The notes under the pieces: generated by a model
Told to the model about the DNA's origin: nothing
The model's input: the letters and a program-made list of their open reading frames with translations, nothing else
The model's database searches: none
Program-made: the position numbers and the translations under genes
NCBI GenBank assembly: GCA_030386875.1
Contig: CM059576.1
Span: forward strand, 61,317,581 to 61,381,580
Reading direction: 5' to 3'
From: Morinoia aosen
Taxonomy: Eukaryota > Arthropoda > Malacostraca > Amphipoda > Talitridae
Length of the DNA stretch: 64,000 nt
In this document: piece after piece, positions 1 to 64,000 of the stretch
Layout of the letters: each line of letters starts with the position of its first letter
Numbering within the stretch: the stretch's first letter is position 1

Positions 1-449
1 GTGTGTACGTGTGTAGGTATGTATATGTATCTACATATATAGATATACATGTTTCTATTTCATTTCTTTACGCAAAAACCATCCGGTTAATAAATTTTGT
101 GAATCGGATTAATGTCAAATATAATTAATGAAATAAAGTGTAATTTGAGCATATGAATGGTAGTAAAATTATCTTTCTGTCCGTATGTTGTTCAAGCTAT
201 GAATTTTAATGAGTATATATTTGTTTACCCATTTCTACCAATATTTTGTAGATATTTGTCAACCATGAGTGGTAACCGGCTTACACTGAATCTTTATTTT
301 ATCCCATGTACCCATGTCCGCATTATGTGGTGAATATCGAGAAGATATGAAATATGTTTTTGGTGGTGATAGGGCTTTGCATATTTTTAGGGCATATTTT
401 TCATTTCTCATTCAACTACCCTTGACAGAGATAGACTATTGGCACGCCA
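1..449. other. AT-rich stretch, no gene seen
   Basis: The first 50 bases are a degenerate GT/TA microsatellite (GTGTGTACGTGTG and alternating TATAT runs). The rest is AT-rich sequence in which I see no credible coding region. The short frame that begins here only becomes long because it runs into the 26-bp tandem repeat that follows. Confidence 0.6.
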
Positions 450-638
450 CGTATGGTTTGTCTATTAGTACGCCTCGTATATTTTGTCTATTAATCTGCC
501 TCGTATGGTCTATCTATTTGTACACCTCTGATAGCTTGTCTATTAGTACACCTCGTATAGTTTGCCTATTATTATGCCTCGTATGGCTTATCTATTTGTA
601 CACCTCGGATGGTTTGTCAATTAGTACTCCTCGTATGG
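450..638. repeat. 26-bp tandem repeat with 78-bp higher-order period
   Basis: Seven units of 26 bp start with CGTATGG or a variant and end in a CCT before the next unit, followed by a partial unit. Units 1, 4 and 7 resemble one another most (TTGTCTATTAGTAC core), as do units 2 and 5 and units 3 and 6 (TATCTATTTGTACA core), which gives a 78-bp higher-order period. Since 78 is a multiple of three, the array makes an accidental repetitive open frame of 120 codons; I do not regard that as a gene. Confidence 0.85.
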
Positions 639-1349
639 AACATTGGTTTAGGATGTCCTATATTAAGAAACTTTGAAAAGCCAATATGTTGGCATGTATC
701 TCATGTGACAACTTGGAAATACACATTTTTTCTTTTTGTTCTTTTTTATAAACAACACACTGAAATTGTGCAGAATACCTGCATTATAGCTATAAGGACT
801 AAAATTAAGGTAACTTTAAACATGACCCAGGCGAAAACTAAATCAATATGCAAAATTTGATTCCTTGAATTAATTAACTTAATGGTTATTGAAAGGAATT
901 AAATAAAACAACTTGGGAGAAAATATTAAAGTAATATTTAAAGTCACTCATATCACACCGCTCCTCTGATAAGCACAATTGTAATGCACTAAAACCGACT
1001 CGACTTTTCCGCAACTAACTTGCGTGGAAGCTTTTCCTATTCCCGCAGTTCTTCATCAGATCCCGCAGAGTAATCATCTGATCTGCTTATCCCGGAATCC
1101 ACTCTACTTCCGGTTAAATGGTTGGCACTTCGCTGGGACGCTGGACCTCAGTTGTCGCCGTATGTGCCAGGCACATTCTAATTGGCAAGATTGCTCCTTC
1201 ATCTGGAAGTTCCGCTGGACCTCACTTGTGTCTACGCGTGCCTCTACGAGTCCACTCGACCAAGAGGATAATTCCGTTATCAACTTCTACACCGTAACCT
1301 CAATCGTTATGGAAATGTACGAGTAAACCCCTGCGCTGGAAGGACGGAC
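639..1349. other. no recognised gene; GC-richer patch near 1020-1330
   Basis: A patch at about 1020-1330 is less AT-rich than its surroundings and holds a 100-codon open frame on the plus strand. The frame has no motif I recognise and no family assignment. It could be part of an old repeat that also includes the inverted repeat just downstream. Confidence 0.5.
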
Positions 1350-1424
1350 GGACCGGCAGCACTGGGTCCAGTCTCGCGAATTTCTACACCACCGAAGCCT
1401 CTCGCTCCACCTCCAAGCAGCTAC
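1350..1424 (+). repeat. left arm of a 75-bp inverted repeat
   Basis: This segment, read in reverse complement, matches the segment at 1883-1957 with only a handful of mismatches. Shared stretches include GTAGCTGCTTGGAGGTGG and GCGAGAGGCTTCGG. The two arms enclose about 460 bp that contain the CCTAA-rich array. It may be two inverted copies of one repeat or the arms of a foldback element. Confidence 0.75.
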
Positions 1425-1703
1425 ATAAAGTTGCCATTCGCGCCAATTATTGAAGTATGTAGTACTACTGAAATTTATTAACGTATCTGTTCGTTATACA
1501 TTTATTATTAATCACTGCATTATAACCACTACAAGTACTTAGTAAGTGGATACTTGAGCGGAATGTTAAAGTTAACCTGTATTAAATCATTATAATAAAT
1601 TTTGAAAACGACCGCTGGTGTTTCGCTATTCAACCCTCCATCTCGGCACGCAAAAACAGGCATTTTTAAACTTTTTTAAGTTAACCTTAAACTAACTGAA
1701 CTT

Positions 1704-1851
1704 GGCCTAACCTTACCCAACCTAACCTAACTTAACCTAACCTCTTAACCTAACTTAACCTAACCTCTTAACCTAACTTAACCTAACCTCTTAACCTAAC
1801 TTAACCTAACTTAACCTAACCTCTTAACCTAACCTAAATTAATTTAACCTG
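1704..1851. repeat. CCTAA-rich array (telomere-like, interstitial)
   Basis: Repeated CCTAA and CTTAA pentamers, partly organised as a 23-bp unit containing CCTCTTAACCTAACTTAACC. The reverse complement is TTAGG-like, the telomere repeat typical of insects and many other arthropods. It is interrupted and internal, so it is an interstitial or simple-sequence array and not a chromosome end. Confidence 0.8.
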
Positions 1852-1882
1852 ACATTTCTGTAGCTGTTTGGAGGTGGGCACT

Positions 1883-1957
1883 GTAGCTGCTTGGAGGTGG
1901 AGCGAGAGGCTTCGGCGGTGCAGAAATTCGCGAGACTGGACCCTGTGCGGACCGGCA
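1883..1957 (-). repeat. right arm of the 75-bp inverted repeat
   Basis: Reverse-complement partner of 1350-1424, differing at only a few positions. The arm is followed directly by about 130 bp of GC-richer sequence and then the 29-bp satellite. Confidence 0.75.
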
Positions 1958-2092
1958 GCCGGCATCTCTGAGCGGACGGCAACACTCAGACGTCACTCGG
2001 AGGTTGGTCTAGTGCTTAGTTGCAAGTGGGCTGTTCGGGGACGGTGTGAACTTTATGGTGACTGCTTCCCATGTTAAATTCTAAATCCGCAT

Positions 2093-3310
2093 TATAAACT
2101 TAACCTTGTCGTTCGACGTCTATAAACTTAAACCTTGTCGTTCGACGTCTATAAACTTAAACCTTGTCGTTCGACGTCTATAAACTTAAACCTTGTCGTT
2201 CGACGTCTATAAACTTAAACCTTGTCGTTTGACGTCTATAAACTTAAACCTTGTCGTTCGACGTCTATAAACTTAAACCTTGTCGTTCGACGTCTATAAA
2301 CTTAAACCTTGTCGTTCGACGTCTATAAACTTAAACCTTGTCGTTCGACGTCTATAAACTTAAACCTTGTCGTTCGACGTCTATAAACTTAAACCTTGTC
2401 GTTCGACGTCTATAAACTTAAACCTTGTCGTTCGACGTCTATAAACTTAAACCTTGTCGTTCGACGTCTATAAACTTAAACCTTGTCGTTCGACGTCTAT
2501 AAACTTAAACCTTGTCGTTCGACGTCTATAAACTTAAACCTTGTCGTTCGACGTCTATAAACTTAAACCTTGTCGTTCGACGTCTATAAACTTAAACCTT
2601 GTCGTTCGACGTCTATAAACTTAAACCTTGTCGTTCGACGTCTATAAACTTAAACCTTGTCGTTCGACGTCTATAAACTTAAACCTTGTCGTTCGACGTC
2701 TATAAACTTAAACCTTGTCGTTCGACGTCTATAAACTTAAACCTTGTCGTTCGACGTCTATAAACTTAAACCTTGTCGTTCGACGTCTATAAACTTAAAC
2801 CTTGTCGTTCGACGTCTATAAACTTAAACCTTGTCGTTCGACGTCTATAAACTTAAACCTTGTCGTTCGACGTCTATAAACTTAAACCTTGTCGTTCGAC
2901 GTCTATAAACTTAAACCTTGTCGTTCGACGTCTATAAACTTAAACCTTGTCGTTCGACGTCTATAAACTTAAACCTTGTCGTTCGACGTCTATAAACTTA
3001 AACCTTGTCGTTCGACGTCTATAAACTTAAACCTTGTCGTTCGACGTCTATAAACTTAAACCTTGTCGTTCGACGTCTATAAACTTAAACCTTGTCGTTC
3101 GACGTCTATAAACTTAAACCTTGTCGTTCGACGTCTATAAACTTAAACCTTGTCGTTCGACGTCTATAAACTTAAACCTTGTCGTTCGACGTCTATAAAC
3201 TTACCTTGTCGTTCGACATCTATAAACTTAAACCTTGTCGTTCGAAGTCTATAAACTTACCTTGTCGTTCGAAGTCATAAACTTACCTTGTCGTTCGACA
3301 TCTATAAACT
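2093..3310. repeat. 29-bp satellite array, about 42 units
   Basis: The unit contains ACCTTGTCGTTCGACGTC followed by TATAAACTTAA. Landmarks spaced exactly 29 bp apart run from 2112 to 3185, giving 38 successive units that look almost identical; the only change I noticed is TCGTTTGACG in unit five. The last four or so units (about 3200-3310) have base changes and small deletions. A homogeneous core with a decayed edge is typical of an array kept uniform by unequal exchange or rolling-circle amplification. Each unit contains the palindrome GACGTC. Confidence 0.95.
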
Positions 3311-3416
3311 TTAAACTTTGCTGGTAAACATTTTGAAACCTTGTAAACTATAAACTTTAAACTTTGGTGGTAAACATTTTGAAACCTTGTAAACTATAAA
3401 CTTTAAACTTTGGTGG
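3307..3416. repeat. 46-bp tandem repeat, about 2.3 units
   Basis: CTTTAAACTTTG(C/G)TGGTAAAC followed by ATTTTGAAACCTTGTAAACT recurs at 46-bp spacing directly after the decayed edge of the 29-bp satellite. It shares TATAAACTT and ACCTTGT words with that satellite, so it may derive from it. Confidence 0.7.
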
Positions 3417-4917
3417 TGACGCTATTTCAATTGTACTATGGATGTTCTCTGGAAGCTCCATTGACGGTTCGCGTTTTCATGCCTTTGCAGGATGGACGAT
3501 GCCCGGACAGGATCTCGGACATTGTATTGAACTGCTCACGGTTCCAGAAGCTCGTCCTGTTCCTGTACCCTGTGTCCGTTACAGCTGTTTACGTGTCCGT
3601 TCCAAATCTCTTTCCTGAGTAAACCTTGAATGTCGATTGAACTTGATTTTTACCCCTTTCTATAGCTAATTCACTGAAAATTGTACAGAAATGACCCGAT
3701 AAGTTGGAAGTTATTATTCCTGCAAAAATGCCAGTTTGATATGCGATGAAGATATCATCATGCAGCGTTAACAGAATAGCATTTAAAACGCGTAAGCTTC
3801 GTGAATATTGGAAAGATTTAAGCTAAAATGCGTTAATTAAAACTTACGTTTACTGGCAGCTTTAACATTCTAGTAAATTTCTCCTAAGTCGCCACATATC
3901 TCGAGTCCTTAATGAAATAGATCCTGAATTATCTAGACTTCACATGCAAGGCAGGAATCCAAGCTTAATAATTTCTGCATAACAGGGACGGGTGTTTTTG
4001 TTAACGTAAATCAACTGATCAGGAAGATGTTTCTATCACAGACAACCTTTGTACCGCACACTTGGAATGAAAGTGTTTGGCACCGGCGTGCCAAACTTCG
4101 ACCACTTGCGCGAACACCAACTCGAACGCAATCTTTCTCCTTGAAAACAGGCTAAAAAGGGTAATTTTGAGGGAGCTCTAACTTCTTACCTAATGCACCT
4201 GAAGAGATAAATTAAATCTTGTTTTAATTTGGTCTCAATTTTGCTGAGACGAAAAAATTAAACTGACAGCCGATGTTGTTCGTCCGAACTGTAGACAAAA
4301 GTCATTCGTGTAAATCTGCCTTAAAATTTCGGCCATTACATGGAGCTAGCGTCTGCTGATATGAGCTAGAAATCGACGGTTATTCCCTTCTAACTCCACA
4401 AAGGAAAATTAAAAACATCAAAATTAAAAAATTTACTCTCTTATTTCTACCGTAAATATGTAAATACATGTACTAGCCTTTCATTGGATCCCAATATATT
4501 TCCAAACCGGTACAAAAAGCTTCATAAATACGCCAGTAACATTTACGAGAACAATTTTAGTTATAGAAATAACATAAAAAATATTTTCTTACAACAAAGA
4601 TCAACGTAGCATTACAAGGACGCACGAAGTCATTTCATAAATATAGTCGATAATAAAACGAAACACGGCGCTTAAAAATCCGTATGCAGACAATTGTACA
4701 ATATTTAACACAAGAAGTATTCCTACAAGGTCCATATTTGTGGGGATGACGTGATAACAAGACTCACGCAGCCAAGTAAACTGTGTACTTTCCGTAAGTG
4801 GCACAATGGGAATATTTACTGGGAAATTTATTTCAATAGAAAGCTTGAAATATGAGCGCCTAAAATTGTTCAACGATTGGATTTTTTCAGATGAGCTCCG
4901 CCAGTACTTCTACACGC
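3417..4917. other. no recognised gene
   Basis: AT-rich sequence. Short open frames exist near 3410-3622 (plus) and 4601-4873 (minus), but neither shows a known motif or a convincing start context. Nothing else identified. Confidence 0.6.
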
Positions 4918-5068
4918 AAGTTCTCCCACTTGTAACTTTCGAATTTTTGAAATAATGCACCTATCGACTTCAAATTACTCTCAAATGAAAGGTTAAAACA
5001 TTATTTCGTTTGAGAGTGATTTGAAGTCGACAGGTGCATTAGTTCAAAAGGTACAAGTGGGTGAACTT
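4918..5068. repeat. 150-bp foldback (hairpin) repeat
   Basis: The two halves are near-perfect reverse complements: the left half begins AAGTTCTCCCACTTGTA and the right half ends TACAAGTGGGTGAACTT. The inner stem pairs GCACCTATCGACTTCAAA with TTTGAAGTCGACAGGTGC. The loop is about 15 bases (GGTTAAAACATTA). It could be a foldback MITE or a long-hairpin RNA source; I see no clear target duplication. Confidence 0.85.
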
Positions 5069-6179
5069 AAGTGTTGCATTAGTGGCGGGGCTAATCCGGA
5101 AAAGATCACAACGATTTCAATGACATTCTATCAAAATGTTATTCTAAGATATACAATTATGTTTAGCCTAGTACACTTACGCTAGACGCACACTAGATAT
5201 CAAAGAATGCTCTGATATAGGATTCGATGCGTAAATTTACAGTAAAGGTACAAATATGTCAATCGATGACAGTTTATTCTTGCAAATAGATACAAGTTTG
5301 CAAACCCCGGTAGTTTGCGGTTCTGAGACATACCAAAATGCACTCTCTTGTAATCATCGTTACGTAGGACACGAAGCGCTCATGCTTAGGGGAGAAGCAG
5401 TACAAGATAGATTTCAAACAGGACCATTATGATATTAAGAACCGTAAACCTGAGCGTATCCGATCACAAGAACGCCAGGCAATTGTGGGATTTTTGTCCT
5501 CCTCACGAAGTTTTCCAATCTAGTGAAGTAAAATGAGGAATATTCTTGTTTGCTTGTTTCAAGCATATGCAATCAAAAACTTTGTGTTATGCTCATCCTA
5601 ATTCGTTCCAATACGTTTGGGGAACAGAATATTACTCAGCAAACTGGATGTGCAATACTACAGTGCATTTCCTAGTGGAGTAGGCAACACTCGAGGCATC
5701 GATTTTATTCCGAAAAAATCAAACGCTTCGGGACGACGAGTCAGAGAGTTCCATAAAATAGACGCGATTGATTTTCATTTGCCAACAATATTTTATTTCC
5801 TGAGAATAAGCCAGTTGCACTTCTATCCACATTTCAAGTTAAAAAATAGACAAATTATTTTTCTACAGCTGTCTCTCATGAGTGGCTTAGGACATTAAAC
5901 AATTTTTTGGGTTTTCCAAAAATACAACTAGGAGCACCAACACAAGCAGCGAGGGCACGGCGGTGATGCTAAATTGAGATGTACTGTATCTACAACACTT
6001 TCTGATATTTACACACAAGAAAGCACGCGTGGTGAATTTCTGTACATACCCTGTAAAGTTCAGTTCAATGCGTAATTTTATGAACGCAAAAACAGGAGTT
6101 ACTTCGCACTTTTAATTTGCAGGAATTTTCCATGATCTGGAAAAGTTTCATGGATCATTTACGATACGTTGTTTCAACG
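5069..6179. other. no recognised gene
   Basis: Ordinary AT-rich sequence. A 93-codon plus-strand frame near 5617-5898 has no recognisable motif. No repeat or RNA gene seen. Confidence 0.6.
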
Positions 6180-6181
6180 TA

Positions 6182-6407
6182 GGGTAATGTTCGAAAGGTC
6201 GGACGGTTCGAATCGTCGGTCATTCTTAGTTAATTTTAAATTTTTGCGCTCGGTAGCTATCTAAAAACTCAACCCACAAGGCCTGTAGTGGTGTAATCTG
6301 CTACGCGTCTTACGGGGGTGGCTTTTGGATTGCTATCGATCGTCAAAATTGAAAATTGACTTAGAATGACCGACGATTCAAACCGTACGGCCATTCGAAC
6401 ATTACCC
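6182..6407. mobile_element. 226-bp MITE with TA target duplication
   Basis: The ends are inverted repeats: the left end is GGGTAATGTTCGAA and the right end is TTCGAACATTACCC, a perfect 14-bp match. Similarity continues inward for about 50 bp, including CGTCGGTCATTCT. TA flanks both sides (6180-6181 and 6408-6409). TA duplication and short palindromic structure fit a non-autonomous Tc1/mariner-type element. It has no coding capacity and lies about 300 bp beyond the stop codon of the HEPN-NACHT gene. Confidence 0.88.
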
Positions 6408-6702
6408 TATGGTAAAATTTGTATAGTTACAAGTTAATAGGTTCATCTTCACTTAATCTTGAGTAAATGTTAAACATCGCGTAACATTAGCATGAACGAC
6501 ATAACAAAATTTATAATTAACAAACCTGTTAATTGGCAAACTACAATCATTTTGAACACTAAGTAGCAAGAAATACAGGTATTAGACGGCTGCTCATAGT
6601 CAGCAAGAAGTAATACCAGAGCACGTCGTCCTAAAGTAGTAATGGAGCTTAAAACTAACGAGACCTAGTGTTACAGGGTATGTTCAACTGACACATCGAA
6701 GT

Positions 6703-9609
6703 TCAATGTTTCCTGTACAAACTAATAATTAAGTCTTTGCTCGTATTTTGCACCTTTACAGGAATGTGGTGATTCTTGCAATATTTTTCAATATCACTCC
6801 ATCTGTAATTCTGCGGACATTCCAAAACTATACTCTTTATGTTATTTGAACCTAAAATACACATAATTGTATAGAAAGTTGTGTGGGCAAATATGTCCTT
6901 GACACCGCTGAATTTCAAGGGCTGGGACCAGTCCCACACTGAAATCAGTTCCTTCAGCACGTCTTCACTGTGTGATATGCCGAACGTGAGAACGAAATTC
7001 GCCTGAAGCCCTTTTTTGTTATCTTTAAAGAACTGAATAAATGATTGAATAATATCATCCCAACTTGTGTTGAGAACTAGGACTGGTTTACACCCAACAT
7101 TATTGAGACTTCTCAAGGCATCTTGGAAGTTGTCCTCTGGAGCTGAGAAAACCACCTCAGCTTGGGAGCTCATAATGTTTCTTTCCATCAAATTCGTTAT
7201 GATTTGCATGCACTCGATTGACATTGGGCGAGGTAGGGTGTTCGTATCTAAATGCATCCGAAATGCAGACACGATAATTTCGTTATTGTTCACGGAGGCG
7301 AGTACAGAACCTATGAACAAAATGTTTTGAACTGAATGCAGAGGAAAGTGTTTTGCTATGAATGCTCCACATTCTTCAGTTAAGCAAGAAGATGGTATAA
7401 GTTCCAGCGCAAATAGTAATAGGTTGACCATTTGTTCATTTTGCTCAAATTTTGCATTCGGAAAGCATTCACTGAAATCTCTCTTCCCTTCTTCCACCTC
7501 CTTCACGATATACTGCGCTGCCATCATTTCTTGCTGGGTGGTGTGTATGAAAGACCAAATCTTCTCGCAGCTAGTTAGTGAAATGCTTGTTTCACAAAGC
7601 AAAATAGAAGACATTGCATCTTCAACGTCAAATTGCTGAACAACATTTTTACACTTCGACTCCAAGAACTTCATTTCGTTTCCGTCAAGATACAGTTTCT
7701 GTTTTCCAATTCCCTCAAGAGCTATTTGGCCTAAATTCATCAACCAAGCTTCAACATTGTTTTCCATTTCCAATGGATTGACTTTGATTCTAGAATTTTC
7801 AAGTAGTCGTTTAGAGAGACGTTTTTTCATCATTTCAATGATCTTTACATGAATCTGACCTTCTGTTGAAACCTCATCAATGTTGGACCTGTCATCAATC
7901 CATAACAATATCAGGAGAGCAAGTGTCAGAGGCAGTTCAATAATCGGTTGCAGTTTCTTTCTCTGGTAGACGTACTCAATGAAAGCGTCGCATCCACCTG
8001 ACTGATTCAATGTAGAAAAAAGCTTTCCGGCGTATTCTGATATACAACGCTTGTCAAAACCCTTAATTTTCAAACTTAACAATTCAGGGCACGCGTGCTT
8101 GTGAACAAGTTTCGCCGTCAAGTCAGAGTATACGTGAGGTCTGCTTGTAATGAGTATCTTATTCGAAGGAAATTTGTAATGAATTTCTAAGATGAGATTT
8201 TGTACTCGATTATCTGCTTCATCATAGCCATCGATGATGAACAGTGGCTTGAATCTGTGAAGCATCTCAATGACTTCTGTTTCAGGTACCAAGGGTAATG
8301 AGTTCTTGAGCACTTCCTCCTTCACAAAAGCAGCAAGGCCATTGGACTGCACGTACCGACACTGAATAAAAATTAAAAGCTGATAATTTTCAAGATTTTC
8401 TACTTCCGCATTTTGCTCTGTCCAGCAGTAGATAAGATATCTGCACAGTGACGTTTTACCAGAACCAGCAATGCCTGTTATCACAACCGTGGACTGAACA
8501 ACGCCCGAATCATCCTGAGTTACTAATATTTTTTCCACTGGAATTTCATATTGCCTTCCATTCCTCATGGTAAGTTTAGTAAATACCTTATCAATAGTAA
8601 TAGTCAGTAGGTCATCATTTACAAACCATGTTATCGGTGACAAGACTCGCATTTTTTTGTACCTGTCTCTAAGTTCTATTATACTTTGCTGAAGTAAATC
8701 TTCCTGAATGTCTTCCTTAATTGCTTTAAGTTGAATCATACGATCAGCATGTTCTGCTTGTAAGCTCTGAGATGTACGAATGTTGTCTAATTGAGTCAAG
8801 TAATCTGCCTTCGAGGTGGGATCAACTCCAGTTTTATCACAAAGTTCTTCAATTAGTTTTCTAATTGTTTTCAGTCTACTGTCGAGCTCGGACTTCGATA
8901 ACTGGAATGCCTCATGGGCGAAAAAGTTTCTCTGATTTTTCAGCAGATATAATCTATTTTCCACTGAGTCCCCTGACTGCACCCAAAAAGCGGAGTCCTT
9001 ACTCAAACCACAGCAATGTTGTAGTAATTTATACAGCATGGTTACGTCAAAATCTTGCAATATATTTAAAGAAAGTTTGTCTATTTCTTTTTTATTAAAA
9101 ATTTTACGTACAACATTTTGTTCCATGCAATTATAACACTGCTGTAAGATCGAAGTGGTACCACGATTGGATAATACTTCGAACACAGCGGCTAATGCTT
9201 TTGCAACTGGACTGCCTTTTCGCACAGCCATAAACAATTTTAGAGCGTTGATGTCACACACCGTGATGTCCGGAGCTACGTTTATTGAAGAGGAAGGTGG
9301 TGGATTTGATGAAGCTGAAGCGGTCGTTGTCAGTGAAGTTGCAGATGATACTGATGGAGCGGAGTTGGGCAATAAGGTACCAGAAGTTGAGGGAGATGTG
9401 GAATGAGTATTCAACGATACAGTGTGAGAAACCAGTCGGGATGGAACAACATTAGCAGAACCAGATGACGTGATGTGACCACCAGCCGGCGTTGTAATAA
9501 CATTCGTAGGACTGCAGGATACTGTAACAGCTTCGCTAAGTGAAGATGTGCCGTGAGGAACTGAAGAATCAACGGCATTTTCACGAGGTTTTGACGCTTT
9601 TAACCCCAT
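6703..9609 (-). CDS. HEPN-NACHT protein (NLR-like STAND ATPase), intronless
   Basis: A 968-residue protein in one exon. Domains in order: a start MGLKAS that fits an N-myristoylation signal; a low-complexity Ser/Thr/Pro linker to about residue 110; a HEPN domain of the DZIP3 type (about 115-260) that keeps the R-x4-H motif of HEPN ribonucleases (R227, H232); and a NACHT NTPase with Walker A GIAGSGKT (379-386), Walker B LFIIDGYDEA (456-465) and sensor-like ILITSRPH (485-492). A helical region with ELPLTLALLILL follows. No leucine-rich repeats are visible; the last 180 residues look alpha/beta. By family knowledge, NACHT proteins oligomerise on signal and activate an attached effector, here plausibly RNA cleavage in innate immunity; that role is inference. 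The ATG has a good context (AAGATGG), and an in-frame TGA lies nine codons upstream (9634-9636). No disabling mutation is seen. Confidence 0.87.
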   Translation of the reverse strand: MGLKASKPRENAVDSSVPHGTSSLSEAVTVSCSPTNVITTPAGGHITSSGSANVVPSRLVSHTVSLNTHSTSPSTSGTLLPNSAPSVSSATSLTTTASASSNPPPSSSINVAPDITVCDINALKLFMAVRKGSPVAKALAAVFEVLSNRGTTSILQQCYNCMEQNVVRKIFNKKEIDKLSLNILQDFDVTMLYKLLQHCCGLSKDSAFWVQSGDSVENRLYLLKNQRNFFAHEAFQLSKSELDSRLKTIRKLIEELCDKTGVDPTSKADYLTQLDNIRTSQSLQAEHADRMIQLKAIKEDIQEDLLQQSIIELRDRYKKMRVLSPITWFVNDDLLTITIDKVFTKLTMRNGRQYEIPVEKILVTQDDSGVVQSTVVITGIAGSGKTSLCRYLIYCWTEQNAEVENLENYQLLIFIQCRYVQSNGLAAFVKEEVLKNSLPLVPETEVIEMLHRFKPLFIIDGYDEADNRVQNLILEIHYKFPSNKILITSRPHVYSDLTAKLVHKHACPELLSLKIKGFDKRCISEYAGKLFSTLNQSGGCDAFIEYVYQRKKLQPIIELPLTLALLILLWIDDRSNIDEVSTEGQIHVKIIEMMKKRLSKRLLENSRIKVNPLEMENNVEAWLMNLGQIALEGIGKQKLYLDGNEMKFLESKCKNVVQQFDVEDAMSSILLCETSISLTSCEKIWSFIHTTQQEMMAAQYIVKEVEEGKRDFSECFPNAKFEQNEQMVNLLLFALELIPSSCLTEECGAFIAKHFPLHSVQNILFIGSVLASVNNNEIIVSAFRMHLDTNTLPRPMSIECMQIITNLMERNIMSSQAEVVFSAPEDNFQDALRSLNNVGCKPVLVLNTSWDDIIQSFIQFFKDNKKGLQANFVLTFGISHSEDVLKELISVWDWSQPLKFSGVKDIFAHTTFYTIMCILGSNNIKSIVLECPQNYRWSDIEKYCKNHHIPVKVQNTSKDLIISLYRKH

Positions 9610-10183
9610 CTTCTTCCGATTTAAAGCTTTAATTCATTGAAAAAATTAACACTTGGCAGAAAAGCTCCGTCAGCGCTCGGGACAAACATTCAATGCTAAA
9701 TCACAACAAGACTTTGAGGAGGATTTAACTAATTTTCTAAAAAAATGAATTGTTATCAGAGATAAACACTACCTTTTTTTTCATAGGTGGAGTTTCATGC
9801 TCTTTTTTCTGGAAAAATAAACAGGTTATATCTAAGAAAACGTACAATGGAGAGAATAGACGCGTCTGAAAAGAAAAATGTTAAACTGGTAGTTGCCAAT
9901 TCAGATTTCATTGCATTTTGAAAATCGGTGTTTAGGAAAGGAAATTGTGCGCTGAATCTAACATGCTTGTGATTTTTAGATATTAATATTTTCTCTGAGA
10001 CAGCTTTTGCAACAACTAAAACTGGGGGGGAATTCGTTTTCAAGTTCTTTAAAAAAAATACTGTAAAATAGCGAAGTAAAGGCTAGTCTAAAGTAAGAGT
10101 AAATGTTAGCGATTCAATGCAAAGTCAAGAAAAACATTAATTGAAATGAAGAGTCGAATGAATTTACTGTGCTTCAAACTGCG
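9610..10183. other. 5' flank of the HEPN-NACHT gene, no gene seen
   Basis: AT-rich sequence upstream of the minus-strand gene. I see no clear TATA box at a fixed distance and no other gene. An 82-codon minus frame at 9795-10043 looks accidental. Confidence 0.5.
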
Positions 10184-10187
10184 TTAA

Positions 10188-10668
10188 GGGGACCATCCGG
10201 ATTTTTGAACTTTTTTCGTCCGATTCGTTTGATAATTGGCCAGTATATGTATTTTTTGGGAATAAACTTTTTTTACTCATGTCACTTTTTCGAATTAGGC
10301 CTTTTTTTACGAGAAATAAGTTTTTTGGTACATTTTTATGTATATTTCAAGCCGTATCAACTCATTGCGTTTTGATGCTAGAACAAAACCAAAGGCCGTT
10401 TTAGAATCCTTGAAGCATTTCTAACAAAAGTATGTTGTAAAATTATCCATTTCTCGTTTTTTTTTTTTTTTATATGGGGTCGAAATGGGGTAAAAAAATT
10501 TAGGATTTTGTCCCCACCCCCTCCCGCGGAGGGGGGGGGGATCTAGTGTCCGTAGTGCCATAAAATTTTATGACCGAATAGTCCACCACCTAAGGGTCCT
10601 TTTCCAAAAAAACATGAAAAATGCTCATTGGAGCCACAGGGGCCTGGCAGGGGCCTGGGATGGTGCCC
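10188..10668. mobile_element. 481-bp piggyBac-type MITE (TTAA target)
   Basis: The element starts GGGGACCATCC and ends GGATGGTGCCC, an 11-bp inverted repeat with one mismatch. Both ends abut TTAA (10184-10187 and 10669-10672), the signature duplication of piggyBac-superfamily insertion. The interior holds homopolymer T and G runs and no open frame, so it would need a transposase from elsewhere. Confidence 0.8.
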
Positions 10669-10672
10669 TTAA

Positions 10673-11230
10673 CCTTAAATTCGTACAGAATAAATGAACT
10701 GACTGATTGCAGGAGCAAAATTATTAGTTATATATTATTGTCAATGCTCTGTCAAACTCGCGCTAATTAATCAAAATAAAAAGTCAAATACACAGAAAGA
10801 GGACGGTGCATTGAAGTATTACGCAACCTTCGATTTAATTTAAGGAAACTGTAATGGTAGATATCTGAAGGATTAGAGATTTTCGGTTTTTAAATTCATC
10901 TCAAAGAGAATTTTCTTGCGTATCAAACGATTTAGTTGGCTCCCAAGTACGCGCATTGGTTCGTCTACTAGATGGGGTAGAAGACGCACACTAGCTTCAC
11001 CTTGACGCAGGTCAATGGATGGGTGATCTCCCCCTTCCCTCCTCATTAGGAGTACGTTTTTGGCGTTTCTCTACAGGAATAGCAAACGAGTTCATTCGTG
11101 GCTGGGCGTGAAATGCTTCTAACATTCTAAGACTCAGTGATAAATTATGATGATGTAACTGATTGTTTGTTTTGAGTCCGGCTGCTTTGAGTCATGAGCT
11201 AATTAGCTTGTTGTGAACATCCAATCGCCT
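10673..11230. other. no recognised gene
   Basis: AT-rich with a slightly GC-richer part near 10930-11110. Nothing identified. Confidence 0.55.
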
Positions 11231-11623
11231 CCCGCAGTTTTAAAGGTACAAGAATAGCATATATATCAACCGAAAGGGCTTAAAGAGAGCTACAAAGTAA
11301 TAAAATGGATTTGAAAAAAATTAATCTGGAAATAAATCAAACGCATTAAAAAAACAGCTGTTTTCATATTTGCATTCATTGTTGTGTGATGTGGATCTTT
11401 TCCCACAGTTTTGAAAGTACAGAATCACCAATTATATCAACCGATAGGGCTTGAAAAAAGGCTAAAAACCATAGAATTTATACGTAAAAAAGACTTTCTT
11501 CGAAAATTATGGGAAAAATACGATTTTTTTTAGAAAATGGCCGTCCCGAACACTTGCAATTTTAATTTAATTTAAATGATTCTTCTCCCACAAATTTTTG
11601 AGCACAGGAATGGAAAATATATA
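11231..11623 (+). repeat. three spaced copies of a ~60-bp repeat, third split by a transposon
   Basis: Cores begin at about 11231, 11402 and 11587, spaced 171 and 185 bp. They share CCC(G/A)CAGTTTT, then GTACA, then TATATCAACCGA(A/T)AGGGCTT. The third copy stops at TATA; its missing half (TATCATTTGATAGGGTTTAG) is found at 15348 onward, on the far side of the pogo-like element. The other two copies therefore serve as uninterrupted reference sites. Confidence 0.8.
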
Positions 11624-11630
11624 GTCGTTT

Positions 11631-12118
11631 GGGGCAAATGGCGATTCCGTCATTTTGGGGGCAAAAAATGATTTTAGCCTCAGGAGAGTTAGAATCACTA
11701 TGGACAAGAAATGAGTGCATAAACTCTTAAAGCATTCATTTGCGGTCATTTCGGGGCTTCTATAGTTTTTCTATGGTAAAAAATTAATGTGTGACACAAT
11801 TTCTCCCAAAACCATATAAAAATGTTTTTCTCTGCATTTGCAATGTTTCAGAAAATTTGTTATAATTCGCCACACAGATAAATTTTGGGGGCATTTGGCG
11901 ATCGATTGATGCATTTGGGGCAATTGGCGATCGCCCTCACTTTCATAGCATTTCTAGTCGAGTATTAGTGACACCACAGCATTTTAAAAGTGGGGTATTT
12001 TCCGATCGGTGTGGGGGCAATTGGCGATCGCTAACCCGATCGTCATTTGCCCCCACACCGATCGTGAAATGCCCCATCCCCAATCGCGATTTACCCCATA
12101 GCGATCGCCAATTGCCCC
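11631..12118. repeat. left subterminal motif array of the pogo-like element
   Basis: Copies of the motif GGGGCAA(A/T)TGGCGATCG or a variant lie at about 11631, 11657 (partial), 11886, 11917, 11993 and 12014 in plus orientation, and at 12037, 12059, 12082 and 12101 in minus orientation. The pair at 12007-12060 forms a near-perfect hairpin. Repeated copies of a terminal motif are most simply read as transposase binding sites. Confidence 0.85.
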
Positions 12119-12198
12119 ACGTTACTTAACCTTTTTTTATATGTTTCAGAAGTTACAGAAACCATGTGCAATTAATTGTGCTTTTAATTTTTGAGAAA

Positions 12199-12542
12199 AT
12201 GGTACGGAATTATGTTAAGAAGGCTAAGCCATACAACGATGAGACCCTTAAACTCGCCCTGGAAGAAATTGCAAGTGGTGTTGCAATTAAGGAGGCAGCA
12301 AGGAAGCACAACATCGGGTATGGAAAGCTGTGGATTGAACATAAGAAGCACCAGGAATCTGAGGACTACCAAGCTGCAACATACACAGGCAAAAGAGTGA
12401 GTGCAAATATAACTAATTACAATAAAGCCTAAGAAAATAGGTTTGAATATAAAAAGAAATATGTATGGGTTCTATAATACTGTAGATACATTTACCTTGG
12501 CAATAATTGTGAGTTGATGTTGATGTGCAATAACATTCTTGT

Positions 12543-12596
<54 letters not shown>

Positions 12597-14866
12597 TGTA
12601 TTACTTAGCTACATTGATTCCAATATCTATTCTTTGTTTGCAGGGAAGGAAGGTTGCACTGTCCGATGAAATGGAGGCAGAAATATTGAGATGCGTGAAG
12701 ATTATGGAGAAAATGGGAATGCCTCCTCCCATTGCCGAATTTCAGTCTCTCATACATGACTACCTAGAATGTAACCAATGCATCACTCCTTTCCTTGACA
12801 ATCGGCCAGGAAGGGACTGGGTGAACAACTTCTTAAAGCGCCATGGGCTCACATTGAAGAAAGGAGGCATGATGCAGCTGGCGAGGAAGAGTGTCACGTC
12901 AGACCCGTTCGTTGTCTACGGATTTTACGACAAGTTGAGGACGCTGATCGATAAAATGGGACTCGCAGGAAAGCCTAGTTCCATCTTCAACATGGATGAG
13001 ACCGGTTTTCCTACAGACCCATCAAAGGCCAAGACCATCGGCACAAAAGGGGTGAAAACGGTTAGGATTACTCATGGTGCTAACAGGGAAAATATCACTG
13101 TGTTAGCTACCTGCTGTGCCGATGGAACTGCACTACAACCTTTGATTGTATTCAAAGGCAAGAAGATGCAGACTACCTGGCGGGGTGATAATGCTTTACC
13201 AGGAACTCAATATGCTGTGACTGATTCCGGTTGGATGACCACCTCTGTCTTTGAAGATTTCTTTGAGTCTTTTGTAGAAGTAGTGACAAGCAGAGGACCA
13301 ATTCTAGTGGTGCTAGATGGTCACCTGAGCCACACATCCTTACGGACAATAGATTTGGCAGTAAAAAACCACATCACCATTTTGAAGTTGCCACCTCATT
13401 GTACCGACCTCCTCCAGCCCTTGGACGTGGCTTGTTTTGCTCCCTTGAAGTCGTACTACGATTCAAAATTGCTGGAGTATACTCAAAGTACAGGAGGCCG
13501 GGAGCACCTTCGTAAGGATCTCTTTGTGAACATGTTGTGTTCAGTTTGGAACACTGGGTTGTCTCCAGAGAACATTGTGGCAGGTTTCCGAGCAACTGGC
13601 ATCCACCCCCTGGATAGGACGAAGTATAACATCTCGAGGCTCGATACGATAAAGCTCAAAACTTATGATGACTGGGTGTCTGCAGGAAAGCCCACTGATG
13701 ATGATGACCAGCCAATCCTGCCCATTGCTAGTACCCAGTCCCACGACATGTTTCCTCCTTCTCCTTCTCCACCTGCACCTGAGGATGAAACCCCTGCAGC
13801 GTCTGCACCTACTGCTTCAACACCTAAGCGACCAGCCACTGCTTCTACGTCTACAGATTCTCAAACTCCTAGTTGCAGCTTTTGGCAATCACCTGCCAGT
13901 ACTGAACCAGCTCTCTCACAGGAATTAAAGAAGTGCACGGACCAACAGCTGGTGGATGAGCTACTGAGCAGGGATGAGGCTGCATTGAGTCTCCTCTTCA
14001 AATGTCTCTCCTCAAGCATCTCTCAGCGTGGTAAGAGCTCTCTTCCAGCTTCTATAGAGGCTGTCCTACACTCTAGAGGACGTGGTGCTACCCCCCTCAC
14101 AAAAAAGAGGAGAGTCATTCCCATGAGCAGCTCGATAATAACTGATGAAAAGTTCCGCCAAAAGATTGTAGAAATGAACGAGCCTAAGGTAAAACCTCGG
14201 AAGAAGGGAGCCCCTACTCAAACCGAGAAGTCAAAGAAGGAAGCACCAAAGAAAAAAGCAACCGGGAAGAAGAGAAAGTTGGAGGAGGAGGACGAGGACT
14301 TGGACTCAACAGACGTTTCCAGTGTTGCAATGACCGAAGCAAACACCTCAAGTGATTTATCTCTGAAAGATGACCTTGAAGAAGTGCAAGATAACTTTGA
14401 GGAGGCTACAGAAGAGAGAATGGAGGTGACACAAGGAAGAGAAGAGACAGATGACAGAAAAGACAAGGACAGAGTTGGTAGGCATGATGGGACCACAGAT
14501 GATAGAACACAGGTCGTCACGTCAGAGAGTGGTACCATTGAAGACGCAGACATCAATAAATATGTTGCAGTGTACTTCTCACACCCAAAGCCTCAGTACT
14601 TCTGGGGAAAAGTTGTAAAAGTCTTCTCAAGTGATGAAGAAACTGACGTGACGCAGGTGGAGGTCAATTTTTTGCAGAAGAAAACGATCTTCAGTGACCC
14701 TGCAGCATGGACCTGGGCTGAGAAGACTGTTAAAGAGGTCCTAATCATTGACACCAAATTCAAAGTGTTTGGGCCTCTGCTCCCTGACGTCAGGAAAAAC
14801 ATATTTCGCTTTCCAGATGTTCAGGCCATGATCTCTCTTCGCAAATTTCATGAGAGGGATGGTTAA
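12199..14866 (+). CDS. pogo/Tigger-like transposase, two exons
   Basis: Exon 1 (12199-12396, 66 codons) encodes a Psq-type helix-turn-helix (residues 8-48). Exon 2 runs 12644-14866. The intron begins GTGAGT and ends TTTGTTTGCAG, phase 0, and joins TGKR to GRKVAL without a break, giving 806 residues. A CENP-B-like DNA-binding region (about 67-150, with GRDWVNNFLKRHGL) is followed by a DDE_1 catalytic core: D184 in FNMDETGF, D291 in LVVLDGHLSH and D327 in LLQPLDVACF, spacing DD35D, as in pogo/Tigger/Jerky families. A Ser/Thr/Pro-rich linker, a basic KKRK signal with acidic stretch and a further C-terminal domain (about 705-800, YFWGKVVKVF and FRFPDV) extend it beyond a minimal pogo transposase. 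I do not know the C-terminal domain. No frameshift or stop is seen. Confidence 0.92.
12397..12643 (+). other. intron of the pogo-like transposase gene, with (TA)n
   Basis: 247-bp intron with consensus GTGAGT donor and pyrimidine-rich TTTGTTTGCAG acceptor. It contains a pure TA microsatellite at about 12547-12593, which gives a false open frame leading into exon 2. Confidence 0.85.
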
Positions 14867-15114
14867 GGTATTAGACAGTACTACAATGACTAGACTCAGA
14901 GAATACCTGACTGACAGACTGCCTAACTGCTTTACTGACAAGACTAACTGAGCCTTAACTCTGTCCGCAACCCAGAAAAAGAAATGGAATACCACAGCAG
15001 CTTGTAATGTGAGTTATATCATTTTAATTTTGTTTGAATATATTTAGTTGATGATTTCAGTCTTTATCTATCCTTTGGTATGACATACTACCTTTAAGTA
15101 ATCGAATTACAGAC

Positions 15115-15345
15115 CGATCATCAATTGCCCATGAAAATCGCCATTTACCCCAGTGGGGTAAATGGCGATCGCACCACTAAATCGGACTTATATTTAAAAG
15201 AACAACATTTTCAAAAGATTTCAATACGGGGATAGAAGCATAATGTATCAACACACTGTGTGGCACATAGTTGGTTTTTTGATTGTCATTAATATACGCG
15301 CTGGTTATATGTTACTGAAAACGATCGTCATTTGCCCCGAATGAC
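15115..15345. repeat. right subterminal motif array of the pogo-like element
   Basis: Motif copies lie at about 15115, 15134 and 15321 (minus) and 15155 (plus). The copies at 15134 and 15155 sit head to head as ATCGCCATTTACCCC and GGGGTAAATGGCGATCGC, making a palindrome of about 39 bp. Fewer copies are present here than at the left end. Confidence 0.8.
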
Positions 15346-15347
15346 TA

Positions 15348-18300
15348 TATCATTTGATAGGGTTTAGCAAACTCTATCGATAAGGGCATCTCGATTTTTG
15401 AAATAATTATTGTTTTGAAAATTAAATGACTCGAAAAGAAGAAAAACAATGAAACCAAATCAGTTTTCCTAAAATTCAAGGAACTAAATTATCGAAAATC
15501 CCCTAGACCGTACCGTTAGAAAACTACATATGCTGCCAAAAAACTTATTGCCGGTAGCTTCGAAACTTTGCGCCTTGAAAAAATTTCCTATACCTCAATT
15601 TTGTCATTTAAAAGCAAAATTCTGATGCTGATGAAAAAAATACATCAATCATAAAATAATCGTAGCATCATTTCACAACAATAGTGAAATTTTAAGATAA
15701 ATCTATACGTAAATGACAGACTTTTTAACCGTTACCGCCTCCTTAATTGCATTTCAAACGCAGTAGATGAAGATGTGCCATAGCTTATATATATGAAATC
15801 ATTCTGCACGTGATCAGTTATAACTTGAAGCTAGAAAAATCATAATTATAACGTTAAGAAAAAGATAATATACGATGTTGTTACTTATAATAAATTTTCA
15901 ATATATAACATACAACATTTTAAAGGCATATTTGCTTCAATCTTTTCAGCTCATTAACGACCTTAAAATGAATGCGTTTTTGCAAATGACATCTCGTGAA
16001 ATAGTTCACCTTCATGAAATTGTATAGATAGTATCAAAATAACCTATAAGTTGATTTAATGCCTTAAAAGGCAAAAACTTGACATAATTTTGCACGTGAA
16101 AAATATACAACGATGTGTTGAATATTTCGAAATTATCTTGAAAGCAATAGTAAAAAATAATAAAAAAATTATTTATCAAAAGAATGAATTGTATGAACTT
16201 CCGAGCATAGAAGGAGCAAAGATGTTAACCACTCCAGTTTAGCAAGAGGTACTGAAAATCTAGTTCACTAAGCACAAGGTACGAATTTGAGTACTGTGTA
16301 ACCCCCGTAAAATGAGTAAATCATCACTATTTTCATTCACTTTTTTCTATGCCTGCACTGAGTAATTTCTATCACATAAAACTGATTTTGAATCAACTGA
16401 AACGTAATGGATTTCATTACCACACTGCACAAGTTTTATTAATATCAATTTCGTGATACAAGTTCTCTTACCCTATTTCTGATTCTTATGAAAGAACGAG
16501 CTCAGTAGAATATCATAAATACGGCTATAAAATTGCGTTGATCCTGCATGAAGTCAAGTTCGATTATATGGAAACACGAAATAAAACAGCAGCAGTTCCA
16601 CACACTCCTACTCTTGGTGTCAAATGAAACTATTTTTCTCTTCCATTACCACTGCTGGGCAGGAAGAAAAGTGTGGCCTGATAATTTTTATTAAATGTGG
16701 CATGAGCAAATTACCACCTAAATACGAAACTGAGATGAATTTCAAAACCAGAAGCTATAAATGCAGTATAAATTTGTAATTAATTCAGGTTGCAAGCTCC
16801 TCTTCGTAAACATCAGAAAAGGGATGCGCCATAAATTACATATTCATTTAAAGTCGTCAATGTATGCGGGAAAAATGGGAAAAGAATAGGCCAGAGAAGC
16901 ATCAGGATGGCAACACAAAAATCTTTCCCCTGTAAATGTATGTTGTGCCATCAATCATGACCAATTGAACATCCAATTTTATGCACGTGATAAACAAATA
17001 CGATTGGGGTTAGTATCCCTTTTGAGACGTTCAAGTATTACATCAGGTTATGCAGTAGCGCTACAGCTCTGCGTCATACTGTCGTGCGGTTGTCATTTCG
17101 TTCTGAGAGCACCATCTCGCATTCTTATACAGATTGAAAATCAAGTCCGATTGGGATAATTAAAATTGCATAAAGGTAGCATGAATCAAGAAATAGGATG
17201 GAATTATAAAACTTTTCAATCACCATAACCACAAACAGATTGTAGTGCACTTCATTAGTGCACTCCAAAAAATCCCATTACTTTTAAGTTAGTGAACATG
17301 TTTCAGTGAACTCTCAACGAATACGGGAAACTGAACTACTTGTGCTGTTCGTTTGTACAGCTATAAGGGAAACATAGCTTTCAGTTCAGAGTAATCTCAC
17401 ATTACCTAATCACATTTACGACATGGATATCTACTCTCACAACTCACTCTGCACTGGTGGAACAGCTAAGGCTGAGCTGCCGTCGGGCGTCGACGTGAGA
17501 TAAGCAGCTGAACTCAGCTGAAGCAGGCTGACTGGCTGACTGGCTGAAGTGGGCGTTGACCAAAGATTACTCGGTTGCCAGCTGCTGAGAACTTAAGAAT
17601 TTTGCCTGACACAGAAAATTCTTGAGGATTGAGAAATGAGCCCAAACTTTCAGTTCATTCTCCAAGTAAATTCATTAGAGACGGTAATCTTGTAATAGCG
17701 AGCGAAACTGACGTTAAGCCTCGTTATGTACCTATTTTTCTCTAAACTTTTTACATTTCAATGTCTGGATGATAGCTGAAATCACATGAACTCGTTTTCT
17801 GGCATTTGAGTTAATTCCGAAGGCATTGCGAACGAATAATCTTTGCAAATTAAATTTATCCCATTTTCTATAAAAGAATGTAGAAGCTCGCATAACATGC
17901 GTTTAGTGTACACACACAGAGGCGCCAATTAGTTCAGCGTAATTTACGGGTAACTTCTATCGTACGAATATTTTTACTAAAATGTAATGAATTTGCATGT
18001 AAACAGTCATCAACTCCTAGAATAATCGAAACAAAACTCAATAAAAACAGGTTTTCTGAACATTTTTTTGAGCATATTCTCTGAAATTGATGTTAAAAAT
18101 TCATGTTCTCGATAACTGCTCTCAATTTCAAGATTTTAGTATCATGCTTGAGAAACGAATTAACATGTGTTGACGTGTAATGGGTTACTGGCTCGGAAAA
18201 GTGATGTGTTTCTTATTACATTAAAGACCTATTCCAAGGTACTCCGCCACCAAGGCGGCTTCTTGAAAATCTCGATATTCTGCTTTCATGGTTATTCAAT

Positions 18301-21300
18301 TTTAGGAGGTGGAGATTAAGCGCAAGAACTGTGACAGCCTCTGTATCGGCCACGGGCGTGAGCAACGTAAGTATTGGATAATTGAGCTAATTTACTTCAC
18401 CGTACATCTGAAAGAAAGAATGAAACCTGAAATCAAATTGGATTGAATCGTTTATTTATATCTGATCGTTACATATTACTGGTTATAACTGACAATCTCC
18501 TCTTTAACCATCGAAAGAACATATGTACTTGTTTATTGGAGACTTATCTGCCTCTCACATTTCCATTCTCTCTCAGCTGTTACGAGAATATTTTAGAAGC
18601 GTTTTAGATCTTAACATTGAGATATTTTATAGCAATACGTACACGCATCATTCTCCACAATCACGTTCCAGACTGTGAATAATTTATGGAACGAAAACGG
18701 AAGAAGAGAAAAATTTAAGCGTTCTCTCATTTATGAATACTCGTCACAATGACGCATTAGACGCGTTTTAAAACTGTTTAGTTCAGTCGTGAAAATCTTA
18801 TTTCGCCTTGAGAAAAAATGATCTTAACCTCAATTTTTTCTCGTTTGAAGAGTTAATCATTAGTTAATACAACAACGTAAAATTTTCATAGAAAGCCATG
18901 CCACAGTTTCCAAACTTCAAAACAAAAGACAAAGGATGAAATGTTTCTGTCACAATTTTGTTCCGTTGAAGGGTGTGCGTAAATGAATTTAATATGGGAG
19001 CAAAATTAGATTTCTTACTTGCCTCAGTTGGTATAGGAAAGTGTAATGGCATAGTAAAATTTCCCATAATCACATCGTTTATATGACTTCGTACAAACAT
19101 TTATCAATATGAAAACATGAATTCCTGAGCTACTGGTTATTGCGAAAGCGATAACGGAAATCTTTCAGAAAAATAAAAATAATTCAATGCCTACAAATTT
19201 GAGGTATATATATGCACGATATGAGAAATTAAATTGTCAATTCAAGTATTTCTGACATCTTTTCGAAACAATTAAGGTGTATTAAATAACCAAAGATTAA
19301 GGATTAAGGTGTTTGACTCATGTGAAAATTTAGTATTTTACAGATCGGTCCGTGTCCGTTCACGTCCGTGTATCATAGTAATAATTGAGCCCAATTCGGT
19401 TGCTTTAATAAATCAAAGACTATTGGAAACACGGCTAAATTAAAAGTTATTTCGCTGCCAATAAAATGTCTAAAGTTTTTTTTTTTAAGTCAAAATAAAA
19501 GAGAATCTGCTAGTTGCTGTAAACACAACTCCACCGATGAATGTAATGGTACTTTCTAAAAAATTCAATTACACATTTTGCACTTATCAACTAAATATAT
19601 ATGTAGGTTGTACGATGATTGCAGGTGAGTAAATGAAGTTTACATGCATAACCTCACCTGATGTGTGTGTATATACATAATTCCTTGACAGCGTCCGTAC
19701 GCTGTGCTGACGCGACTGGCTGAGCATCTTGCGGCACTGGCTTGAAGCTAAACTGGCTGAGCCTTCAGTTGCTCTACCTCACGTACTCCAAGCCAGGCGT
19801 GCAACACGAACACCTGAGCCCAGTGGTGTTAACACGGGTGAATTGTTGACAAAACCGGAGTAGCCAAGTCATGTTGGCTATTCAGTGAAATAAATGCTAA
19901 ACACCGTTACAGACCACGTGGAATCTTCGTCTGAAAATTCATTTATTTATCTCTTCGCACTAATAAGTACCTTCGATATGTTTTCATTTGAAAAGATTGA
20001 CAAGTAGTGGCTTATAATATCTACAAACAAGAAATTTGCGTTTAACTTCTTTACAAAATGATTGTGAAATTCCCTTTGAATTACTCAAATTGATTTATAA
20101 GAAAATGAGTGAGCTTTCATGACACTGACAATTCAAGGAATTTATGAGATACAGTAGATCTCTTGTAAAGATTTTATTCATTGTTTGCCTAAAGGGGTTA
20201 TCCAGAAATCTCATCGTTGCGGCATTATTCTTAATTAAGGCATCTAAAGAGATCGGAAGTTTTACTTTCGGTTTTAATCATCAAATCAAGCATATGGTGT
20301 ATTTTAGCATTGTTAATGTTTGTATTTCATTTCAATTAAAGTGTTTGAAACTAAGAAAATCGTCACGCCAATTAAAAAGTTTGCTGTCACCATGATATAT
20401 ATATTTTATACACACGTATATATTATACATATGTGTTTAGCTGAACTGTTTATTTGAATGATGAAAATTTTCTTGAACAAAGACATAAATTAAATTATCA
20501 GATTAGTAACGTGGTCCCAAAATGAAGTGCCTACAGAACTCGCTTTCTAAAGTAAACAGGAATTCACATTATTGAGGTTAAGTAAAGGTTTTGCAACCAA
20601 AAATTCATTATTCAAACAACGTCTCCAAGAAATGTTTTACGACTGCCCTAAATTTGGCTACATTTTGATGGGAATACAATAGCGGCCGAGCGAATGAAAC
20701 TGATACGAGTGAGAACAATTAACAATGATTGTTCACAGTGATGAGCTGCTACTCGATTTGGATTTGGAGGAATGAGCCTTTGCTGAAGGGCTGGGCATGG
20801 GCTCTGCAGCTCCCATGTCGATCATCTATCATGAAGACTCGATAATTATCGCTTGATAGTTCTTCATTATCCAGAGAGGGAGTCCTTTCAAGGAACTGTA
20901 AATGCTCCTTCAAACGTCTGGTATTGTTCATTGTTTTTAATGTACATTGCCAACACTCCACGCTGAAACACAATCCTTTGACCGAGGTATCAGAAAATAA
21001 ATAAATCATCCTAAGGCACATGGAAGAATGCATGAATAAATTAGGTTAGATAAGATAAGTGTGTTTAAGCCCCCCTAACGGAAACACAGGCGTTTCAAGA
21101 AAAGAAGAAGGAAAACGCCATTTCATATGGAATTTGGAGAACGAGGAATCTATAAACAAAGCGCATAGAGACTGTAAGTTGAGAAATGAAGTTTACGATA
21201 AGCGATAAAAGTTTAAAAACAGTAGTATATTCTTCAACATGCAACTAATATTAAATAAAATTAGGTTAGAACATTACTAAAGAAAAAATTAGTGAGTCAT

Positions 21301-21925
21301 GATCTTTTGTGTTTGCATTTTGCGTTGGAGATATGTGTAATTTGTGCAGTGTGTTGCGTGTGTGCTATGTGTGAGGGTTATTTTGTGCTTAGCCATCCAC
21401 GGCTCTGAAGTCCTACGCGTGGACAACGGGTTATGTTTTGGTCTCAATCTCTTGGCTTTCAGTCCAAGGTCCCAAAGAGGCCCAAAAATAGCGAAAAGAA
21501 AACACAAAGACATGAGGGGAGCAGGTCTCTACAGCCACCCAGCCGCTCACAGGAGGATAAAATGTCACGAAATGAGGGGGAGTTAAACGAATCCACGTAT
21601 TCTCATTCGACCTTTCTTCATGTAGTAAGATTCAGGAATTCACATTGGATCAATTTCGGGATTGAAAATCAAGTTCTGCGCGAAGCTTTTTTCAATATGC
21701 GAGTGCGAACAAACGAGCGCTAATGAAAATACAGTCGTGAATGTGTGGATGATTGAGAAAAATAACCTAGATGAAAGTTCGTCGTAAGTAGATACTCCAT
21801 TATAGTAGCACAGGTCATTGTGGTCTACGTATTTTATTGTTGGAATAAAAAATCTCAGTAATGAGGATTCGTCAAAAGAAAGGGGAATAAAGGCAAAACC
21901 ATGGGCAAAAATAGATCAACATCAA
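15348..21925. other. 6.6 kb with no recognised gene
   Basis: AT-rich sequence. Two GC-richer patches at about 17440-17570 and 19690-19830 share GACTGGCTGA words and could be diverged copies of one repeat or regulatory sequence. Open frames at 20749-21033 (minus, 94 codons) and 21433-21723 (plus, 96 codons, Lys/Ser/Arg-rich) have protein-like composition in part, but I cannot assign or support them as exons. No RNA gene seen. Confidence 0.5.
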
Positions 21926-21980
21926 TGAAATAAGTGAATTTTCTTAATTAGGTTAGGTTGCACAACACGGCAAAGCTTTA

Positions 21981-22913
21981 AAATGAAGGTTATAGCGAAG
22001 ACAATAGATTTAAAATACAAATCTATTAAAAATTAGGACTTTTCGATCATCTAGATCATTATCAGCTATAGTCTGAAATACAAGAAATGACAAATTAAGG
22101 CCGGCAATAAAAACCATTCAGTAAGTAATATAATAATATGTACACAAATGAAAATTAAAAAATAAGAAAATTACGTAATACCTATTTTCAATGGATAGGA
22201 AGACTGCATGTCATTAAGGTTAGGTTTCAATTTGCTAATAAAGAGGGATTCAAGAATGCGTAAATTAAAACACGAACCTGCAGATCCTAATATTGAAAAA
22301 TTTTCGAGTGCAATAGTTGTATTGCATTTTTCAGAATGGATTCTAATAGCTGAATGCGAAGGCCTACTTAATGGAATACCAGTCCTAAAACTTCTACCAC
22401 TGTGTTCAAATACCCTCGTAGATAGCAACCGAGATGTCGAACCGACTTACACAGACCCACACAGTGGGCAACAGTACTTGTATACAACAGAGGAAAGCAT
22501 TGAAATAGGTAGTCTATCTTTAAAATAAAAAAAATGAACCAATTTTGAAATTATTAGCCAAAATAATTTGAAGGTCGACACAGGGAAAGTATTTCACAAC
22601 TAATTAGAGCAATTGTTCTTTCAACCTTTCAGACTGAACACCGAAGTAAGGAATGGTGACGAACAATTTCTTCTTATCTACAGTCAGCACAGTAGCAATG
22701 GCGGAATACTTTTTATCTAAAAACTGCTTGAGATATTTCTGAATAAAATATAAAGGATAACCATTTTTTACGAAAAACTTTTAAAAATTCAAACTCATTA
22801 TGCAATAATGAATAATTTGAGCATATTTCATAGGCCCGAAATTAAAGGGTTTTCATGATGTTGATTTTGAATAAAAAAGAAGAATACGAAAAATAACTTA
22901 AACCCAAACCAGT
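21981..22913 (-). repeat. left inverted arm of the Penelope-like element
   Basis: Reverse complement of 23907-24845 over about 935 bp with scattered differences. Read on the minus strand it encodes a second GIY-YIG copy, with a stop codon inside the VYVGST motif (TAC changed to TAA), and its reading frame is broken. The inner junction, next to AACCCAAACCAGT, is where unique reverse-transcriptase sequence begins. Confidence 0.88.
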
Positions 22914-24654
22914 CTCTTGCTGCAAACAAGACTTTAGTTGTGACTCGACCGGACAAAGGTCGCGGTGTAGTTTTACTTGATAGGTCAAATTATTTGCGAG
23001 GTTTGGGTACTATTATTTCAGACAGCAGCAGGTTCTCGGAAATATGTGAACCTATCCATAAATATGTACTCCGCATAGAAGATAAAATTAATAATTTCTT
23101 ACGAAAACTTAGTAAATCTTCTGTTATTACTGAAACTATATATAATAGTTTATTTGTTTCCGGTTCAGGTCCGGGAATACGCTATGGTCTTCCTTAAGTA
23201 CATAAAGCAGATTTTTAAATCCAAATTTCAAATAAGACCGATTTTTGCAGCCTACAACACTCCGAGTTATAAATTAGCTAAATTTTTGGTACTCATTTTA
23301 AACCCAATAACTACTAATAAATACAGCGTTTTTAATTCGTCCTCCTTTGCTAAGGAGAACGCTAGTATTCCTGATGCTGACAAATTTTACATGACGTCAT
23401 TTGATGTCGAAAATTTGTTTACCAATATTCCGTTAACTGAAACAATTGATATTTGTTTGCAGCAATTATTTGAAGTGGAACAGACCGTTTGTAACTTTAG
23501 TCGTGTAGCATTCAAAACTCTGTTAGATCTTGCAGTTAGGTTCACATTTTTCATTTTTAATGGCAAGTACTGCAAACAAATCGAGGGATTGGGTACGGGG
23601 CTGCCTTTGGGTCCAACTTTCGCGAATATTTTTATGTCACATCATGAACGAATATGGCTTTCTGAATGTCCAGGTTATTTTAAACCAATATTTTACCGCA
23701 GATTCGTTGATGATACTTATGTTTTGTTCCGAGAAAGAAACCACGCTTTTTTGTTTCTTGGTTATATTAATAGTAAACACCGAAATATTAATTTTACCAT
23801 GGAGACTGAAGCTAACAATAAATTTTAGACTGTCCCTTTTTAGACTGTCTTGTCCAACGCTCAGGTTCCACTTTTTGTACCTCTGTTTATAGGTAAAGCA
23901 CATTTACTGGTTTGGGTTTAAGTTATTTTTCGTATTCTTCTTTTTTATTCAAAATCAACAGCATGAAAACCCTTTTATTTCGGGCCTGTGAAATATGCTC
24001 AAATTATTCATTGTTGCATAATAAGTTTGAATTTTTGAAACAGTTTTTTGTAAAAAATGGTTATCCTTTATATTTTATTCATAAATATCTCAAGCAGTTT
24101 TTAGATAAAAAGTATTCCGCCATTGCTACTGTGCTGACTGTACGAGTAGATAAGAAGAAATTGTTCGTCACCATTCCTTACTTCGGTGTTCAGTCTGAAA
24201 GGTTGAAAGAACAATTGCTCTAATTAGTTGTGAAATACTTTCCCTGTGTCGACCTTCAAATTATTTTGGTTAATAATTTCAAAATTAGTTCATTTTTTAT
24301 TTTAAAGATAGACTAACTATTTCATTGCTTTCCTCTGTTGTATACAAGTACTGTTGCCCACTGTGTGGGTCTGTGTACGTCGGTTCGACATCTCGGTTGC
24401 TATCTACGAGGGTATTTGAACACAGTGGTAGAAGTTTTAGGACTGGTATTCCATTAAGTAGGCCTTCCCATTCAGCTATTAGAATCCATGCTGAAAAATG
24501 CAATAGAACTATTTCACTAGAAAATTTTTCAATATTAGGTTCTGCAGGTTCGTGTTTTAATTTACGCATTCTTGAATCCCTCTTTATTAGCAAATTGAAA
24601 CCTAACCTTAATGACATGCAGTCTTCCTATCCATTGAAAATAGGTATTACGTAA
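22914..24654 (+). pseudogene. Penelope-like reverse transcriptase / GIY-YIG endonuclease, broken
   Basis: Recognisable in order: TRPDKGRGVVLLDR (N-terminal RT finger region, 22940 on); motif A SFDVENLFTNIP; motif B GLGTGLPLGPTFANIFM; motif C FYRRFVDDTYVLF; then a GIY-YIG endonuclease with a CxxC pair and VYVGST, ending near KLKPNLND. The reading frame is broken several times: a TAA near 23195 in the normally conserved LPK.HK segment, a frameshift just after it, a break near 23826, a TAA near 23893, and a stop and frame change between 24223 and 24325. The 5' part of the gene is missing. The protein cannot be made from this copy. Confidence 0.88.
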
Positions 24655-24845
24655 TTTTCTTATTTTTTAATTTTCATTTGTGTACATATTATTATATTAC
24701 TTACTGAATGGTTTTCATTGCCGGCCTTAATTTGTTATTTCTTGTATTTCAGACTATAGCTGATGATGATCTAGATGATCGAAAAGTCCTCATTTTTAAT
24801 AGATTTGTATTTTAAATCTATTGTCTTCGCTGTAACCTTCATTTG
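23907..24845 (+). repeat. right inverted arm of the Penelope-like element
   Basis: Forward copy of the 3' part of the element: end of the RT region, GIY-YIG domain and about 190 bp of 3' tail ending AACCTTCATTT. Pairs with 21981-22913. Its GIY-YIG frame (24325-24654) is open, unlike the left-arm copy. Confidence 0.88.
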
Positions 24846-25004
24846 AAATAAGTGAACATATGTATATTCTGGATGTCCATAAAGGCTTTTCACCATTTCA
24901 AAAATTTATTACAAATGCAATTGATGGGAAATTTATTCAGATTTATTCTATTATATTCAGCTCCTATTAGAGTTTTTTACTTCATTTAATAGACTTCTAC
25001 ATAG

Positions 25005-25435
25005 GCGCCATAAGTTGCACGAAGTACCACAAGACAGTATTCGATTTCTTGCCATCTTTGCTGTAGCATAGCCCATCAATTGAGGCAACGGGATGAGTAA
25101 TCCTTTGCTCTACGTCAGTAATGACCCATACCTTTGTTCGTTAACATCGTCCCACAGAAAAAAGTCCACCCTGAGTGATATCTGGTGGACGTAGTGGCCA
25201 CGGAATTGGCTCATCCCTTCTAAACCACCGGTCTAGAAATGTTTGATTGAAAAACCCACCAACATACAGTTCCCAATGTGGTGGTGCACCATCTTGTTGA
25301 AAATGATGCTTGGTTGAAGGTCATTTAGTAGTTGAGCCATATATTCAGTTGAAAAGTCAAGGTAAAGATTTGCAGTAATTGATTTCTCGTAGATGAAAAA
25401 TGGACCAATTACACGGTTTACAAAGATAATTTTGG
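25005..25435 (-). pseudogene. mariner-type transposase fragment, decayed
   Basis: On the minus strand I read IGPFFIYEKSITANLYL, then after a frameshift QQDGAPPHWELYVGGFFN, DRWFRRDEPIPWPLRPPD, and in a further frame LQQRWQEIEYCLVVLRAT. This matches the arthropod mariner-like family whose transposase carries QDGAPPH, a WIGR-GPI-WP-RSPD motif before a FFLWG block, and a C-terminal RATNGAHVE-like end. Frames shift at least twice and stops occur. Only the C-terminal half is present. Confidence 0.8.
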
Positions 25436-25671
25436 TCTAAGGCAGAGATGCGATTAGGCATTTTTTACTACTTTGAATGTGCCTAATTCAAATTTCTAAA
25501 TAGTTTTGCTCTATTACCTTCAGTTGTATTGCTACCACATACCCTCTCTCTACGATACTACCTATAAATTACGTAATTATTTCCGGTGTTACAGCAGCTT
25601 ATTACAGATAAAACAGCATAAATAAAAAACATTGATAGAATCCAAGTATTTGGATAACACAATCGACACAA

Positions 25672-26440
25672 TTCATTGTACTCCAGACAGAATTGTGTTT
25701 TCTTGGCTGATCTGGTGTATTTTGCCTACGGAATGTGACGTAAGAGCATCCAGCTGAAGTTTCCTATCATGCCGGGGTTCCACTAGCCTTGGTAGTTGCT
25801 CACAATCTTTGTGATGTCTTGGTGAAATCTTTCTCCATATTCATCACTCACTGATCCGAGGTTTGGAGGTGAAAGGTTGAGGTGCACGTGGAGAATGTGA
25901 ATTTTGAGTGACATTCGGTATCCCACATCCTGGTAAGTCTGTAACAACTTCGCAATACAGTCTTGGTAATCTGGTACCCTTGTGTTTTCAATGAAGCTAC
26001 TGCAGACTCACTTAAATGCTTCTTATGCTCTCAGTTCCTTAAAAGAAGCTTCTCAAAGACAGTATCCTGAACCACTTCTTGGCTCTTGGGTCCGACGAAT
26101 ATGCCTTCCTTGAGCGTAGGAGCACTGAGACCTTGGAAGTGTTCAAAAGTGTTTTCGTTCATTACCTTCATGAAATACTTCATTCAACTAAGCTTGGTAG
26201 GAAGAAGAGGAAGAGGCACCATTCTTTTGTCCACCAGAGGATTCTCTTGGACACTGTGCTCACCAAGAACAAAAGTGCTCCTAGACGCCCAGTATTTCTG
26301 CCTGTAGTGCTTGGATACAGCCCAACTGTCCCGGAGACAGAGAAAGCAAGAGTACACTGTTGTGAGCCCGCTTGCCTGGCGATAAGAAGACCAATGACCT
26401 TGGGGTTCCCACAGAGACTCCATGCACTAGTACGTGTTTT
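25672..26440 (-). pseudogene. fragment of an arthropod repeat-encoded protein family of unknown function
   Basis: Minus-strand reading gives YSCFLCLRDSWA, QENPLVDKRMVPLPLLPTKL, KEGIFVGPKSQEVVQD, MSLKIHILHVHLNLSPPN and GSVSDEYGERFHQDI in collinear order. I recognise a protein family that is very abundant in arthropod genomes, with motifs like YPCFLCLWDSR, PLHIKLG, IKEGIFVGPQ and GERFHQDI, and that behaves like a mobile element, but I cannot name its class. Stops (for example after LPTKLS, after FEKLLLRN and within NYQG.WNPGM) and a frame change make this copy non-functional. Confidence 0.75.
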
Positions 26441-26557
26441 CCTTGAAGGTTCCAAAATATGCTCCATTATTGGAACACAGTGTTGAGATATGCGGGTAAA
26501 TTTTACTCGTACGAAAGAGGAAAGGTGTACGTAAATAAAGCGTGAACTACCCAACAA

Positions 26558-26692
26558 CTTGAAGCAAAAATACAAGAAGAAATTCATTCCATTCAGCCTC
26601 AGATGCTAAGAACTGTCATTGGAAATGCCTTAGCTCCTGTTTGCGAAGCTGAAAATAGAGACCACTCTGGTGACATTATTTTTCATAAATAA
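26558..26692 (+). pseudogene. C-terminal fragment of a second mariner-like transposase
   Basis: The plus strand reads KIQEEIHSIQPQMLRTVIGN and ends GDIIFHK then TAA. This is the typical C-terminal end of arthropod mariner-like transposases (an I-x-EML-x-RVM-x-N region and a final DIIFHK). No upstream catalytic part is found in frame, so only the tail is left. Its orientation is opposite to the fragment at 25.0-25.4 kb and it is a different lineage. Confidence 0.6.
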
Positions 26693-29300
26693 TCAAAATA
26701 CAATTCTAATCTTTAAACTATATAATGAAAAAGAGTTGATAAGTAAACTCGTTTACAAAAATATACTTTATTTCAAAATGATAAAGTATGGACCACCATG
26801 TATAATAATAGTGTATATACCCACGCGATATTAAACCTTTGCAACAAAATAATAAATGTGATCAGTAGCTACACGTAAACTCTGTTTTGATGTGAGAAAT
26901 ATAGAAACAGAAAAAAACAATCTGTAACGGATGCCGGATTCCATTTTATATTCTCGGCGGCCTGTGAGTGTGCCATGGAGAAAAACTGCAGAAGGTCACG
27001 GTGAAAAATTGCGGTGCGCCAATATTTCTTTGAGTATGGGATACGCTCCCATCCTTAAATTTAATGAACTTAACATAGTTAGACTCTCACCTGCCTTAGG
27101 TTTCTAGGATACGGAGACAGGCGCCTCCAAAGGTAATTACATACGTTTACATCATGTGTTGATAGGTTTTTGAGACGTTTTTCTTTCGTACCCTTAATGT
27201 ATCTTTAGTTTAAATGCCTTATTCGTCATCTCTTCTTTAGATTTTGTTCGTTTTTTTTCTGGAGTCACTATTCCGATGTACAGGGCATTATGTAAAGGAG
27301 CACAGTTATTCATTAATTCCCCGCAAACTACAGTGTAAAGTGAACGGTCATTTTTCATCACCTTCTCACAGTCGGCTTTGTTTTAGAAAGGGAATCTAGA
27401 AATAGCTAATGTAATGACATGAAAGACAAATCAGGGGTTGGTAAGTTTCAGCTTCAATTCTAAAGTAAAAGTAGAGAAACAAAATTCTTCACGTTTTTGT
27501 ACAAATCTGGTTTTATTTCGAAACGTTCACAATATTGAAAAAGCTTGTTCTCATTTCATAGTTCGTTGCTCTAATTCTAGTAAGAATTTATGGTTCGATT
27601 ACTAAAATGCAGTGTTTTACCATTTTATTTACGAATTTGTATTTTTATTAGTTAACGACTGAACGGGCAAATCAGTGCGGATTATTACTATTGTAAGTTA
27701 TTTAGTTTCATAAAACATGACTGAAAATTTTTCAGAAATGAAATAAAAAAATACTATTGGATATTCTTACCGACTTGAATGGATTAGTGAAGCAACAATG
27801 TTTTTTTTTCGCCCTCGTATAACGTTGTGCAAACCCCTTCCTTTTTTTAACATCACTGATGGTATACTTTTTTATTTGACAATGTTTTAGGCGTTTTATC
27901 CTCCACAACCAATCGAATACACCAATTTGAGATTGTTGTGGACGAACTTTTGAGAAACGATGTCAATTATATTGGTAGGATTAAAAGACTTCAGCAGAAT
28001 TCAGAATGAAATTTTGATTGATTCATTTCTAGGAAAATCAAATGTGTGTAAAAAAATTACTGTCACTCAGAATATTTCAATTCAACTATTATGTTTTTAG
28101 AGACCCTAAATTTTTGTTGAGTCCATGTACGATCATAGTTATTTCTAGTTCATATTTGCTAGTCACAAGGTACATGACAGGATTTAGTTGAATTTGATAT
28201 TGATGAATAGCAGATCTAACATGAGCGTTTTACGGTTTATTTTTATGTGTTATAGCGCCTCAATAACATGTAATTGAAGGTCCGTTTTGTGACAAGAGCA
28301 TTAAACGCTTAAGTGTGGTAAAAACTCCTCATATTTTTTCTCAGTGTACATCTATACTGGTCACAGCGTGTACGTCAGGTGGGTCCCGCTACATGTGCCT
28401 GCAAACTTTCAGTGCAGGTGTTACTGGCAAACTATGTTAGACTTAAGTGAATATAACAATTCAAAATGGAGAAGACTTGTATTTTGCTACCTTAGAAGCC
28501 TCTGGAAGTACCATAAAAGAGTTAAAAATCCGGTCAAAGAGTCCGGCTTCGAAGACTGTCGTTGTCTATAACATAACTGGAATGAGGTGGGTATACTAGA
28601 TGAGTTAAAGTTAACTAACAAGCCACAATACTTAAATTAGAATTTTAAGAATCATTTTATTCACAGCTAAGCAATCTTTATTTCGAACATTATAATAAAT
28701 CACACACGACTATCAAGATATATATTTTCTCCAGACCTTTAAGGACACAATTTTATTATGTTAAGGACGTCAGAGCAGGGCAGGTAGGTTTACAACAAGG
28801 GTATGACCAAACTCCTGAGTATTCTAATAAAATTGTTTTATTAAAATATAAGTCAATCGATAAAATGCTTATTCTAACTTATTCTGTTCAGTGTACGCTC
28901 AATTAACCAAAATGAAATAAGTAACAGCTGTGAAAGTTTGAAGGCTCATTTCATGAGGCACCCAATAAAAACGTTAAAAAGGAAACATGAAAGGAAGAGG
29001 TGAAAGGTCTAGTTTTTAATTATATTTATTAATGTTACTGTGATGAGGAAAAATAACTTTTCATTGTACGTTAGACTGAAAGTTAATAAGCTCCTCAACA
29101 CTATCATTTCAAGCAATAATACCCTTCAGAGCAGGAATATCAGGTATTGCCCATAACCGGGCCCCAGACTGAATCTAGGATTTGCATCTTAATTGTTGCA
29201 CAGAAGCGCAAACACATGTATATTATGAAAATTACATATTGAGAAAATCTACGGGGCGATCACTCAAGCAAAAAAGGATGTAATTAAGAAGATTTAGCCA
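26693..29300. other. 2.6 kb with no recognised gene
   Basis: AT-rich sequence, partly T-homopolymeric. A short perfect-looking hairpin (TCCACAAC to GTTGTGGA) lies at 27902-27944. Nothing else identified. Confidence 0.55.
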
Positions 29301-29549
29301 TTAATAAATGTTCCGCCCTAAAAGCGACTCAAACCTAAGAACATCAATTCCATACACAGCTCTCATTTTTTCTTTAACTGATGATTTAAGCAACTCATAA
29401 TTTCTTGCAGCTATTTTTGGGCGAAAGATTAAACGTTTATTGAAGAGTTTGTCTACGGGTATTTGACAACAATATCCAGAGTTGCTACTTGTAAATTCCC
29501 TAATGTGAGCAGAAATGTACCTTGGTTCTTTGGCACTTTCTTCGATGTT
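29301..29549 (-). CDS. unassigned 82-codon open frame without ATG start
   Basis: The minus strand is open from AAC at 29549 to TAA at 29301. It reads like ordinary globular protein: EPRYISAHIREFTSSN, YCCQIPVDKLFNKRLIFRP, KIAARNYELLKSSVKEKMRA and a final VLRFESLLGRNIY. It begins directly after an in-frame TGA, so it would have to be an exon or a fragment of a decayed element. I see no strong splice acceptor at its start and do not recognise the family. Most likely either a remnant coding exon or chance. Confidence 0.3.
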   Translation of the reverse strand, partial: NIEESAKEPRYISAHIREFTSSNSGYCCQIPVDKLFNKRLIFRPKIAARNYELLKSSVKEKMRAVYGIDVLRFESLLGRNIY

Positions 29550-32500
29550 TCATTGAAAATGAGCGGTAAAGAGAAATAACTGAAAAATCAACTCTAATTC
29601 TATAGTAGAGTTTCACCTAACAAAAGTAGTAGCCTGACGTCATTTGTTTTGCCATTTTGGTTCTCCATATTCTGTAGGAAATATAATTTCGAGTCTAAAT
29701 TAGTTTTAGCCTACATTTACCACAACAGAGATGTTCAAAGCAAGGAAGGATGAAGTCACCATTTAGTATGGAGTGAAGGGAACGTAAAATCTATGCACAA
29801 AGGGTGTTCCCGCAAAGGATCCCGTGCGTAAAGATACAGTAAGATCAGAAGGAAGGTTATGAAAGAAGATAAAAGTTGAAGAACAAGTCGAGGTGCTGAA
29901 AAACAGGACAGTAGTGAACCGAAAAAGGTGGTCCTTAACAAAACAAAATAAAATAATTTCAATAAGAAGGCCTACCTAACTCTCAGGTTAAGACCTCACT
30001 TTTTAACCGTGGGAGCGGTCATTCCCATGGATACAATAGTTGGATCCCCCTGAGGGGAAACTAGCAATAAATGATGAATGAATTGGAATACAGGAGAAGT
30101 AAGAGAATTTCAATAATGTTCAACATGGCAGAATGGACGGTTTATCGTTTAAGTGAAACAAGCAGAGCCATTTTTTTCTTTTTACAAGAATACAGGGTTG
30201 TAGCATTTGAGGGGCTGGTAATGTATCTCTCCCCACTTATTATATTTTGAAAATAAGCAAGTTATTACGAAGGTTTAAGTTAAGCGATATAAATATTGAG
30301 GTAATTCCGCTTTGAATGGCAGATTATCCATCGTCTTCGTGCTACTCTAGTCAAAAAAATATTCCCATTGTACCGTCCGATACCCCAGCTCGAAACCCTC
30401 GTATAATTGGTCACGTAAGAATTGGAACCATTCTTCAAGCAAGTGAATTAGAAGATTCTAAGGTTATGTGAACTTTTTTTAACGTCCGAAATTTTATAAT
30501 TTATATTCTAATGGTGGATAAACCCCTAATATCCATATAAATACTTTCTTGGACAACAAAAATGTACCTTTTGACAAAAAGTTCGATAATACCTTGTAAC
30601 AACTAATTTTTTCAATTGAAGAACTTCAACCGGATTTAGGACGGACTTTAACATGCTGAAACATCAGATCATATGAAAAATCCTTGGATATTATCAGATA
30701 CAAATAGTAATATGGAGAAAAAGGCAGGGGAAGTAAATTATGTTCAAAGTCCTCATTCAGGTCATTAAACTAGAGCTTAATAAGTTTTTTTTGTGGTGCC
30801 CAAATGAAAATATAGAACAAAGACATTATGCCTCCTGGAGATGAGTGTAGATATTGAAAGTATATTTGAATGCACAAGTTTGAGAGATAATTTTCATTCC
30901 AATGCTGGTAATCATGAATAATACTGCATCCTTCGAACAATTAAACTTGCAGGAACAAAAAAAGCGTTGCATGTCATGGATCACTAGCCAACAACGTCTG
31001 GTTCGTTCAATCGGTACTATCAAAATATCTGCTTTCTGAAATGAAACCAAACACAAATAAATATGAAAATTTGTTTATGGTAGCTGGTATTATAACACTC
31101 ATCACTCTCCTCCAATGTTTTTTTCTTTCAGACGAGATGTACAGTCTCCTAATGCTTACTCAAATTTGGGACTCAAAACTTGGGGTCATGTCTTACAGAA
31201 AAATAAGTTATTTTGTTTTCCGTTTGAAAATGAGACATTTATAGTTCTTTTAGCGTATGCTGCTACCTGATCATTGTTCTTTAATCATTAGTATCCTTAA
31301 GACTACAATTTCCATCCAATTTTAAAGTTCTGGTTCAGGTCACTCACTGATTGTTTTTATTAAGGGATGTTTGTACTCCGAAATAGATTCTTGTCACTGC
31401 ATTTAGTTGCTGAGGCTGGGAAAAATTGAATTGTGCCTTCCTGTTTTGTGTGAAATCGATAAAATAATTTTGCTCTAGACGGACAGTCCTTTATCCCGCT
31501 GGAAAATTCCCATTTATAATATTGAATTTTTAAGATTTTCATTTTCGAACTTTGCCTTGCCGAATTTTTGTTTTATTTTGATGAGGCTTGGAACTATAAT
31601 CATTCAGTGCTTATTTTTCTATTTTATGGTAAAATTAAAATCGGACAATAAACAGCCAATCATGGTTACTACTCATCGTACTACGAAATGTAGGGATTCG
31701 TTGAACCTCAGCGGATCATCCTGTGCAGCCACAACTCATGAATCACGACTATGTAGTGTCTCATAACAGGCAATGGCTCGCTAGTTCTTTTTCGGCAAAG
31801 GAAGCCCCTAATATTTCGGTCTCACTTGCTATAACCGCCTGGCTGTCCAGTTTATCGATGCTGTCTTTGATACAAAAGAATTTCCCTTCTTCATGAGACG
31901 TTCCGCTTATTCTTTACGAAAGCCGACATTTCAACTCAGACGATCTTCTGAATGTAAACTAAGCCACCGATATAAACTACGTTTTTATCTAATCTCCATA
32001 TCTAGGCTCGTAAAACGCAACAGTAAAATGACAAAGCCTCTTGTTTCTTGGGTTTTGCAAGCGGCAGTTACAGAACTCAAATCTCATATTTTGTTGAGTT
32101 TCATACTGTATTTGAAAGCGTTAATGAATTAGTTCGTCTCTGAATTACCCTCAATATTCGGTCTCGTGAAGTCCCGACTGCTAAAATCCCTCTCAACAAC
32201 TTCGATTTCAGTTGCTTTATAGGACGTATAGGACCAGTGTTCCTTGTTGCATGGTACACTGCTGACAAGAGTGTACATGATTGTATGGTACGAACTAGAC
32301 TGACTGGAGTGTACCTGAAAGTACTGACTCGAGTCTACCCGTAATCTGCTGACATAAGAATTTTGCACCTTATTGTATCGTACACTTGAAGTCGCTCCTC
32401 GAAAGATATTGGTTGAAATGTTCTTCTAATATCTGAGTGTCACACATGATAAACTGAGTGAATCGGATGCATCAATGTAACACCACACCACGTTGCTCAT

Positions 32501-34574
32501 TTTCTTTTGATGATATTCAAAAATGTGGAGACTGATTTTGCGATTGATGCAAATCAATACTGATTATTTTATTGTTTAATTTGAATCCATTTGTGGAATT
32601 TAGGAATTCTTCATACTTGAAAATCTTTTAAAATGATTTATTTTTATTGTATCATTCATGAAGAGAAGCTATTATAATTTCTTATTCATGTTTTATTAAA
32701 GCTCAACTTTTTAAGTTCAATTTGACACTAGGAACGGGGCAATTTCTTAAAATGATCAAGCTCATGTATTATAAGAGGCCATCAGGAAGAAGGGATGTAG
32801 AACTAAGCTGCACCGTAACTGAACCAGTAAAACACAAAGCCTAGTTTTTCTCAAATATTCAAAAGCTCTCAATTTTCTATCTCGAATTTCTTCAATTTTG
32901 TAATGGCGAGTTGTAGCTTATAATATGAGTAAGAGTTTGTGATGTTACACAACTTGCGAACTGCATGTATAGTTGCTAGGTTGCTACGATAAAAAGGCGT
33001 AGCAGTTCCATCTGCATAGAACCTCATGACACCTGTAGAAGACTCGCCTCCGTAACATTTGCTTTTGGTACTGTACGATATGAGTTGTAATTACGCCTGA
33101 AATTTTCGCTCCAGGCATGCCAGAACAGGATGTCTTTATGTCAGCAACCTAGGTTTCCCAATGATTCGGTGAGAGGCATGTTTTGCGTTTAAAGGTGAAA
33201 TTGTATTGAAATAAATGTGTTCAGTTTTCACGGTTACTTGGCAGAGTATTGACTTTAATATGGATAATTATCTTGCAGTTTCGTTGAGTAATGTAATAAT
33301 GATTGTATTTGTACTGTTTAAATCAGACTTCATTTCTTCTCTCGGCAGAAACAAGTGTGTCAATAAAACGAAAACGTCGTCTCGAATCATCTTTCATTCC
33401 CAGGAACCAGAAAACAAAAAATTGTTTTCCACAGCACCCTTGCTGAGGAACTTCAGTTTATGGGGATTTTACTTTCTCCAACTGAGCTTCACACTGCAGA
33501 ACTGCGCTCATGAACTAATTATGTTTTTCTGGATTGGTTTCCAGTGAGTCGCTATGTAATCGTATCGAAAAAATCAACAGGGAACGTTTTGAAATACGGA
33601 CAGGGTAAAATTTTCGCAATTGATTCTGCAAATTTTATCTATTTCTATTGAACTTAGAAATTCAAAAATTATTCGTGGAAATATTTGCGAAAATAACAGG
33701 GTTTCCCTCCTGAAATTTTCTCTTTCCGCCATGGGAAAACTACTGTATACAACGAAAATATTTCACACAGGTACTTCTCGCAAGGTTTTTGACTTGGACA
33801 AAGCTGGACTCCTTTATTGGCTTCGGTGTATTAGGTTCTATGGAATTAGACTGGAAGAGACTAAATTTTAAGAAAACATTTAAGAGAATTATTTAGTGGG
33901 ATCACATATGTACACCCCAAGAGTGTGCTTTTTTCAAGTCTAATTGGGTCTAACCCATAATAATAATTTTTATGTTAATAATTGTTCAAAGAGAGAATTT
34001 GTCACTAATAGTGTTATAAATGTTTCATATTCCTATATTTCAATATGTGAGAGTAGCATTGATTCATGTATTGAATATGCGAGGCTTATATTGGACCTAC
34101 ATGACAATTATTTTTACCTCGAGTAAATTGAGTATCTACTGGATTGCCTTTACCGGTTATTCAAGTCTTAACAGTTTGCTGTAGTGGCCTAAAAGTTCGT
34201 GCTTGACTTTAGGAAGCAGCTTTTCATCGATTTTGGTTATAAATTGAAAATTGCAACTATGATCATTTATAATGTCGATAGTCTTAAGATAAACGCTTAG
34301 AACTTTGATTTTATGAGGTCGTGGAACATTCAGAGATGACGCAAAGGTTTAATTATCCAAATTTAATGCTTCAAAAGATATTTGTAACGAAGTTGTGAGT
34401 TTGTTGAATAAATATGTGCAATGACCTGCTCCCCAGGGGACACTCAGTACCACATGAGCATCAAACGCTGGCACACATCAGACGAATAATGGATGGTACT
34501 GCGTAAATCTGAACAGATTTATTTAAGTGTATATTTCTGACCTACAGTGAGGGAACACCACAAAAATAGACAGC
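29550..34574. other. 5 kb with no recognised gene
   Basis: AT-rich sequence with many short open frames, none with a recognisable domain. A patch at about 32265-32400 repeats TGTAC/GTACACT words loosely. No RNA gene, known repeat family or long inverted repeat seen. Confidence 0.5.
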
Positions 34575-34863
34575 CTCACTAAGTGCACAGTTTAGGAGCT
34601 GACATACGCTCGTCTGCCCCCAAGTTTGTCGTTGGGGCCGCGGCTCTCGCTCTCTTTGGCTCGCGCGCACCGGACACGCGGCTGTGCAGACGTTTCCCTG
34701 GGATGTTGCACTTGTGCGTGCTATGTTCTCGTGGACGTTGCGGAGAATCATACTGTAATTCATGCTCAAATACTGGGTTATAGTGCACTCAAAAATCTAA
34801 ACTATGAATTCTGCAACGAAACCCAAAATGCAATCAAGGAAATTCTTCGACCGTTTCTGTAAA
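34575..34863 (+). promoter_or_regulatory. CpG-rich patch followed by a possible first exon
   Basis: About 34590-34760 is strikingly GC- and CpG-rich for this window (GGCCGCGGCTC, CTCGCGCGCACCGGACACG, GTGGACGTTGCGG). It is followed at about 34803 by an ATG whose 20-codon frame is open and basic, ending at AAAAGGTAATT, a plausible splice donor. I infer a promoter and first exon of a host gene or a transposon, but no second exon was identified. Confidence 0.25.
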
Positions 34864-34871
34864 AGGTAATT

Positions 34872-35988
34872 AGTAAAACCAAGAATAAAGCCAAACAAGT
34901 TTTAAAACACCTCACTGCCAAACACTATAAACATTTAAGCCCCAGAAGTTCTTGGACAAATTCAAGCTAAAATTCGAAACACAAAAAACAGAAGCAGTAT
35001 ATAAATGCTTTTCTGACTATTCTCCCGCTAGTTTGTCCCCTTTAAATCCATGAGTAGCGTTCTGATTTGATCAACCTTTTTATGGTAAATATCACAAAAT
35101 AATAGATTATTAGTTATTGTCTCAACTTTGATCAAAGTATGAAAAGCCGTAAGCATCAGTTGCAAACTTACTTTCCATTTATCGCTGTTTCATACCTAGA
35201 ACCTTTTGATCAATCATTGCAATTTCCTGAAATTGTCGCTACCTATTAATCATATACAGTATATTTTTGCTGGTTGAGAATGCTCATAGTAAGATGCAAA
35301 TCAACATAATGAGTCCAGGACTAAAGAACAAGCCACTGGAGGACCTCAAATCGGCTGATCATTCGTGTATCCACTGAGCAGGGTCACGGTTTGTATAATT
35401 TGACACCAAAGCACATGCTCGACTTACGCTTGTCGAAACATAGAAAACACGATTTAAAGCAAAGAACGTGAGAAAGCACGACAAAATATAAGGAAATGGT
35501 GAGTAAACTTAACATAAACGTACGAGAATGCGGCAAAACGAGACATGAGGAACCATCTTACAAAATCTTCAGAACTTGACAAAAATAACAGCAAATGGAA
35601 GAAAAAAGCATTGCAATTGAAGAACAATAAAAATGACCGTAATTAGGAGTAACTGACAGAAAATAGCGCAGCAGGGAGTGAATAACGAAGATAGTTACCG
35701 ACGAAATTTTCAAACGATTATTTCCATAATCAGATCGTTTCACCCATTTTCATCAAAAAATGCTTGAACCAGATTCCATCTCGTGTAGCCGTTACTGGGA
35801 AGAAAAAGAAAAACATTCTGAGCCTCCTGCATCCTGTGTTAGCCGCTTCGCTATTGTGTTGAAGACAGGGCACAGAAATGCTAATAGATCAAACGTCAAA
35901 TCCTTCGAGATGGTGCCGAGTGCTATTTACTGAGGGTAAGCGGGGTTCGTTTTGCAAAACCGACGTGAAGATAAACCTGATGCTCGAT
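34872..35988. other. no recognised gene; left flank of BEL/Pao element
   Basis: AT-rich sequence, no coding region or repeat recognised. It ends in CATG, the target sequence of the BEL/Pao insertion. Confidence 0.55.
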
Positions 35989-35992
35989 CATG

Positions 35993-37475
35993 TGTGAAAA
36001 AACACACTCGAAATATTTAAAGTTTATTAAGCTCGGGCAATTGGAACAGAGGCGCGAGGAAACAAAACTCCTCTAGGAAGCAGTCGCCTTTTGGACCGGC
36101 TTGAGCTCCTCAATCACGCCCAAACAACGACGTAGTTAGGTCCGAGGTGGATAGGCAAGTGCAGGTCCTAAGCTGGGGTAGTACCGGGCACATGTAGCAC
36201 TGGGTCCGGGATACCTCCCGGCTTTTCAGTAGTCAAAATTCCAGCTGAGACGGAAAAGGAATGTTTCCAGGTGACAATCCCAACTGCTCGAACTTCCCGA
36301 CGCTGGAGGGACGCAACCCAGTTCGGAAAACTGCCGCCGGATTGAAGCTAGGAAAGAAAAGGACGAGATCTGAGGATTAACCGAGAAATGAAGCTCGCAA
36401 CCGCCTATGACTCTTCCTAATTTTTAAATGAACAGGATAAACTTTCAAATCGCACCTAAAACGAAACCCACCAATTTGAACTCACAAGCCAAGGAAACCT
36501 CGGCCGCATAGCCGCTTCACAAGACAAGGGATGGTTCGGCGCAAGCAGGGTTTCACTCAAAAAAAAGGTGTTCTCCGCAGGGCGTGCAATGGGGGAGCAT
36601 ACTGGCGACAAGAAACAAAGGCACTTTCGTTAGGTCATAACACTCGAAGCGAACAAGCAAATATCACCACAACCAAGATTTCATATAACAATACATCGGA
36701 TACACCAACAATTCTCACCTAGGGAATTTGTTCCCGAGTGAGGATAAGAGCCTCTATTAGAAGAGTTTATTTGAGGAAAAAAATAGGAAAATAAGTAAAA
36801 GGTAACCATTCAGAGCCGTTCTATAAAGATAAAGAAAAAGGAGGAGAATCTTTTCCGTAAGAAAATCCCACTTCCTAACGTGGATCGGGAGAACACAAGA
36901 AATCGCGAGAATCTCTTTCACGTCTAGGAACTCCCAATCTCAAGTCAATTGTTTAAGGGTGGCCAACGGCCTTTAAGAGTGGCCAACGGCCTTTAAGAGT
37001 GGCCAACGGCCTTTAAGAGTGGCCAACGGGCCTTTAAGAGTGGCCAACGGGCCTTTAAGAGTGGCCAACGGGCCTTTAAGAGTGGCCAACGGGCCTTTAA
37101 GTTCAAGTATCAAATTTTAAAGGCTCTGAATGGTATAGCAAAATAACACCCAAAAATAATAATAAATGAAACGAAAATCACAGGCACACTCAAATAAAAA
37201 GATAGCAAAAAAAGTGGTCAAGGAAGAAGGTAGAGGGACCTCCTATAGGCTCACGACACATGACGCGGCAGGGTCCCTAGAAATGCGGAAAACCGGCACA
37301 ACACTCCTTCCATGACTGGATGGAAAAATTACTTGATTATAATCAATAACAACCTACCTGAAGAAAGACAAACCAAGACAGACGTCACCTCTGTTTGCAG
37401 ACAGCACACCCAAACGAACTGACTCCAGGTACTAACCCACATGTCACTCAGAGACGCGCACCGGAATTTCCAACA
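35993..37475 (-). repeat. 3' LTR of the BEL/Pao element
   Basis: 1483 bp; on the plus strand it runs from TGTGAAAAAACACACTC to TTTCCAACA. It holds seven tandem units of about 20 bp with the core GTGGCCAACGGCCTTTAAGA (36955-37100); the last four units have an extra G. The end of the polyprotein frame lies inside this LTR. A possible AATAAA (minus) is at 36766-36771. Confidence 0.93.
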
Positions 37476-40400
37476 CACTCCCGGGGCCAGGGAGAAATCA
37501 ATTTCTTGATTTCGCAAGGCATTCAGGCACCGTTCTGCAGCCTTCCTACGAGGTCTGCCAACAGGAGTAAGAATATCGGGTACAGTAGACACAGGTTCGA
37601 CGGAGTCCAGCCTAAGTTCCAAAGGGTAGAGTAACGATACTGCGTATTCCCCTGTGGTCCTGTCGGGTCTAATGAGCTCAACAGAGCGAGTTTTGCCGTC
37701 GGCCCCGGTGAACAGTTTAGTTATGCGACCCATGGACCACATTGGTCTAGGCTTAACGGGGGACGAAATTAAGACTATATCACCAATATTAATCCGATCT
37801 TCCCATTGGGGTTCGTAACGATGCTTATCAGCCTGTCGAAGAGAAAGAAGATAATCATTATACCAAAAGTGTTTGAACTTCTCCATCGCTTCCTCCCTAA
37901 TCTGCAACGTGTCTATTAAGGCAACTCTTGAAGGGTGCAACAACTGGTCACCGTCCAGCGACCCGAAACTGAAAACAGAACTCCTACTACCTAACTTGAG
38001 GAAGGAATTAGGGGAAATCCACTCTTGGGAAAGATCGTCAGAATCTAAATAGGTCAACGGCCTGGAATTTATTGCAGTTTGAATGTCAGAGATTAAGGTA
38101 AAAAATGAAAAGTATTCAATTTTGTTCTTCCCAATTGCTTTGAACAAACAGCTTTTTACCACCCTAATTAGCCGCTCCCAACTACTTCCGAACCACGCCG
38201 AGTACAAAGGGATTCTAATGTGCTTTATTGAATTTCGGCGGAAAAAACCAGAAGAGTCCTCTGAAAAGGAAGAATTGAGTAAATCGGCTGCTTGTTTGAA
38301 AGTTGGTGCGTTGTCGCTGTAGACTGTTCTCGGGACACAAAATCTGTTGGAGAATCGGATGAAGGCAGAGAGGAATGAAGTTGTGGTCATATCGGGAAGA
38401 AGCTCAAGGTGAATTGCTCTGATGTTCAGACAGGTGAAGATCAATAGATACATTTTTCTAGTGGAATTGCCAAAATCTACATTAAAATGACCAGTGAAAT
38501 CAACCCCGACATTTAGGAAGGGTTGAATGTAATTTACCTTATCGGAAAAATAGTCTGTGGGTTTCGGATAGGTAAACGCTCTGGAGTTAAATTTGGCACA
38601 TAACGTACATTCCTTGATGACCTTTTTGATAAGGGGACGAGGCTTAGGAATCCAGTACCCCGAATTCCTCAAGCAATTCAAAGTGGAGCCAACGCCCATG
38701 TGCATGCACTTTTCGTGGCAGGCACGCACTAGTAACCATGAGAGATGGCTGGATCTGGAAATTAAAATAGGGTTAGAAACATCGAAAGAAACATGCCGGC
38801 ACCTACCAAGCCTACCTCTGCAGCGAATGACACCGTCGCTATCAAGAAATAAGCAAAGATTTCTGACAAGGGGAGGAGGATCTCTCGCGTTAGGCGTATT
38901 AAGAAAAGCAAACTCTTCAGGAAAACTAGTTTGCTGATCCCACCTCAACCAATACAGACGGCCCTTAGAATAGTTTAGCACATGATCGACTTTTCGCCGC
39001 TTCAAAAGGTCGGAAAACTGGTACAATCTAGATGTGACTCTAAACAACCTATCAGCACTTGAAAAGTTAGCCATTTCCAGGACTGGCTCCACGACCTGAT
39101 TAGTTGGAGCTGTCAACGCAGAACAAGCAACAACATCAGATGAAGCAGTAGGCAAACATCCTAACCTACTCTGTGGCCAGGGTTGCGGAGGGTCTACCAG
39201 GAACTCAGGCCCGTGTCGCCAAAAGCCTAATTTTTTCTCAAACTCGCTAATAGTTAAACCCCTAGTGAGCATATCTGCAGGATTTAGTTCTGAAGGGATG
39301 AATTTGAATTCACAATCCAAACGATGGTCATGCTTCAGCGATTCACGGAACTGCAATATGTCTTTTACCCTATTGTTAGCGAATCCATTTTTAGTTTTAA
39401 CATAACCGTTTAATAACCAAGCCAGCACTATTTGCGCATCTACAGCGAAAACGACGCTTTTTACGTTAACTCTCTTTAAGCACTTCAGCAAATTCAACAA
39501 ACACTTGAAAGCAAGAAACACACCCAGAAGCTCTAGTGTGGGGAGACTTTTTGCTTTAATAGGGGCCACCTTACTCTTGCTAAAAAGCAAATTAGAGCTT
39601 AACTGATCGCGTTCCGTAATGCAATAAATGCTGAACCCGTAACAAGTCTGAGAAGCATCCGAAAAAATAACCAACCGCACTGGCTCATCAGAGTCCAGCA
39701 CTTTTCGGCTGAACCGGAACTTACCCAAGTCATTCAAGTCTATACTCAACTTCAACCATTCACTGTTCAGATCATCTGGTAAGGAGTCGTCCCAGTTCAA
39801 GCCAGCTTTCCACATCTTCCTCATCAACACCTTACTCCTAACAGTTACCGGTCCTACCAGTCCCAGGGGATCAAATCGTTTGGCTAAATGAGACAAGACT
39901 GACCTTTTCGTCACTTTAACCGGCGGAGTAGAGTCATCAACAGACACGGCCAGGGAATCGCACTCTGTTTTATAGTCGTAACCGAGAATTTTGGCTACCT
40001 CTGCGTTCTCCGCAGCAACGCCATCTGACTCCAACCTCCCCTGGACAGCCTTGTCGTTCGATAACCAACTTCGCAATTGAAAGCCACCCTGCGACATTCT
40101 TTCGCGGCAAGATTCGTACAAGTCTATTAGTGACGAAGGATTACTACCGGTGAGAAAAAGGTTGTCAACATACATGTTGTTCAACAGGAAATTACTGCAC
40201 AAGTCTGCAGGGTAGCTAGAAACATGGTGTTTTATGACATAATTAAGGATGAAAGGGCTTGCAACGAAGCCAAACACGATGGTAGTGTACCTATATACGA
40301 CAAGCTTCTTATTCTTAATCCAAAGGATACAAAATTTATCTTTATCACTCTCCAACGAGAGCCTGATTTGAAGAAACGCTTGCTTAATGTCAGACATCAG

Positions 40401-42833
40401 AATATTATCATCATGTCTAAGCTGAATCAATAACGAAAACAAGTCTCCCATCAGATCGATTCCAGGGAAGGCAGCATCGTTCAAAGAAGGGCACCCATCT
40501 ACTCTTAAGCTACAATTTAACACAGGCCTAACCTTGGTAGTGCAAGTAGGATGTTCCTTGATTACGGCTCTGTGCGGGATGAAGACCTTCCCCTCAAAAT
40601 TACTTTCGTCACAAGGGACCTCCTCCAATATTCCATCTCTGAGCTGCTGATTGAAAACCTCATCGTACGTCTCAAAATGCCCATGTGTCTTCAATCTGTC
40701 AATCACTCTAGAAAGTACAGCACGAGCAACGATAAAGTTGTCTCTAACCAGAGAAATCTTCTCATTCCATGGGAGAACTATATGGTATTTACCATTCTTA
40801 AATTCAATCTGATCCGCAAACTTTTGAACAATTTCTTTATCGGAGGAAGCAACAGAGTCATCCTCCGAAATCCCTATGGATTCAAGGTTAAAGATTCTCT
40901 CTAAATGACCCTCTACAGCACTGCCCGGTAAGACACTACTGATAGGATCTGGGTGACAAGGCTGAGGATCAAGGACAAAATTCACGCAAGCTCTATATTC
41001 CTCACACGAACTGTGAAGGGACTTGTACAACTCAGGCACCTGCTTCTTGTCTAAAAAATGCTCGACGTTTCCCCAAGGAACGACCTTGGATCCAAGCAGG
41101 AAGGCGGTACCTCTCATGCAATCTACTAATTCAAAACTGGTGAAGCACTGAAGGATGTCCACTCCTAATATCCCTTCCAAATTAACAGTATCTGTCTCGG
41201 TAGACATCGAAGAGTCAGCCAGCTGAACATAAGACTGAAGATTTCCTACAGCCTTCCCCAAAAAACACACATCGAATGACATTTGAAAAGTTTTATCGAC
41301 AAGGACAGGCACCTGCAATTTATTGACGCCATCTAGCAAATCAATCAAAAGACTTATTTCAGCAAAAGATTTCACTCCCCTTTCAAGGAAAGAATTAACA
41401 AGGTAAGTGGAAGTTTGAGAGAGGTCGACACATTTAAGGCGGCTCAGAACCGACGCTGAGATATATGAACGCTGAGACCCGGAGTCTATAAGGAACCGAA
41501 CATTGGTTGCGTTCTTACCTTTCCCAACTGGTAAAGTTATGGTAGGAAGGATATAGACAGATTTTGTATTAGCTGAAGAATTTAAGCATATGTTAGACTG
41601 AAACTCTCTTAATTTAGCCTTTCTACACAATGCAGCCACATGAGAGCGCTCTTTGCAAAACTTGCACTCAAAATCGAGGTTGGCGTTGCACCTACCAGCC
41701 TCATGTTTAGCACTAGTGCACTTTGTGCACAGCCTAAGCTCGGTACACCTATCCACCCTACTGTTTATCGTAGGGTAAGCGCTACAATGGAGCATATTAT
41801 GGCCCAGGCTGGAACAGAATTTACAGGTCTTGCGTTCTTGGGCGGTAGTGGCAACATTAGCAAATACTCCCCTCTGCTTAGGAGGTGGGAGCCCACCTGA
41901 CTGGCTCAAAACAGAATGCTTAGGAAAAGAAGGTTTAGGCCTCTCAGTCTTTTCAGAGCGAAAAGAAGAGGTTCTGATTCTGAGAGTCTCGATCACGTCT
42001 ACGTAATTAGCAAAAATATGGGGCAACTGAGGGTAATTATTATTTAATTTACGAGCCAACTCCTGCTGAAATGGCACGGGTAATTTAGCAAAAACAACAT
42101 GGCTAACGAAGATCAAGCCAGAAGGTTCTCCAAGCACATCACAGTCGTTATTTTTTAAATCAGCTACAATACTGCGAACCTCAGAGATGAACAGCTTAGT
42201 TTCACGATAACTAGGGTCAAACCGGCATTTTAGTTCAAGTAAGGCCTTGCACAATTTATTCACAATAGCATCTTTCTTCAAGAACTCAAGTTTAAGAATG
42301 TTCAAGGCAACTTCGTAATTATTATCGTTGATGCTCAAATGCTCAATCAACTTCAAAGCGTAGCCGTTCAAATAACTCTTAAGGTACGTTAACTTTGCCG
42401 AGTCACTCAGAGATTTCCTATGGCCTACGATGTCATTAAACTGCGACAAAAATGTGGCAAACTTCAGAAAATCGTCTCCTTCGCCAGAGAACACGACGCA
42501 CTTTAGATTTGGCAACTTAACTTCCCTAAGGGAAGGAAAATTATCTTCGGGTTCATTAGGCGGGTCCGCCAGCAATTTAAGCTTGATTTCAATGTCAGAA
42601 ATATACGCACACTGAGCGTCTACCTCCTTATTTAGCGCTTCACCGTCTTTCTTTTCCTCCAGTAACTGACTGATTATACTCTCGTCATATGCCCTCACCT
42701 GGTCCAAATTGCGGCGCACCTCCTCGCAATGAGCCCGCAAAGCGGCGGAGGACCCTGCATCCTCAGCGCTGCGCAACCCCAGGGTGACCTTACGCTTGTA
42801 GACCGCTCGGCGCTGCACCAGAGAATCTGCCAT
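37329..42833 (-). CDS. BEL/Pao Gag-Pol polyprotein
   Basis: 1834 residues, one frame. Order: coiled N-terminus; Gag region of the DUF1759 type (about 95-290); three CCHC zinc knuckles (C337-C350, C369-C382, C390-C403); aspartic protease with FLIDSGSQ (D450); reverse transcriptase with motif A ILMSDIKQAF (D815) and motif C MYVDNLF (888-891); Pao-specific region with DPLGLVGP; RNase H (D1059, E1101, D1132); integrase with an HHCC zinc site (about 1363-1412) and catalytic D1445, D1507 and E1553; then a C-terminal DUF5641-like module (WSMGRITKLF). It encodes the proteins for particle assembly, reverse transcription and integration. Motif C reads YVDN where YVDD is usual. The last roughly 50 codons read into the 3' LTR. 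No internal stop or frameshift is seen. Confidence 0.96.
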   Translation of the reverse strand: MADSLVQRRAVYKRKVTLGLRSAEDAGSSAALRAHCEEVRRNLDQVRAYDESIISQLLEEKKDGEALNKEVDAQCAYISDIEIKLKLLADPPNEPEDNFPSLREVKLPNLKCVVFSGEGDDFLKFATFLSQFNDIVGHRKSLSDSAKLTYLKSYLNGYALKLIEHLSINDNNYEVALNILKLEFLKKDAIVNKLCKALLELKCRFDPSYRETKLFISEVRSIVADLKNNDCDVLGEPSGLIFVSHVVFAKLPVPFQQELARKLNNNYPQLPHIFANYVDVIETLRIRTSSFRSEKTERPKPSFPKHSVLSQSGGLPPPKQRGVFANVATTAQERKTCKFCSSLGHNMLHCSAYPTINSRVDRCTELRLCTKCTSAKHEAGRCNANLDFECKFCKERSHVAALCRKAKLREFQSNICLNSSANTKSVYILPTITLPVGKGKNATNVRFLIDSGSQRSYISASVLSRLKCVDLSQTSTYLVNSFLERGVKSFAEISLLIDLLDGVNKLQVPVLVDKTFQMSFDVCFLGKAVGNLQSYVQLADSSMSTETDTVNLEGILGVDILQCFTSFELVDCMRGTAFLLGSKVVPWGNVEHFLDKKQVPELYKSLHSSCEEYRACVNFVLDPQPCHPDPISSVLPGSAVEGHLERIFNLESIGISEDDSVASSDKEIVQKFADQIEFKNGKYHIVLPWNEKISLVRDNFIVARAVLSRVIDRLKTHGHFETYDEVFNQQLRDGILEEVPCDESNFEGKVFIPHRAVIKEHPTCTTKVRPVLNCSLRVDGCPSLNDAAFPGIDLMGDLFSLLIQLRHDDNILMSDIKQAFLQIRLSLESDKDKFCILWIKNKKLVVYRYTTIVFGFVASPFILNYVIKHHVSSYPADLCSNFLLNNMYVDNLFLTGSNPSSLIDLYESCRERMSQGGFQLRSWLSNDKAVQGRLESDGVAAENAEVAKILGYDYKTECDSLAVSVDDSTPPVKVTKRSVLSHLAKRFDPLGLVGPVTVRSKVLMRKMWKAGLNWDDSLPDDLNSEWLKLSIDLNDLGKFRFSRKVLDSDEPVRLVIFSDASQTCYGFSIYCITERDQLSSNLLFSKSKVAPIKAKSLPTLELLGVFLAFKCLLNLLKCLKRVNVKSVVFAVDAQIVLAWLLNGYVKTKNGFANNRVKDILQFRESLKHDHRLDCEFKFIPSELNPADMLTRGLTISEFEKKLGFWRHGPEFLVDPPQPWPQSRLGCLPTASSDVVACSALTAPTNQVVEPVLEMANFSSADRLFRVTSRLYQFSDLLKRRKVDHVLNYSKGRLYWLRWDQQTSFPEEFAFLNTPNARDPPPLVRNLCLFLDSDGVIRCRGRLGRCRHVSFDVSNPILISRSSHLSWLLVRACHEKCMHMGVGSTLNCLRNSGYWIPKPRPLIKKVIKECTLCAKFNSRAFTYPKPTDYFSDKVNYIQPFLNVGVDFTGHFNVDFGNSTRKMYLLIFTCLNIRAIHLELLPDMTTTSFLSAFIRFSNRFCVPRTVYSDNAPTFKQAADLLNSSFSEDSSGFFRRNSIKHIRIPLYSAWFGSSWERLIRVVKSCLFKAIGKNKIEYFSFFTLISDIQTAINSRPLTYLDSDDLSQEWISPNSFLKLGSRSSVFSFGSLDGDQLLHPSRVALIDTLQIREEAMEKFKHFWYNDYLLSLRQADKHRYEPQWEDRINIGDIVLISSPVKPRPMWSMGRITKLFTGADGKTRSVELIRPDRTTGEYAVSLLYPLELRLDSVEPVSTVPDILTPVGRPRRKAAERCLNALRNQEIDFSLAPGVCWKFRCASLSDMWVSTWSQFVWVCCLQTEVTSVLVCLSSGRLLLIIIK

Positions 42834-42949
42834 AGCTAGTCACAAGAAGCAAGTATAAGGGAACAACACGGGAAATTAGTCTCGCAGCAGTTCCTCTCCA
42901 ATCCGCACCTGTCAAGGGCAAGCACCACAAATTCCCTAGTATTAAAGTG
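42834..42949 (-). other. BEL/Pao 5' leader with presumed primer-binding site
   Basis: 116 bp between the 5' LTR and the polyprotein ATG. The primer-binding site should lie here. A TGGTGCTTGCCC about 20 bases from the LTR begins with the required TGG, but I cannot match it to a specific tRNA with confidence. Confidence 0.4.
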
Positions 42950-44452
42950 TGTGAAAAAACACACTCGAAATATTTAAAGTTTATTAAGCTCGGGCAATTG
43001 GAACAGAGGCGCGAGGAAACAAAACTCCTCTAGGAAGCAGTCGCCTTTTGGACCGGCTTGAGCTCCTCAATCACGCCCAAACAACGACGTAGTTAGGTCC
43101 GAGGTGGATAGGCAAGTGCAGGTCCTAAGCTGGGGAAGTACCGGGCACATGTAGCACTGGGTCCGGGATACCTCCCGGCTTTTCAGTAGTCAAAATTCCA
43201 GCTGAGACGGAAAAGGAATGTTTCCAGGTGACAATCCCAACTGCTCGAACTTCCCGACGCTGGAGGGACGCAACCCAGTTCGGAAAACTGCCGCCGGATT
43301 GAAGCTAGGAAAGAAAAGGACGAGATCTGAGGATTAACCGAGAAATGAAGCTCGCAACCGCCTATGACTCTTCCTAATTTTTAAATGAACAGGATAAACT
43401 TTCAAATCGCACCTAAAACGAAACCCACCAATTTGAACTCACAAGCCAAGGAAACCTCGGCCGCATAGCCGCTTCACAAGACAAGGGATGGTTCGGCGCA
43501 AGCAGGGTTTCACTCAAAAAAAAGGTGTTCTCCGCAGGGCGTGCAATGGGGGAGCATACTGGCGACAAGAAACAGAGGCACTTTCGTTAGATCACAACAC
43601 TCGAAGCGAACAAGCAAATATCACCACAACCAAGATTTCATATAGCAATACATCGGATACACCAACAATTCTCACCTAGGGAATTTGTTCCCGAGTGAGG
43701 ATAAGAGCCTCTATTAGAAGAGTTTATTTGAGGAAAAAAATAGGAAAATAAGTAAAAGGTAACCATTCAGAGCCGTTCTATAAAGATAAAGAAAAAGGAG
43801 GAGAATCTTTTCCGTAAGAAAATCCCACTTCCTAAAGTGGATCGGGAGAACACAAGAAATCGCGAGAATCTCTTTCACGTCTAGGAACTCCCAATCTCAA
43901 GTCAATTGTTTAAGGGTGGCCAACGGCCTTTAAGAGTGGCCAACGGCCTTTAAGAGTGGCCAACGGCCTTTAAGAGTGGCCAACGGCCTTTAAGAGTGGC
44001 CAACGGGCCTTTAAGAGTGGCCAACGGGCCTTTAAGAGTGGCCAACGGGCCTTTAAGAGTGGCCAACGGGCCTTTAAGTTCAAGTATCAAATTTTAAAGG
44101 CTCTGAATGGTATAGCAAAATAACACCCAAAAATAATAATAAATGAAACGAAAATCACAGGCACACTCAAATAAAAAGATAGCAAAAAAAGTGGTCAAGG
44201 AAGAAGGTAGAGGGACCTCCTATAGGCTCACGACACATGACGCGGCAGGGTCCCTAGAAATGCGGAAAACCGGCACAACAATCCTTCCATGACTGGATGG
44301 AAAAATTACTTGATTATAATCAATAACAACCTACCTGAAGAAAGACAAACCAAGACAGACGTCACCTCTGTTTGCAGACAGCACACCCAAACGAACTGAC
44401 TCCAGGTACTAACCCACATGTCACTCAGAGACGCGCACCGGAATTTCCAACA
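42950..44452 (-). repeat. 5' LTR of the BEL/Pao element
   Basis: 1503 bp, same termini as the 3' LTR. It has eight 20-bp tandem units (43915-44080) against seven in the other copy, which accounts for the length difference. Substitutions are visible for example at the GGGGAAGTA, ACAGAGGC and CTAAAGTGG positions. Confidence 0.93.
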
Positions 44453-44456
44453 CATG

Positions 44457-46265
44457 AAGCAGAAATATACAATCAAATCGCCTGTCCTGAAATAAAATAT
44501 GCTCTTGAAACTATATTACTAGCACAATCAAATATTCGTACATCCGGACAAGCATTCGTGCTTGTGAATGTTATGTGGCTGAAAATATAAAAACGTTCTC
44601 ACTCCAAGTTTTGCTAGTCATCACCCTGATGCTAAAATGTAAGCAATAGCACCAGCGCCGAACAACAATTAAAATACATTTAAGGTTGCTAAACAGCTCA
44701 AATCAACTCCCTAGAGTTATAGATGACTGAAGTGCTTCTGAGCCAAAGCAAAACAAAGCCTGCGTACACATCATCAGTTGCAGAGTATCAGTATTACACA
44801 AAATTCACACGAGAACTGAGACGAAATCGTCGGCACTCATGAAGACAGTCAAAATGAATTAAACTTTTTCTGCATCATATGGGAACGATAATTGAAAAAA
44901 ACGAAGTTATTCATAAAAGCCTTTCTTCTGAGCTGATCTATTTAGCTTTCCTTTTACCCCATTTTTGTTGTAAAATATACCGTGAACACACAACGTGAAA
45001 CTTCTTCAACTAAGGGTTAGGGTATAATAAGTGTATTGTGGTTTTTTGTTTGTACATATGATGGGTAATCAATTTCTGTTTTTTTTTAATGCTGGACGAA
45101 ACCTAATTTTAGCAACACTACTACGTCATATTTTATTACTCAGTAATTTAATTCATTTATAACCAAACTAATGCAGTACATTTACTCGAATAAAGTTTTC
45201 AATTTGCCCTTTAGTAAACCAAAAAAAGTGGTGACAGATAACCCACAAGTGCCGCTTGGATAATTGACGGTGAGGCTTTTGTTGTGTCACTATTTTACTT
45301 CCATTTTACCAAAGACAGTTACCTACCCTTTCTTCGTCTACTTATTTTCTACCCTGTTCCAACTATGTTATTGGCCTACTCTACTTTAAGCTGTGCCATT
45401 AATGTACTCTTCAAGCAGGTACCGTGCCATGAAAATAGCAATTTCATTTCATAACTTTCAAATACTAAAATTATGATAAAGATAATGAACATCTGTTCAA
45501 GAGTAACTTGTTTTCAACATGGTTAAACCCATTTCTAGTTAAACCCTTGGTTAAACTCATTTATGCTATGACTGTATCCTTCAATCTGATAATCGCTATG
45601 AGAGACTATAGGCATGACTTGGAAGAGTTGCAGGTTTTCCAGGTGTTTGCATTTCTGGCTGTAAAAGTATTAACGGAAATCAATGTAGAAACCGATGGCA
45701 CATTTCGACTGTTGATGTTGCAAGGAAACATTGTCATCGGAAAACCAGATAGCTGGAAAATGTGAAATTAATATTTGACAAAAATTTTAAGGATTGAACT
45801 AGTAAAGTCTAGTGGACCAAAAATTTAGAGAAGGAAAGAAATTATAAAGTTCATCATCATCAAAACGCTTCAAGCAACCTGCAATGGAGAAAAACAATGT
45901 TAAACAAAATTAGAAATTTGTCTGCAATAGAATACTTAGTAATTGTTTCATGCGGTGGTGATGCGGAGCATTATTCTTATAGAAGTCATGCAATGATGCT
46001 GCATTTGGTGATTCTATTTTTGATACATGCTTAGATCTTTTTATGTTTCAAATTCCTGATCTTTTCTTTTTCATTATTGTTTGAGTTCCTCCCGCAGTTC
46101 ATCTTTCATGCTAAATAACATGCGAACTTCAAAAAATGGCAATGATAATAGTGTTGCGGAACGAAAAAGGGTCGGCTTTCGCCTTACCTCTGATTTCCAC
46201 TGGAGGACTCTAAACCTCCAAATTATATAGGTACTATGATTTGATCGCCTATACGCTGGGATTCG
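44457..46265. other. no recognised gene
   Basis: AT-rich right flank of the BEL/Pao element. An 85-codon plus frame near 45508-45765 has no recognisable motif. Confidence 0.55.
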
Positions 46266-46447
46266 CAAGCATGCTTACTTGTATATATGTGTACGTATAT
46301 GGGTGTGCATGAGTGCACAATACACCTGTGTGCACTGGACTAGCAACTGGTACATAAAATATAAATACCAGACTTTTTTCTCACTCCCAACTTCTAACAC
46401 TACCGAACACATCATTTTATTTTATTTTTGTAAGGCAATCCAAAGCT
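46266..46447 (+). repeat. dispersed repeat, copy 1 of 3
   Basis: Starts with CATGCTTACTTGTATATATG and shares a layout with copies at 47168 and 47613: TGT/GTAC-rich start, ACT-containing middle and a GTA(A/C)(A/G)GCA end. This is the most diverged copy. Confidence 0.5.
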
Positions 46448-46837
46448 TAAATGTCTTGTACATAAAAAATGTGGTACCTATGTATGTTTATCAATTGCAG
46501 AAATTTTGCGCCATATTTCAAAGATAATGTGATTTTTTTTCCTAATATGACACTCTTATAGAACATTCATGTTTCTTTCTTGTTCACGTCCAAAAATGCT
46601 CTTGGTAGTCTAGTGTAGTGCACATTATCGTATCATCTCGTACGCTTTAGAGTATATTATAACAACCGCACTTGAGCCTCGCGTACTTCTGGAAATATTC
46701 TGTACTTGGGAACCGTTGTAGAACAATCGTTTTCATGTTTCTGACTAAGGTTGACTGTTTTGTGCCAATGTTTTTAGACGGAAATTTTATAGAATTCATG
46801 CCATAAGAAAAGATATTTTCTCCGATTCCCTCATCTT
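46448..46837. other. no recognised gene
   Basis: AT-rich spacer between repeat copy 1 and the LINE endonuclease fragment. Nothing identified. Confidence 0.5.
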
Positions 46838-47139
46838 GACAAACTGCTGCTGCCCAGCTAAATAGTAGACTTTCTTACATAGAAGACGCTGGGCCAAACA
46901 CCCTGGTTAAGGTAGGCAAGATCGATAAATCCTCGGAACGATCCCATCGCGATAGTAATTTTGCTACCTTCAAAATGAATCCTAATACAAGTAAAATCAA
47001 AATAAAGCACATAAATGCTCAAAGCCTGAATGGGAAACTGGATGACACCAGAGTAATGTTGGTCACTGAAGAAATTGATATTTTGTGTGTTTCAGAAACT
47101 TGGTTTGATTCACGGACCCAAAGTTCATTTCATTGCTAG
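46838..47139 (+). pseudogene. LINE ORF2 fragment: start of AP-like endonuclease
   Basis: The frame is open from after a TGA near 46835 to TAG at 47137-47139. It contains KIKIKHINAQSLNGKLDD and EEIDILCVSETWFDSR, the opening motifs (NAQSL, VSETW) of the apurinic-like endonuclease of jockey/CR1/L2-type non-LTR retrotransposons. The rest of the endonuclease and all of the reverse transcriptase are missing after the stop, so it is a short remnant. The preceding 50 or so residues may be the linker or end of an upstream frame. Confidence 0.75.
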
Positions 47140-47167
47140 TTGATACTGATTAGTCTTCGTTGATATA

Positions 47168-47370
47168 TGCGCACATGCTTACTTGTGTATATGTGTACTT
47201 GTGCACGCTATGCGTACGTAGATAGGTGTATGTGTCACAGCGTAATACTTCATATCACTTGATTATTGTACAGCATTTATAAAATATATATCAATAAATA
47301 CAAATATATTTGTTGTGCGATCTCCCACATATGATAAATAAGACGCTTATCAACCAATGATCTTTTCGAT
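47168..47370 (+). repeat. dispersed repeat, copy 2 of 3
   Basis: Starts CATGCTTACTTGTGTATATG like copy 1. Its second half, with ATTTGTTGTGCGATC and ACGCTTATCAACCAATGA, closely matches copy 3. Confidence 0.65.
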
Positions 47371-47612
47371 ACAATACTTAATAAAACATCGATACAATAT
47401 TTCATTAGCAACTGTAAGCAGCAACACATACTGAAAGAGTTGTCACGAATTTCCTTTGCTCATTATTCTTCATTTCAGAACATCGCACAGCATTTTTATA
47501 GAACGCGCATATACTGTGATTGCCTCGATGCATAGAAATGTATTTGTGTATGTTTAAGTGTTAGGTGTATGTATGTGCGTAGGTATGTATGTGCATGTAT
47601 TGTGTATATATT

Positions 47613-47815
47613 TACATGTATAAATGCACATATGTGTGTACTAAACTGACAACTGACATTTTAACTAGCGATAATTTTTTTCAGTTCACTCTCAACTTGT
47701 AACATTACCTAACTCGTCATCTCTTTATTATTGTAAAGCATTCACGTAAAAAACCATACATTTGTTGTGTGATCATCCATTTGTATTTAAATAAAATGCT
47801 TATCAACTAATGACC
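47613..47815 (+). repeat. dispersed repeat, copy 3 of 3
   Basis: Second half reads ACATTTGTTGTGTGATCATC and ATGCTTATCAACTAATGACC, matching copy 2 with about one change in six. Preceded by a GTATGTAT/GTGTATATA microsatellite. Confidence 0.65.
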
Positions 47816-48074
47816 GTTATGTTCAAATTGCCTAATTAGAGATACAAATCTTGTAATTTTCGTGGTCCTCATGCTTATATATATATGTATATTTATTTTT
47901 TTCGTGCTTCCTTAAAATGACGTTTTTGAACATCTTCCGAAACAAACAATTCAAATATTATTTCCTGGCGTCAAGAATTTCTAAGTTTTATATCATGTAT
48001 ACGTAAATTGTCGAAGGTGTTCTCAACCCACAATGAAAATGAATCGTCCATTAAATTGTGTTGTCTCCTATAAT

Positions 48075-48275
48075 TATCATTATGTCTGTCATCAAATGTA
48101 GATTAAGCAATATTAGGAATAAATAGCCCTCAATCAGTTCTTTTCGACTAGTGACATGAGTATTAAAATACTCATGTGTGTGTATTACTTAAGTGTATTA
48201 ACTTTAGGATATTTTTAAAAACCAATGATGGTACTTTTGTACCATCTCTATTGGAAATACAGGGTTTTTCTTTCT
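48075..48275 (-). repeat. undisturbed copy of the repeat hit by the DD35E element
   Basis: In reverse complement this matches 51047-51184 joined to 54007-54085. Shared stretches include AAAGAAAGAAAAA, CACACACATGAGTATT, CATGTCACTAGTCGAAA (across the target) and TATTCCTAAT.TTGCTTAAT. The TA at 48149-48150 corresponds to the insertion site of the element at 51.2 kb. Confidence 0.82.
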
Positions 48276-48755
48276 TTTTTATTTTCGACGTTTCCAGGTG
48301 CAGGTTTTTTTTCCAACCTATTCGCTGTAGTGATGTCGGAGTTACTTAAGTTGATGTTGATTTGGTCCTTCAGGAGCTGGCACACAATTTATTTGCAATC
48401 TTCTCCAGAACGTGATTGCTGTAATTCCCCTGATATAACCAGAGTGCGTTTTTTGTTTTCCAACTCTTCCCATTCTTCTTTCCTTTCGAATCGCTCTAGA
48501 CGAGAGACTATGCTATCTATATTCTTAATTTGCTCTTCTATCATTGATTTTTGATTTGATTCTTTCTTTGTTAGTGTATCAATCATAGTTTTCAAGTCAC
48601 TAATTTCGCTGTGAAATTTCTTCATTACTGAGTTGAAGTGATCCGTTATGATGGAGACCACTTGCTTATTCTGTTTGACAGGTTTTGCACGTCTGAATAG
48701 TCAAGCTCGAGCATACGTCCTCACTGTTGTTCTTGCTTGGGCTTCTTGTCGCCAT
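48270..48755 (-). pseudogene. LINE ORF1 remnant (coiled-coil protein)
   Basis: Starts ATGGCGACAAGAAGCCC at 48755 and, after a one-base frame change near 48672, continues through a heptad-rich coiled coil (MIEEQIKNIDSIVSRLERFE) to EELENKKRTLVISGE, then VCQLLKDQININLSNSDI and TTANRLEKKPAPGN. The order coiled coil, ELENKKRTLVISG, then a domain ending in a DITTA-RLGKK-like motif is that of ORF1 proteins of non-LTR retrotransposons, which bind RNA. A TAA splits it after GEDCK. Orientation is opposite to the endonuclease fragment at 46.8 kb, so the two are not one copy. Confidence 0.72.
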
Positions 48756-51046
48756 CTTATGAGGAGGGAGACACTCGCAAAAAAGAAGAAGCAAGGGTTG
48801 AGTGCTGGTTTTTAGGGAATATCACACTTTTTGTTCAATTTTTTGGATTTTGGTTAGATGAAATTTACTCTTGGATCCTCATGGTTTGAGTGGGCACTCT
48901 TTTTGGTTAGAAATGTTTTATCATTCACCAGTTGGGCACTTTGTTTCGGAGCAAAGACAAAGAACGCCCTCACTGCATGGAGATAAAACACGAACATGAA
49001 TTGTTGGAACATTGGTTTTTAAAATACCTTAACATTAACATCCTTAATTGAAAATAATACATTAGTATCGTAATATCCATGCAAAATGTTGAAAGAAAAG
49101 AAATGGTTGACAGAGAAGCGCAACAAAAATGAGCTCATTCGTGGCGGAATCTGATTTTCACAGTGCATTTAAATATAAGTAAATAAGAGAACACAATTCT
49201 CGCAACGCTTAGTTGAAAAATGAATTCGTTTGTGCGCACTTACACTGAAATTAAAGCGAAAAAACATTAACCTACCCAAATTACAGCGGTCTTTGCTACA
49301 ATTCCTAAGGGTTACTGTCAAACCAGTATCAAAAGTTTGATCGAATAAACATTAGTGATAAATGAAAGTTCTCTTTATCATTGCAGATCAAATATGTTGG
49401 GTCGAAAATATTCTAGATTGTGTGCTGATACACACATGTGGGGCTTCATAATCCCTCTCACACGATTACTGTACGCAAAAAATCTTTGCAATTTTTCTTC
49501 TCCTCGAAGGTTTGAAATTCGCTTTCTTTTATGACTTTCCAGCGCAGAATAGTTTTAGATCAAAACAGACTACTGCTAGATAAATTTTGTTTTCGAATTC
49601 TGTACCATTTTATTAGTTTTGAGTGCTCATATACTTCCTGATTCCTGAGAATAAAAGATGATTGATTCTCTATGTTTCGAATAATCCAAAAAGAATTCCT
49701 TCTAATTTCAAAATAAGAGTCTGAGGCGTAGATATCTTCGCTCAGAGCAAAATTGATATTCTTCCTCTATGAAAAATATTTTAATCCTTGTAATGGAAAT
49801 TTGGGCTCTTGGATGCAAACTCTCCATTATTTGTCATCATTAATCTCTACTAGTTGCATAGAGCTAATCATCTAAGCGCCACACTGTAGCTTAGAGCGAA
49901 TCATTTAAGGTTATCACACACTAGGGCCGTAAGAACAATGTTTCATATATTTCTTTACGATAATAATACTCAGTTCTCATACTAATTCAGAGTAGTTAAC
50001 TGAAGGCCAATAGCGAAGTAATAGTGACAATTTTAGTCACTAGTATTGCGGACTTTTGTGTGTATGATATCTCTAATGAAAATAATGGTAACCATTTAAG
50101 AATCACTTCGCTAGTCCACGCAACTCTAAATCCGCACTTGCAAGCATCAGCGTTATTCCATTTGGTATCTTTGGCAAGCCATGATGGCCAATGCGCTTGT
50201 AATGTGAAGATATTTTTCTTAGAAATCAAAAATTTATTGTGTAATGTACACATATAATCTTGTTTAAAGAAACGACTTGTATAAAATAATTGCAAACAAT
50301 TTCATGTTTACACGCGAATGTTATCACTCTAAAGTCCAAAGATTTCACCAGTTACCGGTAACAGGCGGTTACCGGTAACGTTTGTGTAGTGAATACCATG
50401 CACTATCGTAAAGGGTAAAGCGACGGTAACTGATACCGTACACAAATGTTACGTGGAATATAAGGGTAATGATTATAAAGGGTGGCCTATAAATAAAGTA
50501 CCTTTTTAAAACTATTGTAGGTATAAAACTACAAATGGTAAAGAAATTTGGTTAATTCAGAATGAATGATGAATTTTCAAAGTTGTCTACCTGCGTATCA
50601 AGTCTACCGACAATCACAACATGTTGCTCAAAAATTCATAAAATCCATCCCTCAAAATGAATCGATACGCAATGGAATAACGAACAAAAATAGTGGAACT
50701 TTAGTGCCGATGTGGTTATAAATACATGATGGAATTGCTCAGGGTGAAGAAAGATTATATCAGGGTTACGAAAACGAAGCAAAAAAAAGCTTTTCATAGT
50801 ATAAGTTGATAACAATTTGTAAAATTGTATCAAACATGAAGCTCTAATCGCGATCGCAATCAATACTTTCGAAAGAAACAATGCCGGTTGTCGGGGCGGC
50901 ATTTTCTCCTTAATTATTAGACATGAGGTTAGAGGCACGAAGAGGTTTCACAGCATGACACCTGAACTTGTAGGTCTCATTTCCGACGACAGGTGTAACG
51001 TTCATTTACGCATCTTAACTGACACAGCAATGGGTGACAGGGCGGC
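48756..51046. other. 2.3 kb with no recognised gene
   Basis: The first 250 bp may be the 5' untranslated part of the LINE copy. A doubled 12-bp palindrome lies at 50351-50379. The rest is AT-rich with accidental frames. No gene recognised. Confidence 0.5.
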
Positions 51047-51182
51047 GAGAAAAGAAAGAAAAAACAGTTTATTTCCAATAAAGATGGTACAAATATGATG
51101 GTACATCCTTGGTTTTTAAAATATCTTAAAGTAAATATATTTATTTGGTACACACACATGAGTATTGTAATACCCATGTCAC
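51047..51182 (+). repeat. left half of the repeat split by the DD35E element
   Basis: Matches the reverse complement of 48150-48275 over about 120 bp. It breaks off at GTCACTA, where the transposon terminal repeat begins; the remainder resumes at 54007. Confidence 0.8.
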
Positions 51183-51184
51183 TA

Positions 51185-51425
51185 CACCTTTTTAGCTTCA
51201 AATTAAAATATGTGAAGTTCAATTTAAAATTTGTAAAGTTCAATTTAAAATATGTAAAATTCAATTTAAAATTTCTACAGTTCAATTTAAAATATGTAAA
51301 GTTCCAATTACAATATGTGAAGTTCAAATTAAAATTTGTGAAGTTCAATTTGAAAATTACAAAATTCAAATTTAAAATAGATAAATTTCAAATTAAAATT
51401 AGTAAAATTCAAATCAAAACACTTC
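51185..51425 (+). repeat. left TIR of the DD35E element, made of 21-bp tandem units
   Basis: About 11 units of 21 bp with the form TTCAATTTAAAATTTGTAAAG and variants. Position-by-position it matches the reverse complement of the right TIR, unit by unit, including odd units such as the one with ACAGTTCAATTT and AGTTCCAATTAC. Because 21 is a multiple of three, both strands show accidental repetitive open frames. Confidence 0.92.
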
Positions 51426-51570
51426 CAATAATTAGAAATTGTTAAGCTCTCTAACCTCTAAAGTTCTCGAATTTGAAGTATTAATCGCTGTATTTAGCCT
51501 TATTATGGTCCCCCTAACTTTCACTGTTATAAATTACCTATACTATTGTAGCATGGATACTATACATTTC

Positions 51571-51580
51571 CTTATAAAAC
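51571..51580 (+). promoter_or_regulatory. possible TATA box of the DD35E transposase
   Basis: CTTATAAAAC lies about 46 bp before the transposase ATG and is a good TATA match. In an AT-rich genome such matches are common, so this is tentative. Confidence 0.3.
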
Positions 51581-51625
51581 ACTGATATTTCAACTTTCAT
51601 TCACTTTGTTATTGACCCCTTCAAG

Positions 51626-52792
51626 ATGAACAACTTTGCGGACAACTCGGATTTCTCAGAAGACAGCGAAATGGAAACCCAAGAGACTACAAAGAAACGA
51701 GGAGTTAAACCAGGCACTAAAAGGAAGAAATATGTCAAATGGATTTCTAACGAAAAAGACAGAGTAATTAAAGCAGCACAGAACTTGGACGACTGGAGAT
51801 CAGTAGCAGTTGCAAATGAAGTGCCTATCGCTACAGCGTACGGGTGGATTAAAAGATCGGAGATAAATATTTTGCCCAAAAAGAGGGGTGGTGCCAGATA
51901 TTCAAAATTAAATCAAAATTTAAGAGAAAAAATGATTCTTTATGTTGAAAATGATCCACTCATATCTTTGAAGGAAATACAGCAGAAGATACAAGTAAAT
52001 GAAGGAACTACTTTATCCATACCAACGATCCACAAGTGTTTAGATTGCCAAATGTATACTATCAAGAAAGTTCTCCCTCAACCAGTTGCGATGAATTCTG
52101 ATGAGAATAAACGGAAGCGTGCGGCTTATGTATCTTCGATAACGACAAAAATCGGCATGGGCAAAACTGTTGTCTATCTCGATGAAACTAATTGCAATTT
52201 ATTTTTGCGTAGAAACTTTGGAAGGTCCAAAAAAGGCGTACGCTGCTCAGTCAAGTTGCCCACGTCCAAAGGAAAAAACATCCACGTAATTGGTGGCATC
52301 ACACAAACAGGACTACAATACTGGGAGAGGAAGAGAGGGTCTTTTCGAAAAGAAGACTGCTGTGATTTTCTAAGACGCTTACTTCGTAGTGTACAGGAGC
52401 CAATGACGGAGGTAGTGGTAGTTATTGATAATGCTCCGGTGCATGTTAGCCTTGAAACCGTAACACAGGAGGAAGAGTTTGAAGGCGTTGAGATATTACG
52501 ATTGGCTCCATATAGCGCGCCGTTGAATCCTATAGAAGAGTGTTGGAGCGCATTCAAGTCCCAAGCTAAGATGCTTCACAAAAATGGCCTGCAAGCTCTG
52601 TTAAGAGATCCTGTACCAGAAGGGACTTCCCAAACTGAGCATCGGTTACAATATTTGGAAAGAATAATTGATGCTTCCATGGTTAAGATAACACCTGTCT
52701 TGTGTTTAAAGGTGTGCAACCTTGTTCAAAAACATTTTAATAACTGCATAGCTTTGAAAGATCTCAAAATGGGAGATCAAGTTAGCCAATAA
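51626..52792 (+). CDS. DD35E transposase (Tc1/mariner/IS630 superfamily)
   Basis: 388 residues, uninterrupted. An acidic N-terminus (SEDSEMETQE) precedes a basic AT-hook-like or nuclear-signal stretch (KKRGVKPGTKRKKY) and a helix-turn-helix region (about 40-145). The DDE_3 catalytic core has D186 in VVYLDETNCN, D268 in VVVIDNAPVH and E304 in LNPIEECWSAFK, with 35 residues between the second D and E (DD35E). The enzyme cuts and rejoins its own ends at TA targets. The linker PTSKGKNIHVIGGITQTG is typical of a lineage I have seen in arthropods and protists rather than classical mariner (DD34D) or Tc1 (DD34E). An AATAAA overlaps the stop codon. Confidence 0.93.
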   Translation: MNNFADNSDFSEDSEMETQETTKKRGVKPGTKRKKYVKWISNEKDRVIKAAQNLDDWRSVAVANEVPIATAYGWIKRSEINILPKKRGGARYSKLNQNLREKMILYVENDPLISLKEIQQKIQVNEGTTLSIPTIHKCLDCQMYTIKKVLPQPVAMNSDENKRKRAAYVSSITTKIGMGKTVVYLDETNCNLFLRRNFGRSKKGVRCSVKLPTSKGKNIHVIGGITQTGLQYWERKRGSFRKEDCCDFLRRLLRSVQEPMTEVVVVIDNAPVHVSLETVTQEEEFEGVEILRLAPYSAPLNPIEECWSAFKSQAKMLHKNGLQALLRDPVPEGTSQTEHRLQYLERIIDASMVKITPVLCLKVCNLVQKHFNNCIALKDLKMGDQVSQ

Positions 52793-52793
52793 A
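52788..52793 (+). promoter_or_regulatory. possible polyadenylation signal overlapping the stop codon
   Basis: AATAAA shares its TAA with the transposase stop codon (52790-52792). If used, the mRNA would have almost no 3' untranslated region, as in compact transposons. Not proven. Confidence 0.35.
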
Positions 52794-52799
52794 AGATAG

Positions 52800-53689
52800 G
52801 AATCAAACTCTCCTTTTTTATTTATTTTCTGGTGAATATTTTCCGCATTGCCATGTGTACCTATGTATTGTTTTTTTTTATTGTTAATTTTTCATTATGC
52901 TCTGTTTAATATAAATTTTTAGCTTAAGAAGTTAAACATGTGTATTGTTTTGTACATAAAAAAAACAGACTATTTCATGTTTAATGCGGTTTATTTTTAT
53001 TAAAGAAGAATTTATTTTACAGGTAGCCCAACACTCTTATTCAATAAATATTTCATTGCCAGTGTTTGTATATTTTCGCCTAAAAATGCACACAGATGCA
53101 TAGTTCACTTAGGAATTAAATATTATGAAGTCAACCCAAGTTTAGAGCTCGCTTAGGTGCGGGGTTTGAGCGTAATTCACGTTGCCGGATAATAATTTGA
53201 ACAAATTTTGCTTTAATGTTATGATAAAATAACTTCAATTGGCACTTAATAATATTAGTAACAAATGTTTTTCTTATTTGGCAGCGTGAATGACACTTCA
53301 TGTCTCATCACTAAATTGACCCAAAGTTTGGCCATACTATGTATAAAATGAATAAAAATTTTACAGCGTATAATCAGGCCAAATTTTCGTAGAATATATT
53401 TTATGTATATATCAAATACTAACTCTAAAATTCTGGGCAGCAATAACAAAGCCATTGCCTATAATATTTTGCATATTTTAAATATAATTTAGTAATTTTA
53501 ATCATTTGCTGCATACCTATGTAGTGTGCAGAATATGGCACACACCGGTGAAATTTGAAATTTTTTCTAAATAAGGTATCATAGAAAAAAATTCCTATCG
53601 GCGTCGAGACTATGAGTCGGTTGACGGAGCGAGCTATGTATATATCTTCCATAAACCAAGAAGAATCCCAATTCATGAGGAAGTGGGTT
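52800..53689. other. non-coding right half of the DD35E element
   Basis: About 0.9 kb of AT-rich sequence between the transposase gene and the terminus-like motif at 53690. No gene; short frames such as 53255-53455 and 53425-53712 (minus) look accidental. Confidence 0.6.
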
Positions 53690-53737
53690 AAATTGCAATT
53701 TACAAATTTCAATTGGAAGCTAAGTTAAAAGGTGTAG
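53690..53737 (-). repeat. internal second terminus of the DD35E element
   Basis: Read on the minus strand: TACACCTTTTAACTTAGCTT, then CCAATTGAAATTTGTAAATT. This is a diverged copy of the true terminus (CACCTTTTTAGCTTC plus the first repeat units), in the same orientation as the outer right end and only 12 bp before the right TIR begins. It also abuts a TA. Confidence 0.65.
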
Positions 53738-53748
53738 TTAAAAAATGT

Positions 53749-54006
53749 AAATTTTAGAAATTTTTGAAGTATTTTTATTTGAATTTTACAAATTTTAATT
53801 TGAAATTTATCTATTTTAAATTTGAAATTTGTAATTTTTAAATTGAACTTCACAAATTTTAATTTGAACTTTACATATTTTAATTGGAACTTTACATATT
53901 TTAAATTGAACTGTGGAAATTTTAAATTGAATTTTACATATTTTAAATTGAACTTTACAAATTTTAAATTGAACTTTACATATTTTAATTTGAAGCTAAA
54001 AAGGTG
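53749..54006 (-). repeat. right TIR of the DD35E element, made of 21-bp tandem units
   Basis: Reverse-complement partner of the left TIR, nearly identical over about 240 bp with a few substitutions (for example CCACAG against CTACAG). Ends AAGCTAAAAAGGTG, then TA. Confidence 0.92.
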
Positions 54007-54085
54007 TAGTCGAAAGCAAATGATTGATAGCAATGTATTCCTAATGTTGCTTAATTTAGATTTGATGATATATGCACGATGGATG
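54007..54085 (+). repeat. right half of the repeat split by the DD35E element
   Basis: Begins TAGTCGAAAG and matches the reverse complement of 48075-48150 through TATTCCTAATGTTGCTTAAT and GATTTGATGA. Together with 51047-51182 it forms one repeat copy. Confidence 0.78.
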
Positions 54086-54526
54086 AGTAAATGTAACCCT
54101 AAAGGTTCCAATCAAAGTTTCCTCTTTGCGTATTCCTCCCTATGTATGTGAAAGCACTTCATCAGGTGCTGCATTTTCAAACATTGTACTTTTTCGTGCC
54201 CGCACAGACGGTAGTAAAAAATCACCTTACCGACTCATCAACCATTGCTGCTGATGTTTCTGGTCGAAATTTTCAAGTTTGTGCGATTGTTTCCTCTGGC
54301 AACCGTGCCGTGTTGTGAGCACAATTTTTATTTTCAAAGCCCGCGAATCCAAGAATTTCAGCTAAAAACGATTTCTTAATTCTAGCAGCGCTTAATTAGT
54401 GCAGGTGAACTTTGTTTTTCAGCGGTTCCGGTACAAAAATCTAAAATGTTTGAAAATCTTCCTCATAGAGAGTTAATTTTTTCCAAGCACACATGAGTTG
54501 GGGAGGTAATCAAAATCACACAAATT
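54086..54526. other. no recognised gene
   Basis: AT-rich flank between the DD35E insertion and the membrane-protein exon. Nothing identified apart from being the presumed 3' region of that minus-strand gene. Confidence 0.5.
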
Positions 54527-55183
54527 CTACTCTGCGTGAATAGGGTGTCTCAAATCGGCCCAACCAGCTCTTTGGATCTCCAGAAGTAAGTCTGTGAAAA
54601 GTTTGTTTATGACAACGTCTGGTAGATTGCTATTCCAGTACCATAATGATCTTTCAGACAAGTCATTCTGATGTGCTTGCATGAAGTTAGGAAGGTTACC
54701 AAAGAAGCAAATGATGTCCATGAAGGGAGGAAATATAGCATGGATAATAAGAAGACACAAAATTAAGCAACACATAGCCATAATGGGAATGAGATTGGAT
54801 GACCAGTACACTGCGTGCATACTCAACACCCCCACGACCAAGGGCTTAGATGAATCAAAAACTAACTTCAGGCTGAAAAACACTAGAGCAAGAGTGAAGG
54901 CCGGGAGGAGACTAAGTGGAATGAACATGCTTATTCCAGCTATTTCGAACAGAAGTCCAAAATTTTCCCTCTCATTTGGGCCAATTCTTGATTGCAGCAA
55001 CCTCATGACAACGTTCATGCCCAAGATGGCGATGATCAGAGCTAGGGAAACGTTGATGCTGTTGATGGAAATGGTACACCCAGGTGGAACTTGGTGTTTT
55101 GGTAGACTATCTTCTACCGTGTCTTCAACTTCTGCAAGAATTGGGAGCGATGTTTCTCGCAGCATCTCTTGCGCCGTGATTAT
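54527..55183 (-). CDS. terminal exon of a multi-pass membrane protein, family not recognised
   Basis: The frame from 55183 down to TAG at 54527 is preceded on the minus strand by TTTGTTTCCTCCCAG, an excellent splice acceptor, so I take it as a 3' terminal exon. It encodes about 218 residues: a polar start (ITAQEMLRETSLPILAEVED), then hydrophobic segments NSINVSLALIIAILGM, ISMFIPLSLLPAFTLALVFF and IPIMAMCCLILCLLIIHAIF, with a probable further one near VVGVLSMHAVYW, and a polar tail (LWYWNSNLPDVVINKLFTDL). Four membrane spans are likely. I do not see a chemoreceptor signature or another known motif. The upstream exons are uncertain: three similar segments at 55181-55425 could be duplicated exon starts. 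Confidence 0.55.
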   Translation of the reverse strand: MITAQEMLRETSLPILAEVEDTVEDSLPKHQVPPGCTISINSINVSLALIIAILGMNVVMRLLQSRIGPNERENFGLLFEIAGISMFIPLSLLPAFTLALVFFSLKLVFDSSKPLVVGVLSMHAVYWSSNLIPIMAMCCLILCLLIIHAIFPPFMDIICFFGNLPNFMQAHQNDLSERSLWYWNSNLPDVVINKLFTDLLLEIQRAGWADLRHPIHAE

Positions 55184-55425
55184 CTGGGAGGAAACAAAGT
55201 AAAATGCTTTCATTCGTTTATCGTGCAAGCAATTTTGATGATTTTTACCTTACCTGGTAGTTAATAAGCTGGAATGTTCTCCACCGTAAATCGTACAATA
55301 AATTTTTATTATTTTTATTTCACCTGAGACGAAACCAAGCAAACTGTTTTCCTTCGTTGATCGCGAGAAATTTTGATGATTCATATCCTGGTAAATAACA
55401 AACCGGAATGCTCTCATTCGTACAA
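55181..55425 (-). repeat. three similar exon-edge segments upstream of the membrane-protein exon
   Basis: Segments at about 55181-55216, 55253-55296 and 55386-55422 resemble one another on the minus strand: each encodes a short run like RMKAFYFVSSQ, LRWRTFQLINYQ and RMRAFRFVIYQ, and each ends at a CCAG. The middle one is followed by GTAAGG, a good donor, and in frame it would join LINYQ to ITAQEM of the next exon. They look like a local tandem duplication of an exon edge of about 75-130 bp. Confidence 0.45.
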
Positions 55426-55811
55426 CATGAAAGGTATTTCCTATACGATCTATAAATTTCAATTATTCATTCTATATTTAATACCTAAATCACCCGCTCG
55501 TCTAGGGTATTTACTTAAGATTTATTAAGAAATGATTTTTAGGGTTCATAATTTATAACGAATGTTAATTTTTCTTTCTTAAGAGTGAATGTGGAGTGGA
55601 ATTATTGTGTGAGATTTAATCAATATGAGTGCAGATTACCGAGGAAGAATCTCAATGAAAACCTCTTTCATTCTTAATTTTCCCAAACACTGAGTATTTG
55701 TCATTCATACCTCTACAACGACAAAAATGCCTGCAAATTCAGGATCAGGTCATTAGCAACGACCACCGTCAACGATCTCCATCTTAACCCAATGACGTCA
55801 GCAGTTTTGTG
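55426..55811. other. no recognised gene
   Basis: AT-rich sequence upstream of the minus-strand membrane-protein region. No convincing earlier exon found. Confidence 0.45.
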
Positions 55812-55947
55812 TGCGTATTATAGTTATCACAACCACCGTTATTACAACCATTGCAATTTTAACCATCGTCACACCAACCAGCGTCTTGAGAACCACCGTC
55901 TTTACAGCCACTGTCATTACAACCACCGTTATTACAACCACCGTTAT
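55812..55947. repeat. 15-bp minisatellite
   Basis: Imperfect repeats of ACAACCACCGTTATT and variants over about 135 bp, roughly nine units. Since 15 is divisible by three, a plus-strand frame reads as NHRYY-like repeats; I regard it as non-coding. Confidence 0.8.
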
Positions 55948-57147
55948 TTGATCGCTACAAGCATCAGGTTGTCACCGAAATTCAAATGGGGAAGAAACTG
56001 CCACTTGCCATGAGTATCAATAAATCCATTAGGGGAAAAAATCAACATGAAATCCATGTTAAAATTATTTTGAGAAAACATTTTATGATCTTGTGGGACG
56101 TTCAAAGTTAATGTTGAGTCTTCTGCAGTTTTAAATTACTCCAAGTGTCCTCATTTATGCCTCGTACTATGGTGTGTATTTGTAGCAAGTTTCCGATGAT
56201 CCTTTTGACCGTTCAACATAGAGGTCTTTATTTCTTATTTGTAACGGTAGACGTAGAAAGTCTGAAATCGCAAATTAAGGCATGAAATAAGTTTCTGATG
56301 CCACAACAGTCCATCCTACAATTTAAGAAATTGAACCTGTACTGAAAAACGAGAGATCTTTTAATCATTGTAATTGTAAAACTGCTGGTGAAGCGCGACA
56401 GGATGGCATTCAGTAAATTTACAGCAAAACAATACTTTTTTCTCCAGTAAATTCAAAAGAAACGTGCATATGGGAATTCAAATTTCTCAACATAATTAAC
56501 CGCAAACGAAACATGAAATAAATTCCAGTGAAGTGTTTTAATGTCTAAGGAATATGAGTGTCAGGCAATACATTTGGTAGTCGAATTCATTATTCAACTT
56601 GGTCTGTTACCCCTTAAGACAGAAAGATGAGTTAGAATGTTTTTTTTTTTCAAATGTTTGGCCTGTGACAGAGTGAAAAATAGATGAGTTACTCCTTAGC
56701 TCAATGTGTCTCCAATGGTTCACGTGTGTATTTACTTTAGTTTGCCCCTAGTTTCATTTGTATTTTATTTCGATATCAGTGTCGATCTCCTAACATCAGA
56801 TATACTAACATCAGCTGAGTAGCACGAATATTTTACATGTATTTGCTGTATTATGCAATTGCTCAAATCATATATCACATAAATCGTCAAATAAGTATAC
56901 GAGCTCGCCTACATAGTGTTAGGTAAAAGTTGTATGTATTCATTCGGTTTTATCTTAAACTTTTGTTGATGATGAGTACTTCATTCATTCACGATTCTTT
57001 CCATGAAATTGTTTCGATTTAATGCACTCGAATCTGCAAATAATAAAAAGTAGAGTGGTTGCAACTATGTATATTATTTTTAGACATGAATGAAAGTGAC
57101 ACATTTTTGAAACAAGTTTCGGGCTGTCCTACAAATACTATCATAGG
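55948..57147. other. no recognised gene
   Basis: 1.2 kb of AT-rich sequence. Nothing identified. Confidence 0.55.
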
Positions 57148-58889
57148 TGTCACGAAACGGGCAAGGCTGGGGCCTCATCCATGTTCGTAGTGAGGAATCG
57201 AAACCTCATACTAGGAGTGAAAATGAAACACAGAGCGGAAAACACAGAAAGAGGAACAGGTGGAAAAATAGAGAAAGGTGGCTACTGGTCTGCTCACCCA
57301 CACCAGTGCCCCAGATCAACATGGAAAATAAAACACCTGGCTAAATCATTATAACTTTATTTAAGTGCTAATAAACATGTTATTTGACTTGAAGCATCTT
57401 CGGCAAACATTGAGAACTTTTCCGAATCACAATCCTAAAGAAAAAAATTTGCGCGCGCACTTTGTAACGCCAACACAAAATCCTAGCGAGAAACACATCC
57501 TACACAATTCTAGGCGATCGCAGCGTGCGCGAATAAGCATAAATCACCTATTGCCTATTTCCCATGGTTCCTCTTAACCATGCGGTACGAAACATGACGA
57601 TGGTATTACCCCGAGATCTTCCTACATTTCTTGTAGCCTGCCAACCTGCTGCGTTCAGTTTCTTGCGTGACTTCCCTTACATTGTGAAGGATAGGCGGTA
57701 GGCCATAACGCTTCAGCTTGGTGAGCGCCATTTTGGTCGGACTGCGCTGCAGCCCAAAGTTGTTTAGACTCCCAAATCGTGGAAAATCTCAAGCCGCAGA
57801 ATTCACACCCGACCCCTCCTCCTGAGAACAAGGAGCAAATTGAGTAATCTAGATTCCTATTTAAGTCTTAAAACCCTGTAATACTCCTACTTCAAATAGA
57901 ATTGATTGATCTAATTTTACTCCCCTTTGATCCCAAAACAACTAAAAAGTATTCATTTTCCCTCTGAATGCATACTGAAAAACCAAATACATTAATTCCG
58001 AAGCTTTAACAGACAATCTAGCTTTTCCCCACACAATGAATTTTAACTAACTCTCTCCCCACATTTTTAATTTCACTGGTAACCAAAGCATCCCATTCAA
58101 CATAAATGCTCTCTGAGAAATAATTTGAATAATTCTTTCACCCCCATATTAAAGTGAAACTCTAAACACGAGAACAATTCGAGAATAATCTAAAAATGAA
58201 AACCCAAAGAACTAATTTGCATTCTAATATAGACAATGACAATCACTGCGCCCCGCTTGAGACAACACTTCAATGAAATAAAAATTGTCACCCACATCTA
58301 CTTGAATCACTCCAATCTTTTTATTAACCCACATTTATAACAAAATTTTAATACGCTGCATGATATTAGGATTCCCTTCACTTTTCTAACAAAGAACATT
58401 ATCTCACATCCCCTCGTGGAACACACAGGCCTACATCCTGCACTGGGTCAGTAAATCGGCGAAATAGACCGGCTATCATAATCCCTGCGCTATTTATATG
58501 TCTCCCCGAACAAGGGGCGCGCATCGGCTGAGCGGAGGCCCGTCAAAGCCGGAGGCCTGCTATTGGCTATCCCCCAAGCGTCACTTCCTTGTGCTACGTG
58601 TCCTTCTCCCCAATTTGAAATTACTCCGCGCTTTCCTCTTAAATACAAACACCTCTAAGTCCCCTTGCTTGTATATGTTCAAATTTTTAACCTACTATTT
58701 TCTTTGCTATGCATTCAAGTTGCCCTCGTCTTATTATGTCTACAGTTTAGCGCACTAGCTTTCAATACAGCCGCTACCCCCTCCGTACTCCTCCCGACTC
58801 CTGAGGTAGGGCACATCCCAATACCCCTCGGTATGCCGCGCTGCGTCGACCTACCGGTTGCCTGCCTTTGGAGCGCCGGTTGTCTACAC
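57148..58889. repeat. block of unlike base composition; possible solo LTR or unclassified repeat
   Basis: The plus strand here is rich in C and in ACCC/TCCC runs and contains GC-rich parts near 57590-57780, 58500-58620 and 58780-58880, unlike the flanks. It begins TGTCACGAAACGGG and ends GGTTGTCTACA, which would suit TG...CA LTR ends, but I find no matching target duplication. A 41-codon minus frame starting ATGGCGCTCACC (57731 down to 57606) has a good start context and a possible donor (GGGTAATA). Classification is open. Confidence 0.3.
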
Positions 58890-58975
58890 ATGTATATTAC
58901 ATATTTATCCTAAATATCATTACATAGGCGAATCACAGGCTGAGCACCCATGACGATAGATTTTTTAATATTTTT

Positions 58976-59025
58976 CTTGATATATCTATATATATCTATA
59001 TATATAATATAAATAAACTATGGTA
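58976..59025. repeat. TATATC microsatellite
   Basis: Short run of TATATCTATATATATC and related words. Simple sequence only. Confidence 0.75.
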
Positions 59026-59068
59026 TATTAAATTGGTTGATTTTTATTTTCTGATGTCCACTATAATA

Positions 59069-59804
59069 CAGGGCGTCCCAAAAAACGATACCCAATTTTC
59101 AAAAACTATTATTCAAAAACTATAAAAACTTACAAAAATTAAAAAGTCACATCTTGTTTTTTAATCCATCTCTGTACAAAATTTCAGAAGAATTGATCCA
59201 ACCGTTTTTTAGTAGAATTTTTAGTGACCGATACTGAAAACCTGTTTGTACGCTTTTGTTAAACTTCGAATTTCATAATATTAAAACCATGTTTTTAATA
59301 ACTTTCAACGTTTATTCCATGGAAAATGACACTAAAATAAAAGACAGTCGAAATGTTGCTCCTCTTGATCGTTTCCTTCGATGTGTCCTCCGTTTCTCTC
59401 AATACACAGTAGCATTAGCCTCCTCATTCCCATCATCACTCGTCTAACGAGAGCATCATCTCCTTGCAGCAAATTGACCTCATTTTCTGTTCTTTACTTA
59501 AGTTCGTTGGTATCGCGTAGTGGAGAGCAAGAAGGTAGAACAATAGGAGAAACATTTCTATTTTTTTTAATTGCATTTTCCATTTAATACAAAAATATGC
59601 AAACAGGTTTTCAGTATCATTCACTAAAACTACTGCTTGAAGAAAACGGTTGGATCAATTCTTCTGAAATTTTATACAGAGATGGAATATATGTTTAGCA
59701 ATAAAATGTAATTTCTCAACTTTTGTGAGTTTAATAGGGTCTGAATCACAGCCTTTGAATCATTTACTTGTTTCACACCGTTTCATTTGTTTTGGGACAT
59801 CCTG
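59069..59804. mobile_element. 0.74-kb foldback-type element with ~190-bp inverted arms
   Basis: Left end CAGGGCGTCCCAAAA, right end TTTTGGGACATCCTG. Arms match best over about 75 bp, including AATTTCAGAAGAATTGATCC, CCATCTCTGTA and ATACTGAAAACCTGTTTG. A TA precedes the left end (59067-59068) but the right flank is CA. Ends of the CAGGGTGTCCC type are common in non-autonomous arthropod elements. The 0.35 kb core carries no recognisable protein. Confidence 0.8.
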
Positions 59805-60252
59805 CACATCAAGAATGATATATAATGTATAAAATAAGCATAATATTTTAATTCTGTATCCAAGAGTTTCCTTTCAGCGCTCATATACATTATTTATATA
59901 TGATGTAACCCATGAACCAATAAAATAGATCATGTTTTATTCTGTATTTCACGTATGAAATAAATACGTACTACGTAAAAATATATATATATATATATAA
60001 TGTAGATGAGTCTTGAAATTAAACTCTATGATATAGAATTAAATTCTCATGCCTATTTTTATGTAGTGAATATTTGTTGGTGATTTGTGATAAATTGTGA
60101 TCGTGATTTTATGGGAAAATTCTGTATTATTCTGGTGTTCCAGTAAAATTAAGGCTGTGATTGAATATTCACGAATATTTGTATTTTAACAAAGTTTAAT
60201 TTTTGCATTAAAAATTACTGACTGACCAGAATTCCTTATCCTTTCTATTGCC
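59805..60252. other. no recognised gene; TA microsatellite
   Basis: AT-rich with a pure TA run at about 59982-59999. Nothing else identified. Confidence 0.55.
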
Positions 60253-60408
60253 CCCAGTTGCACGTGCATCGATCTCACTCGATGCACAATATTGTACTGA
60301 GCTTATAAGGACAATACATTCCAAATGCATTAAGTGTGAATGTATTGCAAACTCTATAGCTTCCAGTGCGATATTGTGCACCCCGTGATGCGAGGCGCTA
60401 CAACTGGG
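60253..60408. repeat. 156-bp foldback repeat
   Basis: Ends CCCAGTTG and CAACTGGG pair perfectly, and inner stretches GTGCA-AATAT and ACAATACATTC pair with GCACAATAT and GAATGTATTG on the other arm with interruptions. It resembles a small MITE; no clear target duplication is seen. Confidence 0.72.
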
Positions 60409-60717
60409 AACGGTTTTTTATTCCATGAACAACGGACGGCCAGCCGCGATTAATAAGTGAAGGTAAGGTAGAACACGGATTATTCGCGGAAGGTTTTGTA
60501 TCCCAAAACGGGGACATTTAACCTATAAACAGCGCGTATTCCCCCCAAACAACAACGTATTACCGACGTTATTCCTCCGGCGATCCACCCTTAATTTTCA
60601 ATTGGGAAAAATTAATTACAGAACAGGCGAACTGTAATATTAAAGCTTTATTATAACAAAAAATATCCCGTGGCATGCGATACGACCCACCGGGGTATCG
60701 TGCTAGGTGTTTCCTTC
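60409..60717. other. no recognised gene
   Basis: GC-richer than its surroundings in parts. Nothing identified. Confidence 0.5.
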
Positions 60718-61046
60718 TGCGAAACGACCTATCGATGGATCGTTTGAAATTTCTAATAATCTTTTTTAAATTAGTGGTATTTAATTGTCCCAGTTAATGT
60801 TTGGTATTCATAAACTTGTTCATCACCTTTGACCTTAAATTTAAATTGAATATTAAACTTCAGTTTAACCCATCGCAGTCAACGTGTTAAGGCTGTTAAC
60901 ACGTTTGCTGCGATGGGTTAAACGGAAGTTCAATATTCAAGTCAAATTTAAAGTCACAGACTGTTAGTAATTTTATTAATATCATATATTAGCATTAATT
61001 TTAAAATTATTGAAACTTTTTCAAACGATCCATCGATGGTTTCGCA
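60718..61046. repeat. 330-bp foldback repeat
   Basis: Outer ends pair GCGAAAC with GTTTCGC, and ATCGATGGATCGTTTGAAA with its partner TTTCAAACGATCCATCGAT nearby. The core 60830-60956 is a strong hairpin pairing TTTAACCCATCGCAG with CTGCGATGGGTTAAA and AACACGTT with AACGTGTT. It is probably a palindromic MITE. Confidence 0.8.
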
Positions 61047-61149
61047 AGCTACGTGTCATAAGAACCCTAAACATGAATTGAACTCTTTCTTTAAAAAGTC
61101 CTTTGTTTTAATTCAAATCACAATTTATTTGAATTTAACCCTTGAGCGA

Positions 61150-61400
61150 ATTTAAAACTCATTAAACTGACCCTAAACCTTGGCTGAACCCTAATCCTAG
61201 CCTGAATCCTAATCTTAACCTGAATCCTTAACCAACCTGAATCCTAACCCGATCTGAACTTTAATCCTAACTTTAATCCTAACCCAACCTGCATCGTAGC
61301 TCTAACGTTAACCTGAACCCTAATCCTGACCTGAATTCTAAACTTGTCATGAACCATATTCTGAACCCTAACCCTAATCTGAACCCTAAGCTAAACCCTT
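61150..61400. repeat. degenerate CCTAA/CCTGAA array
   Basis: Irregular repeats such as AACCCTAATCC, CCTGAATCCTAA and AACCTGAATCC, roughly 12-bp period. The plus strand is C-rich, as in the CCTAA array near 1.7 kb, but far more degenerate. Confidence 0.65.
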
Positions 61401-61439
61401 ACATTGAAGGGAACGTTTACTCTGAAATCTGCTGGATCA

Positions 61440-62395
61440 ATGAAATGGTTGTAACGTTCTTTCTATGGAATCTAGAAATATCAAAATTGGCCTACATATG
61501 TATTTTTGAAAATACATAGGTGTCGTCTTCATAACTTTTTCCCACTTTCGACCTAATTTCGAAGACAATGGGGAAAGGGGGACATGAATACTTTTCAAGT
61601 GACTTCTGAAAGTTATTATCGTACAGCAATGATATAGGTGTCATTGGATGCGCAAAACGTTGATGTATGACGAATCGGAGGATTATTTTGAGTTTCGCAA
61701 TGCTTAGTTTTCATGAAATAAAAAAAGTAAAAATTCATCCTTTTTTCCGTAGATTTTTTAATGAATTCTAAAATTGTTTTGAATCCATAAAAACATTACG
61801 TCAGTAGACGGAGCAGCTCTTTGCGCTTTCAATGATACCTGGATCATTGTCCTACGATAGTAAAAATTTTTTGAGAAGACAGATTTAAAGAAATAAAAAT
61901 TTACTCCCACATTTCCCCTATTATCTCCGTAATTAGGGCGTAAATGGGAAAACGTTATAGAGACGACCCTAATCTTCCAAAAATACATTCGTATGCCAAT
62001 TTTCATAAATCTAGATCCCTTAGACACAACGTTACAGCCATGATGTAAAAATTAACTAATATCTTCCAATCTGTTATCTTTACATAATTTTTTCCCATGT
62101 AACTCAGAAATAATCAAGAATATCAAAATAATCGTCAGACTCGTCATGCAGCAACTCTTTGCGCATCCAAAGACACCTAAATCATTGCTCTACGACAATA
62201 ACTTTCGGAGAAAACGTCTCTTGAAAAGTACCCATTTCTCCCTTCCCCTCCTTTCCCCCATTGTCTCCGAAATTATGTCGAAAGTGGGAAAAAGTTATGG
62301 AGACGATCCCTATTTACTTTCATAAATACTTACGTATGCTAACTTTCATAGATCTGGATCCCAGACAACAAACGTTACAGCCATTTCCTTGGCTC
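61440..62395. repeat. three diverged copies of a ~220-bp repeat in mixed orientation
   Basis: Copy A (about 61440-61650) is inverted relative to copies B (about 61840-62045) and C (about 62150-62395). Shared words include CCATTGTCTCCGAAATTA, GTGGGAAAAAGTTATGGAGA and ACGTTACAGCCAT. B and C are direct repeats about 310-350 bp apart. A frame of 89 codons on the minus strand inside copy B is accidental. Confidence 0.7.
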
Positions 62396-62414
62396 TGGGT
62401 AAAAGTCCCCCCCC

Positions 62415-62540
62415 CCTTAATCTGAATTGTAACCCTCGCTTAAACCTTAACATGATCCTTAACACTAATCCTGCCCTAACTTTACTCTGGACCCTAACCC
62501 AAACCTGATCCCTAACCTAAACCCAAATCCAAACATCATT
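62415..62540. repeat. second degenerate CCTAA-like array
   Basis: Similar irregular CCTAA/CCTGAT words, same strand as 61150-61400. The two arrays flank the three-copy repeat block. Confidence 0.6.
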
Positions 62541-63349
62541 CACAAGACCACGTTACATTATGCATATAATATAATCTCAAATACATTATCATTTACAGAA
62601 AGAGAAAATTTAGGGGTAATTTACCCCGAACTGCATCGTTTTACCCTATATTAAAAAATTATTTGAATATACTCAAATAATTTAGGAAACTAACCGTCAC
62701 ATATAATACAAAAAATACTACAAGTAAATTATATGATAATCAAATGTTTATCACAATACATAACATATTCCATGCATTTTATACGATGTCTATATGACAT
62801 ACATGTATAAAATGACATATAAATTTTTGAAGATTTGAACTAACTGTGCTAAGCCTGAATCCGTAAACTTCGAAATTCACTTACACTGAACTCTAAATAA
62901 AAACAATGCCGTTAATAACAATAATAATGCTGATAAATTGTATAAAAAATTGTGGAACTAAACTTGATCGTTTTGGGCTCAAGAAAATTTCCGGCGAGAT
63001 TTCCACCAAAATTGTTCAGTCAAACACAGATTTGTTGCATATTGTCATAAAAATAAAATTGCAAAACACTTAATGAAATAATAACTGAAAAAGAGAAAAT
63101 CTCGCTGGATTCTCGCTAAAACTTGAAACAAAAACCCTCATCGCTGGAAAAACCTAAAATTTTATTTATTATTTAAAGCACATTTCTTAATAGAATGCCA
63201 TTATTAATTTACATTATTTGCATTACACTTGCAATTCTTAGTGAAAAAAATGGTTTACGCGTTCGAATCCAACAAAGATGGTCAATAGAAGATCTAGCGA
63301 CGCCATCTGTTGCATCTAGACGGGTGCTTTTGTTGATTGGCAGACGGCA
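62541..63349. other. no recognised gene
   Basis: Very AT-rich sequence. Nothing identified. Confidence 0.55.
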
Positions 63350-63640
63350 GTGTTCTTTTGTTGAATATAAACGTGTTCTGTTGAATATAAGACATGATCT
63401 GTTGGATATCAGATGTGCTCTGTAGAATATAAAATGTATTCTCTTGTTTATAATATATGTTTTGTTGAATAACAGACGTGTTCTGTTGATTATAAGACGG
63501 CAATGTTTGGTTGATTGTAAGACTGTAGGTCTCTTTTGGATATAAGACGTATTCTGTTGATATAAGATATGTTCTGTTGAATATCTGTTTGATTTTCTTA
63601 ATTACAAAGTGTGCTCTGCTGAATATTACACCTGTTCTGG
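63350..63640. repeat. 24-bp minisatellite
   Basis: About 12 diverged units of the form GTTCTGTTGAATATAAGACAT with a period near 24 bp and occasional indels. The minus strand shows a Gln/Asn-rich accidental frame because the period is a multiple of three. Confidence 0.75.
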
Positions 63641-64000
63641 TGTTAATAAGGCATTGACACTGATGGATATTTGGCAATAAATCTTTTTCTCATGTTTTGG
63701 TATAAAATTTCATATTTGTATTTAAAAATCTTAAATGAGATTTCCAGTTATTTTTAAAAAGATCCTCACCCCAAACTGAAAATGTTGATTTCTATCGTTA
63801 TTTTGCGGCGGTGGGAGCAAATTACTCTGTAGTTATGAAATTAAGCACATAAAATCAATATCAATAAAATAAAAGCACATAAAATCAATATCAATAAAAT
63901 AAAAGCACATAAAATCAACATCAATATCAATAAAAGCCCATAAAATCATATACCACCGCAATAAACTATAGCATATTCAGCATTAACTTTTCGACAGTGT
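63641..64000. repeat. AT-rich end of window with a 30-bp tandem repeat
   Basis: AGCACATAAAATCAATATCA followed by ATAAAATAAA repeats about 2.5 times at 63845-63930. The remainder is AT-rich with nothing else identified. Confidence 0.6.

Follow-up and report, generated by a model that had tools for sequence, protein, structure and literature searches.

Architecture of the predicted protein

The window, i.e. the whole 64,000-nucleotide stretch of Morinoia aosen DNA analysed here, encodes on its minus strand a 968-residue HEPN-NACHT protein, comprising a disordered N terminus, a HEPN domain, an NLR-type NACHT/winged-helix core and, with low confidence, a C-terminal LRR-like region. At the base composition of the window, a run of 968 sense codons is expected by chance ~5.5e-26 times. 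Residue conservation was scored in 43 frames of at least 400 amino acids, the window protein included, drawn from 52 loci of the same genome; hemocyanin loci (L049-L052), local-copy pieces or duplicates (L003, L004, L006, L048) and L028, the frame of which is interrupted, were left out. The features are as follows.

6703..9609, minus strand: single coding frame of the HEPN-NACHT protein, 968 amino acids, ATG start, genuine TGA stop, no overlapping splice donor
9737..9747, minus strand: candidate splice acceptor of the 5'UTR (TAG after a run of T), tentative, placed by eye ~128 nt before the ATG
9262..9609, minus strand: N terminus, residues 1-116, Ser/Thr/Pro-rich, predicted to be disordered (pLDDT <50), starting MGLKASK
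8830..9252, minus strand: HEPN domain, residues 120-260, all-helical (predicted helices 120-131 to 239-260), assigned from a sub-cut-off HEPN_DZIP3 score and a PDB profile search
8914..8931, minus strand: R227-N-F-F-A-H232, putative catalytic motif of a HEPN RNase, where helix 216-232 ends
8014..8493, minus strand: NACHT NTPase domain, residues 373-532, Pfam PF05729, E 6.5e-18
8452..8475, minus strand: Walker A, GIAGSGKT, residues 379-386, K385 in 43/43 aligned frames
8215..8244, minus strand: Walker B, LFIIDGYDEA, residues 456-465, D460 and E464 in 43/43, D463 in 42/43
8134..8148, minus strand: TSRPH, residues 488-492, with sensor-1-like arginine R490 in 42/43
7480..8013, minus strand: NLR-type helical and winged-helix region, residues 533-710, with P560 and F687-x-H689-x4-E694; structural match to NLRC4, NOD2 and NLRP3
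6706..7479, minus strand: C-terminal helical and LRR-like region, residues 711-968, candidate sensor, strands at 871, 898, 926 and 951
12539-14866, plus strand: mobile-element frame, DDE_1 transposase (Pfam)
23154-23828, plus strand: mobile-element frame, RVT_1 fragment (Pfam)
37329-42833, minus strand: mobile-element frame, Bel-Pao retrotransposon (Pfam)
51626-52792, plus strand: mobile-element frame, DDE_3 transposase (Pfam)

The open frame and the four motifs reported by the first-pass annotation (Walker A, Walker B, TSRPH and RNFFAH) are all present as described, the host is an arthropod as it supposed, more precisely a malacostracan, and the co-occurrence of HEPN and NACHT in one polypeptide is upheld. 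Among 17 hemocyanin matches in the genome, one frame was compared with the PDB and is closest to 1hc1 and 6l8s, which are decapod, with 3ixv and 1lla, both chelicerate, scoring far lower, in keeping with a malacostracan host. A Pfam search of the protein returned PF05729 at 65.5 bits (cut-off 26.7) and, with the Walker A, Walker B (D..DE) and sensor arginine residues conserved, the domain has the characteristics of a NACHT NTPase. Conservation extends into the post-NACHT core (P560 in 41/43 frames, E694 in 42/43); in a phmmer search of the PDB, NLRP3 matches residues 357-710 (E 3.5e-8), and the protein has the NACHT-WHD-HD2 core of NLR type that characterises bona fide NLRs.

The C-terminal region looks, with low confidence, like a degenerate LRR: residues 871-965 have an LRR-like strand/helix period of ~27 residues in a low-confidence model (pLDDT blocks 54-76), and no Pfam LRR was found in the protein at E <=0.1. 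Such a C terminus would place the protein nearer to classical NLRs than the first-pass annotation assumed. The C-terminal 258 residues matched only two local copies at E <=0.001 (own genome, seven candidates scored), a pattern that would suit a rapidly diverging sensor but equally any tail that evolves fast. At the other end of the protein, the MGLKASK start fits what we take to be an N-myristoylation signal (consensus MGxxxSK), and similar starts are present in L002 (MGSKASK) and L046 (MGTKHSK).

Gene family, selection and exon structure

The first-pass annotation missed that the gene does not stand alone: the genome has roughly a hundred NACHT loci, there is an intact copy ~231 kb away and an interrupted copy ~205 kb away, both on the same contig (C21), and protein searches found dozens of distant relatives in the genome. 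The union of a Pfam scan and three protein searches gave at least 106 NACHT loci, at least 61 of them on C21, which with 120.9 Mb of the 1.99-Gb assembly (29 contigs) makes up 6.1% of the genome; the Pfam scan itself gave at least 103 matches at at least 102 loci, all above cut-off, 98 of them without an internal stop. These counts are lower bounds from the best candidates scored, the loci are not independent, given tandem and segmental copies, and HEPN content is known for 43 frames out of the at least 106 loci. C21 is the longest of the 12 contigs compared, and its NACHT loci are spread over 12-107 Mb. Three near-identical pairs (99.87-99.98% over 5-6 kb), L032/L033 (C17, 15.07 and 20.08 Mb), L011/L012 (C3) and L022/L026 (C21), are either recent duplications or assembly duplicates.

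The window gene and the intact neighbour copy L002 (91% identical) are under purifying selection, with dS 0.187, dN 0.043, dN/dS 0.23 and a synonymous excess of p 6.5e-21, in agreement with the selection that the first-pass annotation had suggested from the open frame. By region, dN/dS is 0.37 in the N terminus, 0.31 in HEPN, 0.26 in the linker, 0.16 in NACHT, 0.07 in the post-NACHT part and 0.32 in the C terminus. Among 18 pairs of other relatives, 16 have a defined dN/dS, ranging from 0.31 to 0.66, and two are without synonymous change; for the broken local copy L003, two pieces of which are readable, the ratios against the window gene are 0.60 and 0.40.

The description of the gene as intronless holds for its coding part, but does not extend to the family as a rule or a notable trait, in that a strict splice donor (GTRAGT) lies across the apparent stop in 27/43 frames, and a looser form in 33/43. 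Any donor placed across a stop necessarily has its G at codon position 3. Many of the donor-bearing frames are close copies, but strict donors also turn up in divergent frames (L008, L009, L016, L026, L031, L035, L046 and the L018 group). Acceptor-like sites lie <=12 nt before the ATG in 20/43 frames (the truncated L022 uncounted). Judged by these donors and acceptor-like sites, the frames of most relatives examined appear to be large NACHT exons inside spliced genes; the window gene, L002, L005, L007, L010 and L014 have no donor at their ends. In L018-L047 and others the stops are probably splice donors (GTGAGT/GTAAGT), in which case ORF lengths would be exon lengths. An open segment further downstream in L046 is similar, on visual inspection, to the C-terminal region of the window protein.

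A single coding exon with transposons nearby and one broken local copy is also what might be seen with a functionless retrocopy or a frame carried as a mobile-element passenger. That reading was rejected, and we consider it extremely unlikely, on account of the dN/dS of the intact pair, which reaches its minimum in the post-NACHT core, and of the predicted spliced exon borders in relatives, which mean that an intronless coding part is no sign of retrocopying; the Pfam matches of the frame, moreover, include no mobile-element family. Two other origins were set aside. A mobile short subfamily was considered since C21 copies are 87-93% identical to L018 over stretches that run past the frame, but the borders look like exon borders. 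As to a prokaryotic or viral source, a search of viral_contigs gave a single NACHT match, L053 (IMG/VR record, 1180-3096), a 638-residue NACHT protein 24% identical to residues 345-596 of the window protein; the frames flanking it look, by eye, bacterial or phage-like.

The HEPN domain and its R-N-x3-H motif

The first-pass annotation assigned the N-terminal domain to the DZIP3-type HEPN domains. HEPN_DZIP3 (PF18738) is indeed the best HEPN family in Pfam for the window protein, but strict membership was overstated: the whole protein scores 21.4 bits (residues 159-256), and its HEPN stretch by itself 25.2 bits (E 1.5e-5), against a gathering cut-off of 27 bits. The domain is thus best described, from its profile scores, as a HEPN domain close to DZIP3 without formal membership. 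As defined in PMC3710099, the HEPN superfamily is all-helical with an R-[polar]-x3-5-H motif where helix 3 ends, the residue following the arginine being mostly N, D or H; the predicted model and motif conservation agree with this definition. In the HEPN part of the model (pLDDT blocks 45-88), R227 and H232 lie at the end of one predicted helix, directly before the loop to the next, which is the placement that PMC3710099 describes for HEPN RNases.

An alignment of 14 diverse HEPN stretches has four invariant columns (F, D, N, H). Searched against Pfam (E <=1), its members match HEPN_Swt1 (5/14), HEPN_DZIP3 (4), HEPN_MAE_28990 (2), HEPN_RiboL-PSP (2), HEPN_Apea (2) and Csm6_HEPN (1), as well as DUF3644 (3) and DUF4145 (2), both treated as HEPN in PMC3710099; the remaining families match one member each with weak scores. 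Searched against the PDB, the HEPN profile has as top single-stretch matches the CRISPR-associated proteins 8y75 (E 0.009) and 8y7f (E 0.006), in which RNSVAH aligns under the R-N-x3-H motif. Designed PPR proteins, the first matches in this search, were set aside as sums over repeats without a significant single stretch, and unrelated chains (designed PPR repeats, a synaptonemal protein, GCN4 fusions) fall in the same score range; since the PPR matches are repeat sums and unrelated helical proteins follow closely, the PDB matches lend the HEPN identity modest support. PADLOC gave a weak match to Csx1/Csm6 (residues 174-274, E 0.0026). No HEPN protein is among the best 50 structural matches to the full model, a list that a single domain can fill; likewise, no locus in the genome matched the HEPN_DZIP3 Pfam model at E 0.001 (six candidates scored), a result that is no proof of absence since controls were also unmatched.

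The motif that the first-pass annotation called intact is so in the window protein and is conserved in most relatives: R-N-x3-H precedes NACHT in 35/43 frames (the window protein and 34/42 others, very divergent ones included), a fraction that overstates independence in that near-identical copies are counted separately, and N228 and H232 are each present in 41/43. In the remaining frames, the arginine is replaced by lysine, with N and H kept, in a clade comprising L009, L016, L017 and L024 (C11), the HEPN domain of which is possibly inactive or altered; L032 and L033 have Rx3H, one residue fewer; L007 has NACHT but no recognisable HEPN; and the frame of L045 begins too late to include the motif. 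Given the lysine clade, L032/L033 and L007, catalysis is predicted not to be universal across the family.

These exceptions, and the proposal in PMC3710099 that some motif-less HEPN domains probably act as RNA binders and do not cleave, favour an alternative in which HEPN would be an RNA-binding or dimerisation module with no nuclease activity, signalling via partners in the manner of death-fold NLRs. Retention of the motif in very divergent frames, the near-invariance of N228 and H232, and the dN/dS across HEPN argue against this alternative, which appears unlikely for the window protein. A tree was built from 37 NACHT regions, six of the 43 frames being excluded because they were near-copies or truncated; in it, the window gene clusters with L002, and L007 and L005 are nearest; there are several long branches, and 11/34 inner branches are open. 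Motif-bearing genes occur on both sides of the midpoint, and this distribution fits an ancestral HEPN domain, predicted to be active, with later losses.

Relation to known systems and proposed role

The HEPN-NACHT architecture is already known from the literature, where it has featured since 2013, and crustacean NACHT proteins have likewise been described. PMC3710099 describes the DZIP3 family as fused in animals to NACHT, DEATH, LRR and others and lists HEPN-NACHT fusions, with expansions in Nematostella, oyster and Capsaspora, confirming what the first-pass annotation had stated of such fusions in several animals. From that paper and the pearl oyster study PMC9646362, the DZIP3/hRUL138-like proteins share with the window protein an N-terminal Rx4H HEPN followed by NACHT, and likewise a large expansion specific to the lineage, concentrated on a single scaffold in oyster (PMC9646362) and on a single contig here. 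By contrast, the present protein has a crustacean host, a sub-cut-off family score, an LRR-like C terminus (low confidence) and a myristoylation-like start. The vertebrate NLRs NLRC4, NOD2 and NLRP3 have CARD or PYD at the N terminus, where the window protein has HEPN, and its LRR-like region is unrecognised by sequence.

Among crustaceans, the shrimp LvNLRC is also a NACHT protein, its C terminus carrying LRRs, but the function of its first 349 residues is given as unknown, with no HEPN reported in the part of PMC12370184 available; Daphnia NACHT homologues are noted in PMC5062602. Bacterial HEPN/STAND fusions, Avs and bNACHT defence proteins are related to the window protein only distantly in sequence. 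The literature searched, a limit that makes this no proof, gave no account of a HEPN-NACHT family or expansion in a crustacean; for a malacostracan, both the size of the NACHT set and its share of HEPN appear to be new.

The layout, considered with the related literature, is most economically accounted for by an NLR-like switch coupled to an RNase effector of HEPN type, which we favour as the probable reading. The protein would be a cytoplasmic, possibly membrane-tethered, NLR-like receptor, in which the C-terminal LRR-like region may sense a ligand or disturbance, such that the NACHT/winged-helix core, acting as an ATP-driven switch, would oligomerise. Oligomerisation would bring the N-terminal HEPN domains together as dimers, the R-N-x3-H sites of which could then cut RNA of viral or host-cell origin, a response that would be antiviral or would sacrifice the cell. 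We infer the oligomerisation, RNA cleavage, immune trigger and membrane anchor from related families.

The trigger might differ while the mechanism stays the same, with transposons or the cell's own RNA, rather than pathogens, being sensed in germline or stress surveillance. Degradation of both viral and TE RNA by HEPN proteins is raised in PMC9646362. Of the five scanned frames in the window, all except the HEPN-NACHT gene are mobile-element frames. The large family, its recent duplicates and its diverged C terminus point away from a transposon or own-RNA sensor, which we regard as improbable; a combination of this kind usually marks pathogen recognition.

If the switch-and-effector reading is taken to the family as a whole, this crustacean may conceivably run an immune arm resembling abortive infection, in which around a hundred NACHT receptor genes, mostly HEPN-bearing and more than half on one contig, could each fire an RNase, and which would have been overlooked because the Pfam HEPN model is blind to these HEPN domains; we put this forward tentatively, as possible but doubtful. 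If true, the at least 106 NACHT loci, mostly with HEPN in the sample, would constitute an arthropod NLR repertoire with a built-in RNase effector, and domain surveys relying on Pfam cut-offs could miss its HEPN half. The family would then also offer a direct test in animals of STAND-controlled HEPN RNases, as they are thought to operate in prokaryotes.
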